Source of the DNA: a virus
Length of the DNA: 40,854 bases
Virus record (IMG/VR): IMGVR_UViG_3300048839_001612
Span: 1 to 40,854 of that record
Strand: one strand, 5' to 3'
The notes under the pieces are model-generated. The model was not told the origin of the DNA. It searched no databases and saw only the letters and a list, made by a program, of their open reading frames with translations. A program made the translations under genes and the position numbers. Positions 1 to 40,854 of this stretch are shown one piece after another; positions within the stretch are counted from its first letter, which is position 1; every line of letters starts with the position of its first letter.

Positions 1-60
1 GCCCGCTGGCTCTACACCGCCATCACCCGCGCCGAGCGCGGCCTCGTGCTGCTCGATTGA
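1..60 (+). CDS. C-terminal end of a UvrD/RecD-like DNA helicase (partial)
   Basis: The first 19 codons are an open frame ending in TGA at 58-60. The peptide contains WLYTAITRAERG, which matches motif VI of superfamily 1 helicases (the Y-T-A-[IL/V]-T-R-A signature of UvrD and RecD). The rest of the gene lies left of the window. It stops 7 bp before the primase start, so both are probably in one replication operon. A RecD-like exonuclease/helicase or a UvrD-like phage helicase are both possible from so short a piece. Confidence 0.6.
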   Translation, partial: ARWLYTAITRAERGLVLLD

Positions 61-67
61 GGCGCCG

Positions 68-3010
68 ATGCTCGACCTCAACGACGCCGAACCTGCACGA
101 CCGGCCGAGCGGTTCGATCTCGATGAAATCGTCGCGCGGCTGCGTGCGACCGCCGAGCATTGGGTGCCGCGACATTTCCCGAACGGCCGGCGGGTAGGCG
201 ATGAATGGCGGCTGGCCAACATCCGGGGCGATGCGCCGCGCAAGAACGGCTCCTGCGTGATTGCGCTCACCGGCGAGCACGCCGGCGACTGGATCGATTT
301 CGACGGCGGCCAGGGCGGCGGCCCCATCAACACGCTCGAACACGCGATACATCGGAGCGGGCGTGAGCTGATCAGTTATGCGGCCGAGCTGACCAGGACC
401 GGCCCGCAGCCGAAGCGGGGCGCCACCAGGCCCTCGTCCAAGCAGGCCGACCAGGCCCGCGAGATCGACCATATCCTCTCCAAGGCCGTGCCGCTCGCAG
501 GCACGTTGGGCAAACGCTATCTCGCGTCGCGCGGGCTGACGATTCCGGATTGTGCGGACCTTCTGTTCCACCCGGACCTAACACACTGGGAGAGCCGGCG
601 CGGCTTCCCCGGGCTCGTCGCGGTGGTGCGGGACGGCAGCGGCAATCGGATCGCGCTCCACCGCACCTATCTCGCCGACGATGGCGCCGCCAAAGCGCCG
701 GTCGATAACCCGCGCAAAATGCTGGCCTCGATCGCCGGCGGCGCCGTGCGCCTTGCCAATCTCACCGACGATCATGTCGTCGGACTCGCCGAAGGCATCG
801 AGACCGCGCTCTCGGTGATGGCAGCGTGTGCGCGCCTGCCGGTCTGGGCCACGCTGTCGACGTCCAACCTGGAACAGGTCGTTTTGCCCGCGGAAGTGAG
901 GAAGGTCGTGCTTCTGACCGACCACGACCCCTCCAACGCCGGCGCGCGCGCTGCCGCCGCCGCCGCCGCCCGACTGCACGCCGAGGGTCGGCGCGTCTTC
1001 ATCGCCATGCCGCCCAAGGAGGGCGACGACTTCAACGACCTGTTGATGCGCGAAGGCATTGATGCGGTGCGCCGAGTCGTTGAGTCAGCGGTCGAGTGGA
1101 ACGGCCAGGGCACCACAGAAAGCATGGCTCTGGTCGTTGACGGCGGCACCCACAGGCCGATCGGCCTGGCCTTGCCCGACCATGCACGACCCCAACTGCG
1201 CGCCGACAACGGCGATCTCGCCGGTGCGGTCTCGCAGGCCTGGCAAATCCTCCTCACCGCCAACAATCCGCCCTGGCTGTTCCGTGCCGCCGGATGTCCG
1301 ACCTGGGTGGTGCGCGACGATGACGGTTTGCCCATGGCGAGGCCGCTCACCGAGGATCGCTTGCGCCCGGTGCTCGCCCAGCTCGTCGACTGGCGAAAGA
1401 TCAATCGCAACGGCGAACTTATTCCCGCCCATCCACCCATGGCGGTGATCAAATCAATCCTCGCCACGCCCGATCCGGCGCTGCCAGTGCTGTCCGGCAT
1501 CGTCACGACGCCGGTGTTCGGCCGCGACGGCGAGCTCATCACCGAACCCGGCTACCATGCGCCCGCGCGCCTGCTCTACGACCCGCCCAAGGACTTTGTC
1601 CTGCCGCCTATAGCCGCCCGACCGACGCCGGCGAACATCACCGCCGCGCGATCATTATTGCTCGACGATCTCCTGGGGGAGTTTCCGTTCACCGGCGAAG
1701 CCGAACGTGCGCATGCGCTCGCGCTGCTGCTTGTTGGCTTCGTGCGCGCCATGATCGACGGGCCGACGCCGTTGCACCTGGTCGAGAAGCCGACCCAAGG
1801 CACCGGCGCAACCCTGATGGTGGATGTGATATCGCTGATCGCGACCGGCTGCCGCGCGAGCGTCATGGTCGAGGGCAGCGACGATGAGGAATGGCGCAAG
1901 CGCCTGACCGCCAAGCTGCGCCAGATCCCCTCCGTCGTGCTGATCGACAATCTGCGACGGCCGCTCGACTCCTCGGCGCTCGCGGCCGCGCTCACCGCGC
2001 CGTTCTGGGAAGATCGCGTCCTCGGCGTCTCGGAAACCACGCGGCTGCCGATCCGCTGCATCTGGATTGCCACCGGCAACAATGCCGAGTTCTCGGGTGA
2101 GATGGCGCGCCGTCTTGTGCGCATCCGTCTCGACGCCCGCGTCGACCAGCCCTGGCGCCGCAATGGCTTCCGCCATCCCGATCTCATTGGCTGGGTTCAT
2201 GCCAACCGGGCGGATCTTGTGGCCGCCTGTCTATCGCTCTGCCGCGGCTGGATCGCGGCCGGAATGCCACGCGGGAGCAAACACATCGGCAGCTTCGAAG
2301 CCTGGTCCGCCCTCATGGGCGGCCTGCTCGAGGCGATCGGAGTGCGAGGCTTCCTCGGCAACATCGACGAGATGCTCGAAGCCTCCGACGGCGAGGGCGC
2401 GGTCTGGCGCGTGTTCGTCGGTCAATGGTGGGATCGCTTCGGCACGGCAGAGGTTGGCACCAGCGGACTCTATGAGCTCGCCGTCAATTGCGAGCCTCCG
2501 CTGCCGCTCGGCACCGGCGGCGACCGATCCCAGCGCACCCGGCTCGGCAAAGCGCTCGTGCGCATGCGCGACCGGGTCTTCGACATCGCCGGACTGAAAG
2601 CGCGCATCCGGGCGATCGGGGTTTCCCATCAGGCGCGCCGCTGGCAGCTCACGCTCGAAGGGGAACATGGGGAACGTGGGGAACGTTTTTCGGAGTCGTC
2701 CGATTTCGGGAAAGGGGAACGTCAGGCTGCTTTAGAGCAACGTTCCCCTCAACATTCCCCGGCCTATCCCATTGATGGACAAGGCGTCGGGGAACGTGGG
2801 GAACCTGGGGAACGTTTTTCCGACCTACGCGCACGCGCGCGCGTACACAATAATAAAGAAGAGCAAACACGTTCCCCACGTTCGTCACGTTCCCAAAACG
2901 GTGTTGGTTCAGACGCTTACGACGGGGAACATGGCGGGGAACGTCATAACGCACGTTCCCCACGTTCCCCGCTGAATGAATCGCCCGATTGGCTGAAGGG
3001 GGTGCCGTGA
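68..3010 (+). CDS. Phage primase-helicase, Toprim domain (DUF7146/DUF927-like architecture)
   Basis: 980 residues, probably the replicative primase fused to a helicase-like ATPase. Residues about 15-110 resemble the N-terminal DNA-binding part of phage primases but show no Cys zinc ribbon. A Toprim core follows: AEGIETAL (241-248) supplies the catalytic Glu, TDHD (284-287) the metal-binding Asp pair, and DDFNDL (320-325) closes the domain. Residues about 520-700 look like an ATPase: PTQGTGATL (575-583) sits where a P-loop belongs but lacks the Lys, VVLIDN (623-628) fits Walker B, ATGNN (668-672) fits sensor 1 and an Arg pair follows at 681-682. The tail after about residue 865 is low complexity, rich in GER and RSP triplets, because it is encoded by a 9-bp DNA repeat array. 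Start chosen at the ATG 7 bp after the upstream stop. Toprim call is firm; the helicase activity is inferred. Confidence 0.85.
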   Translation: MLDLNDAEPARPAERFDLDEIVARLRATAEHWVPRHFPNGRRVGDEWRLANIRGDAPRKNGSCVIALTGEHAGDWIDFDGGQGGGPINTLEHAIHRSGRELISYAAELTRTGPQPKRGATRPSSKQADQAREIDHILSKAVPLAGTLGKRYLASRGLTIPDCADLLFHPDLTHWESRRGFPGLVAVVRDGSGNRIALHRTYLADDGAAKAPVDNPRKMLASIAGGAVRLANLTDDHVVGLAEGIETALSVMAACARLPVWATLSTSNLEQVVLPAEVRKVVLLTDHDPSNAGARAAAAAAARLHAEGRRVFIAMPPKEGDDFNDLLMREGIDAVRRVVESAVEWNGQGTTESMALVVDGGTHRPIGLALPDHARPQLRADNGDLAGAVSQAWQILLTANNPPWLFRAAGCPTWVVRDDDGLPMARPLTEDRLRPVLAQLVDWRKINRNGELIPAHPPMAVIKSILATPDPALPVLSGIVTTPVFGRDGELITEPGYHAPARLLYDPPKDFVLPPIAARPTPANITAARSLLLDDLLGEFPFTGEAERAHALALLLVGFVRAMIDGPTPLHLVEKPTQGTGATLMVDVISLIATGCRASVMVEGSDDEEWRKRLTAKLRQIPSVVLIDNLRRPLDSSALAAALTAPFWEDRVLGVSETTRLPIRCIWIATGNNAEFSGEMARRLVRIRLDARVDQPWRRNGFRHPDLIGWVHANRADLVAACLSLCRGWIAAGMPRGSKHIGSFEAWSALMGGLLEAIGVRGFLGNIDEMLEASDGEGAVWRVFVGQWWDRFGTAEVGTSGLYELAVNCEPPLPLGTGGDRSQRTRLGKALVRMRDRVFDIAGLKARIRAIGVSHQARRWQLTLEGEHGERGERFSESSDFGKGERQAALEQRSPQHSPAYPIDGQGVGERGEPGERFSDLRARARVHNNKEEQTRSPRSSRSQNGVGSDAYDGEHGGERHNARSPRSPLNESPDWLKGVP
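2660..2970. repeat. Array of about 16 copies of the 9-mer GGGGAACGT in both orientations (candidate iterons)
   Basis: Direct copies lie at 2660, 2669, 2678, 2714, 2789, 2798 (ACCT variant), 2807, 2924 (ACAT variant) and 2936. Inverted copies (ACGTTCCCC or one- to two-base variants) lie at 2740, 2752, 2869, 2878, 2887, 2953 and 2962. Several are perfect tandem blocks of three. Two direct blocks (2660-2686 and 2789-2815) are both followed by TTTTC. Between the direct and inverted halves sit an alternating GC/AC run (about 2830-2843) and an AT-rich stretch (2844-2868). All direct copies fall in one codon phase and inverted ones in another, so the open frame survives. Inference: replication origin or initiator binding region; a repeat-expanded protein tail is the alternative. 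Confidence 0.8.
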
Positions 3011-3053
3011 TGCCGCGCGCCCTTGATGCCAATTTGCTCCGCGGAGGCGCGCC

Positions 3054-3371
3054 ATGAGCCGGCAGCGCCTTCCCGAACGCAGGCCAAGCGTCACGACCAC
3101 GTTCGTGCACGACTGCCGGTCCTATGCGGTGACGTTCGGCTTCGACCCGAGCACCGGCCGCATCGGCGAAGTGTTCACGCACGGCGCCAAGGTAGGCTCC
3201 GCCATGGACGGCATCCTCGACGATGCCTGTATCGCGCTGTCGCTTCTGCTGCAACATGGCGTCGAGCCCACGGCGCTTGCGACGAGTATGGGGCGGCTCG
3301 GCGACGGCAAGACGCCCGCGTCTGTCATTGGTGCACTCGCCGATCTCATCGCTCTCGAGGTGCAGCCGTGA
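3054..3371 (+). CDS. Small TSCPD-like domain protein
   Basis: 105 residues. The core from about residue 22 (SYAVTFGFDPSTGRIGEVF) through GAKVGSAMDGILDDACIALS to LLQHGVEPTALATSM has the layout of the TSCPD domain found at the C-terminus of class II ribonucleotide reductases and as free-standing small proteins in rhizobial phages. A GCGGAGG ribosome-binding site lies about 7 bases before the ATG. The gene follows the primase with a 43-bp gap and overlaps the start of the next small gene. A role in nucleotide metabolism or its regulation is only suggested by the family. No catalytic residues can be assigned. Confidence 0.65.
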   Translation: MSRQRLPERRPSVTTTFVHDCRSYAVTFGFDPSTGRIGEVFTHGAKVGSAMDGILDDACIALSLLLQHGVEPTALATSMGRLGDGKTPASVIGALADLIALEVQP

Positions 3372-3568
3372 GGTGGATGCCCAAGGGATACGGCGGCCAC
3401 CGGCGTCCGCCCGAAGAGGTCAAGCGCGAGGGCTGGCACGAGCACGGCATCCTGGTGGTCAGCGCGGACGATCAGCGTCTCACCTGGCCTGAGCGTGAAC
3501 TGATCCGGCAACTCGGGGGAAGACTGTACGGGAAGCGATCATCGAACAAGGAGGCGTGCCATGGCTGA
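3368..3568 (+). CDS. Small phage protein of unknown function (66 aa)
   Basis: GTG start overlapping the previous stop (GTGA), or an internal ATG at 3377 giving 63 residues. The product is basic and begins MRWMPKGYGGHRRPPEEVKR; it also carries HEHGILVVSADD and RLTWPERELIRQLGGRLYG. I recognise no family. The frame ends 8 bases inside the next gene, the tight packing expected of a phage early operon, which is the main support that it is real. An upstream extension of the same open frame to 3023 exists but would overlap the TSCPD-like gene almost completely and is not favoured. Confidence 0.6.
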   Translation: MRWMPKGYGGHRRPPEEVKREGWHEHGILVVSADDQRLTWPERELIRQLGGRLYGKRSSNKEACHG

Positions 3569-3989
3569 TTGGACGCCGGCTTGTGTCGAAGCGCGGCTGC
3601 ACGAGGCGGCCGACGTGATGAAGCGTCTGCCCGAGGTCCGCGTGCAGGGCTACTACTCGCTGTGGCCGAAGATGCTCGCCGAGTTCAGCGATTTGGTTGG
3701 CCAGGAACCTCAGCGCCTCAAGCGTCCTCCTCCGTCTCCCGATGCCATCACGCGGATGGAGGAGACACTGGGCTGGTTGCGGTGGCTTGAAGCCGAGGAT
3801 GCGAAGCTCGCCTGGGCGCGCGCCGAGCGCACCCCATGGAAAATGATCTGCTGGCGGTTCGGTATCGCTCGCGCCACCGCGCATCGGCGCTGGCAATATG
3901 TGCTGAGCGTGATCACGTGGCGGCTCAACGGGCGGAGGGTGCCGGGGAAGCGGTCACGGCGATTCGTGGTCGAAAGAGCCAAGGCTTGA
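3561..3989 (+). CDS. DUF6362-type helix-turn-helix phage protein
   Basis: 142 residues. The middle (residues 59-90) contains SPDAITRMEETLGWLRWLEAEDAKLAWARA, followed by TPWKMICWRFGIARATAHRRW (about 91-111), which reads as a helix-turn-helix. The last 25 residues are strongly basic. This layout matches the DUF6362 family found in alphaproteobacterial prophages just upstream of the packaging region. A DNA-binding or terminase-accessory role is plausible but unproven. It is the last phage gene before the mercury cassette: its stop at 3987-3989 is only 4 bp from the merR stop on the other strand, so the cargo junction lies right here. ATG preceded by AAGGAGG at about 9 bases. Confidence 0.75.
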   Translation: MADWTPACVEARLHEAADVMKRLPEVRVQGYYSLWPKMLAEFSDLVGQEPQRLKRPPPSPDAITRMEETLGWLRWLEAEDAKLAWARAERTPWKMICWRFGIARATAHRRWQYVLSVITWRLNGRRVPGKRSRRFVVERAKA

Positions 3990-3993
3990 GATT

Positions 3994-4434
3994 CTATGCT
4001 TCAGCCGGCGGACGACGAACGTCGAGAACGTCAAGCACTGGGCATTCTGGTGCGGTAATTCCAGTGCAACGCGCAACTGTCTTCGCCAGCAACCGCTCCA
4101 GCTTGCGAAGGTCAGCTATCTTGGCGCGAATCTCGTCGAGATGATGCGAAGCGATTTCGCGAACTTCCCGACATGAGGCTTTTGCGGGGCCGCCGAGCCG
4201 AATCAGCGCGCGGACCTGATCGAGAGAAAATCCCAACTCCCGCGACCGGCGGATAAAGGCCAGGATACGAAGGTGAGTGGCGTCATAGACGCGACGCCCA
4301 CCGGCTGTGCGCGGCGGCGCCGGGAACATCTTGATCCGCTCGTAGTAGCGGATTGTCTCGATGTTCACGCCGGTAAGTTCCGACAAATTACCGATTGTTA
4401 ACGCTTCCGCTCGCGCATCTGTGATCGAGCCCAT
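3994..4434 (-). CDS. merR: MerR, Hg(II)-responsive transcriptional regulator
   Basis: 146 residues. N-terminal winged helix-turn-helix (about 12-82) with LTIGNLSELTGVNIETIRYY and the RRVYD wing typical of the MerR family. The long dimerisation helix follows, then the metal-binding loop. Three Cys (88, 123, 131) stand at the positions of Tn501 MerR Cys82, Cys117 and Cys126. The spacing between the last two is 8 rather than 9, as in several proteobacterial variants. Cys88 argues against a CueR copper sensor, which has Ser there. The protein should bind the divergent operator at 4446-4476, repressing merT-A without metal and activating with Hg(II), and repress itself. A Pb/Cd sensor is the alternative, but the adjoining merTPFA genes make mercury by far the likeliest. 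Confidence 0.93.
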   Translation of the reverse strand: MGSITDARAEALTIGNLSELTGVNIETIRYYERIKMFPAPPRTAGGRRVYDATHLRILAFIRRSRELGFSLDQVRALIRLGGPAKASCREVREIASHHLDEIRAKIADLRKLERLLAKTVARCTGITAPECPVLDVLDVRRPPAEA

Positions 4435-4445
4435 GGTGACCGGCC

Positions 4446-4476
4446 TTGCTCCTGTAGTGACTACAGGAAGTATACC
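4446..4476 (+). promoter_or_regulatory. merT promoter with MerR operator
   Basis: A -35 box TTGCTC (4446-4451) and a -10 box TATACC (4471-4476) are separated by 19 bp, the over-long spacer that MerR-family activators untwist. Centred in the spacer is a perfect dyad, CCTGTAGT and ACTACAGG around a single G (4451-4467). It lies between the divergent merR (start 4434) and merT (start 4503), so one operator can serve both. Geometry and context agree closely with known mer operators. Confidence 0.9.
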
Positions 4477-4502
4477 GCCCGCGATCCAGAGAGGACAACG
4501 AA

Positions 4503-4916
4503 ATGAGCGAAACGCGCAGCGCCATGGGTTCTATTGCATTGAGCGATCGCCCTGCCAACGCCTCGCCCGGCAAGGGTCAAAAGCTGGCGGCGGCGGGCGG
4601 GATCATCGGTGCGCTCGCCGCATCGTCGTGCTGCATTTTGCCGGTCGTTCTCTTTAGCCTTGGTGTCAGTGGCGCATGGATTGGAAACTTCACGCAGCTT
4701 GCGCCCTATCAGCCGTATTTCATTGCGGCCACGCTCGCTTTCATCGGCACCGGCTATTGGTTGGTCTATCGCTCGTCAAAGGTCGCCTGTGCAGAGGGTG
4801 AGGCTTGCGCACGGCCATTGCCTAACAGATTCGTTAAGATCGCGCTCATTGCGGCGACCGTCATTGTTCTTGCCGCCTGGGCCTTCGACTATGTCGCCCC
4901 CTACGTGCTGTCCTAA
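4503..4916 (+). CDS. merT: MerT, mercuric ion transporter (inner membrane)
   Basis: 137 residues with three predicted membrane helices (about 27-58, 70-90, 109-134). The first carries the SSCCILP motif with vicinal Cys43-Cys44, which takes Hg(II) from MerP in the periplasm. The second pair, Cys96 and Cys102 (VACAEGEAC), lies in the loop between helices 2 and 3 and would pass Hg(II) to MerA. Length and topology are those of normal MerT; the N-terminal 25 residues are somewhat longer than in Tn501. A GAGAGGAC ribosome-binding site precedes the ATG. First gene of the Hg-induced operon; merP follows after 17 bp. Confidence 0.95.
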   Translation: MSETRSAMGSIALSDRPANASPGKGQKLAAAGGIIGALAASSCCILPVVLFSLGVSGAWIGNFTQLAPYQPYFIAATLAFIGTGYWLVYRSSKVACAEGEACARPLPNRFVKIALIAATVIVLAAWAFDYVAPYVLS

Positions 4917-4933
4917 CCAATGGAGCAAATCAA

Positions 4934-5218
4934 ATGATGAAGTACGTCATCCCTGTTACGCTCTCGCTCGGCATCATCGGTCCTTCGTCTGCTCGTGCAG
5001 CGGAAAAAACGGTGACGCTCGCGGTGCAGAACATGTACTGCGCCGCGTGCCCGCACACCGTTAAATCGAGCCTGCAATCCGTGCCGGGTGTCAAAGCGGT
5101 TTCGGTGTCATTCAAAAACAAGACTGCCATCGTGACCTTCGACGACGCAAAGACCAACGTGAAGGCGCTGACGACAGCGACGACGAACGCCGGCTATCCG
5201 TCCTCTCCGAAAGGCTGA
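4934..5218 (+). CDS. merP: MerP, periplasmic mercury-binding protein
   Basis: 94 residues. Residues 1-22 form a signal peptide ending SARA, with cleavage likely before AEKT. The mature 72 residues are a heavy-metal-associated (HMA) fold with NMYCAACPHTV, where Cys36 and Cys39 bind Hg(II); Tyr replaces the usual Thr before the first Cys. The end, NAGYPSSPKG, is the classic MerP C-terminus. Two consecutive ATG codons make 4934 or 4937 equally possible. It scavenges Hg(II) in the periplasm and delivers it to MerT or MerF. Spaced 7 bp from merF. Confidence 0.95.
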   Translation: MMKYVIPVTLSLGIIGPSSARAAEKTVTLAVQNMYCAACPHTVKSSLQSVPGVKAVSVSFKNKTAIVTFDDAKTNVKALTTATTNAGYPSSPKG

Positions 5219-5225
5219 GCCTCCG

Positions 5226-5477
5226 GTGAAAGCAGCCGGTACCACAATTGGAGCAGTGCTCGTTGGCGCCCTTGCGGTGGTTTGCTGCGCCACGCCAGCG
5301 ATTATTGCGGGCATCAGCGTGACGGCGCTCGCAGCTTGGCTCTCCTATTCGGGATACGTGCTGATCGCAGCCGTGCTGATTGCCGGTGCGGTCGGCTGCG
5401 TCCTGTGGCTCCGGCGTCGCGGCATCAATGCTCAAGCGTGCTGCGGGCCAGCAAAGAAGGCGTCAAATCATGAGTGA
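5226..5477 (+). CDS. merF: MerF, second mercury transporter
   Basis: 83 residues with GTG start. Two membrane helices (about 5-33 and 38-62) enclose the vicinal Cys20-Cys21 (VVCCATP); a second pair, Cys72-Cys73, lies in the cytoplasmic tail. This two-pair, two-helix design and length of about 80 residues define MerF. It adds a second import route beside MerT, supplying Hg(II) to MerA. Its last 8 bases overlap merA, implying translational coupling. Confidence 0.92.
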   Translation: MKAAGTTIGAVLVGALAVVCCATPAIIAGISVTALAAWLSYSGYVLIAAVLIAGAVGCVLWLRRRGINAQACCGPAKKASNHE

Positions 5478-6897
5478 CTGTTGCGCGTCTGGAAATCGCG
5501 GCAAGCAATTTGATCTCGCCGTCATCGGTGCGGGGTCGGCAGGCTTTTCGGCGGCGATCACTGCGGCAGAACAAGGTGCGCAGGTGGCTCTGATTGGTCA
5601 TGGCACTCTTGGCGGCACATGCGTCAACATCGGTTGCGTGCCGTCAAAAACACTAATCCGGGCCGCTGAGACACAGCATCAGGCCAGCGCCGCCGCGCGC
5701 TTCGCAGGCATCAGGGCCAAAGGGCAGGTGGGCGATTGGACAGCGACCGTCCAGCAGAAAGACGAGCTCGTTTCGAGCCTGCGCCAATCGAAATACGCCG
5801 ATCTTTTACCGGCTTATAACAACATCTCTTACGTCGAAGGGCAGGCCCGCCTTGCCGAAGGTGGCGTGGCCATCAATGGCGATCTGATCAAGGCGCCGCG
5901 CCTTATCATCGTCACGGGCGCACGGCCTGCAGTGCCCTCGATCCCCGGTCTTGATGCTGTCGAGTATCTGACAAGCACCACCGCGCTATCCCTTGAATGC
6001 CTCCCGAAGTCATTGCTTGTGATCGGCGGGGGTTACATCGGCGCTGAACTAGCGCAGATGTTTGCGCGCATGGGCGTCAAAGTCACAGTCGTTTGCCGCA
6101 GCCACCTGTTGCCGGCGGCGGAGCCGGAAATCTCGGATGCTCTGTCAGGCTATTTCCGAGACGAAGGCATCGCTCTTGAGTGCGGGGTCACTTACAAGCA
6201 GGCGCGGCAGACTGAAGCTGGAGCGGCTCTTGTCGTCACGCGCGAAGCTCGGGATACGACGCTGACAGCCGAGCGCATTTTAGTTGCGACGGGTCGCGCC
6301 CCCAATGTCGAGGGGCTTGGCTTGAGAGAAGCCAAGATCGCGCAAGCGGCAAACGGCAGCATTCAGGTGGACGATCGAATGCAGACCACGCGCCCTGGCG
6401 TGTATGCGGCGGGCGATGTCACCGGCCACGATCAATTCGTTTACATGGCTGCTTACGGTGCGAAGCTTGCGGCCAAGAACGCTCTCAACGGAAACAGCCT
6501 GCGCTATGACAACACGGCTATGCCGTCGGTCGTATTCACTGATCCGCAGGTGGCAAGCGTCGGGTTGACCGAAGGCGCGGCCCGAGCCGCCGGCCGTGAC
6601 GTGAGAGTGTCCGTGCTACCCCTCAGTGCCGTGCCGCGCGCATTGGCGGCGCGAGATACGCGCGGCCTCATCAAGCTTGTTGCCGACAGAAAGAACCGCA
6701 AACTCCTGGGCGCGCACATTCTCGCGCCCGAAGGAAGCGACAGCATTCAGACTGCGGCGCTCGCCATCCAGCAGGGTCTGACGACCAACGATCTTGCCGA
6801 CGCGATCTTTCCGTATCTCACAACCGTCGAAGGCTTGAAGCTTGCGGCATTGGGATTCGAGAAAGATGTCGCGAAACTGTCCTGCTGTGCCGGGTAG
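5470..6897 (+). CDS. merA: MerA, mercuric reductase (short form without NmerA domain)
   Basis: 475 residues from the ATG at 5470. It is an FAD- and NADPH-dependent flavoprotein of the disulfide oxidoreductase family that reduces Hg(II) to volatile Hg(0). FAD-binding VIGAGSAG starts near residue 18, and the redox-active pair Cys51/Cys56 lies in GGTCVNIGCVPSK. The NADPH motif GGGYIGAE is near 180, a second FAD contact VYAAGDV near 313, and the C-terminal vicinal Cys472-Cys473 (SCCAG) hands Hg(II) to the active site. The N-terminal HMA domain of Tn501 MerA is absent; only a stub with Cys4-Cys5 remains. An in-frame start at 5380 was rejected because it lies deep inside merF and adds no recognisable domain. 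Confidence 0.96.
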   Translation: MSDCCASGNRGKQFDLAVIGAGSAGFSAAITAAEQGAQVALIGHGTLGGTCVNIGCVPSKTLIRAAETQHQASAAARFAGIRAKGQVGDWTATVQQKDELVSSLRQSKYADLLPAYNNISYVEGQARLAEGGVAINGDLIKAPRLIIVTGARPAVPSIPGLDAVEYLTSTTALSLECLPKSLLVIGGGYIGAELAQMFARMGVKVTVVCRSHLLPAAEPEISDALSGYFRDEGIALECGVTYKQARQTEAGAALVVTREARDTTLTAERILVATGRAPNVEGLGLREAKIAQAANGSIQVDDRMQTTRPGVYAAGDVTGHDQFVYMAAYGAKLAAKNALNGNSLRYDNTAMPSVVFTDPQVASVGLTEGAARAAGRDVRVSVLPLSAVPRALAARDTRGLIKLVADRKNRKLLGAHILAPEGSDSIQTAALAIQQGLTTNDLADAIFPYLTTVEGLKLAALGFEKDVAKLSCCAG

Positions 6898-6901
6898 TTG
6901 A

Positions 6902-7288
6902 ATGAACGTTGCAGCCCAATCCGCGAGGGACTGGCTCGGTAAGGCCCATACCAGCATCATCGCGTGGTGGCTCCCTAAAGGTGCCGTAGTCGCTGCGTTG
7001 TTCGCCCCGGTGTCGGCACGCGCGGCCGTTTGGTCCGCTGCGCTCATTTGGATGGGCACAGCGTGCATCCTCAATGCAAAGCGTTGCGGGCGCACGCACT
7101 GCCGCTACACGGGACCGTACTATCTCGCCATGATCCTTCCTGTGCTTGTGCTTGCATCCGGCCTCGCGTCAGCAAACTTCTACGGTTGGCTCGCGCTTGC
7201 CGCTTTGATCGTCGGTGGCGGCTGGATCATTTGGTGGGCTACGGAACAAGCGTGGGGCGATTCTCGTAGTGCTAAGGATTGCTTCTAG
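6902..7288 (+). CDS. Small Cys-containing membrane protein of the mer operon, function unknown
   Basis: 128 residues, starting 4 bp after the merA stop, so surely in the same transcript. Three or four hydrophobic stretches are visible (about 26-38, 41-57, 73-90, 93-112). Between the second and third is WMGTACILNAKRCGRTHC, giving Cys55, Cys62 and Cys67 plus His66, followed by YTGPYYLAM. A metal- or thiol-binding loop at the membrane is plausible, and the position suggests a job in mercury handling. It is not MerC, MerE, MerG or MerB by sequence. I recognise the motif as one seen near mer genes in other proteobacteria but know no assigned function. Confidence 0.8.
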   Translation: MNVAAQSARDWLGKAHTSIIAWWLPKGAVVAALFAPVSARAAVWSAALIWMGTACILNAKRCGRTHCRYTGPYYLAMILPVLVLASGLASANFYGWLALAALIVGGGWIIWWATEQAWGDSRSAKDCF

Positions 7289-7385
7289 CTGATCTCGACT
7301 TGGCCGTGTTGCCACCTGATTTCGGGAACAATGGAGCGCAGCGGAGATTCAATACCCGATTCTTCTGTCAAGATCATTTTGGAAC

Positions 7386-7430
7386 GTGAGACATTTTTTG
7401 GTGAGACATTTTTCGGCGAGACGCAGTTGA
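7386..7430. repeat. Three 15-bp tandem repeats, possible solo end of an insertion element
   Basis: GTGAGACATTTTTTG (7386-7400), GTGAGACATTTTTCG (7401-7415) and the degenerate GCGAGACGCAGTTGA (7416-7430) are directly adjacent. Repeated short units of this TGAGACATTTTT type at one end are reminiscent of the multi-repeat termini of IS21-family elements. No transposase gene or opposite end is visible, so this is inference. It could instead be a protein-binding array. Confidence 0.4.
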
Positions 7431-7572
7431 CCGGTTCAGCGTAATTTCGCGTCAAGCTCGGGCGAGGCGCGCTCGACGATCAGCAAGACCGACGCACGGG
7501 TCCTCCCTGGCGCAAAATGGTATGCGGGGGGCAATGGCCCGAAATTTCGCTACAGCCAGCCGCAAAATCTGA

Positions 7573-7689
7573 GTTACCAGTTACCACCCGACGTTGGCGC
7601 CTGTGTGCCCTAGAGGCGCGCAACGGCGCGCTTTTTTTCGCTAGGCCGCCTGGTAACCGCGCGTGGTAACCCGCCGAAGCCAGTTACCA
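7573..7689. repeat. Five GTTACCA heptamers in both orientations
   Basis: Direct copies at 7573-7579, 7580-7586 and 7683-7689; inverted copies (TGGTAAC) at 7651-7657 and 7664-7670. Two direct copies abut head to tail and the inverted pair is 13 bp apart, centre to centre. They surround the terminator and end 26 bp before the first methyltransferase gene. Likely sites for a DNA-binding protein, perhaps an operator for the genes downstream. Confidence 0.5.
7616..7638 (+). terminator. Rho-independent terminator
   Basis: Stem GCGCGC (7616-7621), loop AACG (7622-7625), stem GCGCGC (7626-7631), then seven T residues (7632-7638). A compact GC stem with an uninterrupted U tract is the standard form on the plus strand. 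It would isolate the methyltransferase/morphogenesis transcript from upstream early genes and the mer operon. Confidence 0.8.
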
Positions 7690-7715
7690 CCCGCCGCGGT
7701 GCATCGCCGAACCAA

Positions 7716-9107
7716 ATGAAACCGCGACTGCCCGACGCGGTCGAGCATTGGCCGCTCGATCGGCTGAGCCCGTACGCGCGCAATGCCCGGACTCACGACG
7801 ACGACCAGGTGGCGCAGATCGCAGCCTCGATCGTCGAATTCGGCTGGACCAATCCGATCCTGGTCGATGCGGAGGGCGGCATCGTTGCCGGCCACGGGCG
7901 GCTCCTTGCCGCACACAAGCTCGGCCTCGACACAGTCCCGGTGGTCGTCCTCGGTCACATCACACCGGCCCAGCGGCGCGCTTACGTCATCGCCGATAAC
8001 AAGCTCGCGCTCAATGCCGGCTGGAACGAGGAACTGCTCGCAGCCGAGCTGCATGCGCTGAATGGCGACGGCTTCGACCTTGCGCTCACCGGCTTCTCGG
8101 AGACCGAGCTCGATGCGCTCCTGGCGCCGCTCGGCGAGGAGACGGATGCCGCGGACGGTGTCGGCGAGGACGCTGCAGACGAGATGCCGGCACCGCCACG
8201 CGAGCCAATCTCGCGCGCGGGCGATCTCTGGCTGATCGGCAATCACCGCCTGCTGTGCGGCGATGGCACCGACCCTGCGGCCGTGGCGCGCGTCATGAAC
8301 GGCGAGCGCGCCGCGCTCGTCTTCACGTCGCCGCCCTACGGTAATCAGCGCGACTACACGACCGGCGGCGTGGGCGATTGGGACACGCTGATGCGCGGCG
8401 TGTTCGCCGAGCTGCCGGTCACGGAGGCCGCTCAGGTTCTGATCAATCTCGGTCTCATTCACCGGGACAACGAATGGCAGCCCTATTGGCAAGCCTGGCT
8501 CGATTGGATGCGCGAGCAGGGCTGGCGCCGCTTCGGCTTCTACGTCTGGGACCAGGGACCGGGATTGCCAGGCGATTGGAACGGACGCCTGGCGCCGGCT
8601 TTCGAGTTCGTCTTTCACTTCAATCGCAAGGCCCGCAAGCCGAACAAGATCGTGCCCTGCAAATGGGCCGGCCACGTCAACGACACGCATGGCGGCATCC
8701 GCCACAAGGACGGGCATGTCGGCGAGTGGACGCATGCCGGACAGGGCGTCCAGGACACGCGCATCCCGGACAACGTCATCCGCATCACGCGGCACAAGGC
8801 GCGCGGCATCGAGACCGAGCACCCCGCGGTTTTCCCGGTCGCGCTGCCGGAATTCGTGATGCGCGCCTACAGCAACGAACGGGACATCGTCTATGAGCCG
8901 TTCGCCGGCTCGGGCACCGCCATCATCGCGGCGGAACGCGCCGGCCGGCGCATGAGGGCAATCGAGATCGCGCCCGAATACGTCGATGTCACGCTGCGCC
9001 GATGGCGCAAGCTCTTCCCTGACCAGCCAGTGAAACTCGATGGCGAAGGCCAAACCTTCGAAGCGGTCGCGCGTCAGCGTGGGGTCGCAATCCCAGCCGA
9101 CGACTGA
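7716..9107 (+). CDS. ParB-like N-terminal domain/DNA methyltransferase fusion (TSPPY type)
   Basis: 463 residues. Residues about 8-110 form a ParB/Srx-like domain with GGIVAGHGRLLAA (54-66) and the typical IADNKLALNAGW. Residues 165-435 are an S-adenosylmethionine-dependent methyltransferase. HRLLCGDG (178-185) opens it, the catalytic motif IV is TSPPYG (204-209), and the AdoMet motif I, FAGSG (396-400), comes last, which is the beta-class order. TSPPY is more usual for N4-cytosine enzymes, so N4-methylcytosine is the likelier product. Phage enzymes of this type usually act without a partner nuclease and may protect phage DNA; no endonuclease is seen nearby. It overlaps its paralogue by 68 bp. 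The ParB domain here does not imply partitioning. Confidence 0.9.
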   Translation: MKPRLPDAVEHWPLDRLSPYARNARTHDDDQVAQIAASIVEFGWTNPILVDAEGGIVAGHGRLLAAHKLGLDTVPVVVLGHITPAQRRAYVIADNKLALNAGWNEELLAAELHALNGDGFDLALTGFSETELDALLAPLGEETDAADGVGEDAADEMPAPPREPISRAGDLWLIGNHRLLCGDGTDPAAVARVMNGERAALVFTSPPYGNQRDYTTGGVGDWDTLMRGVFAELPVTEAAQVLINLGLIHRDNEWQPYWQAWLDWMREQGWRRFGFYVWDQGPGLPGDWNGRLAPAFEFVFHFNRKARKPNKIVPCKWAGHVNDTHGGIRHKDGHVGEWTHAGQGVQDTRIPDNVIRITRHKARGIETEHPAVFPVALPEFVMRAYSNERDIVYEPFAGSGTAIIAAERAGRRMRAIEIAPEYVDVTLRRWRKLFPDQPVKLDGEGQTFEAVARQRGVAIPADD

Positions 9108-10338
9108 GCCACTGCAAGTTGAGAGCTGGCCGATCGAGCGGCTCCTGCCGTATGCGGCGAACGCTCGAACGCATCCCGAAGAGCAGGTCGCACAGATCGC
9201 CGGCTCGATCGCGGAGTTTGGGTTCAACGTACCGTGCCTTGTGGACGAGCGCGGCGTCTTGGTCGCGGGTCATGGCCGCGTGCTTGGCGCGATGCGGCTC
9301 GGGTTGCAGCAGGTCCCGGTGATCCGGCTCGGGCACCTGACCGACGCCCAGGCGCGCGCGTTCCGGCTCGCCGATAACCGCATCGCGCTTAATGCCGGCT
9401 GGGATGATGCGCTCCTGTCCGCGGAGCTTGAGCGGCTGAAGGAGGACGGCGTCAACCTCGAGCTGTTGGGCTTTGCCGAGGACGAACTCGACCGGCTGCT
9501 CGACGCGCTCGACGCAGGCGGAGCATCCGAGGAAGAGGAAGACGTTCCCGAACCACCGACGCAAGCCGTCACCCGTCCGGGTGATCTTTGGTTGCTTGGA
9601 TCGCACCGTCTTCTGTGTGGCGATGCCACCGTCGCAACCGATGTCGAGCGGCTACTCGATGGGGCGCGACCGCACCTGATGGTGACCGACCCGCCTTACG
9701 GGGTCGATTACGATCCCAACTGGCGAGTCGAGTCCGGTGTTTCCTCGACCGCGCGGCCTGGAAAGGTCAACAACGACGACCGCGCCGATTGGCGCGAGGC
9801 CTGGAGCCTGTTTCCCGGTGATGTCGCTTACGTCTGGCACTCCGGGATCCACGCACGGACGGTCGCGGAGAGTCTCGATGCTTGCGGCCTCCTGATCAGG
9901 GCGCAGATCGTATGGGCCAAGCCACGCCTGGTGCTCTCCCGCGGAGATTACCACTGGCAGCATGAACCGTGCTTCTACGCAGTGCGCAAGGGAGCGAGCG
10001 GCCACTGGCAGGGCGCGCGCGACCAAACCACGTTATGGACCATCGCCACCGGCGAGAACGACGAGGCGACCGAGCACGGAACGCAGAAGCCGGTCGAGTG
10101 CATGCGCCGGCCGCTCGTCAACAACAGCGCGAAGGGCGATCTCGTCTATGAGCCCTTCGCCGGATCGGGTTCGACACTGATCGCTGCCGCGTCCGTCGGC
10201 CGCGTTTGCCTCGCCATAGAAATCGACCCGCGCTATTGCGACGTTACTATCGAGCGCTGGCAGCGCCACACCGGGAAAGCGGCATCACTCGCAAGCGATG
10301 GGCGGGGCTTTGATGAGGTGAAGGGCGAGCGATTGTAG
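9040..10338 (+). CDS. ParB-like N-terminal domain/DNA methyltransferase fusion (DPPY type)
   Basis: 432 residues, paralogous to the upstream gene along its whole length but read in a different frame across the 68-bp overlap. ParB-like domain at about 27-125 (RGVLVAGHGRVLGA, LADNRIALNAGW). An acidic linker SEEEEDVPEPP follows. The methyltransferase has HRLLCGDA (189-196), motif IV DPPYGVDYDP (217-226) and FAGSG (373-377). DPPY is typical of N6-adenine enzymes, so the tandem pair may modify two different bases or sites. Start ATG at 9040 gives a basic leader (AKAKPSKRSR); a later in-frame start is possible and would shorten the overlap. Followed by a strong hairpin. Confidence 0.9.
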   Translation: MAKAKPSKRSRVSVGSQSQPTTEPLQVESWPIERLLPYAANARTHPEEQVAQIAGSIAEFGFNVPCLVDERGVLVAGHGRVLGAMRLGLQQVPVIRLGHLTDAQARAFRLADNRIALNAGWDDALLSAELERLKEDGVNLELLGFAEDELDRLLDALDAGGASEEEEDVPEPPTQAVTRPGDLWLLGSHRLLCGDATVATDVERLLDGARPHLMVTDPPYGVDYDPNWRVESGVSSTARPGKVNNDDRADWREAWSLFPGDVAYVWHSGIHARTVAESLDACGLLIRAQIVWAKPRLVLSRGDYHWQHEPCFYAVRKGASGHWQGARDQTTLWTIATGENDEATEHGTQKPVECMRRPLVNNSAKGDLVYEPFAGSGSTLIAAASVGRVCLAIEIDPRYCDVTIERWQRHTGKAASLASDGRGFDEVKGERL

Positions 10339-10350
10339 GCCTGAACGGCA

Positions 10351-10382
10351 AAGCGCCGTCGGGTTTGCCGCCGACGGCGCTT
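10351..10382. terminator. Perfect 12-bp inverted repeat between convergent genes
   Basis: AAGCGCCGTCGG (10351-10362) and CCGACGGCGCTT (10371-10382) flank an 8-base loop. It sits between the plus-strand methyltransferase stop (10338) and the minus-strand DUF3489 gene end (10399), where a bidirectional terminator is expected. The T run is short on both sides, so termination strength is uncertain, but the stem is very stable. Confidence 0.7.
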
Positions 10383-10398
10383 CGAAATTCGATCCGGT

Positions 10399-10677
10399 TC
10401 AGGCGATGCGATAGACGCGCCCGCGGCCTTCGACTTTCTCCGACTGCACGTTCAGGCCGAGCTTCTTTTTGAGGGCACCGGCAATCGCGCCACGGACTGT
10501 GTGCGCTTGCCAATCGAACTTCTTCACGATCTCATCGATGGTGGCGCCGTCTGGACGCTGCAGCATTTCGATGAGTTGCGCCTGTTTGCTGTTGGCGCGT
10601 GTGCCGGGCGTCTTGGCTTTTGCTTGGACCTTCCGCTTCTGAGAGGTCTTGGTCTTTGCTTTGCTCGACTTGGGCAT
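10399..10677 (-). CDS. DUF3489 family protein
   Basis: 92 residues. A basic leader of about 28 residues (KSSKAKTKTSQKRKVQAKAK) precedes SKQAQLIEMLQRPDGATIDE, then WQAHTVRGAIAGALKKKLGL and a final EGRGRVYRIA. This is a near-textbook DUF3489 protein: a small winged-helix-like fold common in alphaproteobacterial genomes and phages, often encoded beside phage or integrated elements. DNA binding is likely from fold and charge; the target is unknown. It is the last of three minus-strand genes set against the direction of the surrounding operons. Confidence 0.88.
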   Translation of the reverse strand: MPKSSKAKTKTSQKRKVQAKAKTPGTRANSKQAQLIEMLQRPDGATIDEIVKKFDWQAHTVRGAIAGALKKKLGLNVQSEKVEGRGRVYRIA

Positions 10678-10770
10678 CTGAGGCTCCTTCGTGGTCGGGC
10701 CGCGACCATCGCGACCCTTCTACGACCCCGAGCCCCGCATCGGAGCGGGGCGTAGAGGTGCGGAAGTCGA

Positions 10771-11016
10771 TCAGTCTTGACCCGACAGGACGCGGTCCAT
10801 GGATTGCTGGAAGCTTTCGTTCGGGCGGGCTGTTTCCGCCGCGCGACGGATCGCGCCGAAAACAACAAGCTGCACGCGTCTGACGGCCTGTTCGAGTGTC
10901 TCGCCCGGCAAGATTTCGGCCTCGCAATTCGCGAGGAATTTTCGCAGCGCGGGCTCGCGTGCAGCGGCGACGCGGGCGCGAATCTCTGCGGGCGTGAGGC
11001 CGGACCAGTCTTCCAT
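10771..11016 (-). CDS. Small conserved phage protein, unknown function (81 aa)
   Basis: Starts at the ATG whose complement is 11014-11016, preceded on that strand by GGAAGGAGC, an excellent ribosome-binding site. A longer open frame reaching 11502 was rejected because its upstream part overlaps the next gene and has arginine-rich shadow composition. The product begins MEDWSGLTPAEIRARVAAAR and has LRKFLANCEAEILPGETLEQ and a helical FGAIRRAAETARP. It is mainly alpha-helical and acidic/basic mixed. No family recognised. It lies 20 bp downstream of the 11037-11399 gene and probably shares its transcript. Confidence 0.7.
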   Translation of the reverse strand: MEDWSGLTPAEIRARVAAAREPALRKFLANCEAEILPGETLEQAVRRVQLVVFGAIRRAAETARPNESFQQSMDRVLSGQD

Positions 11017-11036
11017 GGCAATGCTCCTTCCGGTTG

Positions 11037-11399
11037 TTAGGCGCTCGCTTCGGCCACGATCTCCCAATCGGTGACGAGGCCGACAAGGTAGGGCAGTCCG
11101 CGCGGGATGCCGGTCTCGCGTGACGTGCGCCGATCGATCGTCCAGTTCATCCAGCGATCGACCGCGGCATCGATGGCGTCGGCGAGACCGCGCCCTTCGA
11201 ACAGTCCGTTGGCCACATCGTCCGCGAAATGCCGGCCATGGCGGCAGTCGAGGAAATCGCGAACCCCGATTTCGGAGCACCCGGTCGCCTCGGCGATGGC
11301 CCGCATGGCGAGCGGCCAGGCTTCGACGGGATCGGCGTGGTGGCGGATGGTGCCAAAGAAGCCCCAGGCTTCGTTGTTGCTCGGCAGGACCTTGGTCAT
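11037..11399 (-). CDS. Conserved prophage protein of unknown function (120 aa)
   Basis: Start taken at the ATG at 11399, which has CGGAGAGCG before it on the minus strand; an upstream ATG at 11429 adds only ten residues. The sequence opens MTKVLPSNNEAWGFFGTIRH and includes FLDCRHGRHFADDVANGL and IDRRTSRETGIPRGLPYLVG. I recall similar proteins from rhizobial prophages and integrative elements but no assigned function. It is the first gene of the minus-strand trio and starts 119 bp from the divergent terminase small subunit gene. Confidence 0.75.
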   Translation of the reverse strand: MTKVLPSNNEAWGFFGTIRHHADPVEAWPLAMRAIAEATGCSEIGVRDFLDCRHGRHFADDVANGLFEGRGLADAIDAAVDRWMNWTIDRRTSRETGIPRGLPYLVGLVTDWEIVAEASA

Positions 11400-11434
11400 G
11401 GCGCTCTCCGTTTTGATGGCGCCATACACGCGCT

Positions 11435-11457
11435 GCTTCCGACGGAAGCCAAGTCAA
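11435..11457 (-). promoter_or_regulatory. Possible promoter/operator of the minus-strand trio
   Basis: On the minus strand TTGACT (complement of 11452-11457) resembles a -35 box. Immediately downstream is a perfect dyad, GCTTCC and GGAAGC around GAC (11435-11449). No clear -10 box stands at normal spacing, so the promoter is doubtful; the dyad fits an operator for a protein controlling these genes or the divergent terminase operon. Confidence 0.3.
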
Positions 11458-11518
11458 TAATCGCGCGGACTGCATCTTTTTCCGCGGCATGTCGCGGTGC
11501 AAACCGGCCCTGACCTGA

Positions 11519-12076
11519 ATGGGAATCTCGATCCGCGCTTATGCCAAGGCACGTGGCGTAAGCCATGTGGCCGTGCTCAAGGCCGCCAAGGCCGGACGCA
11601 TCCCGCTTGAGCCTGATGGTACGATCGACCCGGCGAAAGCCGACGCCGCCTGGCAGCGCTCCACCGATCCTGGCCGCTCGAAAGCAAAGCTGAAGGCGCC
11701 TAACGAAAAACTTCGCCCGGTTGGCGAGGCTGCGCTCGGCTCGGTGCGCGAGACGCTGAAAGAGCAGGGCTTGCCCGCCGGTGGCAACGTCACCTTCGTC
11801 CAGGCCCGCACCGCGCACGAAATCGCCAAGGCCCATCTCGCTCGCCTGCGCCTGCAGCGCATGAAGGGCGAGCTCGTTGATCGCGCGCGGGCGACGGCGC
11901 TGGTGTTTCGGCTGGCACGCGAGGAACGGGACTCCTGGCTCAACTGGCCGGCTCGGGTCGCGGCCCTGATCGCGGCCGATCTCGGTGTCGAGGCGCACGC
12001 GGTCCAGAAACTCATAGAGACGCATGTCCGCGGTCACCTCGCCGAGCTCGCCGAGATCCGGCCAGAGCTCCGCTGA
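11519..12076 (+). CDS. Terminase small subunit-like DNA packaging protein (Nu1-type)
   Basis: 185 residues. The N-terminus MGISIRAYAKARGVSHVAVL followed by KAAKAGRIPLEPDGTIDPAK reads as a winged helix-turn-helix of the Nu1 class, which recognises the packaging site. A conserved middle (VQARTAHEIAKAHLARLRLQRMK) and a C-terminal helical part (REERDSWLNWPARVAALIAADLG) fit the small-subunit proteins often labelled 'elements of external origin' in rhizobial genomes. It overlaps the large subunit gene by 53 bp, supporting the assignment. Function as the DNA-recognition subunit is inferred from order and fold. Confidence 0.8.
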   Translation: MGISIRAYAKARGVSHVAVLKAAKAGRIPLEPDGTIDPAKADAAWQRSTDPGRSKAKLKAPNEKLRPVGEAALGSVRETLKEQGLPAGGNVTFVQARTAHEIAKAHLARLRLQRMKGELVDRARATALVFRLAREERDSWLNWPARVAALIAADLGVEAHAVQKLIETHVRGHLAELAEIRPELR

Positions 12077-14036
12077 CCTGTTCGGTTTCGAGGGCGCCGA
12101 CGAGCTTGGCCAGTCCTGGCGCGACGGGCTCACCCCCGATCCGGCGCTGACCGTCTCGGAATGGGCCGACCGCCACCGGGTGCTGAGCCCGCGCGCGTCG
12201 GCCGAGCCAGGCCGCTACCGCACCGATCGCACGCCCTACATCCGGGAAATTGTCGACGCGCTGTCGCCGATGCATCCGGCGCGCCGCATCGTGGTGATGA
12301 AATCGGCCCAGGTCGGCTTCACCGAAGGCGGCAACAACTGGATCGGATACGTCATTCATCATGCGCCGGGCCCGATGCTCGCGGTGCAGCCGACCGTCGA
12401 ACTCGCCAAGCGCTTTTCCCGCCAGCGCCTTGAGCCCCTGATCCATGAGAGCCCTGCGCTCCGGGAGCGCGTCAAGCCGGCGCGCTCGCGTGATGCTGGC
12501 AACACGGTGCTCTCGAAGGAGTTTCCCGCCGGACTCCTGGTCATCACTGGGGCGAACAGCGCCGTCGGCTTGCGCTCGATGCCGGCGCGCTACCTGTTCC
12601 TCGATGAGGTCGATGCCTATCCGCCGTCGGCTGACGAGGAAGGCGACCCGGTCGCTCTCGCCGAGGCACGCACCCGCACCTTCTCGTGGCGCTCCAAGGT
12701 TCTCCTCGGGTCGACGCCGACCATCCATGGCCTATCGCGCGTGGAGCGCGAGTACGAGGCCTCGGACCAGCGCCGCTACTTCGTGCCGTGCCCGCACTGC
12801 CGGGAGATGCAGTGGCTCAGGTTCGAACGGTTGCGCTGGGACAAGGGCAAGCCCGACACCGCACATTATCTCTGCGCCTCTTGCGAAGAACGGATCGAGG
12901 AGCACCACAAGACGGCCATGCTCGAGGCCGGGGAGTGGCGTGCCACCGCGGACTCGGAAGACCCGGGCACCATCGGATTTCATATTTCGGCGCTCTACTC
13001 GCCGGTCGGCTGGCTCTCCTGGGAGCACATCGCGCGGCTGTGCGAAGCTGCGACCACCGACGAAGCTAGGCGCAGCTTCAAGAACAGCGTGCTTGGCGAG
13101 ACCTGGGTCGAGACCGGCGAGGCGCCGGACTGGCAGCGCCTTTACGAGCGCCGCGAGTCCTGGCAGATCGGCACGGTACCGAGCGGCGGCTTGTTCCTGA
13201 CGGCGGGCGCCGACGTCCAGAAGGACCGCATCGAGGTCGATGTCTGGGCCTGGGGCCGAGGTCTCGAAAGCTGGCTCGTCGACCACATCGTGGTCGAAGG
13301 CGGACCCGAGCAAGCCGAGACCTGGGAGGAGCTTGGTCTCCTCCTCGATCGCACCTGGCTTCATGCGCACGGTACGCGGCTTGGCCTTGCAAAGCTCGCG
13401 ATCGACACCGGGTACGAGGCGCCGGCCGTCTACGCCTGGGCTCGCAGGGCCGGCCATGCGCAGGTTGCGCCGATCAAGGGCGTCGAGGGCTTCAACCGTA
13501 CGGCGCCGGTTGCCGGTCCGACCCACGTCGACGTCACAGAGGGTGGCAAGAAGCTTCGACGCGGGGCGCGGCTCTGGACGATCGCGGTCGCCACGTTCAA
13601 GAGCGAGACCTATCGCTACTTGCGATTGTCGGCGCCGACCGACGAGGAGATCGCGGCAGGCGCAAAAATTCCGGCCGGCTACGTGCACTTGCCGCGTGGC
13701 ACCGAAGCCGAGTGGGTGAAGCAGCTCGTCGCCGAGCAGCTTGTCACGGTGAAGACCAAGCGCGGTTTCAGCCGGCTGGAATGGCAGAAGCTGCGCGAGC
13801 GCAACGAAGCACTCGATTGCAGGGTTTATGCCCGCGCGGCCGCGTGGATCGCCGGCGCCGATCGCTGGACCGAGGCCATGTGGCGCGACCTCGAGCAGCA
13901 AGTCGGAATCTCGGCCGACGCAAATTCCGACCAGGCCATTGAGCCTGAGGCGGTGGGCGCGACGGTGGCGGGTGTCATCCGACGCCGCCCCGAGCGCCGT
14001 GCACGCCGCGTTTTCCGATCGAGCTATCTGAGCTGA
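12024..14036 (+). CDS. Phage terminase large subunit (GpA family)
   Basis: 670 residues, close to lambda gpA length. The ATPase carries MKSAQVGFTE (92-101) as Walker A-like motif and RYLFLDEVDAY (189-199) as Walker B. A zinc ribbon is formed by CPHC (256-259) and CASC (284-287). The C-terminal nuclease half includes AGADVQKDRIEVDVWAWGRG and KLAIDTGYEAPAV, whose acidic residues fit an RNase H-like metal site. It cuts concatemers and drives DNA into the prohead through the portal. Its ATG lies inside the small-subunit gene, implying coupled translation. Followed 6 bp later by the gpW-like gene. GpA family membership suggests cohesive ends, cos packaging, but no cos site was identified. Confidence 0.95.
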   Translation: MSAVTSPSSPRSGQSSADLFGFEGADELGQSWRDGLTPDPALTVSEWADRHRVLSPRASAEPGRYRTDRTPYIREIVDALSPMHPARRIVVMKSAQVGFTEGGNNWIGYVIHHAPGPMLAVQPTVELAKRFSRQRLEPLIHESPALRERVKPARSRDAGNTVLSKEFPAGLLVITGANSAVGLRSMPARYLFLDEVDAYPPSADEEGDPVALAEARTRTFSWRSKVLLGSTPTIHGLSRVEREYEASDQRRYFVPCPHCREMQWLRFERLRWDKGKPDTAHYLCASCEERIEEHHKTAMLEAGEWRATADSEDPGTIGFHISALYSPVGWLSWEHIARLCEAATTDEARRSFKNSVLGETWVETGEAPDWQRLYERRESWQIGTVPSGGLFLTAGADVQKDRIEVDVWAWGRGLESWLVDHIVVEGGPEQAETWEELGLLLDRTWLHAHGTRLGLAKLAIDTGYEAPAVYAWARRAGHAQVAPIKGVEGFNRTAPVAGPTHVDVTEGGKKLRRGARLWTIAVATFKSETYRYLRLSAPTDEEIAAGAKIPAGYVHLPRGTEAEWVKQLVAEQLVTVKTKRGFSRLEWQKLRERNEALDCRVYARAAAWIAGADRWTEAMWRDLEQQVGISADANSDQAIEPEAVGATVAGVIRRRPERRARRVFRSSYLS

Positions 14037-14042
14037 ACCAAA

Positions 14043-14255
14043 ATGACCCTCGAAGAGATGACCGCGCAACGCGACGCGCTGCTGGCGGCGCGCTTCCGTG
14101 GCGTGCGGACGGTCGAGATCGACGGTCGGCGCGTCACGTATGCCACCGACGCCGAGATGGCGGCCGCCATCACAGAACTCGAACGCCGGATTGCAACTGC
14201 GGGCGAAGGCGGCCGACGCCGACGGATTCTGACCTCTGCTTCGAAGGGACTTTGA
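14043..14255 (+). CDS. gpW-like head-tail joining protein
   Basis: 70 residues: MTLEEMTAQRDALLAARFRG then VRTVEIDGRRVTYATDAEMA and a helix ending IATAGEGGRRRR. Size, helix-hairpin-helix layout and position between terminase and portal match lambda gpW, which plugs the portal and forms the tail docking site. The stop abuts the portal GTG with no gap. Confidence 0.85.
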   Translation: MTLEEMTAQRDALLAARFRGVRTVEIDGRRVTYATDAEMAAAITELERRIATAGEGGRRRRILTSASKGL

Positions 14256-15743
14256 GTGCTCGCTTCGCTGCAACAGTTCCGGCGGCGTGTCGGGGCATTC
14301 ATTGGCGGGTTCGAGGCCGGGCTCGCAAACCGGCGACTGAAAGGATTCCAGCCGAGCCGGGCGCATCTCAACACGCTGATCGCGGCGGCCGGTGCGGACA
14401 TCACGGCGCGCGCCCGCTGGCTCATTCGCAACAACGGCTACGCCACGAATGCGATCGAGAGCTGGGCCGGCAACGTCGTCGGCGCCGGCATCAAACCGTC
14501 GTCACTGATCAAGGACGCCGGCTTGAAAGCAGCGGTCCAGGAGCTCTGGCTCGGCTGGACCGATGAAGCCGATGCGGAGGGCTTCACTGACTTCTATGGT
14601 CTGCAGCGCCGGGCCGCGCGCGAGGTGTTCATCGCAGGCGAAGTGTTCTTCCGGTTCAGGCCGCGCCGGCCGCAGGACGGACTCACGGTGCCGCTGCAGC
14701 TGCAGATGCTTCCCTCGGAGATGCTGCCGCTCAATCGCAACGAAGTCATGCCCGGCGGCAATGTCATCCGCCAGGGCATCGAATTCGACGGGATCGGCCG
14801 TCGGGTCGCCTACCATTTCCTGCGGCGGCACCCGGGCGACATCACCGATCCCGGACTCGCTGGCGACATCGTGCGGGTGCCGGCCTTCGAGATCATTCAC
14901 GTCATCGATCCGGTCGATGCCGGGCAGCTACGCGGAGTGTCGCGCTTCGCGGCCGGCATCGTGAAGCTGTTCCTGCTCGACCAGTACGACGATGCCGAAC
15001 TCGACCGGAAGAAGGTCGCGGCGATGCACGCGCTCTTCATCACGACGCCGGCACCGGCCGAACCGCTCGATGCCGCGGAGGGGCGCGATCAGAACGACGA
15101 GCGCACGATCGACCTGCAGCCCGGCCAGATCACCATGCTGGAGCCCGGCGAGGAGGTGCAGACTTCGGCGCCGGCCGACGTCGGCCAGACCTACGAGCCG
15201 TTCCAGTACCGGACATTGCTACAGGTCTCGGCCGCGCTTGGCGTGCCTTACGCCTATCTCTCCAACGATATGCTCAAGGCGAACTATTCGAACTCGCGCC
15301 TGGCCCTGCTCGAATTCCGCCGGCGGATCGAAGCCTATCAGCATGCCGTCATCGTCTGGCAGCTGTGCCGCCAGGTCTGGGCACGCTGGATGGACACCGC
15401 GGTACTTGCGGGCACGCTCGCACTGCCGGACTACGACCAGCGCCGGCGTGAGTATCTGGCGTGCGGATGGCTGCCGCCGAAGTGGGATTGGGTCGATCCG
15501 CTGAAAGACGCTCGCGCCGAGATCGAGCAGATCGACGCAGGTTTAAAGAGCCGCACGCAGGCGCTGGCCGAGCGCGGCTACGACGCCGAGCAGGTCGATG
15601 CCGAGATCGCGGCCGACAAGGCCCGCGAAAAGTCATTGGGATTGAGTTTCGGATCGATATCGCCGTCAAGCGCCGAGCCGGCGCCAGGCGATCCGGCTGA
15701 TGTCTCCTCTGCTGATACCACCAACCCACCCGCCAACGATTGA
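14256..15743 (+). CDS. Phage portal protein (lambda family)
   Basis: 495 residues from a GTG directly after the gpW-like stop. N-terminal RARWLIRNNGYATNAIESWA, the middle FEIIHVIDPVDAGQLRGVSR and GVPYAYLSNDMLKANYSNSR are hallmarks of lambda-type portals (gpB). The dodecameric ring at one capsid vertex admits DNA and binds terminase. The C-terminal 100 residues are hydrophilic, rich in Ala and Asp, as usual. Gene order A-W-B is exactly that of lambda. Confidence 0.95.
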   Translation: MLASLQQFRRRVGAFIGGFEAGLANRRLKGFQPSRAHLNTLIAAAGADITARARWLIRNNGYATNAIESWAGNVVGAGIKPSSLIKDAGLKAAVQELWLGWTDEADAEGFTDFYGLQRRAAREVFIAGEVFFRFRPRRPQDGLTVPLQLQMLPSEMLPLNRNEVMPGGNVIRQGIEFDGIGRRVAYHFLRRHPGDITDPGLAGDIVRVPAFEIIHVIDPVDAGQLRGVSRFAAGIVKLFLLDQYDDAELDRKKVAAMHALFITTPAPAEPLDAAEGRDQNDERTIDLQPGQITMLEPGEEVQTSAPADVGQTYEPFQYRTLLQVSAALGVPYAYLSNDMLKANYSNSRLALLEFRRRIEAYQHAVIVWQLCRQVWARWMDTAVLAGTLALPDYDQRRREYLACGWLPPKWDWVDPLKDARAEIEQIDAGLKSRTQALAERGYDAEQVDAEIAADKAREKSLGLSFGSISPSSAEPAPGDPADVSSADTTNPPAND

Positions 15744-15754
15744 CCATCCGGACA

Positions 15755-17026
15755 ATGTTGAACCTTCCCCACGTTGCGGCCCGCGTGTTCGGGACGCCGC
15801 TGATGATCGCCCGCGCCAAGCTCGAAGTGATCCTCGGCGTGCTGGCGCCGCGCCTCGCGGGAGGTGCCGCAGAACCGATCGAAGCCGAGAGCGATCCGGC
15901 ACCGATGGTTTCCGTGACGGTCGAGCGGATCGCGGTGGTCTCGGTCATCGGCACCCTGGTGAGCCGCTCCAGCTATCTCGACGCAGCAAGCGGCCTCGTG
16001 TCCTACGGCGAGATCGCGGATGCGATTGCCGGCGCGATGAGCGACCCCAGCGTGCGCGGCGTTGTCCTCGATGTGGATTCGCCCGGAGGAGAGGTCGGCG
16101 GCCTGTTCGACCTGGTCGAACAGATTCAAGCGATCAGTGACGCGAGCGCCAAGCCGCTCTGGGCGGTGGCTAACGAATGCGCGCTATCCGCGGCTTACGC
16201 CATCGCGAGCACGGCCGATCAGCTCTACGTGACGCGCACGGGCGAGGTTGGCTCCATCGGCGTGGTTGCGGTCCACGTCGACGAGAGCGGGGCAGACGCC
16301 AAGGCGGGACTGGCCTGGACCTTCGTGTTCGCGGGCGCACAGAAGGTGGATGGCAATGCCCACGAGCCGCTCTCCGAGCGCGCCCGAGCGACAATTCAGG
16401 CGGACGTCGATCGCCTCTATTCCGAGTTCTGCGCGCTGGTTTCGGTCAACCGCGGGCTGACAAGCGAAGCAGCGCGCGGGACGAAAGCCGCGATCTATCG
16501 CGGCGAGCTCGCGATCCGCGCGGGCCTCGCCGACCGCCTGGGCACGCTCGACCTTGCCATCGCCGAGATGGCCGCTGAACTCGATCGCGCGGCGACCGCG
16601 CGCCCATCCACCAAACCGAGACAGAAGAGGAGTCCGTCCATGGCGACGAACGAAACGGAACAGATTCCAGACGAGCCGAACGCGCCGCAACAGCCGGTCG
16701 AGCCTCAGCCGGCACCTGCGGCAGTTCCTGATCCTACGCCTCCTGCGCTGGAACCAGCGTCGGCGCCCGCGGACAAGCTTCGCGCGGAATTCGCCGAGAT
16801 TGCCGCCGTCGCGGCTCAGGCGGCCCGGCTCGGGGTGACGGTCGACGCAGCGGATGCGGTCGCTAAGGGCGTTTCGGCGGACGCGCTTCGTCGCTCGGTG
16901 CTCGACACGCTCGCGGCACGCACCGAGGCGACCAGCGTCATCGCCGCTGCGCCCTCCACCCCGACGGCCGGCGATAGCCCGATCGTCCGGCGCGCGCGCG
17001 AGCGCGCCGCAGCGGCCCGCAGTTGA
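15755..17026 (+). CDS. S49 family capsid maturation protease with C-terminal scaffold region (gpC-like)
   Basis: 423 residues from the ATG at 15755; a TTG at 15740 overlapping the portal stop is less likely because the family usually opens MLNLPH. The protease half (about 55-280) has VDSPGGEVGG (107-116), the nucleophile Ser145 in ECALSAAY, GEVGSIGV (163-170) and the general base Lys197 in AGAQKVDGN, a Ser/Lys dyad as in SppA and lambda gpC. It digests the scaffold and processes head proteins inside the prohead. Residues after about 296 are a Pro/Ala/Glu-rich, probably coiled scaffold that can also be made alone from an internal start at 16640, as with lambda C and Nu3. Confidence 0.93.
   Translation: MLNLPHVAARVFGTPLMIARAKLEVILGVLAPRLAGGAAEPIEAESDPAPMVSVTVERIAVVSVIGTLVSRSSYLDAASGLVSYGEIADAIAGAMSDPSVRGVVLDVDSPGGEVGGLFDLVEQIQAISDASAKPLWAVANECALSAAYAIASTADQLYVTRTGEVGSIGVVAVHVDESGADAKAGLAWTFVFAGAQKVDGNAHEPLSERARATIQADVDRLYSEFCALVSVNRGLTSEAARGTKAAIYRGELAIRAGLADRLGTLDLAIAEMAAELDRAATARPSTKPRQKRSPSMATNETEQIPDEPNAPQQPVEPQPAPAAVPDPTPPALEPASAPADKLRAEFAEIAAVAAQAARLGVTVDAADAVAKGVSADALRRSVLDTLAARTEATSVIAAAPSTPTAGDSPIVRRARERAAAARS
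16640..17026 (+). CDS. Nested in-frame capsid scaffold protein (Nu3-like)
   Basis: 128 residues in the same frame as the protease and sharing its stop. The internal ATG at 16640 has GAGGAG (16627-16632) 7 bases upstream, a far stronger ribosome-binding site than that of the full-length gene. The product starts MATNETEQIPDEPN, is Pro/Gln/Glu-rich for 50 residues, then helical and Ala-rich (ADKLRAEFAEIAAVAAQAAR). This mirrors lambda, where Nu3 is translated from inside gene C. Its expression is inferred, not shown. Confidence 0.75.
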   Translation: MATNETEQIPDEPNAPQQPVEPQPAPAAVPDPTPPALEPASAPADKLRAEFAEIAAVAAQAARLGVTVDAADAVAKGVSADALRRSVLDTLAARTEATSVIAAAPSTPTAGDSPIVRRARERAAAARS

Positions 17027-17047
17027 TTCCCATAAGGAGCTCCAGAC

Positions 17048-17437
17048 ATGGCCACTCTTACCAAAGCGCCGACGCTCGGCGACCTGCTCAAGTATGAGCT
17101 CAACGGCAACTACACCCGGGAAACGATCACGCTGAAATCCGGCACGGACTACGCACTCGGTTCCGTGCTCGGCAAGATCACCGCTTCCGGCAAGTACCGG
17201 CTCTCGCCCGCCGCCCAGGTCGTGGGTGACGAGGGCGCCGAGACGGCTGTGGCGGTCCTGATCGAGGCGGTCGATGCGACCGCGGCCGACAAGACTGGCC
17301 TCGTCGTCGCGCGCGGGCCCGCGATCGTGTCCAAGGCGGCGCTCGTCTTCGACGCGTCCGTCGACCAAGCGGCCGAGAAAACCGCCAAGCACGTCCAGCT
17401 CGCCGCGGCCGGCATCGTCGCCCGCGACACTGCCTGA
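17048..17437 (+). CDS. Head decoration protein (gpD-like)
   Basis: 129 residues with AAGGAG just upstream. The sequence runs from LKYELNGNYTRETITLKSG through YALGSVLGKITASGKYRLSP to AVLIEAVDATAADKTGLVVAR, the beta-rich layout of lambda gpD/HDPD decoration proteins that trim the expanded capsid at three-fold sites. Position between protease and major capsid gene confirms it. Confidence 0.92.
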   Translation: MATLTKAPTLGDLLKYELNGNYTRETITLKSGTDYALGSVLGKITASGKYRLSPAAQVVGDEGAETAVAVLIEAVDATAADKTGLVVARGPAIVSKAALVFDASVDQAAEKTAKHVQLAAAGIVARDTA

Positions 17438-17464
17438 TCCCACGCCACTCGCTGACCGCAACCG

Positions 17465-17490
17465 GGCCTCGACGGATTTCTGTCGGGGCC
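17465..17490 (+). terminator. Hairpin between decoration and major capsid genes
   Basis: GGCCTCGAC (17465-17473) can pair with GTCGGGGCC (17482-17490) with one G-U pair across an 8-base loop. There is only a short, interrupted T run (ATTTT) after it, and the capsid ribosome-binding site follows. It may be a partial terminator, an RNA-stability element or a processing site; function unproven. Confidence 0.4.
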
Positions 17491-17517
17491 AGAACCATTT
17501 TGAGGAGACCCAAAAGA

Positions 17518-18540
17518 ATGGCCCCGATAATCAATCCCTTCGACGCGGGCGGCTACACGCTCGCCGAGATGACCACCGCCATCAACATCCTGCCGAACAT
17601 CTACACTCGGCTCGGCGAGATGGGCCTGTTCCGCTTCGAAGGGGTGACCCAGCGCAGCGTCATCATCGAGCAGGCCGAAGGCGTGCTCAACCTGCTGCCA
17701 ACCGTCCCGCTCGGCGGGCCTGCCACCGTCGCCAATCGCGACACGCGCTCGATGCGCTCCTTTACGGTGCCGTGGATTCCACACGACGACGTCATCACGC
17801 CGCAGGACATCCAGGGCGTCCGAGGCTTCGGGGTGGCCGACGCGGCCGACCCGCTCGCAACCGTCATGGAACGCAAGCTCACCCGCATGCGCGCCAAGCA
17901 CGCGCAGACGCGGGAATACATGGAGATCAACGCGCTCCGTGGCATCGTCAAGGACGGCGCAGGCGTCGCGCTCTACGACTACTTCGACGAGTTCGGCCTG
18001 GTCCAGCAGTCGGTCGATTTCGTGCTCGGGACCGCCGGCACGAACGTCCAGGGCAAGTGTCGCGAGGTCCTGCGCAACGTCGAGACCGAGCTTAAGGGCG
18101 AGACCATGAACGGCGTGCTCGCGTTGGTCAGCCCCGGCTTCTTCGACAAGCTCATCGGGCACTCCAAGGTCGAGGAGGCCTACAAGTATTTCTCTTCGAC
18201 CGGCGCGCAGCCGCTGCGCGAGGACACCCGCCGCCGCTTTCCGTTCTCCGGCATCGTGTTCGAGGAATACAACGCAACGGTCACGCTCTCGACCGGCGCG
18301 ACCGAGACGCTGGTTCCGGCGAACGAGGGCATCGCGTTCCCCCTCGGCACCATGGACACCTTCGTCACCTACGGGGCGCCTGCAAACCTGATCGAGACCG
18401 TCAACACCATGGGGCTGCCGATCTATGCCCGCCAGATTGCACGGCCCGATGGCAGCGCTATCGATGTCAAGACCGAGGCCTCGCCCCTGCCGGTGAACAA
18501 GCGGCCTCGCCTCGCGGTGAAAATCCTGAGCAGCAACTGA
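17518..18540 (+). CDS. Major capsid protein (gpE-like)
   Basis: 340 residues from the ATG at 17518, which has TGAGGAG upstream; a start 18 bases earlier was rejected for lacking one. Features of the lambda gpE family: INPFDAGGYTLAEMTTAINI at the start, PWIPHDDVITPQDIQGVRGF near residue 90, a long central helix around RAKHAQTREYMEINALRGIV, and the C-terminal ARPDGSAIDVKTEASPLPVN. It forms the T-number shell on the scaffold. It is probably the most abundant product of the operon. Confidence 0.95.
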   Translation: MAPIINPFDAGGYTLAEMTTAINILPNIYTRLGEMGLFRFEGVTQRSVIIEQAEGVLNLLPTVPLGGPATVANRDTRSMRSFTVPWIPHDDVITPQDIQGVRGFGVADAADPLATVMERKLTRMRAKHAQTREYMEINALRGIVKDGAGVALYDYFDEFGLVQQSVDFVLGTAGTNVQGKCREVLRNVETELKGETMNGVLALVSPGFFDKLIGHSKVEEAYKYFSSTGAQPLREDTRRRFPFSGIVFEEYNATVTLSTGATETLVPANEGIAFPLGTMDTFVTYGAPANLIETVNTMGLPIYARQIARPDGSAIDVKTEASPLPVNKRPRLAVKILSSN

Positions 18541-18545
18541 GCCGC

Positions 18546-18866
18546 ATGATGGATGCGTTTGCGGCTGCGACCGACGCGCTGTTCGCCGACCCGAACATCG
18601 CCCGCAACGCGCTCTGGCGCGCGGGCGGTGCGGGCGATGGCGTCGTGATCCGCGTCATCACCAAGAGGCCCGACCAGGCCGCCGGTTTCGGCGACAGCCG
18701 CGCCATCCTGCCGACGGTGCTGATCGACGTGCGCCGGTCGGAAATCCCAAACCCAGTCAGCGGCGACACGGTCGAAATCGACGGCATGCTGTTCGAGGTC
18801 CTCGCCACTCCGGTCGCGGACAGCCTCGGCCTGGTCTGGACCTGCGAGGCCGCACCACCGCCCTGA
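18546..18866 (+). CDS. Head-tail attachment protein (gpFII-like)
   Basis: 106 residues beginning MMDAFAAATDALFADPNIAR. The middle, LPTVLIDVRRSEIPNPVSGD, and DGMLFEVLATPVADSLGLVW give a small beta-barrel layout found in FII-like and HK97 gp9-like joining proteins. Position directly after the major capsid gene agrees. Sequence similarity to lambda FII itself cannot be judged by eye. Confidence 0.75.
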   Translation: MMDAFAAATDALFADPNIARNALWRAGGAGDGVVIRVITKRPDQAAGFGDSRAILPTVLIDVRRSEIPNPVSGDTVEIDGMLFEVLATPVADSLGLVWTCEAAPPP

Positions 18867-18870
18867 TCCG

Positions 18871-19527
18871 ATGCGCTTCACGCTGAAGACCGACGACCTC
18901 GTCAAAGGCCTGGCCGAGGCAGAAACCGACGCGGCGCGTTCCGTCACCGGCGCCATGCGCGAGGTGACGGAGGGCTTGAAATCCGACCTGCGTGCCGACG
19001 TCGTCGATGGCGGCCTCGGGCAACGCCTCGCCAACACCTGGCGCGGGAAGACCTATCCGGAAAGCGCGGTGAGCCTCGAGGCGGCTTCGTTCGTCTGGTC
19101 GAAGGCGCCGAACATTGTCGACGCGTTCGACCGCGGCGTGACGATCCAATCCAGCCGTGGCTTCTGGCTCGCGATCCCGACGGCAGCCGCGGGGGTGAAG
19201 GGCATCAGTACGACCGGCGCCATGAAGCGGATCACGCCGGGCGGCTGGGAGCGGCGCACCGGAATGCGGCTCCGCTTCGTCTATCGCCGCGGGCGCCCTT
19301 CGCTGCTCGTCGCTGATAACGCGCGGCTGAGCAAGAAAGGACTGGCGCGGCCGAACATCGGCCGCACGCGCGGCGGCGCGCAATTCACGCGGTTGAAGGG
19401 CCGCTCGACAGTCGTCGTGTTCATCCTGGTGCCGCAGGTCACGCTTCGGAAACGGTTCGACATCGGCAGCGCCGCACAGCGCTGGGCCGATCGCGTCCCG
19501 GGCCTCATCGCAAGTCGCTGGAGATAA
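18871..19527 (+). CDS. DUF6441-like minor tail/head-tail connector protein
   Basis: 218 residues. It opens MRFTLKTDDLVKGLAEAETD, contains GLKSDLRADVVDGGLGQRLA, WLAIPTAAAG, and ends with RKRFDIGSAAQRWADRVPGL. This matches the DUF6441 group of alphaproteobacterial prophages and has the size and slot of lambda gpZ, which joins tail to head. The role is inferred from order. The next frame, a 27-residue membrane peptide, starts 2 bp after its stop. Confidence 0.75.
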   Translation: MRFTLKTDDLVKGLAEAETDAARSVTGAMREVTEGLKSDLRADVVDGGLGQRLANTWRGKTYPESAVSLEAASFVWSKAPNIVDAFDRGVTIQSSRGFWLAIPTAAAGVKGISTTGAMKRITPGGWERRTGMRLRFVYRRGRPSLLVADNARLSKKGLARPNIGRTRGGAQFTRLKGRSTVVVFILVPQVTLRKRFDIGSAAQRWADRVPGLIASRWR

Positions 19528-19529
19528 TC

Positions 19530-19613
19530 GTGGAAGGCAACGAGCTCGCAATTTGGATTGCCGTCCTGTCGTTCTCCGTCGTCGCGTTCGTGCTGGTGGC
19601 AACCGCGCTATGA
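19530..19613 (+). CDS. 27-residue single-pass membrane peptide
   Basis: A GTG-initiated mini gene: MEGNELA followed by a run of about 18 hydrophobic residues (IWIAVLSFSVVAFVLVATAL). It starts 2 bp after the preceding stop and its TGA overlaps the ATG of the next gene (ATGA), so it fills exactly the gap between two tail genes. Such packing and the clean transmembrane composition argue that it is translated, but no family is known to me. It may simply couple translation, or insert in the inner membrane. Confidence 0.5.
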   Translation: MEGNELAIWIAVLSFSVVAFVLVATAL

Positions 19614-20044
19614 CGAGCCGGCGAGAACAGGTGCTGGACGCGATCAAGGCTCTCGTTGCCGCGGCGCTGCCCGATGCCGACGTGAAGCGCAACCTGGCCA
19701 AGCCTGAGCGCATTGCGCCGGGTGGCCTCGCCATCATCCGGGACGGCGATCCGGGCGAGCCGGAAGTCATTCTATCGCCGCTCACCTACGTCTTTACGCA
19801 CCGCGTCCCGATCGAGATCGCGGCCTATGAAACGTCAAGCCAAACCCGCGAGCAGGTGCTCGACGCCATGCTCGGAGCGATCGGTGCCGCCGTGGTCGCG
19901 GACCGCACGCTCGGCGGCCTCTGCGATTTCATCGAAGCCGAGGCTCCGTCAACCGACGATGTCGAGACCGCAGGCGCTCGCGCCGGCCGCTGGGCTGATC
20001 CTTCGATCGTTGCGGTCTACGGCACGACCGATCCACTGAACTGA
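19610..20044 (+). CDS. Tail completion/terminator-type protein (gpU slot)
   Basis: 144 residues from the ATG at 19610. It opens MTSRREQVLDAIKALVAAAL, then RIAPGGLAIIRDGDPGEPEV, VFTHRVPIEIAAYE, and a helical REQVLDAMLGAIGAA. This pattern (N-terminal helix, beta sandwich, second helix) is that of tail terminator/completion proteins in the lambda gpU/HK97 gp10 position. Homologues are sometimes labelled acyl-CoA transferase, for which nothing here gives support. It would cap the tail tube at its head-proximal end. Confidence 0.7.
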   Translation: MTSRREQVLDAIKALVAAALPDADVKRNLAKPERIAPGGLAIIRDGDPGEPEVILSPLTYVFTHRVPIEIAAYETSSQTREQVLDAMLGAIGAAVVADRTLGGLCDFIEAEAPSTDDVETAGARAGRWADPSIVAVYGTTDPLN

Positions 20045-20069
20045 ATTCCATCAAACTTGGGAGAGTCCC

Positions 20070-21011
20070 ATGGCACGCGCGCGCGGCGCCAACGCCGTCA
20101 TGGCTGCCGCATTCGAGACCACGTACGGTATGCCGCCGGTGGCCGGCTACAAGAAGCTCCCATTCGTCTCCTCGGCGCTTGGCGACGAGCAGAACCTGAT
20201 CGCGAGCGACCTCCTCGGCTATGGCCGCGAGCCGTTGCCGCCGAGCCGGGACGTCGTCAACAACGAGGGGGACGCCGTTGTCCCTGTCGATCTGCGGAAC
20301 TTCGGCTATTGGCTGAAGCTCCTCCTGGGAGCCCCGACGTCGGTCGACAACACCGGGGTCTTCACCCACACGTTCGTGTCGGGCGCGCTCACCCTGCCGT
20401 CCATGGCGATCGAGATCGGCATGCCGGAGGTCCCGAGCTACGGGATGAACTTCGGCGTCCGCGCCAACTCAATGAAAATCCAGCTGCAGCGCTCGGGGCT
20501 CCTCAACGCCACCATGAGCCTGATCGCGCAGGGCGAGACCAAGGCGGCGGTGTCTGGTGCCGGCTCTCCGAGTGAAGCCGTGATCGAGCGCTTCTCGCAG
20601 TTCATGGGCGAGATCAAGCGCAACGGCACGTCGCTCGGGCAAATCGTCTCGGCGGAGCTCATGTACTCGAACAACCTCGACAAGGTCGAGGTCATCCGGC
20701 CGGACGGCCGGATCGAGGACGCCGATCCGGCGATGGTCGGCGTGTCGGGCACCGTGAACATCCGCTTCGCCGATACCGTGCTGCTCGATCAGGCGGTGGC
20801 CGGCACTGCATGCGAACTGTCGTTCGGCTGGGCGATCAACGCCAACAAATCGCTCCTGTTCACCGTGCACGAGGTCTACCTGCCGAAGCCGAAGCAGCCG
20901 ATTACCGGGCCTGGTGGCATCCAGGCGGCGTTCGCCTTCCAGGCGGCCGAAGACCCTACGCTTCAGAAGACGCTGACCGCCGTCCTCACCAACGACATCA
21001 CTGCCTACTGA
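20070..21011 (+). CDS. Major tail tube protein
   Basis: 313 residues with GGGAGAG upstream. Typical pieces are AFETTYGMPPVAGYKKLPFV, SDLLGYGREPLPP, the beta-rich VFTHTFVSGALTLPSMAIEI and AAEDPTLQKTLTAVLTNDIT near the end. It matches tail tube proteins of long-tailed phages of rhizobia, and sits in the lambda gpV position before the tail chaperones. It would stack as rings around the tape measure. Confidence 0.88.
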   Translation: MARARGANAVMAAAFETTYGMPPVAGYKKLPFVSSALGDEQNLIASDLLGYGREPLPPSRDVVNNEGDAVVPVDLRNFGYWLKLLLGAPTSVDNTGVFTHTFVSGALTLPSMAIEIGMPEVPSYGMNFGVRANSMKIQLQRSGLLNATMSLIAQGETKAAVSGAGSPSEAVIERFSQFMGEIKRNGTSLGQIVSAELMYSNNLDKVEVIRPDGRIEDADPAMVGVSGTVNIRFADTVLLDQAVAGTACELSFGWAINANKSLLFTVHEVYLPKPKQPITGPGGIQAAFAFQAAEDPTLQKTLTAVLTNDITAY

Positions 21012-21080
21012 TCCACTGGCTCGATCCCATGAGCGATTGCGCTCCGTTCGGGATTTCGCGCTTCACTCCAAGAGGTTCCG

Positions 21081-21434
21081 ATGCTCAAACTCGCCTTCGA
21101 TCGCGAGCCGTTCTGGCTCGACATGCTGCCCGGCGTCCGGGTGCAGTTCCGGCCGGTGTCGGTCGCCGCCATCCTGCTGGCGCGCACCGCTGCGGCCGAC
21201 GTGCTGCGCGCGGGCGGCGATGACGCCATGGTGAAGGCGGGCGTCGCCTTCACACGGTCGCTGGCACATTCCGGCATTGCCGCCTGGGAGGGGATCGGCG
21301 ATGCCGACGGAAATCCAGTCGAGCCCTCGAAGGAGACGATCGACGCGGCGCTCGAACTGTGGCCGATGTTCGATGCGATCGATCGCCTCTATGTCGGGCC
21401 GGCCATCATCCAGGACGCGGAAAAAAACGTCTGA
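21081..21434 (+). CDS. Tail assembly chaperone (gpG-like)
   Basis: 117 residues with AGAGG before the ATG. It opens MLKLAFDREPFWLDMLPGVR and is largely helical afterwards. Position between tail tube and tape measure, small size, and a -1 slippery heptamer four codons before its end identify it as the upstream half of a lambda G/GT-type chaperone pair. It would coat the tape measure until tube polymerisation. A fraction of ribosomes should slip at 21422-21428 and make a 218-residue G-T fusion. Confidence 0.88.
   Translation: MLKLAFDREPFWLDMLPGVRVQFRPVSVAAILLARTAAADVLRAGGDDAMVKAGVAFTRSLAHSGIAAWEGIGDADGNPVEPSKETIDAALELWPMFDAIDRLYVGPAIIQDAEKNV
21422..21428 (+). promoter_or_regulatory. Programmed -1 frameshift site AAAAAAC
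   Basis: The zero-frame codons read GAA AAA AAC GTC TGA, so the heptamer A-AAA-AAC is in the correct X-XXY-YYZ phase and lies 3 bases before the zero-frame stop. A shift by -1 leads straight into the open frame that continues to 21736. This is the classic arrangement for tail assembly chaperones. Confidence 0.85.
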
Positions 21435-21736
21435 TCGCTCTTGCCGAATGGCACTTCGGCGGGGGCGAAGGCTATTGCGCCGCGTGCTCCGAAACCTGCC
21501 CAGCGTGCCCCTACCAGGAACACGCCCCGACGACGGCCGAGGGCATTGTTGCCTGGGGCGTTCTCAAGCGCGCGGCCGGGCAGGTCCGCGCCGTCATGGG
21601 CGGCGTCTACGCGCTCGATTTCGGCGCGGTGCTGCTGCTCGCCGACGCCATGGGCGCGCTCAACTCGCTCCTGGTCGACATCCTCCCCGAGATCGAACCG
21701 ATCATCGTCCGCGCCTACGCCCGGGACTCAGACTGA
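21428..21736 (+). CDS. Frameshift extension of the tail assembly chaperone (gpT-like domain)
   Basis: 102 residues read only after the -1 shift, starting RLIALAEWHFGGG. No ribosome-binding site or good start codon fits an independent gene; the nearest in-frame ATG (21359) lies well inside the gpG-like frame. An unusual Cys cluster CAACSETCPAC could form a small zinc ribbon. The rest is helical (GIVAWGVLKRAAGQVRAVMG). In lambda the T half binds tail tube protein and recruits it to the tape measure. The stop abuts the tape measure ATG. Confidence 0.8.
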   Translation, partial: RLIALAEWHFGGGEGYCAACSETCPACPYQEHAPTTAEGIVAWGVLKRAAGQVRAVMGGVYALDFGAVLLLADAMGALNSLLVDILPEIEPIIVRAYARDSD

Positions 21737-24700
21737 ATGAGCACCACCCAGGTCTCGATCCGCCTCGGCGTCGAGGGCAAGGCGGAGGTCAAGCGCGCAT
21801 TCGATGAAGTCGGCAAGGCAGGGCAGGATGCGTTTCGTGGCGTCGCGTCCAGCATGGACGCTACGGGCGCCGCCACCGACCGGCAGGCCCAGCGTCTGCA
21901 GCGCCTGGCGGAGGCGGCACGGCAAGCTGGCGCTGCCGACCAGGCGCAGCGCAACTTCAATTCGGTCCTCGGCGTCGGCACGGCGCCGAAGTCCGCGCGC
22001 GAGTCCGCGGCCGTCTTCGAAGAGTCGGCCAAGGCCGCCGAAGACCTCGCTGCTCGCACCGCGGCGCTCCGCGCGCAGATCGATCCGCTCGGCACTGCGC
22101 AAGCCAGGCTCAATGCCGAGATCGCAGAAGCGAACAGCCTCTTTAAGGCCGGCGCGATCACCGCCGCGGAACAAGCGGCCGCGCACGGCTTGGCGCAAGC
22201 CCGCTTCGACGGCACGGCGAGGGCGCTTGGAGCGATCGGCACGACGGGCAAGCTGACATCCAATCAGCTCGTCAATCTCAGCTACCAGCTCAACGACGTC
22301 GTCGTCTCGCTCGCGAGCGGCCAGCGCCCGCTGATGGTGCTGATGCAGCAGGGCTCGCAGATCGCCCAGATCTTCGGCCCGGGCGCAGGCGTGAGCGGCA
22401 TCCTGCGCGGGGTTTGGCAGGGCCTCACCAGCCTGATCACGCCCACGACCGCGGTCGTGGTCGGCATCGCGGCGCTTGGCGCCGCGGTCGGCTATTCCTA
22501 CTACCGATATATCGAGTCGCAGAAGGAGCTCGAGGTTGCGCTTGCCGGCACCGGCCGGGCTGCGGGCGCGACTGTCAGCCAGATCGAGCGCATCGCGGAG
22601 CAGTCGGCGTCCGCCGGCAGCGTTTCGGTTGCGGCCGCGCGCGAGATGGAGGCCGCGTTCCTGCGGACCGGCAAGATCGCGGTCTCGAACTTCGAAGGCC
22701 TGATCAAGGTCGTCAAGAACTACGCAGCGACCACGGGAACGGACGTTAGCGCAGCCACCAAGGAGCTGGCTGGTGCTTTCGCCGACCCGATCCGGGGCGC
22801 GGATGCGCTCAATGACAAGCTCAATTTTCTGGACGACCGGACGCGGCAGTATGTCCGCACGCTCGCCGACCACAACGATCGCACGGGAGCCCAGCGCGTC
22901 ATGCTCGACGCGCTCAAGGGCAGCCTCGTCAACGCGGCGGAAGCAGCCACCGCGCTTGGGCGCGCGTGGGACTTCGTCGGGCGGATGGCGTCGAACGCCT
23001 ACGACGCCATGGGCCGCGCGATCTCGCGCGTGCTCGATGGCGCCCCGATCGAACAGCGGCTCAAGGAGCTCCAGCAGGAACGCGCGCGCCTGCAGGCGCT
23101 GATCGAGAACCCGCCGACCCGCTTTGCCGCCCAGGCCCGCAACTTCAACACGCGGATGCTGGCCGAGGTTGATGCCGAGATCGCCAAGATCGAGGCGAAG
23201 CTCGCCAACATCGAAGTCCGGGCGAAGGAAGCGAAAGCCAACGAGCTTTCCGTCCGCGCTGGCACGGTTGCCCGCGACCTCACGCCGGGGTTCGAAGAGC
23301 TGCAGACGCTCAAGGCCCGCCAGGCGCAGCTTCGTTCCGCGCTCGACGACCCGCTCATTCGACAGAAGGTTGCCGACCTCAAGCAGGTCGAGACCGCCTA
23401 TGACGCGGTCACCCGCGCGATCCGCACTTGGCTCGACCCAGCCGAGAAGGCCCGCCGCCTCGACGAACTCGAAATCCAGGCCCTCCAGGCCAAGACCCCG
23501 GCGCAGAAGGCTGCCATCGCCGAGGAGCGAAGACGGCTTGAGCTTGCCGGACAGGCGATCCCGGTTGCCATTGCCGAAGCCGACATCACGCGGGCCGGCA
23601 CCAAGGCGCGCGCCGAGGCGACGCAGGCGCACATCGACCAGTCGCGCGTCGTCGAGGTCAATACCAAGGCGACGCTCGGCCTGGCCGATGCGTGGCTCAA
23701 AGGCGCGGCGGCGGCCCAGCAGGCGGAGGTCCGCCGCAAGGCGCTGACCGAGGCCGTGCAGAACGGCGTCGATGTCGAGACCCGCGCGCGCGAACTCCTC
23801 CGCGAGCAGATCGCTGAGCAAGCCGCGCAGTCGGCGAAGTCCGCCACCGATCTAACCGCTGAAGCCGCTGCGCAGCGCAAGCTTAATGATGCCGTTGCGG
23901 CCGGCACGATCTCAAGCGAGCAGGCGCAGCGCCTGATGCAGGTCGAGCAGGCGCTCCGGCCGCTCATCATTGCGCAGGCGCTTGCCGAGGGAAACGCAAA
24001 GGGCACGCTCGCGCGCGTCATTGATGCGCTGCGCGGAGCCTATGCGCGGCTGCACGGCGAGCAGGCGCGCGCCGCGGCGCTGCAGACGATCGAGGGTCAG
24101 AAGAACCAGGTCGAGCTGCTGCAGAAGCAGATCGAACTGACCGGCCAGGGCGAGTCGCAGCGGGCGATCATCATCGCGCAGCTGCAGGCCGAGCAGCAGC
24201 TACGGCAGAAGGGCATCGATCTCGCCAGCGCCGAAGGCCAGGCGATCCTCGCCAATGCGGCCTATATCGAGCGGCTCAACCAGGAGCTCGCCCGCTCTAA
24301 CGGCGCAATGCAGGCGCTGCAGGGCATCACCGACACGACCTTCAACCACTTTGCGACCCTGATCGCGCAAGGAAAGACCGACTGGAAGTCCTGGGCGGAT
24401 GCGGGGCGCGCGGCGCTCGCCGATATCGAGAAGGAAATCCTCAAGCTCGCCGTCCTCAACCCGCTCAAGAACTTCCTGTTCGGAACGAACCTCACGACGC
24501 TTAACAACGTCGGCGGCCTCTTTGGAGGCTTGTTCGGCTTCAAGTTCCACGAGGGCGGTGTCGTCGGGGTGGGCGGGACACCGCACTGGGCGCCCGCACA
24601 GGTCTTCCGCAATGCGCCGCGCCTGCATGACGGCGCGTTCCTTTCGCCCGACGAAGTGCCGGCAATCCTCCAGCGCGGCGAGCGCGTGCTCAACCGCGCC

Positions 24701-24853
24701 GAGGCCGCGTCCTACGAGCGCGGCACGAAGGCGGCGCCGATCGTGCTCAACTTCGCGGTCACGACGCCGGACGCGGCCTCGTTCCGGCGGGCGCAAAGCC
24801 AGATCACCGCCGACATGGCGGCCGCGCTGCGGCGGGCGGAGCGCAACCTGTGA
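21737..24853 (+). CDS. Tail tape measure protein (lambda gpH-like)
   Basis: 1038 residues. At 176-220 lies the conserved tape measure block LVNLSYQLNDVVVSLASGQR and LMVLMQQGSQIAQIFGPGAG. A membrane helix (about 237-257) follows, then long coiled-coil stretches with repeated Arg/Ala/Gln/Glu helices (about 430-880). The C-terminus has FNHFATLIAQGKTDWKSWAD and FHEGGVVG, typical of the lambda-family end. Tail length should be set by this protein; at about 1.5 angstrom per residue, roughly 150 nm is expected. It may also form the DNA entry channel. Overlaps the next gene by 4 bp (GTGA). Confidence 0.94.
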   Translation: MSTTQVSIRLGVEGKAEVKRAFDEVGKAGQDAFRGVASSMDATGAATDRQAQRLQRLAEAARQAGAADQAQRNFNSVLGVGTAPKSARESAAVFEESAKAAEDLAARTAALRAQIDPLGTAQARLNAEIAEANSLFKAGAITAAEQAAAHGLAQARFDGTARALGAIGTTGKLTSNQLVNLSYQLNDVVVSLASGQRPLMVLMQQGSQIAQIFGPGAGVSGILRGVWQGLTSLITPTTAVVVGIAALGAAVGYSYYRYIESQKELEVALAGTGRAAGATVSQIERIAEQSASAGSVSVAAAREMEAAFLRTGKIAVSNFEGLIKVVKNYAATTGTDVSAATKELAGAFADPIRGADALNDKLNFLDDRTRQYVRTLADHNDRTGAQRVMLDALKGSLVNAAEAATALGRAWDFVGRMASNAYDAMGRAISRVLDGAPIEQRLKELQQERARLQALIENPPTRFAAQARNFNTRMLAEVDAEIAKIEAKLANIEVRAKEAKANELSVRAGTVARDLTPGFEELQTLKARQAQLRSALDDPLIRQKVADLKQVETAYDAVTRAIRTWLDPAEKARRLDELEIQALQAKTPAQKAAIAEERRRLELAGQAIPVAIAEADITRAGTKARAEATQAHIDQSRVVEVNTKATLGLADAWLKGAAAAQQAEVRRKALTEAVQNGVDVETRARELLREQIAEQAAQSAKSATDLTAEAAAQRKLNDAVAAGTISSEQAQRLMQVEQALRPLIIAQALAEGNAKGTLARVIDALRGAYARLHGEQARAAALQTIEGQKNQVELLQKQIELTGQGESQRAIIIAQLQAEQQLRQKGIDLASAEGQAILANAAYIERLNQELARSNGAMQALQGITDTTFNHFATLIAQGKTDWKSWADAGRAALADIEKEILKLAVLNPLKNFLFGTNLTTLNNVGGLFGGLFGFKFHEGGVVGVGGTPHWAPAQVFRNAPRLHDGAFLSPDEVPAILQRGERVLNRAEAASYERGTKAAPIVLNFAVTTPDAASFRRAQSQITADMAAALRRAERNL

Positions 24854-25437
24854 CCGGATTCCATGATGTGCGGTTTCCCGACGCAGTGGCGCGCGGGGCG
24901 ACTGGCGGGCCGGAGTTCTCAACCGACATCATCGCGGTCGCGTCCGGCTTCGAGCAGCGCAACGTGAACTGGTCGGCGGCGCGCGCCAAGTACGACATCT
25001 CGACCGGCATCCGCACCCGCGAGCAGATGGCCGAGGTGATCGCGTTTTTCCGCGCCCGCAAAGGTCGCGCCTATAGCTTCCGCTTCCGGGACTGGAATGA
25101 CTTTGAAGCGGAGGCGCAGCCGCTCGCGGCGACGGCCGATCCGCTGGTGTGGCAGCTGACGAAACAGTACGCCTCCGGGCCCTCCGCGGAGCAACGCGTG
25201 ATCACCAAGCCCGAGGCCGGCACCGTCGTCGTTCGCGTCAGCGGCAACCCGGTATCGGTCGATGTCGACCACCTAACCGGGCTTGTCACCTTCACATCGG
25301 CGCCCGCGGCACAGCCCTATGCCGACTTCCTGTTCGACGTGCCGGTGCGCTTCGACACCGATCACCTGCCGGTGGTGGCAGTCGCCTACCACATCCAGCA
25401 AGTCTCCTCGATCGCTTTGATCGAAATCCGGTCCTGA
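24850..25437 (+). CDS. DUF2460 distal tail protein (GTA gp12-like)
   Basis: 195 residues, GTG start overlapping the tape measure stop. FHDVRFPDAVARGATGGPEF at the start and FFRARKGRAYSFRFRDWNDF in the middle are signatures of DUF2460, the distal tail protein of the Rhodobacter gene transfer agent. It would form the ring between the tail tube and hub. From here the order switches from lambda-like to GTA-like. Confidence 0.93.
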   Translation: MTGFHDVRFPDAVARGATGGPEFSTDIIAVASGFEQRNVNWSAARAKYDISTGIRTREQMAEVIAFFRARKGRAYSFRFRDWNDFEAEAQPLAATADPLVWQLTKQYASGPSAEQRVITKPEAGTVVVRVSGNPVSVDVDHLTGLVTFTSAPAAQPYADFLFDVPVRFDTDHLPVVAVAYHIQQVSSIALIEIRS

Positions 25438-25439
25438 CC

Positions 25440-26279
25440 ATGAAGACCATGTCCGCCGAGCTCGCCGCGCACATTGCAGCCGAGGTGACGACGCTTGCGA
25501 CCTGCTGGCGGCTGGAACGGACCGACGGTTGGGTGCGCGGCTTCACCGACCATGACCAGCCGCTTGTTATCGATGGCCTGACCTACGTCGCCGCAACCGG
25601 ATTCCTTCCCAGCGCGATCAAGTCGGGCGCCGACCTCTCGGTCGATAACCTCGATGTCGACGGGTTTCTCGACGACGACGCGCTCAAGGCCGAGGACCTG
25701 TCCGCCGGCCTGTTCGATGGCGCGAAGATCGATATCTTCCTCGTCAACTGGGCCGACCTGTCGCAAGGCCGCGTGCTCCTTCGCCGCGGCTCCCTTGGCG
25801 AAGTCAAGCGCGCCGACAATCGCTTCTCCGCCGAAATCCGCGGCATCGCAAACCGCCTTCAACAGGTCGCCGGCAAGCTCTATTCGCGGCTCTGCCGCAC
25901 CGATCTCGGTAGCGCCGAGTGCAAGGTCGTGCTCGGGCCGCTGACCGACGAGCTTGCGATCTCGGCGGTGTCGAGCGGCGACACCTTCACCGTCCCGACG
26001 GCGCGGCCGACGGGATTCTACACCTTCGGCGTCTGCACCTTCCTGACCGGCGCGAACGCCGGTGCGGCGACCGAAGTGCTCCAGCACATTGGACAATCGA
26101 TCCAGCTGTTCACGCCGATGCCACGCCCGATCGTCGCCGGCGACCAGGTCCGCCTTGTCGCCGGCTGCGACAAGACTCCGGAGACCTGTCACGCCCGCTT
26201 CGGCAACATCCTCAACTTCCGCGGCGAGCCGCACATCCCCGGCAACGACAAGGTCTTCTCCTACCCGATCAAGAGCTGA
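25440..26279 (+). CDS. DUF2163 baseplate hub protein (GTA gp13-like)
   Basis: 279 residues from the ATG at 25440; a longer frame from 25149 overlaps the previous gene and is not used. MSAELAAHIAAEVTTLATCW, WVRGFTDHDQPLVIDG, SVDNLDVDGFLDDDAL and CDKTPETCHARFGNILNFRG are standard DUF2163 elements, with four conserved Cys near the C-terminus (Cys261/267 area and the CRTDLGSAEC pair) that in the GTA bind an iron-sulfur cluster. Its stop overlaps the next start (TGATG form). Confidence 0.92.
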   Translation: MKTMSAELAAHIAAEVTTLATCWRLERTDGWVRGFTDHDQPLVIDGLTYVAATGFLPSAIKSGADLSVDNLDVDGFLDDDALKAEDLSAGLFDGAKIDIFLVNWADLSQGRVLLRRGSLGEVKRADNRFSAEIRGIANRLQQVAGKLYSRLCRTDLGSAECKVVLGPLTDELAISAVSSGDTFTVPTARPTGFYTFGVCTFLTGANAGAATEVLQHIGQSIQLFTPMPRPIVAGDQVRLVAGCDKTPETCHARFGNILNFRGEPHIPGNDKVFSYPIKS

Positions 26280-26710
26280 TGTTCACGCGCGACGCAGTCA
26301 TCGCCGAGGCGCGGAGCTGGCTCGGCACGCCCTGGCATCATCAGGCATCGCTCAAGGGAGTCGGCTGCGACTGCATAGGATTCATCCGCGGCGTTGCCCA
26401 GCCGTTTGTCGGGGACATCGCGATTCCGCTCGACTATCCGGAGACCTGGCACCTCTATCGCGCCGAGCCGCGCATGTATCTCGGCTTCAAGGCGCGCGCC
26501 GAAGAGATCGACGCGGCCGATGCGAGACCCGGCGACATCCTGCTGTTTGGCGCTGGCAAGGGACCGGCGCACCACTGCGCCTACGTCGCTCCTGACGGGG
26601 GCCTGATCCACTGCTATCGCGAAGCCGGCAAGGTGGTCGAGCATGGCTTCTCGCCCTGGTGGCGGGCAAAGCTCCGCCACGCGTTCCGCATGCCCGGCAT
26701 CGAGGACTGA
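26279..26710 (+). CDS. NlpC/P60 cell-wall peptidase of the tail tip (GTA gp14-like)
   Basis: 143 residues; ATG overlaps the preceding TGA. The catalytic Cys lies in GVGCDCIGFIRG (about residue 36), with His in GPAHHCAYVAPDGG and a following IHCYREAGKVVEHGF block, giving the Cys-His dyad of the NlpC/P60 fold. In the GTA and similar phages this peptidase sits in the tail tip and opens peptidoglycan cross-links during DNA entry. Which of the two Cys is catalytic cannot be settled by eye; the second, before I-G-F, is favoured. Confidence 0.92.
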   Translation: MFTRDAVIAEARSWLGTPWHHQASLKGVGCDCIGFIRGVAQPFVGDIAIPLDYPETWHLYRAEPRMYLGFKARAEEIDAADARPGDILLFGAGKGPAHHCAYVAPDGGLIHCYREAGKVVEHGFSPWWRAKLRHAFRMPGIED

Positions 26711-26712
26711 GC

Positions 26713-27345
26713 GTGGCCAAGATCGTCCTCACGGTCGGCGGCTATGTGCTGGGTAACCTGCTGCTGCCCGGACTCGGCGGCGCGATCGGCGGGCTGGTTG
26801 GCGGTTACGTCGGCGGCATCGTCGACCAGCAGCTGTTCGGCGGCACCGCAAGCCAGACCGTCTACGGCGCGCGCATGCAGGATCTGCGCGTGCAGTCGTC
26901 GAGTTACGGCGCGGTGATCCCGCTGCTCTACGGCAAGGGGCGGATGGCCTCGAACGTCATCTGGATGCGCGGCTTCGATGAGGAGGTCCGCACCGAGACG
27001 CAAACCGTCGGCGGCGGCGGCAAGGGCGGCGGTGGTGGCGGCACGACCGTGACCAATGTCAGCTATCACTACTATGCCGATGTCGCGGTCGGCCTGTGCG
27101 CCGGCCCGATCGCCGGCGTGGACCGCGTGTTCGCCGACGGCAACGCGTTCGAGGACGACAAGGTCGGCGACATGCGAGTGTACGTCGGCAACGAGTCGCA
27201 GACGCCAGACCCGCTCATCCAGGCTGTCGAGGGCGTCGACCGGACGCCCGCTTATCGCGGGCTGGCCTACGTCGTGATGGAGCGGCTCTACATCACGCCG
27301 TTCGGGAACCGCCTGCCGAACCTCACCTTCGAAGTCGAGACGTGA
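26713..27345 (+). CDS. Free-standing paralogue of the hub protein N-terminal domain
   Basis: 210 residues, GTG start 2 bp after the peptidase stop. It aligns from end to end with residues 1-205 of the next protein. Both have a Gly-rich hydrophobic start (GGYVLGNLLLPGLGGAIGGL), FGG or FGP after IVDQQL/ILDREL, a GGGGKGGGGGG hinge, SYHYYADVA, PDPLIQAVEG and a final TPFGNRLPN. It ends exactly where that domain ends. The spacer before it (TGAGCGTGGCC) and that before the next gene (TGAAGCGTGGCC) are also alike. A tandem duplication followed by divergence explains this. Probably a second baseplate ring or chaperone subunit; function unknown. Confidence 0.8.
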   Translation: MAKIVLTVGGYVLGNLLLPGLGGAIGGLVGGYVGGIVDQQLFGGTASQTVYGARMQDLRVQSSSYGAVIPLLYGKGRMASNVIWMRGFDEEVRTETQTVGGGGKGGGGGGTTVTNVSYHYYADVAVGLCAGPIAGVDRVFADGNAFEDDKVGDMRVYVGNESQTPDPLIQAVEGVDRTPAYRGLAYVVMERLYITPFGNRLPNLTFEVET

Positions 27346-27348
27346 AGC

Positions 27349-30300
27349 GTGGCCCAGCTCGTGTTGACGCTCGCCGGCGGCGTGCTCGGCGGCGGGATCG
27401 CGGGCGGCCTCGGCCAGTCGCTCGGCGCGCTGTTCGGCGCCTATGTCGGCGGCATCCTGGACCGCGAGCTGTTCGGACCGCAGCAGGACCGGCGGACCGT
27501 CGAAGGCGCGCAGCTCACCGAGCTCAACCTGTCGGGGTCGGCCTATGGCCAGACCATGCCGGTGGTCTGGGGCCGGATGCGGGTGCCCGCCAACATCATC
27601 TGGGTCCGCGGCATCCGCGAGGTGGTCCGCACCGAGACGGTGGGAGGCGGCGGCAAGGGCGGTGGCGGGGGCGGCGGCACGCAGACCATCACGCGCACGA
27701 GCTACCACTACTATGCCGATGTAGCGCTCGGGATCTGCGAGGCGCCGGTCACCTCGATTTATCGCATCTGGCTCGACAAGACGCCGCTCGATCCCGAGCA
27801 CGTCGATGAAATCCGCGCCTACTATGGAGACGAGGCGCAATCACCGGACCCGCTGATCCAGGCGGTCGAAGGTGCCGACCGCACGCCGGCGTTCCGGGGC
27901 CTAGCCTACGTCGTTCTCGAAAACCTCTACCTCACGCCCTACGGCAACCGTTTCCCGAACTTCGAGATCGAGGTCTATCGCGGCTCGCGCGCGGATGTGC
28001 CCGATGCCCGCCATCTCGTCCGCAATGTCTGCCTGATCCCGGCGAGCGGCGAATGGGCCTACGAGCCGAATGTCGTACGCAGCCGCGTGCGCAACTCAAA
28101 CATCAACAGCAATGCCGGCCGAAAAGCTGCCGACTTCGCGGTCTCGATCGAGAACCTCAAGCGCGAGGTGCCGAACGTCGAGTGGGTCAGCGTCGTCTAC
28201 GCCTGGTTCGGCACATCTGTGGACGTCGCGACCTGCTCGATCCGGCCCGAGGCGGAGTACGCGATCTATCCGGACCGGTTGCCCGATACGATGCCGTATC
28301 TCTGGTCGGTCATGGGCATTAGCCGCCCGGTCATCGGCGGGGGCGGTGGATGGCCGCTCGTTTCCTCGTACACCAACCCGGATGGCTCGCCGGGACTCTA
28401 TTACGGAGGGACCATCAATGACGGCTCGGTAATCCGGGCGATCCAGCATCTGCGCAGCCTTGGCTACAAGGTGATGCTGTACCCGTTCCTGATGATGGAC
28501 ATCCCGCCGCCCGACCCGTCGCCGTTCCCGTGGCGCGGCCGGATCGGCGGCGCAGCGGGCGATGTAGCGGGCTTCTTCGAACGCAGCGACGGGTACCTGC
28601 GCTTCGTCCGCCACTGCATGTCGCTTGCCGAGGATGCGGGCGGCGTGGACGGCTTCGTCGTCGGCTCCGAGATGGTGGTACTCAACCGCATCCGCGATGG
28701 TAGCGGCAATTATCCTTCGGTGCCGTTCTGGCAGCAGATTGCCTCCGAGGCGAGGACGCGCCTCGGATCGGAGTGCGTGATCACCTACGCGGCCGACTGG
28801 TCCGAGTACCGCTATCATGATCGCGGTGATGCCAATGTGGATTTCCCGCTGGATGCGGTGTGGGCCGACCCGAACATCGACGTAGTCGGGATCGATGGGT
28901 ATTTCCCACTCACGGATGTCCCACGCGCAGTTTACGACAAAGCCGAGGTTGCCGCCGGCTGGGCCTCGGGCGAGCTGATCGACTACTTCTATGCCACGCA
29001 GGCCGATCGCGACCTCGAGCGCCGCGGCCTCGACCCGCAGCGCTCCCCGATCGACGATCCATTCTGGGCCATCAAGGACATCCGCTACTGGTGGGAGAAC
29101 CAGCACGTCCCTCGCATTGCCGGCGTGCCGAGCGGGCCCGCCACGGCCTGGGTGCCGCGCGGAAAGCCGATCTGGTTCACCGAATACGGCTTCCCCACCG
29201 TGAACTGCGCGACCAACCAGCCGAACGTGTTCATCGATCCGAAGTCGATCGAGAGCTTCGCGCCCTACTACTCCAACCGCGCGGTCGACCGCGTGGTACA
29301 GCGCGCCGCGATCGAGGCGACCGAGGAGTTCTGGAACGAGCCGGCCAACAACCCGTCCTCGCCGGTGTACGGCGGCCCCATGGTCGATCGCCGGTTCGTC
29401 TGGTGTTGGGACGCCCGCCCGTACCCGTTCTTCCCGGCACTCACCAACGTCTGGTCGGACGGCGAGAATTTTCGTCTCGGCCATTGGATCGAGGGAAAGA
29501 TCGGCAACATGCAGCTCGCCGAGATCGTCCGGGACTTGTGCCTGCGGGTGGGACTTGCCGAGAACGAGTTCGACGTGACGGCGCTGGACGACGAGGTCGT
29601 CGGCTACGTTGTGACCGAGCGCAAGCCGGTGCGCGACATGATCGCGGTCCTGCAGACGGCGTACTTCTTCGATGCGGTCGAGCGCGACGGCATGCTCGTG
29701 TTCGTCAAGCGCGGCGCAGGCGCGCCCATCACTCTTGATCCGAACGACCTCGGTGCCAGCGAGAACGACAGCGACCGCTCGCGCGTCAAGGTCGAGCGCA
29801 CCCAGGACACGGAGCTTCCGATCGCGGTCGACGTGGTCCACATCGATGAAGGCCGCGACTACCAGTCCTCGACCGTCACGGTGCGCAAGCAGGTCGGTCA
29901 ATCGGAAAGCGTGAACACTCTGAGCTTTCCGATCGTGCTCACGGTCGAACAGGCCCAGGCGATTGGGCAACGGGCGCTGCGCGAGATGTGGCAGGGCCGC
30001 GAGGCGGTCGACCTGCGGTTGCCGACTCGCGCCATCAGGCTCGATCCGACCGATACGGTGGAAGTTCCAATCGATGGGGTGTGGCGGCGCATCCGCCTCA
30101 CGGCCGTGACCTACGGCAAGCCCGGGCTCGTGCTCCTGCGCGGCGTCGCCACTGATGGCGGCATCCCGGAGTTCTACACCGCGCCGACCGGCAGCGGCGG
30201 GCTTCCGCCATCGGTGCCCGAGCCGGTCGCGCCGGTGCGGGTCGAGCTCCTCGACATGCCGATTATGACAGACAGCCATGATGCCTCGGCGCCGAGCTTC

Positions 30301-31167
30301 TATGTGGCGGCCTGCCCGGTCGGCACCGGCCGTTTTCGTGGCGCGACGCTGTTCCAGCCGACTGCCGATGCACTGGACTACGTGGTCGCGGCCGTCGCCG
30401 GGCTGCCGTCAGTCCTGGGCGAGACGGTCACCGAGCTTGCAGCCGGCCCGGCTTGGCGGGGGGACCGCGTCAACACGGTTGAAGTGCAACTCGACTTTGG
30501 TTCGCTGCAATGCCTTGCCGACGAACGGGTGCTCGCGGGCGGCAACGCCGCTCTCGTCGGCGACGAGGTCATCCAGTTCGCCAATGCCGAGCTCATTGCC
30601 GAGGGCCGCTACCGGCTGAGTCGCCTGTTGCGGGGCCAGCGCGGCACCGAGCACGAGATCGCGGCCCACCCGCCGGGCAGCCGGTTCATCATGCTCGACC
30701 CGGCGCGCCAGCCGCGGCCGAACTTTTCGGTCTCGCGCATCGGGATCGAGATCGCCTGGCGCTACGCGCCGGTGCCGCAGGGTCCGAGCGGCGACCTCTC
30801 GGGCGAGATCGTGTTCACCAATACCGGCAACGGCCTCCGGCCGTTCGCGCCGGTGCACCTCAAGGCGGTCCGCGATCCGTCATCCGGCGATGTCCAGCTG
30901 TCATGGACTCGGCGCACGCGCGTCGGCGGCGACTCCTGGCTTAACGAGGTGCCGCTCGGCGAGGAGACCGAAGAGTACGACGTCCTGATCCTGGACGGCG
31001 CGAATGTCGTGCGGACCAATCGCGTCACGAGCCAAGGCGCGCTCTACACCGCCGCCCAGCAGACGGCCGACTTCGGCGCGCCGCCGGCCTCGCTTGCCTG
31101 GCGGGTCGCCCAGATCTCGCGTGCCTATGGCCGCGGCATGCAGGCCGAAATTCTTTCCACTCTCTGA
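27349..31167 (+). CDS. Multidomain tail hub/host-specificity protein with TIM-barrel-like domain (GTA gp15-like)
   Basis: 1272 residues, GTG start. Domains: N-terminal hub region with Gly-rich hinge (1-210), and a GTA TIM-barrel, glycoside-hydrolase-like domain (about 230-640). The latter shows YKVMLYPFLMMDIP, DGFVVGSEM and WFTEYGFPTVNC; the Glu in GSEM and in TEYG are candidate catalytic acids. Next come phage tail/hub modules (about 690-960, including RKPVRDMIAVLQTAYFFDAV) and a C-terminal receptor-proximal part with a fibronectin-like segment (about 1165-1260). It corresponds to the megatron hub of the Rhodobacter GTA, organising the tip and probably touching cell-surface glycan. Enzymatic activity is inferred. 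Confidence 0.93.
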   Translation: MAQLVLTLAGGVLGGGIAGGLGQSLGALFGAYVGGILDRELFGPQQDRRTVEGAQLTELNLSGSAYGQTMPVVWGRMRVPANIIWVRGIREVVRTETVGGGGKGGGGGGGTQTITRTSYHYYADVALGICEAPVTSIYRIWLDKTPLDPEHVDEIRAYYGDEAQSPDPLIQAVEGADRTPAFRGLAYVVLENLYLTPYGNRFPNFEIEVYRGSRADVPDARHLVRNVCLIPASGEWAYEPNVVRSRVRNSNINSNAGRKAADFAVSIENLKREVPNVEWVSVVYAWFGTSVDVATCSIRPEAEYAIYPDRLPDTMPYLWSVMGISRPVIGGGGGWPLVSSYTNPDGSPGLYYGGTINDGSVIRAIQHLRSLGYKVMLYPFLMMDIPPPDPSPFPWRGRIGGAAGDVAGFFERSDGYLRFVRHCMSLAEDAGGVDGFVVGSEMVVLNRIRDGSGNYPSVPFWQQIASEARTRLGSECVITYAADWSEYRYHDRGDANVDFPLDAVWADPNIDVVGIDGYFPLTDVPRAVYDKAEVAAGWASGELIDYFYATQADRDLERRGLDPQRSPIDDPFWAIKDIRYWWENQHVPRIAGVPSGPATAWVPRGKPIWFTEYGFPTVNCATNQPNVFIDPKSIESFAPYYSNRAVDRVVQRAAIEATEEFWNEPANNPSSPVYGGPMVDRRFVWCWDARPYPFFPALTNVWSDGENFRLGHWIEGKIGNMQLAEIVRDLCLRVGLAENEFDVTALDDEVVGYVVTERKPVRDMIAVLQTAYFFDAVERDGMLVFVKRGAGAPITLDPNDLGASENDSDRSRVKVERTQDTELPIAVDVVHIDEGRDYQSSTVTVRKQVGQSESVNTLSFPIVLTVEQAQAIGQRALREMWQGREAVDLRLPTRAIRLDPTDTVEVPIDGVWRRIRLTAVTYGKPGLVLLRGVATDGGIPEFYTAPTGSGGLPPSVPEPVAPVRVELLDMPIMTDSHDASAPSFYVAACPVGTGRFRGATLFQPTADALDYVVAAVAGLPSVLGETVTELAAGPAWRGDRVNTVEVQLDFGSLQCLADERVLAGGNAALVGDEVIQFANAELIAEGRYRLSRLLRGQRGTEHEIAAHPPGSRFIMLDPARQPRPNFSVSRIGIEIAWRYAPVPQGPSGDLSGEIVFTNTGNGLRPFAPVHLKAVRDPSSGDVQLSWTRRTRVGGDSWLNEVPLGEETEEYDVLILDGANVVRTNRVTSQGALYTAAQQTADFGAPPASLAWRVAQISRAYGRGMQAEILSTL

Positions 31168-31176
31168 GGACTATCC

Positions 31177-32508
31177 ATGCCGACCCCTAACTTGGGCCTG
31201 CCGCAGCTCGCGGCGGACCAGGCGCAGAAGCACGTCACCATCAATGAGGCATTGTTCGACCTCGATGCACTCGTGCAGCTTGCGGTGCTCGACCGCAGCC
31301 TCGCCGCGCCGCCCGGCTCGCCGGCAGAGAGCGCGCGCTATATCGTGGCCGCGAGCCCGACCGGCGCCTGGGCCGGGCATGCCAACCACATCGCCGCCTG
31401 GCTCGATGGCGCGTGGCGATTCTTCGTTCCCGGCATCGGCTGGCTCGCCTGGGTGGTCGACGAGGCGGCTCTGCTCGCGTGGAACGGCTCGGCTTGGGTC
31501 GATGCGCTGTCCGCGGTCTCGGCCATCCAGAACCTGGCGCTGCTCGGCATCCGCACGACCGCAGACGCAACCAACCGCCTGGCGGTGAAGTCCGACGGCG
31601 TGCTGCTCAGCCACGACGACGTGACGCCGGGTACCGGCCATATGCACGTCGCCCTCAACAAGAGCGCAGCGGCAAAGGACGCGGGCTTCACGTTCCAGGA
31701 TGCCTTCAGCACACGCGCGCTGCTCGGGCTGCTCGCCGATGACGACTTTACCATCAAGGTCTCGCCTGACGGCTCGACCTTCTATCTCGCCCTATCGATC
31801 GACAAGGACACCGGACACGTCGGCCTCGGCGGCGCAACCGCCGACGCCAACAATGCCCTGATCGTCAAGGGCACCGCCTTCCTGTTCGACCGGGAGACGG
31901 ATGATGTCCGCTTCACCTTCAACAAGGCGGCGGCCGGCGACGATGTCGCACTCACGTTCCAAACCAACTATTCGGCGCGCACGCTATTCGGGCTGCTTGG
32001 CGACGATGACTTCACCGTCAAGGTCTCGCCGGACGGTTCGAACTACTTCACAGGCTTCGTAGTCGATCGGAGCACCGGTCGTCTCAAGCTGCCGCTCGCG
32101 CCGAAGTTCTCCGCCTACACCAATTTCGACAACTACATCGCAGCCAACACCTGGACCAAGGTCCAGTTCAACAATGCCGACTCCAACGATCAGAATGCCT
32201 TCAACGGCAGCAACAACAATTTCACGGCGCCGTTCGCCGGAAACTACGTGTTCGGTTTCTCATTGCGGTTCAAAGCGAACGCTACGGTTCCGACGAAGGT
32301 GATCGCGACGTTCTACAAGAATGGCACCGAGCTCGGGCGCGGACGGGCGGTCTCGGGCGCGCCGGTGGACGATGTCACGACCTACAATCTTTCGGTACTG
32401 ACTCCGCTGGCGGCGAACGACGTGATCGACGTGCGCGTCCATTTTGCGACCAACGACGGCTACATCGAGAGCGACCAGTCGCACTTCTGGGGCCACTACG
32501 TGCCCTGA
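31177..32508 (+). CDS. DUF2793 tail protein with C-terminal C1q-like domain (receptor-binding candidate)
   Basis: 443 residues. The first 115 residues (TPNLGLPQLAADQAQKHVTI, EALFDLDALVQLAVLDRSL) are the DUF2793 module found after GTA-like hub proteins. Two diverged repeats of about 65 residues follow: LNKSAAAKDAGFTFQ to LADDDFTIKVSPDGS and FNKAAAGDDVALTFQ to LGDDDFTVKVSPDGS. The last 130 residues (from FSAYTNFDNY) have a C1q/TNF-like jelly-roll pattern with FTAPFAGNYVFGFSLRF, usually trimeric and used for binding. Position at the tail end and this layout point to the receptor-binding fibre. Followed by a terminator. Confidence 0.8.
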   Translation: MPTPNLGLPQLAADQAQKHVTINEALFDLDALVQLAVLDRSLAAPPGSPAESARYIVAASPTGAWAGHANHIAAWLDGAWRFFVPGIGWLAWVVDEAALLAWNGSAWVDALSAVSAIQNLALLGIRTTADATNRLAVKSDGVLLSHDDVTPGTGHMHVALNKSAAAKDAGFTFQDAFSTRALLGLLADDDFTIKVSPDGSTFYLALSIDKDTGHVGLGGATADANNALIVKGTAFLFDRETDDVRFTFNKAAAGDDVALTFQTNYSARTLFGLLGDDDFTVKVSPDGSNYFTGFVVDRSTGRLKLPLAPKFSAYTNFDNYIAANTWTKVQFNNADSNDQNAFNGSNNNFTAPFAGNYVFGFSLRFKANATVPTKVIATFYKNGTELGRGRAVSGAPVDDVTTYNLSVLTPLAANDVIDVRVHFATNDGYIESDQSHFWGHYVP

Positions 32509-32533
32509 TCCCTGCCACCACCATCATGCCGAC

Positions 32534-32555
32534 AGCCGCCTCCGGGCGGCTTTTT
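32534..32555 (+). terminator. Rho-independent terminator after the tail genes
   Basis: AGCCGCC (32534-32540), loop TCCG, GGCGGCT (32545-32551), then a run of T to 32555. It closes the long morphogenesis operon before the lysis genes; partial read-through would be needed unless lysis has its own promoter. The endolysin ribosome-binding site TTGGAGA follows it closely. Confidence 0.8.
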
Positions 32556-32572
32556 CATTTTGGAGACCTTGA

Positions 32573-33904
32573 ATGGCGGTTTCGACCTATGACGAGGCGC
32601 TGCGGCGCCTGCTCGCGCACGAGGGCGGCTACACCAATCACCCTTCCGATCCCGGCGGCCCGACCAACTTCGGCATCACGCTTGCGGACTTCCGCAAGTA
32701 CATCAAGCCCGACGCCACCGCGGCCGACGTTCGCTCCGTGTCGGTCGACCAGGCGAAGGCGGTCTACCGCAAGCGCTACTGGGACGCACAGCGTTGCGAC
32801 GAACTTCCAGCCGGGGTCGATTACAGTGTCTTCGACTACGGTGTGAACAGCGGGGTCGGCCGCAGCGGCAAGGTGCTGCGCCGCGTCGTCGGGCTGCCGG
32901 CCGATAGTAGCGCCGTCACCGACCAGGTCCTCGCCTACACGCACGTGCGGGATCCCAAGGTGCTGGTCGCCGCGATCTGCGACGAGCGTCTCGCCTTTCT
33001 GAAATCTTTGCGGACCTGGCCGGTATTCGGCCGCGGCTGGGCCAGGCGAGTCGCCGAGGTCAGGACCGTCTCACTCGCCATGGCCGGCGCGGCACAGCGG
33101 GTCACGCCCAGTCCCGCGCCGGCGCCCCTTGCCGGCATGCCGCCCTGGCTCGCGCGTATGAACGCAATCCTCGGCCTCTATGAGTTTCCCGGATCCGCGG
33201 ACAACCCGGCCATTGTCGCCATGGCCAGGGCCTGCGGCGGCAACATCGCTCGCACCTACAAGCATGACTCGATTCCGTGGTGCGCGCTCACAGTCAATTA
33301 CACACTCATCGCTTCCGGGCTTCCTGGAAACGACAGCCTGTGGGCGCTCGACTTCGCGCGCTACGGCGCGCGGCTCAAAGGGGCGGCCGTTGGCGCTATC
33401 GCGACAAAGACACGCGACGGGGGCGGCCACGTTTTCCTCGTCGTCGGTCGCACAAGGGATGGCCGCCTCGTCGGCCGCGGCGGCAACCAGCGCGACATGG
33501 TGTGCGACGAGATCTTCGATCCTTCGGTCGTCACTGCCTGCACCTGGCCGAAGGACTGCCCGCAGCCGACGCAGCTCGGGTTCACCACGCTTCCAGTAGT
33601 CGAGCCCGCGCCGAAGGCGAAGCGCGATCTGGTGCTGCCGCCTCCGACGAAGCTCGAGTTGCCGGCCAAGGGCATCGTGCCGCCCCCCAAGGCGGCGAAG
33701 GAAATCATCACCAAGGGCGTGCCCGCCGGCGGTGCTGCCGGTGGCGCCGGCTTCTGGGACTGGGTGGTCGCGCATCCTTTGGAGACCGTCGGAATCACTC
33801 TCGTCGGCGCCGGAGCGATCGGTGGTGCCGTCTACGCGCTGAACCGCTGGCACGCGCGGCGTCAGGAAGCGCCGACGCCGAACCTCGTGCCCATCGCAGC
33901 CTGA
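32573..33904 (+). CDS. Multidomain endolysin: GH108 muramidase, TIGR02594-like peptidase, C-terminal membrane anchor
   Basis: 443 residues. Residues 6-95 are a GH108 lysozyme-type domain with LLAHEGGYTNHPSDPGG; Glu17 is the likely catalytic acid. Residues about 82-170 (YSVFDYGVNSGVGRSGKVLR) match the PG-binding-3 module usually attached to it. Residues 188-330 form a second enzyme-like domain with Cys237 in IPWCALTVNY and His286 in GGGHVFLVVG, the pattern of TIGR02594/CHAP-like proteins. A Pro/Lys-rich linker (345-390) leads to one membrane helix (about 403-423) and a basic tail. So glycan and probably peptide cleavage are combined, tethered to a membrane. No N-terminal signal peptide; export probably depends on the holin. 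Confidence 0.85.
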   Translation: MAVSTYDEALRRLLAHEGGYTNHPSDPGGPTNFGITLADFRKYIKPDATAADVRSVSVDQAKAVYRKRYWDAQRCDELPAGVDYSVFDYGVNSGVGRSGKVLRRVVGLPADSSAVTDQVLAYTHVRDPKVLVAAICDERLAFLKSLRTWPVFGRGWARRVAEVRTVSLAMAGAAQRVTPSPAPAPLAGMPPWLARMNAILGLYEFPGSADNPAIVAMARACGGNIARTYKHDSIPWCALTVNYTLIASGLPGNDSLWALDFARYGARLKGAAVGAIATKTRDGGGHVFLVVGRTRDGRLVGRGGNQRDMVCDEIFDPSVVTACTWPKDCPQPTQLGFTTLPVVEPAPKAKRDLVLPPPTKLELPAKGIVPPPKAAKEIITKGVPAGGAAGGAGFWDWVVAHPLETVGITLVGAGAIGGAVYALNRWHARRQEAPTPNLVPIAA

Positions 33905-33919
33905 TCAAAGGAGTATACA

Positions 33920-34309
33920 ATGCTGATGTTCGTTCTCGCGGCCGCGACCTTCGTCGCGGTCTACTGGTTCTGGATTCGCCCCGTCCTGAAATCGCGGCCT
34001 GCCCTCCGCGAACTTTATGAGCAGGAGGAGAGCCTCTTCACCGCCGTGCGCGAGAAGTTCGCCGGCATCAAGCAGAAGCTCTCGTCCGCTATCGTGGTCG
34101 CGGCGAGCGTCGCGGTGAGCGGATACGACTTCATCGCTCCGATCGCGAGCGGCGTCGACGTGAGCTCGATCGCCGCGCAGGTGCCGTCCTGGGCATGGCC
34201 GCTGGTCCTGATCACTGTGACGGCGCTCTTCCAGTTCCTGCGCAACCTCGCGGACAAGCGACACAAGGCTGAACTCGTCGAGGATCCTGCGTCGGCCCAG
34301 GAGGGCTAG
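33920..34309 (+). CDS. Small membrane protein of the lysis cassette
   Basis: 129 residues with AAGGAG upstream. An N-terminal hydrophobic helix (about 2-20, LMFVLAAATFVAVYWFW), a charged helical middle (about 28-55), a weaker hydrophobic stretch (57-80) and a second strong helix (about 90-108, WAWPLVLITVTALFQFL) are seen. A holin, antiholin or spanin-like role is possible from its place between endolysin and holin. I recognise no family. Confidence 0.7.
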   Translation: MLMFVLAAATFVAVYWFWIRPVLKSRPALRELYEQEESLFTAVREKFAGIKQKLSSAIVVAASVAVSGYDFIAPIASGVDVSSIAAQVPSWAWPLVLITVTALFQFLRNLADKRHKAELVEDPASAQEG

Positions 34310-34311
34310 CC

Positions 34312-34701
34312 ATGTGGACTTGGCTCGCGAGCCTCATTGGCGGCCCGGTGATCACCGGCCTGATCAACGCCTACAAGACAAAACTCGACGCCGCGAACAC
34401 GCAGGATCGGATCGCAGCCGATCTCGCGGCGAAGGAGATCGCAGCCGAAATTGAAGCTCGCAAGCAAGCTTCCGCCATCATCATCGCCGAGCAGGGACGC
34501 TGGTACACGGCGATCATCCGTCCGCTGCTCGCGTTGCCCATCATCATCTATCTCTGGAAGGTGATCGTCTGGGACAAGGTGCTGGGCCTGGGCACCACCG
34601 ATCCCATCACCGGAATGATCGCGGATTGGGTCGGCACGATCCTGACCGCGTATGTCGGTGGTCGATCCATCGAAAAGGTCGCGCGCATCCTGCGCCGGTA
34701 G
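34312..34701 (+). CDS. 3-TM holin (GTA-type)
   Basis: 129 residues, 2 bp after the previous stop. An amphipathic N-terminus with a first hydrophobic segment (3-20), a charged Ala/Glu/Lys helix (about 22-60), then WYTAIIRPLLALPIIIYLWK and VIVWDKVLGLGTTDPITGMI, and a final membrane segment with GGRSIEKVARILRR. This is the layout of the 3-TM holins used for release of gene transfer agents. It should form the pores that let the endolysin reach the wall and set lysis time. Confidence 0.85.
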   Translation: MWTWLASLIGGPVITGLINAYKTKLDAANTQDRIAADLAAKEIAAEIEARKQASAIIIAEQGRWYTAIIRPLLALPIIIYLWKVIVWDKVLGLGTTDPITGMIADWVGTILTAYVGGRSIEKVARILRR

Positions 34702-34736
34702 CGGCACTGCTTTCCCCAACCGGGAATCCCCATTAA

Positions 34737-35087
34737 ATGCCGAATAGACTGGACGAGATCAGCCGAGTCATCGGCAACATCGAGGCCGAGGTGCGCAATC
34801 TTTCCGCATCGGTCGCGGACGTGCGCCGCTCGGCTGCGGAGCAGCACCGCGAAAACCGCGAAAAGCTCGAAAGCATCAGCCAGCGCGTCGAGAAGATCGA
34901 GGCCGACATGAAGCCGCTTGGAAGGACCGTTGCGACGATGGAGCCGATCGTTGCCGGCTACGCAGTGACGCGCTGGAAGATCGCCGGAGCCTTTGCGCTT
35001 GGCACCAGCATCATTACCGCGCTCGGGTGGGTTGTTTCCTTGTTCGCCGGCAAGATCGTAACTTGGGTCGTCTCATTGTTCCGGTGA
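34737..35087 (+). CDS. Coiled-coil membrane protein at the end of the lysis cassette
   Basis: 116 residues. Residues 1-60 form a charged coiled coil (RLDEISRVIGNIEAEVRNLS, REKLESISQRVEKIEADMK), followed by a membrane stretch or hairpin (about 81-115, KIAGAFALGTSIITALGWVV). The design resembles DUF1515-like and other phage proteins that accompany holins. Function unknown; an accessory lysis or superinfection-exclusion role is possible. It is the last phage gene, ending 14 bp from the convergent xfp gene. Confidence 0.7.
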   Translation: MPNRLDEISRVIGNIEAEVRNLSASVADVRRSAAEQHRENREKLESISQRVEKIEADMKPLGRTVATMEPIVAGYAVTRWKIAGAFALGTSIITALGWVVSLFAGKIVTWVVSLFR

Positions 35088-35101
35088 GTGCGCTTCTCCG
35101 C

Positions 35102-37480
35102 TTACAAGGGTGCCCACCGCCAATCGCGCACCTCGGGCAGATCCTGTCCCGTGATGCGGATGTGTCGATGATGTTCCTCCAGCATTTTCTTCATAAGGTC
35201 GCGAAGGGACTGTGACGCCGAGTTCGATAGCTGCAAATATTTCAAGACGTCGCAAACCAGATGGAATCGATCCAGACGGTTCAAGACTGTCATATCGAAC
35301 GGGGTGGTGGTTGTGCCCTCTTCGATGAACCCTCTGACATGGAAATTCGCATGGTTGGCGCGCCTGTAGGTCAACCGATGAATCGTTGCAGGATAGCCGT
35401 GATAGGCAAATACGACCGGGCGACTTGCAGTGAACAGCTGATCGAAGTCGGGGTCGGAGAGGCCATGCGGGTGCACCGTATTCGGCTGCAAGGTCATCAG
35501 ATCGACGACGTTCAACATCCTGATTTTCAGTTCGGGCAGATGCTCTTTAAGGATGGCGATGGCCGCAATTACTTCTAGTGTTGGCACATCCCCCGCGCCG
35601 GCCAAAACAATGTCTGGTTCCCCATTCTGTTCGTTAGATGCCCAAGCCCATTTTCCGATACCGCGTTTGCAGTGCGCTTCCGCTTCATTGTAGTCGAGCC
35701 ATTGCAGCCCCGGCTGCTTGCCTGCAACGATGATGTTGATCCGATTCCATGTACCAAGTACGTGGTGAGCAGTCGCGAGCAGCGTGTTGGCGTCCGGCGG
35801 CAAATATACTCGAACGATGTCAGCCTTCTTATTCAGCGCAACATCGATGAAGCCCGGATCCTGATGGCTGAAGCCGTTGTGATCCTGTCGCCAGACGTGA
35901 CTTGTCAGCAGATAGTTCAGCGACGCCACCGGCTTCCGCCACGGTAGCCTTCGACTGGCATCGAGCCACTTGGCGTGCTGGTTGAACATCGAGTCGACGA
36001 TGTGAATGAACGCCTCGTAACACGAGAATAAGCCGTGGCGACCTGTCAGCAGATACCCTTCAAGCCATCCTTGGCAGGTGTGCTCGGACAGGATTTCAAG
36101 CACGCGCCCATCTCTCGAAAGAGTCGTATCGTCGGGCAGCAACTCGGCCACCCAGCTGCGATTGGTAGCCTCGATGACCGCGTCTAGACGATTGGAAGAG
36201 GTCTCGTCAGGGCCTACGAGTCGAAAAATGTTCTTGTTTTTTTCGTTGCGGGCGACCTCAGCCAAAAGCTGACCCAGCACCTTCGTCGGTTCCGCAACGG
36301 CCGAGCCCGGTGAAGAACAAGCTACTTCGAATTCACGCGCGGGTGGCAGATCGAGCGGACGCCTGAGGAGGCCACCGTTGGCATGAGGGTTCGAGCCCAT
36401 TCGACGCGATCCCGAAGGGGCCGCGGATCGCACTGCCGCAACCGGAGACCCACGCTCATCGAATAGCTCTTTCGGCCGATAGCTCCGAAGCCATGCTTCG
36501 AGCATCCTGAGGTGCTCTGGTGATTTCTCCAGACCTGCGAGCGGAACCTGGTGTGATCGCCAGGAGCCTTCTGTCTTCAGTCCGTCAACGACCTTTGGTC
36601 CAGTCCATCCTTTCGGGCTCCGCAGAACGATCATTGGCCAAGTCGGCCGCTCTCCTCTCTCGTGTTCCTTGTCGTAGTCCTGAATGCTCCGAATTCGATC
36701 GAACGCTTCCTCCACTGCGGCCGCCATCTTGCGGTGCATTCGTGCAGGATCAGAGCCCTCGACGAAAATCGGCTCGTGACCATAGCCGCGCAGGAGGCTT
36801 CGTAGTTCTGGTTTGGGGATGCGAGCAAGGATCGTCGGGTTAGCGATCTTGTAGCCGTTGAGGTGGAGAATCGGCAGAACCGCACCGTCGCGACTAGGGT
36901 TCAGAAACTTGTTTGAATGCCATGCGGCAGCCAGCGGACCGGTTTCGGCTTCACCGTCGCCTATGACACATGCGACGACAAGATCAGGATTGTCGAAGGC
37001 GGCTCCATAAGCATGCGACAGGGCGTAGCCAAGTTCACCTCCCTCATGGATCGAGCCTGGAACGTCCGGCGCTGCGTGGCTCGGGATCCCGCCCGGGAAT
37101 GAGAACTGACGAACCAACGTCTTCAGTCCATTGTCATCCATCGGCACATCTGGATAAATCTCGGAATAGCTTCCTTCCAAATAGCTGTTCGCGACCATCG
37201 CAGGTCCGCCATGTCCGGGACCGCAAATGAAGATCATGTCGATGTCGCGAGTTCGGATGATACGATTGAGATGAGCGTAGATGAAGTTCAAGCCCGGGGT
37301 TGTCCCCCAATGCCCCAATAAACGTGGCTTAACGTGCTCAATCCGTAACGCCTCTTTCAGCAAGGGATTGTCGAGGAGGTAGATTTGTCCAACGGATAGA
37401 AAGTTGGCCGCGCGCCAATAAGCGTCGATGTTGGCGAGCTCTTCAGGTGACAATTGAAATCCGGGATTGGTCTGGCTCAT
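35102..37480 (-). CDS. xfp: Phosphoketolase (xylulose-5-phosphate/fructose-6-phosphate)
   Basis: 792 residues from the ATG at 37480, chosen for AGAGAGG just upstream; a GTG at 37504 overlapping the ackA stop would add eight residues. The enzyme uses thiamine diphosphate to cleave xylulose 5-phosphate or fructose 6-phosphate with phosphate, giving acetyl phosphate. Signatures: [10 protein letters not shown] (56-65), ICGPGHGGP (85-93), [10 protein letters not shown] (173-182), [17 protein letters not shown], plus [20 protein letters not shown] and SHQDPGFID in the second half. Full length, with the usual PEVRDWRW end. Paired with ackA it yields ATP from sugar phosphates. No metabolic gene is missing within the pair. 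Its 3' end abuts the prophage. Confidence 0.96.
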
Positions 37481-37500
37481 CTTCGACCTCTCTGCACGCG

Positions 37501-38712
37501 TCACAGATGCGTGCGTCCATCTCCGGAGGGCGTCGTGCTAGCCGCAAGTAGGCGAACGACGTCGGAGGCTATCTGCTGTTCTTCATTAGCCGGGATGACA
37601 AGCACAGCCACGGCACTGTCAGTCGCGGAAATCGAGGTGGCGTTGGCGCCGTTGGCGGCGTGATCGAGTTTGACGCCTAGCCACCCGAGTCGCTCACATA
37701 TGCCAGCCCGCGTTCGGGGTTGATGCTCGCCGATCCCGCCTGTGAAGACGATTCCGTCCAACCCCTGCAACGACGTCGCCAACGCGGCCACGCTGCGGGA
37801 GATTTGGAATGCAAATGCTTCCAGTGCCTCCTTGGCCTCGGGCATCGTACTCTCCTGAAGGGTGCGGGCATCGCCGCTGATGCCCGACATGCCAAGGAGC
37901 CCTGAACGTTGATAGAGCAGAGCCTCGACTTCACTCACGCTCATCCCGCGCTCTACCAAAAGATAGAGGATCACGCCGGCGTCGAGAGCGCCGCATCGTG
38001 TGCTCATCGGCACGCCATCGAGCGTCGAGAATCCCATCGTGGTGTCCTTGCTTACGCCCGCTTCTAAAGCGCACAGGCTCGCGCCACTCCCCAAATGCGC
38101 GATGACGACCCGTCCGTGTGCCAGGCCAGGAGCTATCGACGGAAGAGCGCTCGCGATGTGAGAGTATGAAAGGCCGTGGAAACCATAGCGCCTGATGCCG
38201 GAATTGTGCAGGTCACGGGGGATTGCAAAGCGGCGTGCCGGGGGAATGAGCGTTCGATGGAAGGTCGTATCGAACGAAGCTGTCTGCCGCAGGAAGGGAT
38301 GCACCCGTCCGATCGCTTCGATAAGCCGTATGCTTTGTGGCTGATGAAGCGGGGCCAAGGGGACGAGCGATTTTATTCGATCCAGAACCTGCGGTGTGAT
38401 CTCCGCGGGGCCCGCAAAATAATCACCTCCGTGGACCACCCGGTGTCCCACGGCAACGAGGCCGCCGCCAACAGCCTCGCGTAGGACGCCAAGGGCCTCT
38501 ACGATCACACTATCCAAGTCTTCAGTAGGCGAGATGATCGGAAACGTGAGTTCGCCTCCTGTTGTGAGCGCAATACGCATCTCCGAGGGGCCGGTTTGCA
38601 ATTGAAGGAGAGCTTTCCCGAGACAGAAAGGTTGTGCCGAGCTGGGCTCGAACATCCCGAATTTGATCGTGGATGATCCGGAGTTGACGGTGAGTATGCA
38701 GTCGGGCGTCAC
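37501..38712 (-). CDS. ackA: Acetate kinase
   Basis: 403 residues from the GTG at 38712, which overlaps the previous stop (GTGA); a longer frame to 38889 overlaps the upstream gene and lacks family similarity. It converts acetyl phosphate plus ADP to acetate plus ATP. Motifs: [14 protein letters not shown] at the start, [59 protein letters not shown] and [10 protein letters not shown], all in order. Translationally coupled to both neighbours. The substrate acetyl phosphate is supplied by the adjoining phosphoketolase. Confidence 0.96.
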
Positions 38713-38969
38713 GCACCAAGGTCCCGCTTGCCAATGGCTCGCTGGGGCCGGAAGCCCATGTAAATCGCGACAGCCATCGATGCGGGACAGGACAGCAGCA
38801 GGACGACAACGAGCGCTGTCCACCAAGAGACGCCGAAGAAGAGCAATACCGCTCCACTCAAGATGAGCATCAGCGGCAGGCACGCCCAAACCAAGCGGTA
38901 GGATCCAAGGGGCAATCGGTTTCCCGGAGTGCGCTCAGATCCTGGAGAGGGAAGCGATCTCCTGCTCAT
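38709..38969 (-). CDS. Small two-helix membrane protein between copA and ackA
   Basis: 86 residues from the ATG at 38969, which has GGAGG 7 bases upstream on the minus strand; starts at 38981 and 39029 are possible but poorer. A Ser/Arg/Pro-rich leader (SRRSLPSPGSERTPGNRLP) precedes two hydrophobic helices (about 27-45, LVWACLPLMLILSGAVLLFF, and 49-69, TALVVVLLLSCPASMAVAIY). I recognise no characterised family. Its stop overlaps the ackA GTG. Operon placement suggests a link to the metal pump or to acetate/phosphoketolase metabolism; nothing in the sequence decides. Confidence 0.75.
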   Translation of the reverse strand: MSRRSLPSPGSERTPGNRLPLGSYRLVWACLPLMLILSGAVLLFFGVSWWTALVVVLLLSCPASMAVAIYMGFRPQRAIGKRDLGA

Positions 38970-39031
38970 CGAATCCTCCATCTCTCGTATGCGAAAACGT
39001 TGTCCTGTAAAGATGTCGATCGATTTCATAG

Positions 39032-40854
39032 CTACAATCGAGCTCGGCGGAGACGCAGCGCATTGCCGACTACACTTACCGAGGATAGCGCCATGGCGGC
39101 TGCGGCAATGATCGGCGAGAGGAGGATGCCGAAAAACGGATAGAGCACCCCGGCCGCGACCGGCACGCCGAGCGCGTTGTAAATGAAGGCGAAGAACAGG
39201 TTCTGGCGGATGTTCCTCATCGTCGCCTCCGAGAGGTGGCGCGCCCGCACGATCCCCATGAGGTCACCCTTGAGGAGCGTCACGCCGGCGCTCTCCATGG
39301 CGACATCGGTGCCGGTGCCCATGGCGATGCCGACATCGGCGGCCGCCAGTGCTGGGGCATCGTTGACGCCGTCGCCTGCCATCGCAACGACGCGGCCCTG
39401 GGCCTTGTAGCGCTGCACGACCGCGCTCTTCTGCTCGGGCAGCACTTCGGCCTCGACCTCCTCGATGCCGAGCTGGCGCGCGACCGCTTTCGCAGTCGTC
39501 CAGTTGTCACCGGTGAGCATGACCACCCGGATGCCGTCGACTTTAAGACCCCTCAGCGCCTCCGCTGTGCTCGGCTTGACCGGATCGGCTATCCCGAGCG
39601 CGCCGGCGACAGATCCATCAACGCTCATGAAGATTGCTGTGGCGCCGTCCTTGCGGAGTTCTTCTGCGCGAGCTGCCAACACGGCGACGTCGACACCCAA
39701 TTCTGAGAGGAACTTCGCGTTGCCGAGGGCGATGCGCTTACCCTCGACGTTCCCGAGCGCCCCCTTTCCTGTGGGTGAATCGAACTCGGAGACCTGTGCG
39801 GTTGCAATACCGCGCTCTTCAGCGGCGCGAACGATCGCTAAGGCCAGCGGATGCTCGCTCGCCCGCTCCACGCTCGCCGCGAGCCGCAGCACTTCCGTCT
39901 CCGTGTAGTTCGGCGCGGGCACGATAGCGGTGACTGCCGGCTTGCCCTCTGTCAGAGTGCCTGTCTTGTCGACCACCAGGGTGTCGACCTTTTCCATGTG
40001 CTCCAGTGCCTCGGCGTTCTTGATCAGCACGCCGGCCTGCGCACCGCGACCCACGCCCACCATGATGGACATGGGGGTCGCAAGGCCAAGCGCGCACGGG
40101 CAGGCGATGATGAGCACGGCGACTGCGGCGACGAGGCCGTAGGAGAACCGTGGCTCCGGCCCCCAGATGCCCCACGCCGCGAAGGCGAGAAGCGCCACCA
40201 CGATCACGGCCGGCACGAAGTAGCCAGAGACCTGGTCAGCGAGCCGCTGGATCGGCGCCCGGCTGCGCTGCGCATCCGCGACGAGCTGAACGATCTGCGA
40301 CAGCATGGTGTCGCGCCCGACCTTCTGGGCCTCGATGACAAGCGCTCCGCTCTGGTTCATGGTGCCGCCGATCACCCTCGCGCCGACCTCCTTTGTGACC
40401 GGCATCGACTCACCCGTGACCATCGACTCGTCGACAGCGCTGCGACCTTGGAGGACCGCGCCATCGACCGGCACCTTCTCGCCCGGCCGGACGCGCAGCC
40501 GGTCGTTGACGTGGACCTCGTCGAGCGGCACCTCCTCTTCGCTATCGTCGTCATTGACCCGGCGAGCGGTCTTCGGGGCGAGGTCGAGAAGCGCACGGAT
40601 GGCGCCGCTGGTCGTCTCTCGCGCCCGCAACTCGAGGACCTGCCCGAGCAGGACGAGGACGGTGATGACCGCCGCCGCCTCGAAGTAGACGGCAACCGCC
40701 CCCTCCGGACCCCGAAACGCGGCCGGATAGACGCCCGGCGCCAGCGTAGCGATGACGCTATAGACCCACGCGACGCCGGTCCCCATCGCGATCAGGGTGA
40801 ACATGTTCAGGTTGCGGCTCACGACCGACTGCCAGCCGCGGACGAAGAACGGCC
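39032..40854 (-). CDS. copA: Copper-exporting P1B-type ATPase (5' end outside window)
   Basis: At least 607 residues are present, the frame running off the right edge ([11 protein letters not shown] is the last readable upstream part). Key motifs are [10 protein letters not shown] (actuator domain), [11 protein letters not shown] (metal-binding CPC in the sixth helix), [11 protein letters not shown] with the phosphorylated Asp, SEHPLA, MLTGDN and [23 protein letters not shown] and [15 protein letters not shown] supply the Tyr-Asn and Met-Ser-Ser residues typical of Cu(I) pumps. N-terminal HMA or His-rich domains are not visible. It exports Cu(I) from the cytoplasm. First readable gene of the operon with ackA and xfp. 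Confidence 0.94.

Follow-up and report, generated by a model that had tools for sequence, protein, structure and literature searches.

Why should a gene for a primase carry a dense, two-orientation array of 9-bp repeats near its 3' end, all kept within an open reading frame? We analyzed this question in a 40,854-nt stretch of DNA (the window; IMG/VR virus record IMGVR_UViG_3300048839_001612, positions 1 to 40,854). The window encodes the small and large terminase subunits, portal, head protease, minor tail protein and tape measure, and its element is a siphophage-type prophage. From about 34300 to 40854, on the minus strand, genes of chromosomal type (phosphoketolase, acetate kinase, P-type ATPase) are found at lower GC, and the right part from about 34.3 kb is likely host DNA past the prophage end.

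Between 2660 and 2970 we counted 15 copies of GGGGAACGT on either strand with no more than one mismatch, while the other 40.5 kb contains five more. The resulting 20 matches in the whole window compare with a mean of 10.1 and a maximum of 17 in 100 dinucleotide shuffles. A 16th array copy (2878-2886) is degenerate, with two mismatches, and lies in register, so that an earlier note on this DNA was right to put about 16 copies in 310 bp within the primase gene. Copy counts and register checks placed the individual iterons as follows. Direct iterons 1-3, reading GGGGAACAT GGGGAACGT GGGGAACGT, occupy 2660-2686 on the plus strand, followed by direct iteron 4 (2714-2722, plus), inverted iteron 5 (2740-2748, minus) and inverted iteron 6 (2752-2760, minus, one mismatch). 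Then come a direct triplet, iterons 7-9 (2789-2815, plus), a 53-bp core (2816-2868), and an inverted triplet, iterons 10-12 (2869-2895, minus), whose middle copy is the degenerate one. Direct iterons 13 (2924-2932, plus, one mismatch) and 14 (2936-2944, plus) and inverted iterons 15-16 (2953-2970, minus) complete the array.

The order is thus >>> > << >>> [core] <<< >> <<, and not direct copies first, mixed copies in the middle and inverted copies last, as had been proposed. It follows that the array centres on a pair of facing triplets, one direct and one inverted, with the 53-bp core between them. The tandem triplets had also been called perfect; their 9-bp spacing is exact, but each contains one or two imperfect copies. 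The core, our proposed opening site, contains a 24-nt alternating purine-pyrimidine run (about 2826-2849) and an AT-rich half (about 2844-2868), the latter a feature of the window's clade, and its overall AT fraction is 0.49.

All 16 iteron copies are in frame within the initiator open reading frame (ORF) (68-3010, plus strand). As the earlier note stated, every copy keeps codon phase: phase 0 (GGG GAA CGT) for all direct copies and phase 2 (CGT TCC CC) for all inverted ones. Codon usage separates the iterons from the gene that holds them. The glycine codon GGG is used in 9/9 cases in the iterons versus 6/70 in the gene body, and the CGT codon in 11/11 versus 6/73. When codons that keep the amino acid were compared between the window and nine close relatives, synonymous differences amounted to 0-5% in the iterons and 23-46% in the rest of the gene. 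A conserved peptide with scrambled third positions would have pointed to selection on the protein only; we found the opposite, in that the iterons have frozen third positions in an otherwise variable gene. Furthermore, a change of the word affects the two orientations in complementary fashion, so that R is replaced by C in direct copies and by H in inverted ones. Across relatives the tail peptide passes from GER/RSP to GEC/HSP to GEG/PSQP, each pair being a single DNA word, uniform on both strands. As judged from these comparisons, selection on the array is acting on DNA.

To determine how widely the array is shared, we collected 44 IMG/VR loci, 77 GTDB loci and, by a second query, 80 more IMG/VR loci, the sets partly overlapping (loci are cited below by L numbers). 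The GTDB set includes full-length relatives in Jannaschia seosinensis CECT 7799, Shimia litoralis, Paracoccus limosus JCM 17370 and Tropicimonas isoalkanivorans DSM 19548, which are candidate cultured lysogens. Repetitiveness was scored by a de novo 9-mer count in the last 360 bp against control windows of the same gene. The 9-mer family of the tail was larger than in every control window of its own gene in 108 of 113 relatives, with mostly 10-16 copies versus at most 3-6 in the controls, so the clusters that the earlier note suggested seeking at the 3' ends of homologous primase genes are indeed present. The exceptions were mostly truncated, frameshifted or distant copies. About 20 consensus words were obtained at the 8-mer level after removal of one artefact, all of the form NNNYYCMCN; this form was partly imposed by the search pattern, and an unrestricted search returned the same words.

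Site order and distances were constant in 25 representatives except at the left end, giving a common layout of >>> [core] <<< plus flanking sites, with a mostly 53-62 bp alternating purine-pyrimidine core. The 95 unique cores are mostly 53, 56, 59 or 62 bp long and vary in 3-nt steps, and in 93 of them the two triplets keep codon phases (0,2). Their longest alternating purine-pyrimidine run has a median of 28 nt and exceeds composition-matched shuffles (p<0.05) in 95/95. The AT fraction of the relatives' cores ranges from 0.27 to 0.58, most of them not being AT-rich. Of the central element once described as an AT-rich segment beside an alternating run, it is therefore the run that is conserved and not the AT-richness. 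A sister family with 36-40% identity (L053/L220, L221, L222) keeps the facing triplets in a different codon phase, in which they read GNV and VPH. We also considered L117 as an array in shifted codon phase and rejected it, its motif register being ambiguous. GC skew rose across the array in 38 of 49 relatives, from -0.020 to 0.000, a consistent change but a small one, too weak to count. No direct DNA matches were found on plasmids.

The gene encodes a 980-aa primase-helicase initiator, identified by Pfam matches (DUF7146, E 1e-29; Toprim_3, E 2e-22), PHROG primase families, and an AF2 model searched with Foldseek. From the N terminus it comprises a DUF7146 domain (residues 128-229; 449-754), a Toprim_3 primase domain (residues 238-332; 779-1063), a D5/PriRep-like helicase region (residues 372-795; 1181-2452), a winged helix (residues 800-862; 2465-2653), the iteron-coded tail and a terminal W-L peptide, all on the plus strand. 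Pfam detected no family over the helicase or the winged helix in the 980-aa protein, and neither the helicase profile nor the winged helix found a significant match among PDB sequences; the fold search performed better. We modeled residues 372-866 with AF2 from an alignment of 44 sequences (pLDDT 83.8). The first Foldseek hit in the PDB was 7pds, the SaPI5 initiator PriRep1 with dsDNA (E 7.7e-7), followed by NrS-1, D5-family and AsfvPrimPol helicases, so that the region resembles SaPI5 PriRep1, the NrS-1 CTR and D5 in fold. The TM score of about 0.4 indicates a common helicase architecture and not a close match.

The Walker A segment (1787-1813, residues 574-582) follows E-K-P-T-x-G-T-G-A-T. 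K574 is present in all 183 aligned members, and A581 in all but one, which has G581; the family thus has an invariant lysine seven residues before the position of the Walker A lysine, which it lacks. Distant relatives (L053, L133-L135, L137-L139) have alanine together with the P-loop lysine, A-P-x-x-G-[ST]-G-K. Judging from this alignment, the Walker A lysine seems to have shifted seven residues upstream in the family; as the canonical lysine is absent, helicase activity is not assured.

The AF2 model ends in the winged helix, with a helix at residues 819-832 (2522-2563, plus strand) and a hairpin whose tip lies near residue 854, within the wing sequence GVSHQAR (residues 851-857; 2618-2638, plus strand). 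We propose that this domain binds the iterons, because covarying columns concentrate here. The earlier note had suggested binding assays with the N-terminal domain of the primase; covariation and the predicted fold point instead to the C-terminal winged helix at residues about 800-862. Beyond the array, the conserved peptide PDWLKGVP (2984-3007, plus strand) was recognized by comparison of relatives, and WL falls within the last nine residues in 169/177 of them.

We then compared the iteron bases with the protein columns in an unbiased scan (columns 1-865, 102 unique sequences). For base 7, columns 855, 854, 852 and 853 ranked first. Among the same 865 columns, the best were 856 for base 5 (normalised MI 0.95), 820 and 822 for base 4, 824 for base 3, and 828 for base 2. 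These best columns all lie in the helix or the wing of the predicted fold, whereas columns outside the winged-helix region score lower for every base. In the window, the putative recognition helix would thus pair R820 and Q822 with base 4, T824 with base 3 and K828 with base 2, while wing residues 852-855 track base 7 and residue 856 tracks base 5. The last correspondence held in 133/133 cases, T occurring with Ala or Ser856 (121) and C with Thr or Val856 (12).

The rules for bases 7, 4 and 3 were fixed before the 80 additional loci were fetched. After removal of duplicates with more than 98% identity, 29 new loci remained, several of which share clades with the training set. In these, the rules predicted base 7 in 28/29, base 4 in 28/28 and base 3 in 28/28. 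Taking the base from the nearest relative in helicase sequence instead gave the right answer in 14, 24 and 23 of 29, respectively. The sole miss for base 7 was L209, with wing GTLHG and base 7 = A. Exceptions in the training set known at the start were L085 and L120 for base 3 and L091 for base 4. A tree built from residues 1-795 (81 rows) requires at least 28 changes of the 8-base word and eleven of base 7. Independent contrasts of His854 against base 7 gave eight agreements, no disagreement and one case without difference (p=0.008).

The winged helix adjoins the array, so recombination would move both together. In line with this, base 7 was predicted by the masked winged-helix neighbour in 96/102 cases, versus 100/102 by the rule, which means that part of the association is physical linkage. 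Linkage alone, however, would not be expected to give a sharp peak on four wing residues.

The pair also seems to travel as a unit. Near-identical helicase bodies carry different winged-helix/array pairs (L057 versus L072; L093 versus L112, closely related loci with the iterons AGGTTCACA and AGGTTCCCC, respectively), and similar pairs are found on distant bodies (L075 and L101/L103). This suggests that the winged-helix domain and the candidate origin are replaced together as a cassette. Some loci (L013-L015, L064 and L122) have mixed arrays with two words, as would be expected during a switch of specificity. In L051 (1-1128), a single ORF tail contains a GGGGAACGT-type array and then a ACCCTCACG-type array, which looks like a fusion of two origin cassettes.

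What process, then, uses these sites? The analysis established the array, its selection at the DNA level, its conserved layout, the covariation of helix and wing with the iteron, and the helicase fold. The iteron word changes with the predicted DNA-gripping part of the protein, so the gene most likely encodes both an initiator and its start site. An iteron origin inside the primase gene, as the earlier note proposed, is the best-supported reading, given the frozen third positions and the presence of the array in nearly all relatives. We consider that the array is very probably the replication origin of the prophage, of the SaPI/P4-like iteron type, embedded in frame in its own initiator gene.

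From this we infer binding, opening, loading and a start of replication at the array. The C-terminal winged helix would recognize the 9-bp iteron. By analogy with SaPI/PICI Rep, the facing direct and inverted triplets would assemble two helicase complexes head to head, one on each side of the roughly 55-bp core. This tract, alternating purine-pyrimidine and in the window's clade also AT-rich, would melt and the helicase would load, after which the fused Toprim domain would prime. The protein-DNA pair would behave as a cassette in which both partners switch specificity together. The frame is probably kept open through the origin because the protein has to retain the conserved W-L peptide at its C terminus; that peptide is possibly a partner-binding motif, which would explain the open frame.

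The array might instead be a platform for the same winged helix that acts in autoregulation, copy control or segregation (an operator, incompatibility region or centromere), and the origin would then lie elsewhere. The evolution of binding sites is by itself silent on which process uses them, the additional sites flanking the facing triplets are reminiscent of control iterons, and P4 has a second iteron cluster (crr) near alpha besides ori. Nevertheless, it is the 3' end of the gene that carries the sites, and not its promoter; a conserved tract of 53-62 bp between facing triplets corresponds to the arrangement of PICI origins; the window contains no second cluster; and the protein is an initiator-type primase-helicase. 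We regard this platform as unlikely.

Two further readings do without a binding site, and we give each almost no credence. Selection might act on a disordered GER/RSP tail with a role in oligomerisation or DNA binding, in which case codon bias or slippage would have produced the repetition in the DNA as a by-product. In keeping with this, no copy is out of frame, spacings differ by multiples of three, and a conserved peptide ends the tail. This reading is already contradicted by the present data: the iteron codons are frozen and atypical for the gene, GER/RSP, GEC/HSP and GEG/PSQP differ exactly as one DNA word on two strands would, and the arrays of the sister family are translated in a different phase (GNV/VPH). 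The repeats could also be a selfish or neutral minisatellite homogenised by slippage or gene conversion. Tandem 9-bp units, the uniform change of many copies, and the intermediate two-variant arrays (L013-L015, L064) do look like concerted evolution. Yet copies dispersed in both orientations at conserved distances are not made by slippage, the array type is tied to specific amino acids of the neighbouring domain in independently changed lineages, and free variation of copy number or order among close relatives was not seen.

Returning to the origin reading, we compared the system with known iteron origins. In PICI origins, a putative melting region beside rep, at the 3' end of the initiator gene, is flanked by two sets of iterons (PMC6092414), and the C-terminal domain of SaPI/PICI Rep recognizes iterons next to rep (PMC7581432). 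The window system resembles these Rep-ori units (SaPI5 PriRep1, SaPIbov1 Rep, EcCICFT073 pri-rep-ori) in joining a primase to a D5/PriRep-type helicase fold with a C-terminal domain tied to the origin, and, in the window and its relatives, in having two iteron sets that flank one region; the comparison with SaPI Rep was made by fold search. Unlike theirs, which lies just downstream of rep, the candidate origin of the window lies inside the 3' end of the ORF, before the C-terminal peptide; the flanked region is alternating purine-pyrimidine (AT 0.49) and not AT-rich; and the primase is of the Toprim/DUF7146 type. With terminase, portal, protease and tape measure genes of its own, the element is not a satellite, unlike a PICI. 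In SCCmec, the isolated C-terminal domain of the D5-type helicase Cch2 binds repeats downstream of its gene (PMC7581432); there, however, the repeats are three, 5 nt long and intergenic, and the primase is separate.

The type 1 repeat of P4, TGTTCACC, fits NNNYYCMCN with A at base 7, whereas the window's own word differs (CGTTCCCC). The P4 repeats also occur in both orientations, some 9 bp apart, and crr lies directly 3' of alpha, but they form two separate clusters outside the gene. The end of alpha (...KQG...GDWLP) resembles the QG wing and W-L end of the window family, a likeness seen by eye; homology to alpha was tried and rejected, as hhalign gave a probability of 0.1% and no significant similarity. 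On the sequence pattern, the repeat type can be placed in a series NNNYYCMCN that would also accommodate the P4 type 1 repeat. Like the window system, lambda has iterons and an opening region inside the coding sequence of its own initiator, and extra iterons add residues to the O protein (PMC7466680). However, O is neither a primase nor a helicase, and lambda has four iterons beside an AT-rich tract in mid-gene, whereas the window family has facing sets at the 3' end. No homology of the initiator to lambda O emerged from Pfam and PHROG, in which its matches were to primase families only. By analogy, the window system would function as SaPI/P4 origins do, and its position is that of the lambda origin, but we assign it to none of these groups. 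A search of the open-access literature found no description of this primase-helicase family or its origin.

A SaPI/P4-like plan is thus proposed inside the initiator gene, here in prophages with full virion genes. A broader claim, whose chances we judge evenly balanced, is that these loci form a widespread alphaproteobacterial prophage replicon family. In it, binding domain and origin would make up a one-ORF cassette, exchangeable between lineages, with about 20 specificities set by a readable residue-to-base code, and the opening site would be a GC-rich alternating purine-pyrimidine (Z-DNA-prone) tract and not an AT-rich one. Whether such a tract can serve as an unwinding element is a question that the family poses. 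Because protein and site are adjacent and dozens of natural variants exist, the family offers a natural experiment on winged-helix DNA specificity, base by base. The variant set, in which half-switched arrays exist, also bears on how a replicon can change its origin type without dying in between.

Several observations concern the element and its genomic surroundings. The Pseudolabrys metagenome-assembled genome bin_2003 (GTDB) contains two full-length relatives, L063 and L065, and a third array (L242) at 1926276-1926577 whose opposite strand reads nearly identically to the window array. Among three genomes searched for the exact tandem dimer, only bin_2003 had it, in three clusters, two of which are the fetched homologues. 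The three co-resident arrays share the iteron word, which raises the question of cross-activation between prophages. In the window, a small ORF 3' of the primase gene (3054-3371) matches the TSCPD domain. A mercury-resistance-like module inside the prophage (3994-7288; MerR-type regulator, MerT, MerP-like protein and MerA-like flavin oxidoreductase) sits between a DUF6362 gene and the ParB-methylase genes, two consecutive overlapping genes (7716-10338) that each match ParB-like/DNA methyltransferase families.
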